Shown here one piece after another: positions 1-14,002 of a DNA stretch of 14,002 nt. The notes beneath the pieces are model-generated. The model saw only the letters and a program-made list of their open reading frames with translations, had not been told where the DNA came from and did no database searches. Position numbers and translations under genes: made by a program. How positions within the stretch are numbered: position 1 is the stretch's first letter; each line of letters starts with the position of its first letter. Location of the stretch: assembly GCA_027067015.1 (NCBI GenBank), contig JAMOMS010000097.1, positions 1 to 14,002 of the forward strand. Direction: 5' to 3'. The DNA comes from Campylobacterales bacterium. GTDB lineage: Bacteria; Campylobacterota; Campylobacteria; Campylobacterales; Hydrogenimonadaceae.

Positions 1-1
1 C

Positions 2-388
2 TCTCTTTCCAAACACGTGGCGACCGTTTTGCCGGTGATGCTTTTGGCGCTGGCGCTGATTGCCCAGTTTGACGCGGCGGTGGCGGACGCGCAGGGGGGT
101 AGCGGGCTCATTGCGGAGTTGAGCAAAAAGCGGGTGAGCGAGAGCCTGGGGTACTGGCTGATCGCCCTGGGCGGGGTGGCTATTGTCTGGACTTCCAACG
201 TGTTTGAAGTCATCGTCTACGCCTCCAAAGCCTTTGCCCTCTACTATTTTCTTCAGACGATCGTGGCGGCGATCACGGCGATCACGTCTGCTGAGATTCC
301 CGGACGGATAAGCAAGTTTTTCTGGTTCACGCTGGCCGCTTCCGTGGCGTTGTCGGTGGTAATTTTTGGCATACCGGCCGGCGGGTGA
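2..388 (+). CDS. C-terminal part of an unidentified multi-pass membrane protein (5' truncated by window edge)
   Basis: The reading frame is open to the left edge of the window and ends at TGA 386-388, so this is the last ~128 codons of a longer gene. A GTG at 17 is a possible internal start, but nothing before it marks a true start. The peptide has about four hydrophobic segments: one near the left edge, two in the middle (around YWLIALGGVAIVW and ALYYFLQTIVAA), and one near the C-terminus (FWFTLAASVALSVVIF). A short polar stretch with SKKRVSES lies between the first and second. This fits the end of a transporter-like integral inner membrane protein. I do not recognise the family. It ends 67 bases before the next gene on the same strand and could be co-transcribed with it. 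Confidence 0.6.
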   Translation, partial: SLSKHVATVLPVMLLALALIAQFDAAVADAQGGSGLIAELSKKRVSESLGYWLIALGGVAIVWTSNVFEVIVYASKAFALYYFLQTIVAAITAITSAEIPGRISKFFWFTLAASVALSVVIFGIPAGG

Positions 389-455
389 TCCTCTCAAAGC
401 CGCTTTTAAGTGTACGCAACCAATAATAGATGTAAATGAAAAGGGAGGTGTTCCC

Positions 456-2255
456 ATGGGGCGGTGGATTGCCGTTTTGGCTTTATGGGGATGGCTGTTG
501 ACGGGTGCGTGGGGCAAAATTTCTCCCAAAACCCCCAGCGACGTATTTGCCTATGCGACGCTTCTTAAAAAGGAGGTGGCGTATTTAAGGAAAAAGTCGG
601 GCATTCAAGAGCCTTTTCCAAGCGTTCGGGTTCAGCGCAACAAACAGCCCCGGCACGTGATTCAAAAAGCGCTGGAGATTCTGGCTAAAATCAACCGCTA
701 TCGCATCAACCACCATATGGGGGCTATTGTGATTCCGCCCTATCCGCCCAGGGAGATCAAACCCCAAGACGTTTACGATATAGTCAAGCGCCTTGACGGG
801 GAGGTGAGGCTTTTGATAGACGATCCCGCCTTTACTTCCGGGTTGCGTAAGCGTCGTTTTGTGAACAAAACCCCCAGTGACGTCTATGAACTGCTCTGGT
901 CGATCTCTTTGGGCTTTGACGCGTTGCTCGGCATTAAAGGGTATACGCCGACCGATGTCTATGCCCTGAGTGAAAAGGTTGTGCAAATTTCAAGGTTTTT
1001 GCGCCATTCGCAAAACCTTTACGATACGGTGCCCAAACCGCCGAAGCGAGAGGGGCTCTACCCCAATCACGCCCTGTACGCTTCCATAGCTTTTTTGAAA
1101 AAGGTGGCCAAAGAGCAGAAAAAGCTCTGGATCGAGCCGGCTGATATCCCCAAAATACCTCGGCGTGTCATTACGCCGACGGAGGTTTACGACTCACTGC
1201 AATACAACATCGCCGAACTCCAACGCATCAAGTATCGCCTGGGGATAGAGCGCTATTTTGAGATTCCGCTTCCCAAAGAGAAAAAGAGTCCCTCCGATGT
1301 GGTGCAAAACCTTCGATACGCCGCCATGCTCTTACCCGACTTCTCCTTTTCCAAACCGCTGGTGCAATATCCTTCCGAATCGTTGCGTAAAACGCCGAAT
1401 CAGGTCTATGCGGTCACGGTGGAGATTTTGCAAAAACTTGAGCGATTAAGAACCTTGCGGGGTATCCATCTTTTACCCGCCAATCCACCCAAAATTTACG
1501 GTCTTAAACCGATTCACTCCTATCAAAAAGGGATTGAGGCGATCGAAAAGGCCCAGCGTCTGCGGGTGCGTATGGGGTTTTATCCCTCCCAAATTCCCGC
1601 CATGCCTTTTCGGGCCATTACGCCCAGCGAGGTGTATGAGCTGATTTTGCGTCTTGACGGGATTGTGACGCTTTTGCTTAAAAAAGCGGGCCAAAGGGAT
1701 GTCAAAGCCTTTATCTACCGTACACGTCATCCCGTCTATAGCGACAAAACGCCTTCGGATGTCTATTTTAATCTTTGGAAGATCTCGCTATTGCTCGATC
1801 TGCTTTCGGGTAGCGAATATACCCCCAACGAAACCTACGCGTTGGCCATGAAAATCTACAAAAAGACGATACTGCTTGCCGACCATTTTCCGGGTGAAGA
1901 CGTGGCGTTCCAAAGGGAGCAGGGGGTGCGAAACAAGCGTCCCAAGGATGTTTTTGAGCTGGCCAAACGCCTTAACCGCTTACTGCGTCGGCTCCAAAAA
2001 CGGGCCAACATGAAGGTGACGGTTATAGAAATTCCCGAAGAGAAAAACATTACCCCCAATACCGTTTACAACGCTTTGCGCCTGATTAACGCGTCGCTTA
2101 ATGAGGTGCTGATTCATCTGGGCATCGACGCGGAAGAGATAGAGTTAAGCCAGATTCGCGTCAAAGAGAAGACCCCCAGCGATGTTTATGCTGTTGTCAG
2201 CGATACTTTGCGTGTTATTAATACCATGATGGATGATAGCCGATATGGGCAATAG
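456..2255 (+). CDS. Secreted/periplasmic protein of 16 TPxDVY repeats, function unknown
   Basis: This is a 599-aa protein. The start is ATG 456, because GGGAGGTG at 443-450 precedes it at good spacing and a signal peptide follows at once (hydrophobic residues ~4-17, probable cleavage near A18-W-G20). The open frame back to 366 has neither. The rest of the chain is about 16 repeats with consensus [K/I/Y]TPxDVYxxLxxIxxxLxxLlxxxGI. The motif prolines are at residues 27, 65, 103, 140, 165, 203, 241, 279, 314, 352, 390, 433, 457, 496, 534 and 574. The usual period is 38 residues, with one short 24-25-residue step at the same place in each half. Each unit should form amphipathic helices after a Pro-capped turn, giving a helical-repeat solenoid; this is inference. 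There is no transmembrane segment and no catalytic motif. Its end overlaps the start of the histidine kinase gene, suggesting a signalling partner. I do not recognise the family. Confidence 0.8.
   Translation: MGRWIAVLALWGWLLTGAWGKISPKTPSDVFAYATLLKKEVAYLRKKSGIQEPFPSVRVQRNKQPRHVIQKALEILAKINRYRINHHMGAIVIPPYPPREIKPQDVYDIVKRLDGEVRLLIDDPAFTSGLRKRRFVNKTPSDVYELLWSISLGFDALLGIKGYTPTDVYALSEKVVQISRFLRHSQNLYDTVPKPPKREGLYPNHALYASIAFLKKVAKEQKKLWIEPADIPKIPRRVITPTEVYDSLQYNIAELQRIKYRLGIERYFEIPLPKEKKSPSDVVQNLRYAAMLLPDFSFSKPLVQYPSESLRKTPNQVYAVTVEILQKLERLRTLRGIHLLPANPPKIYGLKPIHSYQKGIEAIEKAQRLRVRMGFYPSQIPAMPFRAITPSEVYELILRLDGIVTLLLKKAGQRDVKAFIYRTRHPVYSDKTPSDVYFNLWKISLLLDLLSGSEYTPNETYALAMKIYKKTILLADHFPGEDVAFQREQGVRNKRPKDVFELAKRLNRLLRRLQKRANMKVTVIEIPEEKNITPNTVYNALRLINASLNEVLIHLGIDAEEIELSQIRVKEKTPSDVYAVVSDTLRVINTMMDDSRYGQ
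528..1388 (+). repeat. First half (repeats 1-8) of the duplicated repeat block in the TPxDVY protein
   Basis: Eight units of about 38 residues with motif prolines at residues 27, 65, 103, 140, 165, 203, 241 and 279. Characteristic landmarks are RLDGEV in repeat 3, KTPSDVYELLW in repeat 4, YTPTDVYAL in repeat 5 after a short 25-residue step, ITPTEVYDSL in repeat 7 and KSPSDV in repeat 8. Each has a counterpart in the second half. Repeats are recognised at protein level; the DNA has diverged. Confidence 0.75.
1389..2252 (+). repeat. Second half (repeats 9-16), internal duplication of repeats 1-8
   Basis: Motif prolines at residues 314, 352, 390, 433, 457, 496, 534 and 574 lie 287 to 295 residues after those of repeats 1-8. 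The matching landmarks recur in order: RLDGIV in repeat 11, KTPSDVYFNLW in repeat 12, YTPNETYAL in repeat 13 after a short 24-residue step, ITPNTVYNAL in repeat 15 and KTPSDVY in repeat 16. This indicates duplication of an eight-unit block rather than independent single-repeat expansion. Confidence 0.75.
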
Positions 2256-4299
2256 CAAGCGTTTGATCAAAGGTGGTGTCGCCCTAAAATTCGCGCTGGT
2301 AACCATGGCGGTGGCTGTGGTGGGCGTGAGTTTGATGGCATGGCTTTCGTTTAAGGAGGCGAACCGGATTTTTCGTAAACACAGTGCCGTGACCCTGGCT
2401 TCCGAGACCAAATTATACGCCCAAAGTGTCTCCAAGCGGATTGGCGCGCTCAAATATGACCTGACCATGCTGGCCTTGAGCGATGCGCTAAAAGGGTTTG
2501 CCCGCGCGGTACACGATCCGGACGGATATGATGAGAAGACCAATAAAACGGCGGCGCAGTTTAAGCAGGAAGTGGCCGACCTTTTTAAGGTGATGGTAGA
2601 GCAAAACCGTCCCTATTTTAAAATACGGGTGGTTGATGCGCGAAACGGGCGTGAACTGGTGCGGGTTGATCGATTTATAAACGATACCATTGCGGTGGCG
2701 CCCGATTCCAGGCTTCAAGATAGTCTAGTACAAAGTGATCTACGCGCCTGCCTGAAACTTGCGCGCGGACAGATCTACCTTTCGGACATAACGCTAAACA
2801 GGCAAAATGGAGAGATCGAGATGCCTTATCGTCCCGCTTTGCGGGCGGGTCAACTCCTTTTTTGGCACGGTCAACCGGGTTTGATCGTTATGATTGACGC
2901 CGATGTGCGACGCTTGTTCGATTTTGAGCGTTTTGGAAAAGAGAAGGGTTTGCGTACCTATCTGGCCGATGAGCGGGGATACTATATTTACAATCCGGCC
3001 GATCCGCTTAAAGAGTTTGGCTTTGAGTTTGGCCGCCCATTCCGAATTTTTGACGACTTTCCCCTTCGTCCTCTTTATCAATCTAACAAAGCGCGGATTG
3101 CCTGGTATGACAAGTATGAAAAACGGCTCTTTGAGGCTTTGAAGATTGCCTTGGACGCGCACCGATTCGTGGTGGTTCTCAAGCAGTCTGACAGCGCGAT
3201 TTTGCAAGAGCAGTCGCGAGAGTATATTTTTAAACTTGCCCTTTACGCCGGCGTCATTGTCTTTTTGATGGCGCTAGTGGCGGCGTTGACGGCGTGGCGT
3301 ATGACGCGGCCCATTGTCAAGCTCAGTCGATACGCCAGACAAATCGCCCATTCGCAGGGACGGGATAAGATCGGTATTTCCATTCGTACCGGGGATGAGA
3401 TTGAGGAGCTTGCCCGATCGGTTGAGGCGATGCTGGACGCGTTATTAAAATCCCGTGCCGAGATAGAGCGGTTTGCCCAGAGGCTGGAGGGTGAGGTCCA
3501 GAAAAAGACCGAGGATTTACAGCGTCTTAACAAAGAGTTGGAGCAAAAGGTTCGTGAGGGCATTGAGGAGCTTCGCAAAAAAGAGGAGGCGTTGATGCAA
3601 AGCGCCAAGCTGGCGGATATGGGAGAGATGATCGGCGCCATCGCCCACCAGTGGCGCCAGCCTCTTAACGCCTTGGCGCTCAATATTCAGATGTTGGAGG
3701 ATATGGCCGCGGCGGGTGAGTTAAACGAAGAGGCGATCGAGAGTTTCGTGGAAAAGAATATGAAGACCATCCGCTTCATGTCCAAAACCATCGATGATTT
3801 CCGCAACTTCTACCGGGAAGAGAAGGAGCGCAAGCGCTTTAGCCTCAAGCAGGCGGTTGAGGACACGCTGGCACTGCAACAGGCCCAGCTTGAAGCCAGA
3901 AAGATTGTGTTGGAGCCGCATTTGTTAGAGGTTGAGGTAGAAGGGTTTAGAAACGACGTGATGCAGGTGGTGTTAAACCTTCTCTCCAACGCCAGAGACG
4001 CCGTAACGCAACGTCTGCAGACAGAGGAGGGCTTTAAAGGCAAGATCCGTGTCGAGACCCTGCGCGAAGGAGATGAGGCGGTCATTCGCGTTGCCGACAA
4101 CGGCGGCGGTGTGCCCGAAGAGATTGTCAACCGTATTTTTGAGCCTTACTTTACCACCAAGGAGGAGGGCAAAGGCACGGGATTGGGTTTGCATATGGCC
4201 CGGCGGATCATTGAGGAGAAGTTGGGCGGCAGACTGCTCTTTCAAAACGGCCCGGAAGGGGCGATATTCGAGATTCGTTTAAAGGCGGCAGATGCGTGA
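2233..4299 (+). CDS. Membrane sensor histidine kinase with periplasmic dCache-like domain and HAMP
   Basis: This 688-aa protein would autophosphorylate on histidine and pass phosphate to a response regulator, most likely the one encoded next. Domains in order: TM1 ~16-40; a ~290-residue periplasmic sensor region with dCache-like features (YFKIRVVD, GRELVRVDR, YLSDITLN); TM2 ~335-357; HAMP ~357-410 (RPIVKLSRYARQI, GDEIEELARSVEAML); a charged coiled coil ~405-458; the HisKA H-box IAHQWRQPLN with phospho-acceptor H472; and a HATPase domain with N-box N586, DNGGGVP (D622) and KGTGLGL (~648). All catalytic boxes look intact. ATG 2233 overlaps the upstream gene by 23 bases. ATG 2245 is an alternative start; neither has a strong ribosome binding site, which fits translational coupling. 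The H-box wording is common in Campylobacterota kinases. The ligand cannot be read from sequence. Confidence 0.92.
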   Translation: MIADMGNSKRLIKGGVALKFALVTMAVAVVGVSLMAWLSFKEANRIFRKHSAVTLASETKLYAQSVSKRIGALKYDLTMLALSDALKGFARAVHDPDGYDEKTNKTAAQFKQEVADLFKVMVEQNRPYFKIRVVDARNGRELVRVDRFINDTIAVAPDSRLQDSLVQSDLRACLKLARGQIYLSDITLNRQNGEIEMPYRPALRAGQLLFWHGQPGLIVMIDADVRRLFDFERFGKEKGLRTYLADERGYYIYNPADPLKEFGFEFGRPFRIFDDFPLRPLYQSNKARIAWYDKYEKRLFEALKIALDAHRFVVVLKQSDSAILQEQSREYIFKLALYAGVIVFLMALVAALTAWRMTRPIVKLSRYARQIAHSQGRDKIGISIRTGDEIEELARSVEAMLDALLKSRAEIERFAQRLEGEVQKKTEDLQRLNKELEQKVREGIEELRKKEEALMQSAKLADMGEMIGAIAHQWRQPLNALALNIQMLEDMAAAGELNEEAIESFVEKNMKTIRFMSKTIDDFRNFYREEKERKRFSLKQAVEDTLALQQAQLEARKIVLEPHLLEVEVEGFRNDVMQVVLNLLSNARDAVTQRLQTEEGFKGKIRVETLREGDEAVIRVADNGGGVPEEIVNRIFEPYFTTKEEGKGTGLGLHMARRIIEEKLGGRLLFQNGPEGAIFEIRLKAADA

Positions 4300-5545
4300 G
4301 AAACCGAGTGAGAGTCTCAAAGAGATTGTCCTTTTATATGTAGAGGATGATGATGAGGTGCGTGAGGCGTTGGGCAATATCTTGCGTCGATATGTTAACC
4401 GTTTACTGCTGGCCTCCAACGGGAAAGAGGGGTTGGCACTCTTTTTAACGGAGCAACCCCATATCGTCATTAGCGATATTCGTATGCCGGTGATGGACGG
4501 TTTAACCATGGCCGGGCATATCAAGGAGGTTAAAAAGGAGACGGCGATACTTTTTACCACCGCTTTTGGAGAGAGCGAGTATCTTAAACGGGCCATCGAG
4601 ATGGGAGTGGAGGGGTATTTGATCAAACCCATCGACCGTAACCGTTTGATCGCCAAGCTCAACTATTTGGCCGACGCGTTGGTAAACGAACGGCGCAAAC
4701 AGACCTATCTGCGCCTTTTGGCCTCTATCTTTGACGCCCAGAAAGAGGCGGTGGCTTTAATGACACGGCGCGGCGACATTCTGCTTTCCAATGTGGCTTA
4801 TAAACGTCTCTGTTTAAAGATCGGGTGCGAGGATGATGCGCATTTTGCTTCGATGGCCGGCAAGTTTTCTCTCAAAGCCGAGTGCGCAAAAGCGGATGGG
4901 GAAGATTTGATCAAGTGGTTGAAAAAGTCGGAAGGGGAGACGGTCTGCCTGGATATTAACGGGGTACGGCAATTTTATGAACTCCATACCAGGGATGTGG
5001 ATGACCTGCTCTTTTTGGAGATGATTGACGTGTCGCGTTATCGGCAAAATGAACTGCGCTTGGAGCATGAGAGTATGGCTGACGCCCTGACGGGGCTTTA
5101 TAACCGTAAGATTTTGCCAAAGATCGTGATGGAGGCCGCCCAGAAACCGAAAGTGTGTTGTTTGCTATGTGATTTGGACCATTTTAAAGAGGTCAACGAT
5201 CTCTATGGGCACGCCAGAGGCGATGCGGTTTTAAAGGAGGTGGCGGCGCTGATACGCTCAAAGTTGCGACAAAACGACTATCTGCTGAGGTGGGGCGGAG
5301 AGGAGTTTTTGGCGGTGCTGGATGGGGATATTCGCGAGGCGATGAGTGTGGCGCAAAAACTTCGCCGAGCCGTTGAGGAGACGCAGATCGCTCAATTACC
5401 GGCGGGTAAAGTGACCGTGAGTATAGGGATTTGTTGCGCCAAAATCAAAGATTTGCCCGAGTTTGAGACCCTTTTTGAAAGAACCGATCAGGCACTCTAT
5501 AAAGCCAAACATTTGGGACGCAACCGGGTAGAGGGGTGCGCGTGA
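4292..5545 (+). CDS. Response regulator diguanylate cyclase (REC - PAS-like - GGDEF)
   Basis: This 417-aa cytoplasmic protein probably makes c-di-GMP from two GTP when phosphorylated by the upstream kinase. REC domain ~10-125: acidic pocket E18/D19/D20, phospho-acceptor D62 in SDIRMP, T89/T90, and K112 in IKPID. The middle region ~140-250 resembles a PAS fold (EAVALMTRRGDILLSN, then a strand ending LLFLEMIDVS), but the family call is tentative. GGDEF domain ~260-417: LTGLYNRK, CDLDHFKEVND, and the active-site loop GGEEF at 335-339. The RxxD inhibitory site RQND (326-329) lies exactly five residues before it, so product feedback inhibition is expected. There is no EAL domain. The gene overlaps the kinase by 8 bases and runs into the DedA gene, so the three are probably translated from one message. 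Confidence 0.92.
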   Translation: MREKPSESLKEIVLLYVEDDDEVREALGNILRRYVNRLLLASNGKEGLALFLTEQPHIVISDIRMPVMDGLTMAGHIKEVKKETAILFTTAFGESEYLKRAIEMGVEGYLIKPIDRNRLIAKLNYLADALVNERRKQTYLRLLASIFDAQKEAVALMTRRGDILLSNVAYKRLCLKIGCEDDAHFASMAGKFSLKAECAKADGEDLIKWLKKSEGETVCLDINGVRQFYELHTRDVDDLLFLEMIDVSRYRQNELRLEHESMADALTGLYNRKILPKIVMEAAQKPKVCCLLCDLDHFKEVNDLYGHARGDAVLKEVAALIRSKLRQNDYLLRWGGEEFLAVLDGDIREAMSVAQKLRRAVEETQIAQLPAGKVTVSIGICCAKIKDLPEFETLFERTDQALYKAKHLGRNRVEGCA

Positions 5546-6105
5546 ACGTATTGATGGATCATCTTTCTACTTATGGATATCTGATTTTGTTTCTCTACTC
5601 TCTTGGGGGCGGTTTTTTCGCCCTGGCGGGGGCGGGTGTGCTGGCCTCTATGGGAAAAATGGATCTGGGGTTGAGTATGGCGGTGGCGTTTGTCGCCAAT
5701 TTTTTGGGTGATCAGGCCCTACTTTTATTTACCCGCGCCAATCGGCATGAGGTACTGGGTTATCTGAAAAAGCACCGTCGCAAACTGGCCTACTCCCACC
5801 TGCTGATGAAAAAGTACGGCACCTGGGTGATCTTTTTGCAAAAGTATATTTACGGTGTCAAGACCTTGGTGCCTGTCGCCATCGGCCTGACCCGCTACGA
5901 CGCCTGGCGGTTTGGCGTATTGAACCTGCTATCCGCGGCGCTTTGGGCGCTGATAGTGGGCGTAACAGCGTTTTTGGGCGGCAAGAGCGTTATGCTCTTT
6001 TTGGCCTATGTCAAGACCCGTCCGTGGATCTTGCCGTTGACGGGTTTGGCGGTGTTGGCTGGGTTTGTTTGGCTCTTGCGGACAAAAGAGAAGCCAAAAA
6101 CGTGA
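5542..6105 (+). CDS. Divergent DedA/SNARE-associated family inner membrane protein
   Basis: A hydrophobic protein of about 187 aa with at least four membrane segments (YLILFLYSLGGGFFALAGAG, VAFVANFLGD, FGVLNLLSAALWALIVGVTAF, WILPLTGLAVLAGFVWLL). The layout of a re-entrant N-terminal segment, a GD motif (GDQALLL), then KKYGTWVIFLQKYI and a G-T/A-rich helix matches DedA (PF09335), whose members include undecaprenyl-phosphate or phospholipid flippases. The usual conserved Arg-Phe-x-Pro-x-x-Arg region reads KYIYGVK here, and the usual Pro/Glu motif near the N-terminus is not seen, so activity may differ. The chosen start is GTG 5542, five bases after GAGGGG. GTG 5536 and ATG 5554 are alternatives. 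The start overlaps the stop of the GGDEF gene, placing it last in the operon. Confidence 0.75.
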   Translation: MNVLMDHLSTYGYLILFLYSLGGGFFALAGAGVLASMGKMDLGLSMAVAFVANFLGDQALLLFTRANRHEVLGYLKKHRRKLAYSHLLMKKYGTWVIFLQKYIYGVKTLVPVAIGLTRYDAWRFGVLNLLSAALWALIVGVTAFLGGKSVMLFLAYVKTRPWILPLTGLAVLAGFVWLLRTKEKPKT

Positions 6106-6140
6106 ATAGATGCGTAAGTGTATGAAAAATCTTTCGGTTT

Positions 6141-6170
6141 TTGTTTCGTCAAAGATTAGAAGAGTAAAAT
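6141..6170 (+). promoter_or_regulatory. Candidate sigma-70 promoter for pckA
   Basis: TTGTTT at 6141-6146 and TAAAAT at 6165-6170 are separated by 18 bases, placing transcription start near 6177. The -35 match is poor and the -10 is good. This is the only convincing -10 in the 118-base gap between the DedA gene and pckA. Confidence 0.4.
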
Positions 6171-6179
6171 TACAGGAGA

Positions 6180-6196
6180 AAAGCCCGCCGGGCTTT
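6180..6196 (+). other. GC-rich hairpin in the pckA leader
   Basis: AAAGCCC at 6180-6186 and GGGCTTT at 6190-6196 form a perfect 7-bp stem with a 3-base loop GCC. Only three T follow on the plus strand before C, whereas the minus strand reads into four T, so it is not a clear plus-strand terminator. It lies 27 bases before the pckA start and just after the candidate transcription start. It could be a 5' stabilising hairpin or a weak terminator for the upstream operon. Confidence 0.45.
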
Positions 6197-6223
6197 CAAT
6201 CACCATAACACGGAAAAGGGACC

Positions 6224-7804
6224 ATGACACCTAAGGGACTCGACAAACTGGGACTGGAGAATATCGGGAAGGTTTTTTACAACCTTGATTATGACGAGGT
6301 GATCCGTCATACGTTGGAAAAAGGGGAGGCGACGCTGACCGAAAGCGGCGCGACGGCGGTGGATACCGGTGTCTTTACGGGCCGAAGCCCCAAAGACAAA
6401 TATTTTGTCAAGCAATCTCCCAGCCAGGAGCATATCGCCTGGGGAGAGATTAACCAGCCGATCTCCAAAGAGATCTATGAAGAGCTTCTTGATCTGGCCA
6501 AGGCGCAATTGAGCGGCAAAGATCTCTACGTTACCGATGTCTTTGTCGGCGCCAGCCCCGACAGCCGGCGCTCCATCCGGTTTGTCAGCGAGGTGGCCTG
6601 GCAGGCGCACTTTGTCAAAAATATGTTTATCCGCCCCACCGAGGAGGAGCTGGAAAATTTTGAGCCCGACTTTGTGCTCTACAACGCCTGCAAAGTAACC
6701 AACCGGAAGTGGAAAGAGCACGGTCTTCACTCGGATGTCTTTGTCGTCTTTAACATCGAGGAGAACACGGCGGTTATCGGCGGTACCTGGTATGGCGGCG
6801 AGATGAAAAAGGGCATCTTTACCATGATGAACTACTGGTTGCCGCTGGAGGGCAAGCTCTCCATGCACTGTTCGGCCAATATCGGTAAAGATGATGACGT
6901 GGCGCTCTTTTTCGGGCTTTCGGGTACCGGTAAAACCACCCTCTCCACCGACCCCAACCGCCGGCTTATCGGTGATGACGAGCACGGCTGGGACGATAAC
7001 GGGGTCTTCAACTTTGAAGGGGGTTGTTACGCCAAGGTGATCAATCTCGATCCCAAGAGCGAGCCCGAGATTTACGGCGCCATCAAAAAAGGGGCCCTGC
7101 TGGAGAACGTGGTCATAGACGAAAACGGCAAAGTGGACTACGCTGACGGCAGTAAAACCGAAAACACCCGGGTCAGCTACCCCATCGAGCACATTGAAAA
7201 CCACGAGTGTACCCTCATGGGCGGCCACCCCAAAAACATCATCTTCCTCTCCGCTGACGCCTTCGGCGTTTTGCCGCCGGTGAGCCGCTTGAGCAAAGAG
7301 CAGGCGATGTACTACTTCCTGAGCGGCTATACCGCCAAAGTGGCCGGTACCGAGCGGGGCATTACCGAGCCGGTGGCGACTTTCAGCGCCTGCTTCGGCG
7401 AAGCCTTTTTGCCCCTGCACCCCACCGTCTACGCCCAATTGCTTGGCAAAAAGATCGACGAGCACGGCGTGAATGTCTACCTGGTCAACACCGGGTGGAC
7501 CGGCGGCCCCTACGGCGTGGGACACCGCATGAGCATCAAGGATACCCGCGGGTGTATCAACGCCATCCTCAGTGGCGCCATCAACGAAAGCGAGTTTGAG
7601 ACCCTGCCCATCTTCAACCTTCAGATCCCCAAAACCCTGGAGGGTGTCAGCACCGAGGTGCTCAACCCCATGAATACCTGGGAGGACAAAGAAGCTTATA
7701 TGCAAAATCTTAAAAAGCTGGCGGGTATGTTTGTGGAAAACTTCCGCCGCTACGATGATGCGGGCAGTAACTTCGACTTCTCCGCGGCGGGCCCGCAACT
7801 TTAA
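6224..7804 (+). CDS. pckA: Phosphoenolpyruvate carboxykinase (ATP)
   Basis: This 526-aa enzyme, a normal length for the ATP-dependent family, catalyses oxaloacetate + ATP to phosphoenolpyruvate + CO2 + ADP in the cytoplasm. Visible family motifs: TGRSPKDKY near the N-terminus (~46); [12 protein letters not shown] before the kinase-1a loop; the P-loop GLSGTGKTT at 231-239 (K237 binds phosphate); the kinase-2 region GDDEHGWDD with metal-binding acidic residues; and RVSYPIEHI. All key residues appear present. Start ATG 6224 follows AAGGG at 6216-6220. In an autotroph using the reductive TCA cycle it would link oxaloacetate to hexose synthesis; that role is inferred from the phylum, not shown here. 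A candidate promoter and a leader hairpin lie just upstream. The opposite-strand open frame over this gene is a shadow. Confidence 0.97.
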
Positions 7805-7812
7805 TCTCCTCT

Positions 7813-7825
7813 CCCCCTTTGGGGG
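7813..7825 (+). other. Hairpin overlapping the ribosome binding site of the SDR gene
   Basis: CCCCC (7813-7817), TTT, GGGGG (7821-7825) form a 5-bp all-GC stem in the 26-base gap between pckA and the SDR gene. The G-run is also the best purine-rich ribosome binding element, five bases before ATG 7831. The hairpin would therefore hide it. It might alternatively slow transcription after pckA, but no T-run follows. Confidence 0.4.
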
Positions 7826-7830
7826 CTTTG

Positions 7831-8667
7831 ATGAACAAATCCGACCAAACACTTTTCATTACCGGTTGCACTCCGGGCGGCATAGGCTACGCCTGTGCCC
7901 ATGCCGCCAAAGCGGCGGGCTACAGGGTACTGGCGACCGCCCGAAAAAGAGCGGATACGGCCCGTTTGAAAGCGGAGGGGTTTGAGGCTTTTTGTCTCGA
8001 TCTTGACGACTCAAACACAATTGACGCGACGGTGGCGTGGGTGAAAGAGGTGACGGGAGGAAAACTCTACGCGCTCTTTAACAACGCCGCCTACGGCCAG
8101 CCCGGCGCCGTGGAGGATTTAAGCCGTGAGACTCTGCGCGCCCAGTTTGAGACCAATCTGTTTGGCACCCACGAGCTGACCGTTAAGCTCCTGCCCCTGC
8201 TTTTGGCCCACGGGTCTGCCAGGATCGTGCAAAACTCCTCCATGCTGGGATACGCGGCCATGCGCTACCGGGGGGCGTACAACGCCAGCAAATACGCCCT
8301 GGAGGCGTTGAGCGACACCCTGCGCATGGAGCTGGCCGATACGGGCGTGAAAGTGGTGCTGATTGAGCCCGGGCCCATCCATAGCCGTTTTCGCCAAAAC
8401 GCCCTGCGAAAGTTTCTGGAGCATATCGATATAAAAAGCGCGAGGTTGGCGCCGGTATATGAGAAGAAGCTGGAGGCGCTCAAGAGTGAGCGGGATATTC
8501 CCTACACCCTGGGGCCGGAAGCGGTGGCGAAGGTGTTGTTAAAAGCGCTCAATGACCCAAATCCCAAAATCCGTTACCGGGTGACACTGCCGGCCCACTT
8601 TTTTTATGGGGCCAAGAGGCTCTTCAGTGACAGGATGTTCGATCGGCTTATGCGTTGGGTTGAATAG
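7831..8667 (+). CDS. Classical short-chain dehydrogenase/reductase (SDR)
   Basis: A 278-aa NAD(P)-dependent oxidoreductase; substrate unknown. Cofactor motif TGCTPGGIG lies at the N-terminus (TGxxxGxG pattern, read here as TG-CTP-GGIG), with FNNAAYG in place of the usual NNAG. The catalytic residues are Ser in QNSSMLG, then Tyr and Lys in YNASKYA (YxxxK). After the active site come a PGPI segment (EPGPIHSRF) and a C-terminal region rich in basic residues, as in SDRs acting on lipids or steroid-like substrates; that comparison is weak. The start is ATG 7831; an upstream in-frame TTG at 7819 lies inside the hairpin and is less likely. The gene follows pckA by 26 bases. Its 3' end overlaps the convergent Cache-like gene by 20 bases. 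Confidence 0.88.
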   Translation: MNKSDQTLFITGCTPGGIGYACAHAAKAAGYRVLATARKRADTARLKAEGFEAFCLDLDDSNTIDATVAWVKEVTGGKLYALFNNAAYGQPGAVEDLSRETLRAQFETNLFGTHELTVKLLPLLLAHGSARIVQNSSMLGYAAMRYRGAYNASKYALEALSDTLRMELADTGVKVVLIEPGPIHSRFRQNALRKFLEHIDIKSARLAPVYEKKLEALKSERDIPYTLGPEAVAKVLLKALNDPNPKIRYRVTLPAHFFYGAKRLFSDRMFDRLMRWVE

Positions 8668-9097
8668 TCTCGGGCTCTTCGCACAGCCCCAGTTCGTCCA
8701 GGACCGCTTTGATGTCAAAGTTGCAAAAGAGCATCTTGTTCTCATGCTCTTCATAAAGCAGGACGTAGATTTTGTCGGCGTACTCGTTGTAGTAGGGGTC
8801 GGAGAGGAAGTAGTTGTCCCGTTTGGTGGTAATGTAGCGCAAAAAGGCGCGGCGGTTGGTTCCCAGTTTGCCTTCGGTTTTGATATGGTCTTTGTAGATA
8901 TTGGGAGACTCCTGTACGCAATCGTCGTTGACCACGTAGGCGACCATCAGGTGGGGCGTCTTTTTGACCAGCTCTTTGAGGGTGTCGATGGAGTAGTCCT
9001 CTTTTTCGTGTTGCCTGAGCAGGTTAATGAGATAGCCGCGGATTTGCTCCCGGTTGCGGCAATAGATCTCTTCGATCTTCTCCAGTTTTTCGATCAC
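8648..9097 (-). CDS. Stand-alone Cache/PDC-like sensor-domain protein
   Basis: A 149-aa protein on the minus strand. An open frame extends to a TTG at 9148, but the better start is GTG at 9097: AAGGA lies six bases before it, and a consensus -10 (TATAAT) sits between the two candidates. No signal peptide or membrane segment is seen, so it is probably cytoplasmic. After an N-terminal helix (IEKLEKIEEIYCRNREQI) comes a Cache/PDC-like core: HLMVAYVVNDD, then SPNIY, GTNRRAFLRY, NYFLSDPYYNEY, IYVLLYEE and LFCNFDIKAVLDEL. That order matches ligand-binding Cache domains usually found outside the membrane in chemoreceptors and kinases. No output domain is attached. It is divergent from the TetR-hydrogenase unit and may belong to its control circuit; function is unknown. 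Confidence 0.75.
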   Translation of the reverse strand: MIEKLEKIEEIYCRNREQIRGYLINLLRQHEKEDYSIDTLKELVKKTPHLMVAYVVNDDCVQESPNIYKDHIKTEGKLGTNRRAFLRYITTKRDNYFLSDPYYNEYADKIYVLLYEEHENKMLFCNFDIKAVLDELGLCEEPETIQPNA

Positions 9098-9106
9098 GGG
9101 ACTTCC

Positions 9107-9135
9107 TTGCAGGTAAACTTTTTGTCGATTATACT
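9107..9135 (+). promoter_or_regulatory. Candidate promoter of the TetR-hydrogenase operon
   Basis: TTGCAG at 9107-9112, a 17-base spacer, and TATACT at 9130-9135 give a good sigma-70 arrangement, with start near 9142 and a leader of about 27 bases. A second TAAAAT at 9157-9162 ends seven bases before ATG 9169 and could instead produce a leaderless message, since no ribosome binding site is visible before that ATG. Confidence 0.5.
9128..9133 (-). promoter_or_regulatory. Candidate -10 box for the Cache-like gene
   Basis: The minus strand reads TATAAT, a perfect consensus, at 9133 down to 9128. This places transcription start near 9121, about 24 bases before GTG 9097. There is no recognisable -35, as is common for Campylobacterota promoters. 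It overlaps the plus-strand TATACT by four bases. Confidence 0.5.
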
Positions 9136-9168
9136 GCGTCGCAACCAAACTTTCGATAAAATATTTCT

Positions 9169-9762
9169 ATGAAAAAGGAATTGAAAAAAGAGGCCCGCCG
9201 GGGACAGATCATGGAAACGGCCCTTTCGCTTTTTGCCCAAAAGGGTTTTTACGCCACCACCATTCCCGATATCGCCAAAAAGATGGATATGAGCGTGGGC
9301 AACCTTTACAACTATTTTCCCTCCAAAGAGGCGCTGGCGCAGGAGATTATCCGCTACGTCTCCACGATGCTGGGAGAGACGATTCATGAGATCAACGAAT
9401 CGGCGTTGACGACAAAAGAGAAGATACGGCGTATTGTGCGCTTCTATTTTGGCCTATGTGAGGAGCGCCCCGAGTTGATCGAGTTTTTTTTGCGTGTCTA
9501 CCTGGCGAATCGGGAGGTCTTTCACGACGGGTGCGAGGGGATGATCTGCGTGGCCCCTTTTATGACCGAGATCATGGTCTTTTTCGAGGAGGGGGTGCGC
9601 GCGGGCGACTTGCGAAACCAGGACTTTTTCAGCGCGTTTGGGCTTTTTATGGGCTATCTTGGGGGTATGGCTTTTTTAAACGGGGAGCGGATTTTGCCCA
9701 AAAACCTTGAAAGCTACGCCGACGAGATCGCCGACAATATCTACGGGGCCCTCAAAGCGTAA
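9169..9762 (+). CDS. TetR/AcrR-family transcriptional regulator
   Basis: This 197-aa regulator has an N-terminal TetR DNA-binding domain: QIMETALSLFAQKGFYATTI followed by the helix-turn-helix at ~30-51 (IPDIAKKMDMSVGNLYNYF) and SKEAL. The C-terminal ~140 residues are a helical ligand or partner domain with no recognisable specificity. TetR proteins bind palindromes as dimers and usually repress. The stop overlaps the start of the hydrogenase small-subunit-like gene (TAATG), so the regulator is translated with that pair. A TetR-type palindrome occurs in front of hydA at 12039-12054; regulation of hydAB is my inference. No clear ribosome binding site precedes ATG 9169. The same palindrome is not seen upstream of this gene, so autoregulation by that motif is not supported. 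Confidence 0.9.
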   Translation: MKKELKKEARRGQIMETALSLFAQKGFYATTIPDIAKKMDMSVGNLYNYFPSKEALAQEIIRYVSTMLGETIHEINESALTTKEKIRRIVRFYFGLCEERPELIEFFLRVYLANREVFHDGCEGMICVAPFMTEIMVFFEEGVRAGDLRNQDFFSAFGLFMGYLGGMAFLNGERILPKNLESYADEIADNIYGALKA

Positions 9763-10649
9763 TGGCCCTCAAGCTTTTATGGTTGCAGGGGCTTAGTTGT
9801 AACGGCAACGCCCACTCCTTTTTCAACGTCCCGGATATGGCGGGCGTTTTGCGGGAGTTTGCCTTTATCTACCATCCTCTTCTACCTTGCGAGGCGACGC
9901 TGGAGGAGGTGAGCGGGGGGGATTTTTCGCCTGATGTCCTGATTGTGGAGGGGGCACTGCGCCGCGATGGGGTACCAAGGGGCGATGAAGAGGCGCTGAC
10001 GCTCATAACCCGCTACGCCAAGCAGGCCAAGTGGGTGGTGTGCGCGGGCCAGTGCGCCGTGTTTGGGGGGATTTTCCGCCTCAACGAGCCCGACAAGATC
10101 GCCGGCGCGCTCTACGCGGGGCAAGAAAGGGGCGGCTTTTTGGATGCCTTTGAGAAAAAAATTATCAACCTGCCCGGCTGTCCCGTCCATCCCGAATGGC
10201 TCCTTTTTACCCTGCGTATGCTGGCTTTGGGCACCGTGCCCCGGCTTGATGACCTGCGCCGGCCCGTGGAGCTGTACGGCTATACGGTGCACGAGGGGTG
10301 CTTGCGCAACGAATATTTTGAGTGGAAAGTGGATGCCAAAGACTTTGGCGCCAAAGAGGGGTGTCTGTTTTATGAGCAGGGGTGCCGGGGGCCCTATACC
10401 CGCGGCAGTTGCAACAAGATTTTGTGGAACGGCGTCAACTCCAAAACCCGCGCCGGTATGCCCTGCATCGGCTGTACCGAACCCGACTTTCCCGCCGAGC
10501 GGCTCTTTGAGACCGAAACGCTCATGTCCATTCCCGCCCGACTGCCGCTGGAGGTGCCCAAACGGGCCTATCTGACACTCACCGGCATGGCCAAGGCGTT
10601 TCGTATTCCCCGTCTAACACGGCGCAAATTCGGGGAGGAGGAGCCGTGA
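9762..10649 (+). CDS. Cytosolic [NiFe]-hydrogenase small-subunit-like protein (group 2 / HupU-HupS-like)
   Basis: A 295-aa iron-sulfur protein expected to carry three clusters and pair with the next gene product. It starts directly with LKLLWLQGLSCNGN and has no Tat signal or C-terminal anchor, so it is cytoplasmic. Proximal cluster ligands: C13, C98 (GQCAVFGG) and C140 (LPGCPVHP). The fourth usual Cys is N16, giving CxGN. Distal: H177, C180, C201, C208. Medial: C217, C235, C238 (PCIGCTEPDF). A 3-Cys/1-Asn proximal site of this form is known in cyanobacterial HupS (group 2a), whereas classic H2-sensing HupU/HoxB proteins carry CGGC. That favours a group 2a/2d-like enzyme over a textbook sensor, though a sensory role is not excluded. 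ATG 9762 overlaps the TetR stop by one base; the 3' end overlaps the large-subunit-like gene by four. Confidence 0.88.
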   Translation: MALKLLWLQGLSCNGNAHSFFNVPDMAGVLREFAFIYHPLLPCEATLEEVSGGDFSPDVLIVEGALRRDGVPRGDEEALTLITRYAKQAKWVVCAGQCAVFGGIFRLNEPDKIAGALYAGQERGGFLDAFEKKIINLPGCPVHPEWLLFTLRMLALGTVPRLDDLRRPVELYGYTVHEGCLRNEYFEWKVDAKDFGAKEGCLFYEQGCRGPYTRGSCNKILWNGVNSKTRAGMPCIGCTEPDFPAERLFETETLMSIPARLPLEVPKRAYLTLTGMAKAFRIPRLTRRKFGEEEP

Positions 10650-11947
10650 TACAAAGGTTGATCGAGCACGTGGAGGGGGAGGCCCTTTTACGGCTGGAAA
10701 AAGATGCGGACGGGCGTATCAAAAGGGCCGATATTCTCTTTCCCCATATCCGGGGGATGGAGAAGATTCTGCAAAGACGCGACGCGCTGGACGCGCTCGC
10801 CTTTACCCCCAGGGTTTGCGGGATCTGCGGTCACGCCCATTTGATGGCGACGGTGGCGGCGCTGGAGTCATGTTACGCGCAAGCCGGCGTGTCGCTTGAG
10901 ATTTCGGCCAAGGCGCGAACGCTCAGGCGTTTTACGCTGGCCATGGAGATGGTGCAAAATCACCTGAAGTGGTTTTATCTGACACTCCTGCCCGTTGTCA
11001 TGGGCCCGGCGTACAACAGGGACGTTTCCGTGCTTTCAGCCCATACGGCGGCGTCGGCCTGCGGGCGGGCCGTGGCGGTGATGGGCGGGCAGTGGCCCCA
11101 CACCTCCTACGCCCTGCCCGGCGGGGTGATGTGCGACCCCTCCCATGTGGAGCGTCTGCAGGCTTTGGCGGCGGTAGAGGAGGCCGGCGCGCTCTTTCAA
11201 AAGCGGATGGGACTCTCTGTTGACGCGATGGCCGAACTGGAAGACCCCGCGCTTTTGTGGCGAACGGAAGGGGACCTGGCGCTTTTGCTTCGCCGACTGG
11301 AGGCGCTTGAGCTGTTGGAAGCGGGACAGAGCTTTGACAGGTTTTTGGTGCTGGCCGATCACACGGCCGGCCCGGCGGGCAAATCGCTCAAGACGCGCCT
11401 GGCCGCCGTGGAGACGGCCTACGTAGAAGAAGATGAGCCGCTCCAAAGCGCCGGGTACGCCAACTTCGCCAAACCGGTGCGTTACCGGGGGCGCTTTTAC
11501 GAAGTGGGGCCCCTGGCCCGGGCCATGGTGGCCAAGGATCCGCTGGTACGCCGTCTGCATCGGCGCTACCGTGACGCCGTGAGTACCCGTATCATCGCCC
11601 GGGTCAAGGAGGCGGCCGTTTTGTTGTGCCGGTCGGCCCAGATGCTCAGGCAAATCGATCTTGGCGACCCCTCCTATATAAAGCCCCGCTACGCTTTGCG
11701 GGAGCTTGGTTCACTAAAAGGAGAGGGGGCGGTGGAGGCGGCCCGGGGGTCGCTTTTGCACAGGGTGCATCTAAGAAACGGGCGGATCGCGCGGTACTGC
11801 ATTATTACCCCGACCCAGTGGAATCTGGCTTCTGCGACGGATGAGCCGGGTGTGGCCGCCACGGCCATGGTGGGGTTGAAAGATGAGAAGGCCGCCGAGG
11901 TGGTCTTTAAAGCCTTTGATGTCTGTTCTGTTTGTACCACCCAGTAA
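10646..11947 (+). CDS. Cytosolic [NiFe]-hydrogenase large-subunit-like protein without C-terminal maturation tail (HupV/HupL-like)
   Basis: This 433-aa protein should carry the NiFe(CN)2CO site. It starts at GTG 10646 after GGGGAGGAGGA, overlapping the small-subunit-like gene. The N-terminal HVEGEALLRLE replaces the usual RIEGHLRIE. The L1 motif RVCGICGHAH supplies C58 and C61 with H65; LPGGV is also present. The C-terminal motif reads DVCSVCTTQ, with C427 and C430, and the chain stops three residues after C430. The usual Pro of DPCxxC is Val and the usual final His is Gln, and there is no tail for the maturation endopeptidase to remove. Lack of the tail is known for sensory HupV/HoxC and some group 2 relatives. 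All four Ni-binding Cys are present. It is shorter than periplasmic large subunits. Role, H2 sensing or cytosolic H2 oxidation, is unresolved. Confidence 0.88.
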   Translation: MIQRLIEHVEGEALLRLEKDADGRIKRADILFPHIRGMEKILQRRDALDALAFTPRVCGICGHAHLMATVAALESCYAQAGVSLEISAKARTLRRFTLAMEMVQNHLKWFYLTLLPVVMGPAYNRDVSVLSAHTAASACGRAVAVMGGQWPHTSYALPGGVMCDPSHVERLQALAAVEEAGALFQKRMGLSVDAMAELEDPALLWRTEGDLALLLRRLEALELLEAGQSFDRFLVLADHTAGPAGKSLKTRLAAVETAYVEEDEPLQSAGYANFAKPVRYRGRFYEVGPLARAMVAKDPLVRRLHRRYRDAVSTRIIARVKEAAVLLCRSAQMLRQIDLGDPSYIKPRYALRELGSLKGEGAVEAARGSLLHRVHLRNGRIARYCIITPTQWNLASATDEPGVAATAMVGLKDEKAAEVVFKAFDVCSVCTTQ

Positions 11948-11974
11948 ATTTTGGTCCGCTTTTAATATAGGAAA

Positions 11975-12004
11975 AAATCTTTTTAATAAAAGATTTAATT
12001 TTTT
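11975..12004 (+). terminator. AT-rich hairpin with T-run after the cytosolic hydrogenase genes
   Basis: AAATCTTTT (11975-11983) and AAAAGATTT (11988-11996) form a perfect 9-bp inverted repeat with loop TAAT, followed by AA and a six-T run (11999-12004). It lies 28 bases after the large-subunit-like stop. The stem has only one GC pair and is weak, so termination would be partial. It could also be a protein-binding site in the hydA upstream region. Confidence 0.45.
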
Positions 12005-12029
12005 AACATCAGCCTAAGAGTCGCTTCCC

Positions 12030-12035
12030 TAAAAT
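12030..12035 (+). promoter_or_regulatory. Candidate -10 box for hydAB
   Basis: TAAAAT matches the -10 consensus in five of six positions and lies 36 bases before ATG 12066. No convincing -35 is seen 16-19 bases upstream. Transcription would start near 12042, inside the palindrome described separately. Confidence 0.45.
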
Positions 12036-12037
12036 AT

Positions 12038-12054
12038 TGAATGACCATTCATTC
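12038..12054. promoter_or_regulatory. TetR-type operator palindrome in front of hydA
   Basis: GAATGA-CCAT-TCATTC (12039-12054) is a perfect 6-bp inverted repeat with a 4-base spacer. An overlapping palindrome, TGAATG-AC-CATTCA (12038-12051), is also perfect. The site lies between the candidate -10 box and the ribosome binding site GGAGGT (12055-12060), where a bound repressor would block transcription. The form is typical of TetR-family operators. The TetR protein at 9169-9762 is the obvious candidate, but the link is inferred. Confidence 0.6.
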
Positions 12055-12065
12055 GGAGGTGACCT

Positions 12066-13301
12066 ATGACGGATAGACAGGACGCGGTGCGCACACTCTT
12101 TACCACCAAGAGCGCGCGTGTCGACACGAACCGGGGTGACGCCTATTACCGGGATCTTTTTGCCCGGTGCAAGGCGCGGCTGGAGGAGCTCAAACGCATG
12201 GAGCCGCTGGGTAACGGCGTGGAGCTGAGCGAAGTACTCAGCGACGAGGGGTATGATCGGCGTGATTTTATGAAGTGGGTGAGCGCCACGACGGCGATGC
12301 TGATGCTTCCCAGCTTCTTCGAGCCGCTGGTGGCCGAGGCGGCCGAGGTGATGAACCGGGTGCCGGTGATCTGGCTGGAGCTCCAGGATTGCGCGGGCAA
12401 TACCGAGGCACTGCTTAGAAGCGACGGGCCCAAGATTGACGAGATCATTCTTGACATTATCAGCCTGGAATTCAATGAGACCATCATGGCCGCCGCGGGT
12501 CACCAGGCCGAGGCGCAACTGGAAGACGCCATGCGTACTTTCAAAAACAAATATCTTCTCTTTGTCGAAGGGGCCGTACCCACCGGCGTGGGCAAAGAGT
12601 GGTGTACCATCGGCGCTTCGGGCGAGACCTTTGAAGAACACCTGCTCAAAGTGGCCAAAGACGCGGCGGCCATCGTGGCGGTAGGCACCTGCGCGACGTT
12701 CGGCGGCGTGCCGGCGGCGGCCCCCAACCCCACGGGCGCGACGGGGGTGATGGATCTGATTAAAGGCAAGCCCATCATCAACATTCCCGCCTGTCCCGCC
12801 AACCCCGCCAACATGGTGGGCGTGATTTTGCACTACGTGTTGACCGGCCAGATTCCCGAGCTTGACGCACTGTTAAGGCCCAAATTCGCCTTCGGCTACC
12901 GCATTCACGACAACTGCGAGCGTCGGGCCCACTTTGACGCGGGCGAGTTTGTCGAAGAGTGGGGCGATGAAGGGGCGCAAAACAACTTCTGCCTCTACAA
13001 AATGGGGTGTAAAGGCCCGATGACCTTCAACAACTGCTCCATCATCCGCTATAACGAGAGCGTCAACTGGCCCGTGGGCGTAGGACACGGCTGTATCGGC
13101 TGTAGCGAGCCTGATTTTTGGGACAAATACGCCTATGAGCGCCCCATGGCCGATGCCCACATCAAAGCCCCCACGGGCGGCGTGGAGAAGACGGTGGACG
13201 AATTTGGTTTGGGCGTGTTGACGGCAACCGCCGTGGGTATCGGTATTCACGCGGCGGCCAGCGCTGTGGCGGGCAAGAAATCTGACGAGGGAGAAGCGTA
13301 A
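12066..13301 (+). CDS. hydA: Tat-exported [NiFe]-hydrogenase small subunit, membrane-anchored
   Basis: This 411-aa small subunit passes electrons from the NiFe site through three Fe-S clusters to a membrane cytochrome b. ATG 12066 is set by GGAGGT five bases upstream. A 64-residue N-region precedes the twin-arginine motif R65-R66 (RRDFMKW), then a hydrophobic core and an A-x-A-like site near VAEAAE. Proximal cluster: C109, C209 (GTCATFGG), C243 (PACPANP); the usual second Cys is N112 (DCAGN). Distal: H281, C284, C309, C315. Medial: C324, C343, C346 (GCIGCSEPDFWD). A C-terminal helix ~383-401 (LTATAVGIGIHAAASAV) anchors it on the periplasmic face. The layout is that of a group 1 respiratory uptake enzyme. 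The stop overlaps the large-subunit start (TAATG). A promoter and a TetR-type palindrome lie directly upstream. Confidence 0.95.
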   Translation: MTDRQDAVRTLFTTKSARVDTNRGDAYYRDLFARCKARLEELKRMEPLGNGVELSEVLSDEGYDRRDFMKWVSATTAMLMLPSFFEPLVAEAAEVMNRVPVIWLELQDCAGNTEALLRSDGPKIDEIILDIISLEFNETIMAAAGHQAEAQLEDAMRTFKNKYLLFVEGAVPTGVGKEWCTIGASGETFEEHLLKVAKDAAAIVAVGTCATFGGVPAAAPNPTGATGVMDLIKGKPIINIPACPANPANMVGVILHYVLTGQIPELDALLRPKFAFGYRIHDNCERRAHFDAGEFVEEWGDEGAQNNFCLYKMGCKGPMTFNNCSIIRYNESVNWPVGVGHGCIGCSEPDFWDKYAYERPMADAHIKAPTGGVEKTVDEFGLGVLTATAVGIGIHAAASAVAGKKSDEGEA

Positions 13302-14002
13302 TGAGCAAACATATTGTAGTAGATCCGATCACCCGTATCGAGGGGCACCTGCGTATCGAGGCGGTGATTGACGACAATAACACCATCGTGGACGCCTACA
13401 GCTCCTCTACGATGTTCAGGGGCATTGAGACCATTCTCAAAGGGCGTGACCCCCGTGACTGCGGCCTTTTGGCCATGCGGATCTGCGGGGTGTGTACTGG
13501 TACGCACTACCAGCGCAGTATCGAGGCGGTGGAGCACGCTTTTGGCGTGACCATTCCCAAAAACGCCCGGATCGTGCGCAACCTGATCCAGGGGGCGCTT
13601 TATATACATGACCACGTGGTGCACTTTTACCACCTGCACGCGCTGGATTGGGTGGATATCACCTCCGCGCTCAAGGCCGACCCCAAAAAGACCGCCGAAG
13701 AGGCCAGAAAGTGGGCCGGTGTGGCGGGCGAGCGGCCCTGGACGGACAGTGAGAGCGAGTTTGCCGCCGTGCAGGAGCGGGTGGCCAAGTTTGTCAAGCA
13801 GGGGCGCTTGGGAATTTTTGGCAACGGCTACTGGGGCAACAAACACTACAAGCTGACGCCCGAGCAAAACCTGCTGGGTGTCACCCACTACCTCCAGGCG
13901 CTGGATATGCAAAGGGATATGGCCAAGATGATGGCGATTTTCGGCGGCAAGAACCCGCATCCGCAGAGCATTGTCGTCGGCGGGGTGACCTGCGTGCAGG
14001 AT
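13301..14002 (+). CDS. hydB: [NiFe]-hydrogenase large subunit, N-terminal 234 residues (3' truncated by window edge)
   Basis: The catalytic subunit of the membrane-bound uptake hydrogenase, oxidising H2 at the NiFe(CN)2CO site. The N-terminal DPITRIEGHLRIE is canonical, followed by MFRGIETIL and the L1 motif RICGVCTGTH, with Ni/Fe-binding C62 and C65 and the conserved H69. Further family landmarks are IHDHVVHFYHLHALDW and GIFGNGYWGN. There is no signal sequence, as expected, because it is co-exported with HydA by the Tat pathway after folding. ATG 13301 shares a base with the hydA stop, so the two are translationally coupled. The reading frame is open to the last base of the window; the C-terminal Ni ligands and the maturation tail lie beyond it. 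Confidence 0.96.
   Translation, partial: MSKHIVVDPITRIEGHLRIEAVIDDNNTIVDAYSSSTMFRGIETILKGRDPRDCGLLAMRICGVCTGTHYQRSIEAVEHAFGVTIPKNARIVRNLIQGALYIHDHVVHFYHLHALDWVDITSALKADPKKTAEEARKWAGVAGERPWTDSESEFAAVQERVAKFVKQGRLGIFGNGYWGNKHYKLTPEQNLLGVTHYLQALDMQRDMAKMMAIFGGKNPHPQSIVVGGVTCVQD

Follow-up and report, generated by a model that had tools for sequence, protein, structure and literature searches.

A gene at positions 456 to 2255 of a Campylobacterales contig encodes REP16 (P0001), a protein of 16 tandem [K/I]TPxDVY-type repeats that belongs to a real, undescribed repeat family and is probably an exported, all-helical periplasmic co-sensor, not of the solute-binding protein (SBP) type, acting on the sensor domain of the kinase encoded downstream. 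The following features lie in the window, by which we mean the whole stretch of 14,002 nucleotides that was analyzed.

441 to 450, plus strand: Shine-Dalgarno-like aagggaggtg ahead of the REP16 ATG, seen in the sequence
456 to 2255, plus strand: REP16 gene (16-repeat protein, P0001), 599 aa, with its start ATG at 456
456 to 515, plus strand: putative Sec signal peptide, REP16 residues 1 to 20, from the hydrophobic N terminus as judged by eye and a helix at residues 2 to 17 in the model
516 to 1370, plus strand: N-terminal half of REP16, repeats 1 to 8, from self-comparison and motif positions
648 to 710, plus strand: helix of repeat 2, residues 65 to 85 in the AlphaFold2 model, containing R66 and K78
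873 to 950, plus strand: first short step, 25 residues from repeat 4 to repeat 5, from motif positions
1371 to 2252, plus strand: C-terminal half of REP16, repeats 9 to 16, from self-comparison, motif positions, and the tree
1752 to 1826, plus strand: second short step, 24 residues from repeat 12 to repeat 13, from motif positions
2233 to 4299, plus strand: open reading frame of the partner histidine kinase, as listed, with a 23-base overlap with the end of REP16
2290 to 3264, plus strand: kinase sensor region ("type A") that served as the query; kinase residues 105 to 264 match PF21623 (HK_sensor_dom_bact)
4292 to 5545, plus strand: response regulator with a GGDEF (diguanylate cyclase) domain, overlapping the kinase gene and, by its domain matches, the likely output

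The 16 repeats proposed in a sequence-only reading of this gene are borne out by the positions of the motif prolines, which fall at residues 27, 65, 103, 140, 165, 203, 241, and 279 in the N-terminal half and at residues 314, 352, 390, 433, 457, 496, 534, and 574 in the C-terminal half. Repeats 2, 6, and 10 depart furthest from TPxDVY (PRHVI, PNHAL, and PIHSY). Successive prolines are separated by 38, 38, 37, 25, 38, 38, and 38 residues in the first half and by 38, 38, 43, 24, 39, 38, and 40 residues in the second, and the short step said to recur at a matching place does so (25 residues between repeats 4 and 5 and 24 residues between repeats 12 and 13). The proposed period of 38 describes most of the longer steps, 10 of 13 of which are 37 to 39 residues, but steps of 35, 40, and 43 residues each occur once. 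Offsets between each repeat and the eighth one following it are 287, 287, 287, 293, 292, 293, 293, and 295 residues, exactly the range that had been given for the lag of the second-half prolines behind those of the first.

The description of REP16 as two duplicated eight-repeat halves is upheld by their alignment to each other (BLASTP, 96.7 bits, E = 5e-28, 31% identity over 268 columns), and the tree presented below is compatible with it. The top ungapped self-diagonals of the protein lie at offsets of 149 (score, 132), 287 (123), 138 (90), and 293 (76). The anticipated offset of about 290 residues is thus present, with the diagonals at 287 and 293 exceeding the highest score, 44, among 100 shuffles of REP16. 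In an alignment of 100 rows (REP16 and 99 homologues), none of 5,000 permutations of repeat order reached the observed similarity between repeats eight positions apart, including when the motif columns were removed.

In the AlphaFold2 model of REP16 (pLDDT, 94.7; pTM, 0.92), a hydrophobic N-terminal helix spans residues 2 to 17, and every one of the 16 motif prolines starts a single helix of 14 to 22 residues, in agreement with the helical character originally assigned to the repeats. Each of these helices is followed mostly by about 17 residues lacking regular secondary structure. Both this model and that of an eight-repeat protein consist of helices only, and neither has a strand that reaches 3 residues.

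The initial impression that the repeat matches no described family has survived searches of Pfam, NCBIfam, PHROGs, and PDB sequences, none of which placed REP16, and Foldseek returned zero PDB matches to the model at an E value of ≤0.001. At an E value of ≤1, the only Pfam matches to P0001 are DUF7395, HTH_11, and Sigma70_r3, all below cut-off. No SBP family appears among these matches or among those of 17 full-length and 18 H2 members (one of the eight-repeat groups described below) at an E value of ≤0.01. Membership of the SBP superfamily is not supported, there being no SBP Pfam match and no alpha/beta lobes in the models. PexRD54_WY (PF22748) has no match in P0001 at an E value of ≤1; at ≤0.01, it matches 4 of the 17 full-length homologues (best, 5.4e-6) and 2 of the 18 H2 proteins (best, 0.003), and it is a precomputed annotation on P0077, P0079, and P0114. 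REP16 resembles TPR, HEAT, and other helical-hairpin solenoids in having tandem helical repeats of similar length (35 to 40 residues), but those proteins contain a helical hairpin per repeat, whereas REP16 has one helix and then mostly about 17 residues lacking regular secondary structure, and no Pfam repeat family reaches its cut-off in P0001. A TPR-like solenoid is likewise not supported because each repeat supplies a single helix, not two antiparallel ones.

Searches with REP16 recovered at least 274 proteins, and searches with eight-repeat profiles recovered at least 158 and at least 453, these totals being lower bounds because each search scored at most 8,000 candidates. Among the matches listed (120 of the at least 274), REP16 relatives are 517 to 621 aa in length, and some carry the names of Hydrogenimonas, Caminibacter, Sulfurimonas, and Persephonella. 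Just 12 of the 397 Campylobacterota genomes drawn contained anything that matched the 16-repeat profile, and the 16-repeat gene is therefore rare. The eight-repeat relatives, free-standing proteins of about 300 aa found in many phyla, form two groups. H1 occurs in Campylobacterota and in records named Gammaproteobacteria, Magnetococcales, and Mariprofundaceae; H2, sampled at 47 loci collected with two peptide patterns, occurs in Gammaproteobacteria, Planctomycetota, Verrucomicrobia, Nitrospirota, Deltaproteobacteria, and others. Profile comparison links H1 to H2 (E = 7e-32) and the 16-repeat proteins to H2 (E = 5e-23). With repeat positions placed by eye in one reference protein per group, the steps are 38, 39, 38, 24, 38, 39, and 39 residues in H1 and 38, 38, 38, 24, 39, 40, and 38 residues in H2, a spacing much like that of either half of REP16.

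In a 74-row tree rooted at its midpoint, the N halves, the C halves, H1, and H2 each occupy their own branch, and the N and C halves together are split from H1 and H2 (99/90). Given this topology, a single duplication of an eight-repeat ancestor, prior to the diversification of the 16-repeat proteins, appears well supported by the sequences. Columns that are at least 95% identical number 69 in the N half versus 42 in the C half. In conservation counts that left out the H2 rows P0294 and P0265, K78 (K365 in the C half) is present in 94 to 100% of rows in all four groups. R66 is present in 91 to 97% of rows in the N half, H1, and H2, and E254 is common to the free-standing relatives and the N half; both are replaced in most C halves. 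Of the two rows left out, P0294 is a 518-aa open frame that encodes a receiver domain and, continuing in the same frame, a signal-like stretch and then an eight-repeat domain, and P0265, in a record named after a dinoflagellate, joins an eight-repeat protein and then a QWW sensor (see below) in a single chain, possibly as a mis-joined bacterial contaminant.

Gene context was read at 12 sixteen-repeat loci (from the at least 274 proteins found), and at 11 of these the gene directly downstream encodes a type-A-sensor kinase. The 11 comprise the window, 9 of the 10 other Campylobacterota loci, and one planctomycete, whose partner was identified as a kinase solely by its H-box sequence. The suggested check, whether a histidine kinase gene invariably adjoins the homologues, therefore comes out positive for the 16-repeat form at 11 of 12 loci but not at G027, which has kept both genes on different contigs. 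The gap between the repeat gene and its neighbor is often very short or overlapping (−4, −11, and −16). A match to receiver and GGDEF domains follows the kinase at 6 of the 9 other paired Campylobacterota loci; one of these is split, the response regulator/GGDEF gene behind the kinase at L078:9926-11168 consisting of two open frames.

The type-A sensor and REP16 also occur together across genomes. Among 100 genomes, that of the window included, full-length sensor matches (E ≤ 6.5e-35) are found in exactly the 9 that contain REP16 (Fisher test, 5e-13, without correction for kinship), and weaker matches, mostly to part of the domain, raise the genome total to 24 of 100. The window kinase and the two H1 partners that were scanned match PF21623, and the sensor of the window kinase has a weak sequence match to the dCache structures 2p7j and 3lid (E = 1e-4). 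REP16-paired sensors align over nearly all 325 residues of the query, whereas the weaker relatives in the 100 genomes, including two H1 partners, match in part, mostly from about residue 65 to 100 onward. Distances among REP16 proteins and among sensors are correlated (r = 0.905; 55 pairs from 11 loci), which may reflect common descent alone. REP16 was more conserved than the sensor in 10 of 10 comparisons with the window.

Elsewhere in the window, two NiFe-hydrogenase sets lie side by side (9762 to 11947 and 12066 to 13301). The first contains a small subunit without a TAT match and a 433-aa large subunit, and a TAT-type small subunit follows. The matches of the first-set subunits to NCBIfam hydrogenase families are far below the cut-offs yet above those of Pfam, and this pair may represent a hydrogenase that is divergent or has a sensory role.

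For the eight-repeat form, the neighbor is a membrane signal transducer at 7 of 8 H1 loci and at least 28 of 47 H2 loci, and its output is often, but not always, a kinase. At the 7 H1 loci, all in Campylobacterota, the repeat gene precedes that of a type-A-sensor protein (E ≤ 1e-30); L085 is without such a neighbor. Pfam scans of two H1 partners identified a hybrid kinase at the end of one and SpoIIE at the end of the other. At 28 of the 47 H2 loci, the repeat gene adjoins the gene for a QWW sensor, and at L074 the beginning of a QWW domain lies at the contig end. QWW, a 312-position helical sensor named for its QWWxEDVAxTPGN stretch, is unrelated to type A by profile comparison; the C-terminal part of its profile resembles the four-helix sensors of MCPs and LytS (E about 1e-4), and part of the profile matches the LytS sensor chains 5xsj and 5xsd (E = 2e-4).

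Outputs linked to QWW include kinase, MCP, GGDEF/EAL, SpoIIE, cyclase, and Ser/Thr-kinase. A domain scan of 28 of the 43 first downstream genes of H2, namely those that are long and on the same strand, detected HAMP (19), HATPase (17), HisKA (15), GGDEF (2), EAL (2), MCP (1), SpoIIE (1), and nucleotide cyclase (1) domains; 4 of the 28 genes (at L048, L066, L068, and L072) are without QWW, and one of the two EAL matches is that at L072. Because the sensor type stays the same while the outputs vary, the repeat protein tracks the input domain more closely than it tracks the output. At L032:3318-6005, a planctomycete Ser/Thr protein kinase with a C-terminal QWW domain lies directly before the eight-repeat gene.

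A QWW neighbor is missing at 18 of the 47 H2 loci, counting L074 as having one, and no QWW domain was found anywhere in 15 of those 18 genomes. For L031, L071, and L072, QWW lies elsewhere in the genome or beyond the contig end, and the L031 contig ends too near the H2 gene for its neighbor to be judged. A four-helix MCP gene is upstream of H2 at L066, and an EAL gene is downstream at L072. Four non-QWW loci from Nitrospirota and Nitrospinota (L050, L054, L059, and L060) have another neighbor in common, without a Pfam family. This conserved gene of about 180 to 230 aa, its product apparently secreted in L054, lies upstream of the eight-repeat gene. Some H2 proteins must act otherwise or use further partners.

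Sensors of both types also occur without a repeat protein. Among 236 Planctomycetota genomes, 8 have near-full QWW matches and 3 have H2 genes; all 3 H2 genes are in adjacent QWW pairs, a count that includes G458, the sample center, which was picked for holding a pair. No H2 was detectable in 5 of the 8 genomes with near-full QWW matches. Type-A-like sensors are present in 20 of the 236 genomes, in just one case beside a 16-repeat gene; no REP was detectable in the remaining 19, and none adjoins the sensor at the 8 of those loci that were inspected. Since the sensors are also found alone, the repeat protein looks like an add-on to certain receptors. At L167:251-1042, the gene ahead of a planctomycete QWW receptor encodes not a repeat protein but one of 263 aa that looks exported and contains a CxxCH heme-type motif.

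If REP16 is a co-sensor, it would be exported to the periplasm, as its N terminus suggests, and would dock on the periplasmic type-A sensor. There it would meet a stimulus of its own, a small molecule or an envelope component, and change the activity of the kinase, the step of which we are least sure. The kinase, judging from the domains encoded, would then phosphorylate the response regulator/GGDEF protein and alter cyclic-di-GMP. Counting toward this reading are the genome co-occurrence of REP16 and type A, their gene pairing, the short gaps, the constancy of the sensor type where outputs vary, and the correlated distances of REP16 and sensor, as well as the retention of R66 and E254 in the N half and their frequent replacement in the C half. 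Counting against it are the unpaired genes at G027 and L085, the H2 loci and genomes without QWW, and the sensors that occur alone. Stronger conservation of REP16 than of the sensor is expected if REP16 carries signal specificity, and this difference in conservation inclines us toward a ligand as the stimulus.

A less likely explanation, though one with some weight, is that REP spans or touches the outer membrane or peptidoglycan and relays the state of the envelope, with no small molecule, in the manner of QseG and QseE. A solved precedent, in which the accessory protein is helical and straddles a four-helix sensor, is given in excerpts of PMC12691602, and the resemblance of the QWW profile to the four-helix sensors of MCPs and LytS fits this explanation. 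REP16, however, has zero cysteines in its 599 residues and therefore cannot be a lipoprotein like QseG, and its Pfam and NCBIfam matches include no peptidoglycan-binding family. In CpxP-like logic, a periplasmic inhibitor of a kinase is released under stress; REP could be such an inhibitor, or a chaperone of the kinase, and not an activator, but we consider this improbable. The anatomy is similar, in that the gene for a helical and apparently exported protein adjoins that of a sensor kinase, yet no such family is among the Pfam matches of P0001.

It also seems improbable that REP and the sensor have no physical link, in which case REP would have a structural, adhesive, or ligand-storing role in the periplasm and would simply be co-expressed or co-transferred with the sensor. 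The H2 loci and genomes without QWW and the different common neighbor of the four Nitrospirota and Nitrospinota loci favor such an explanation, and adjacency can mislead: excerpts of PMC11113362 report neighboring SBP and kinase genes without detectable interaction. Weighing against it, the pairing stays with the sensor domain from one phylum to another even as the outputs differ, and the 16-repeat gene and the sensor are present or absent together in the 100 genomes.

The preferred reading of REP16 as a co-sensor has parallels among known systems. SBP-dependent sensor kinases include TorT-TorS, LuxP-LuxQ, and XylFII-LytS, and their SBPs are two-lobed alpha/beta proteins. REP is likewise putatively exported and encoded beside a membrane sensor that it may engage, and LytS sensor chains resemble part of the QWW profile, but REP is predicted to be all-helical, and P0001 matches no Pfam family above cut-off. 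The SBP-kinase pairs treated in excerpts of PMC11113362 provide a precedent for accessory proteins. According to excerpts of PMC12691602, QseG is a helical outer-membrane lipoprotein that dimerizes and acts on the periplasmic sensor of QseE, a kinase from the same gene cluster. The two systems are alike in drawing a helical accessory protein and a kinase from one gene cluster; however, QseG is a lipoprotein and a dimer whereas REP16 is a cysteine-free 16-helix repeat protein, and the QseE sensor is a four-helix bundle whereas that of the window kinase resembles a Cache domain.

The REP family is most likely a new family that works by a mechanism of a known kind, and the frequent location of its relatives, in many bacterial phyla, beside many kinds of sensors suggests an uncharacterized class of helpers that feed signals into sensors. 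More tentatively, and with some doubt on our part, REP may represent a class of periplasmic co-receptors that is shared across phyla, has a new fold built from single-helix repeats (8 of them, doubled to 16 by one duplication), and serves two unrelated sensor types and at least six kinds of output, in which case REP plus sensor would be a portable input module parallel to SBP systems. Many membrane sensors have, to our knowledge, no known signal. The pairing of REP with sensors would give a handle on the signals to which these receptors respond in bacteria of vents and the sea, and REP would extend the accessory proteins that drive sensor kinases by a class that is not of the SBP type.
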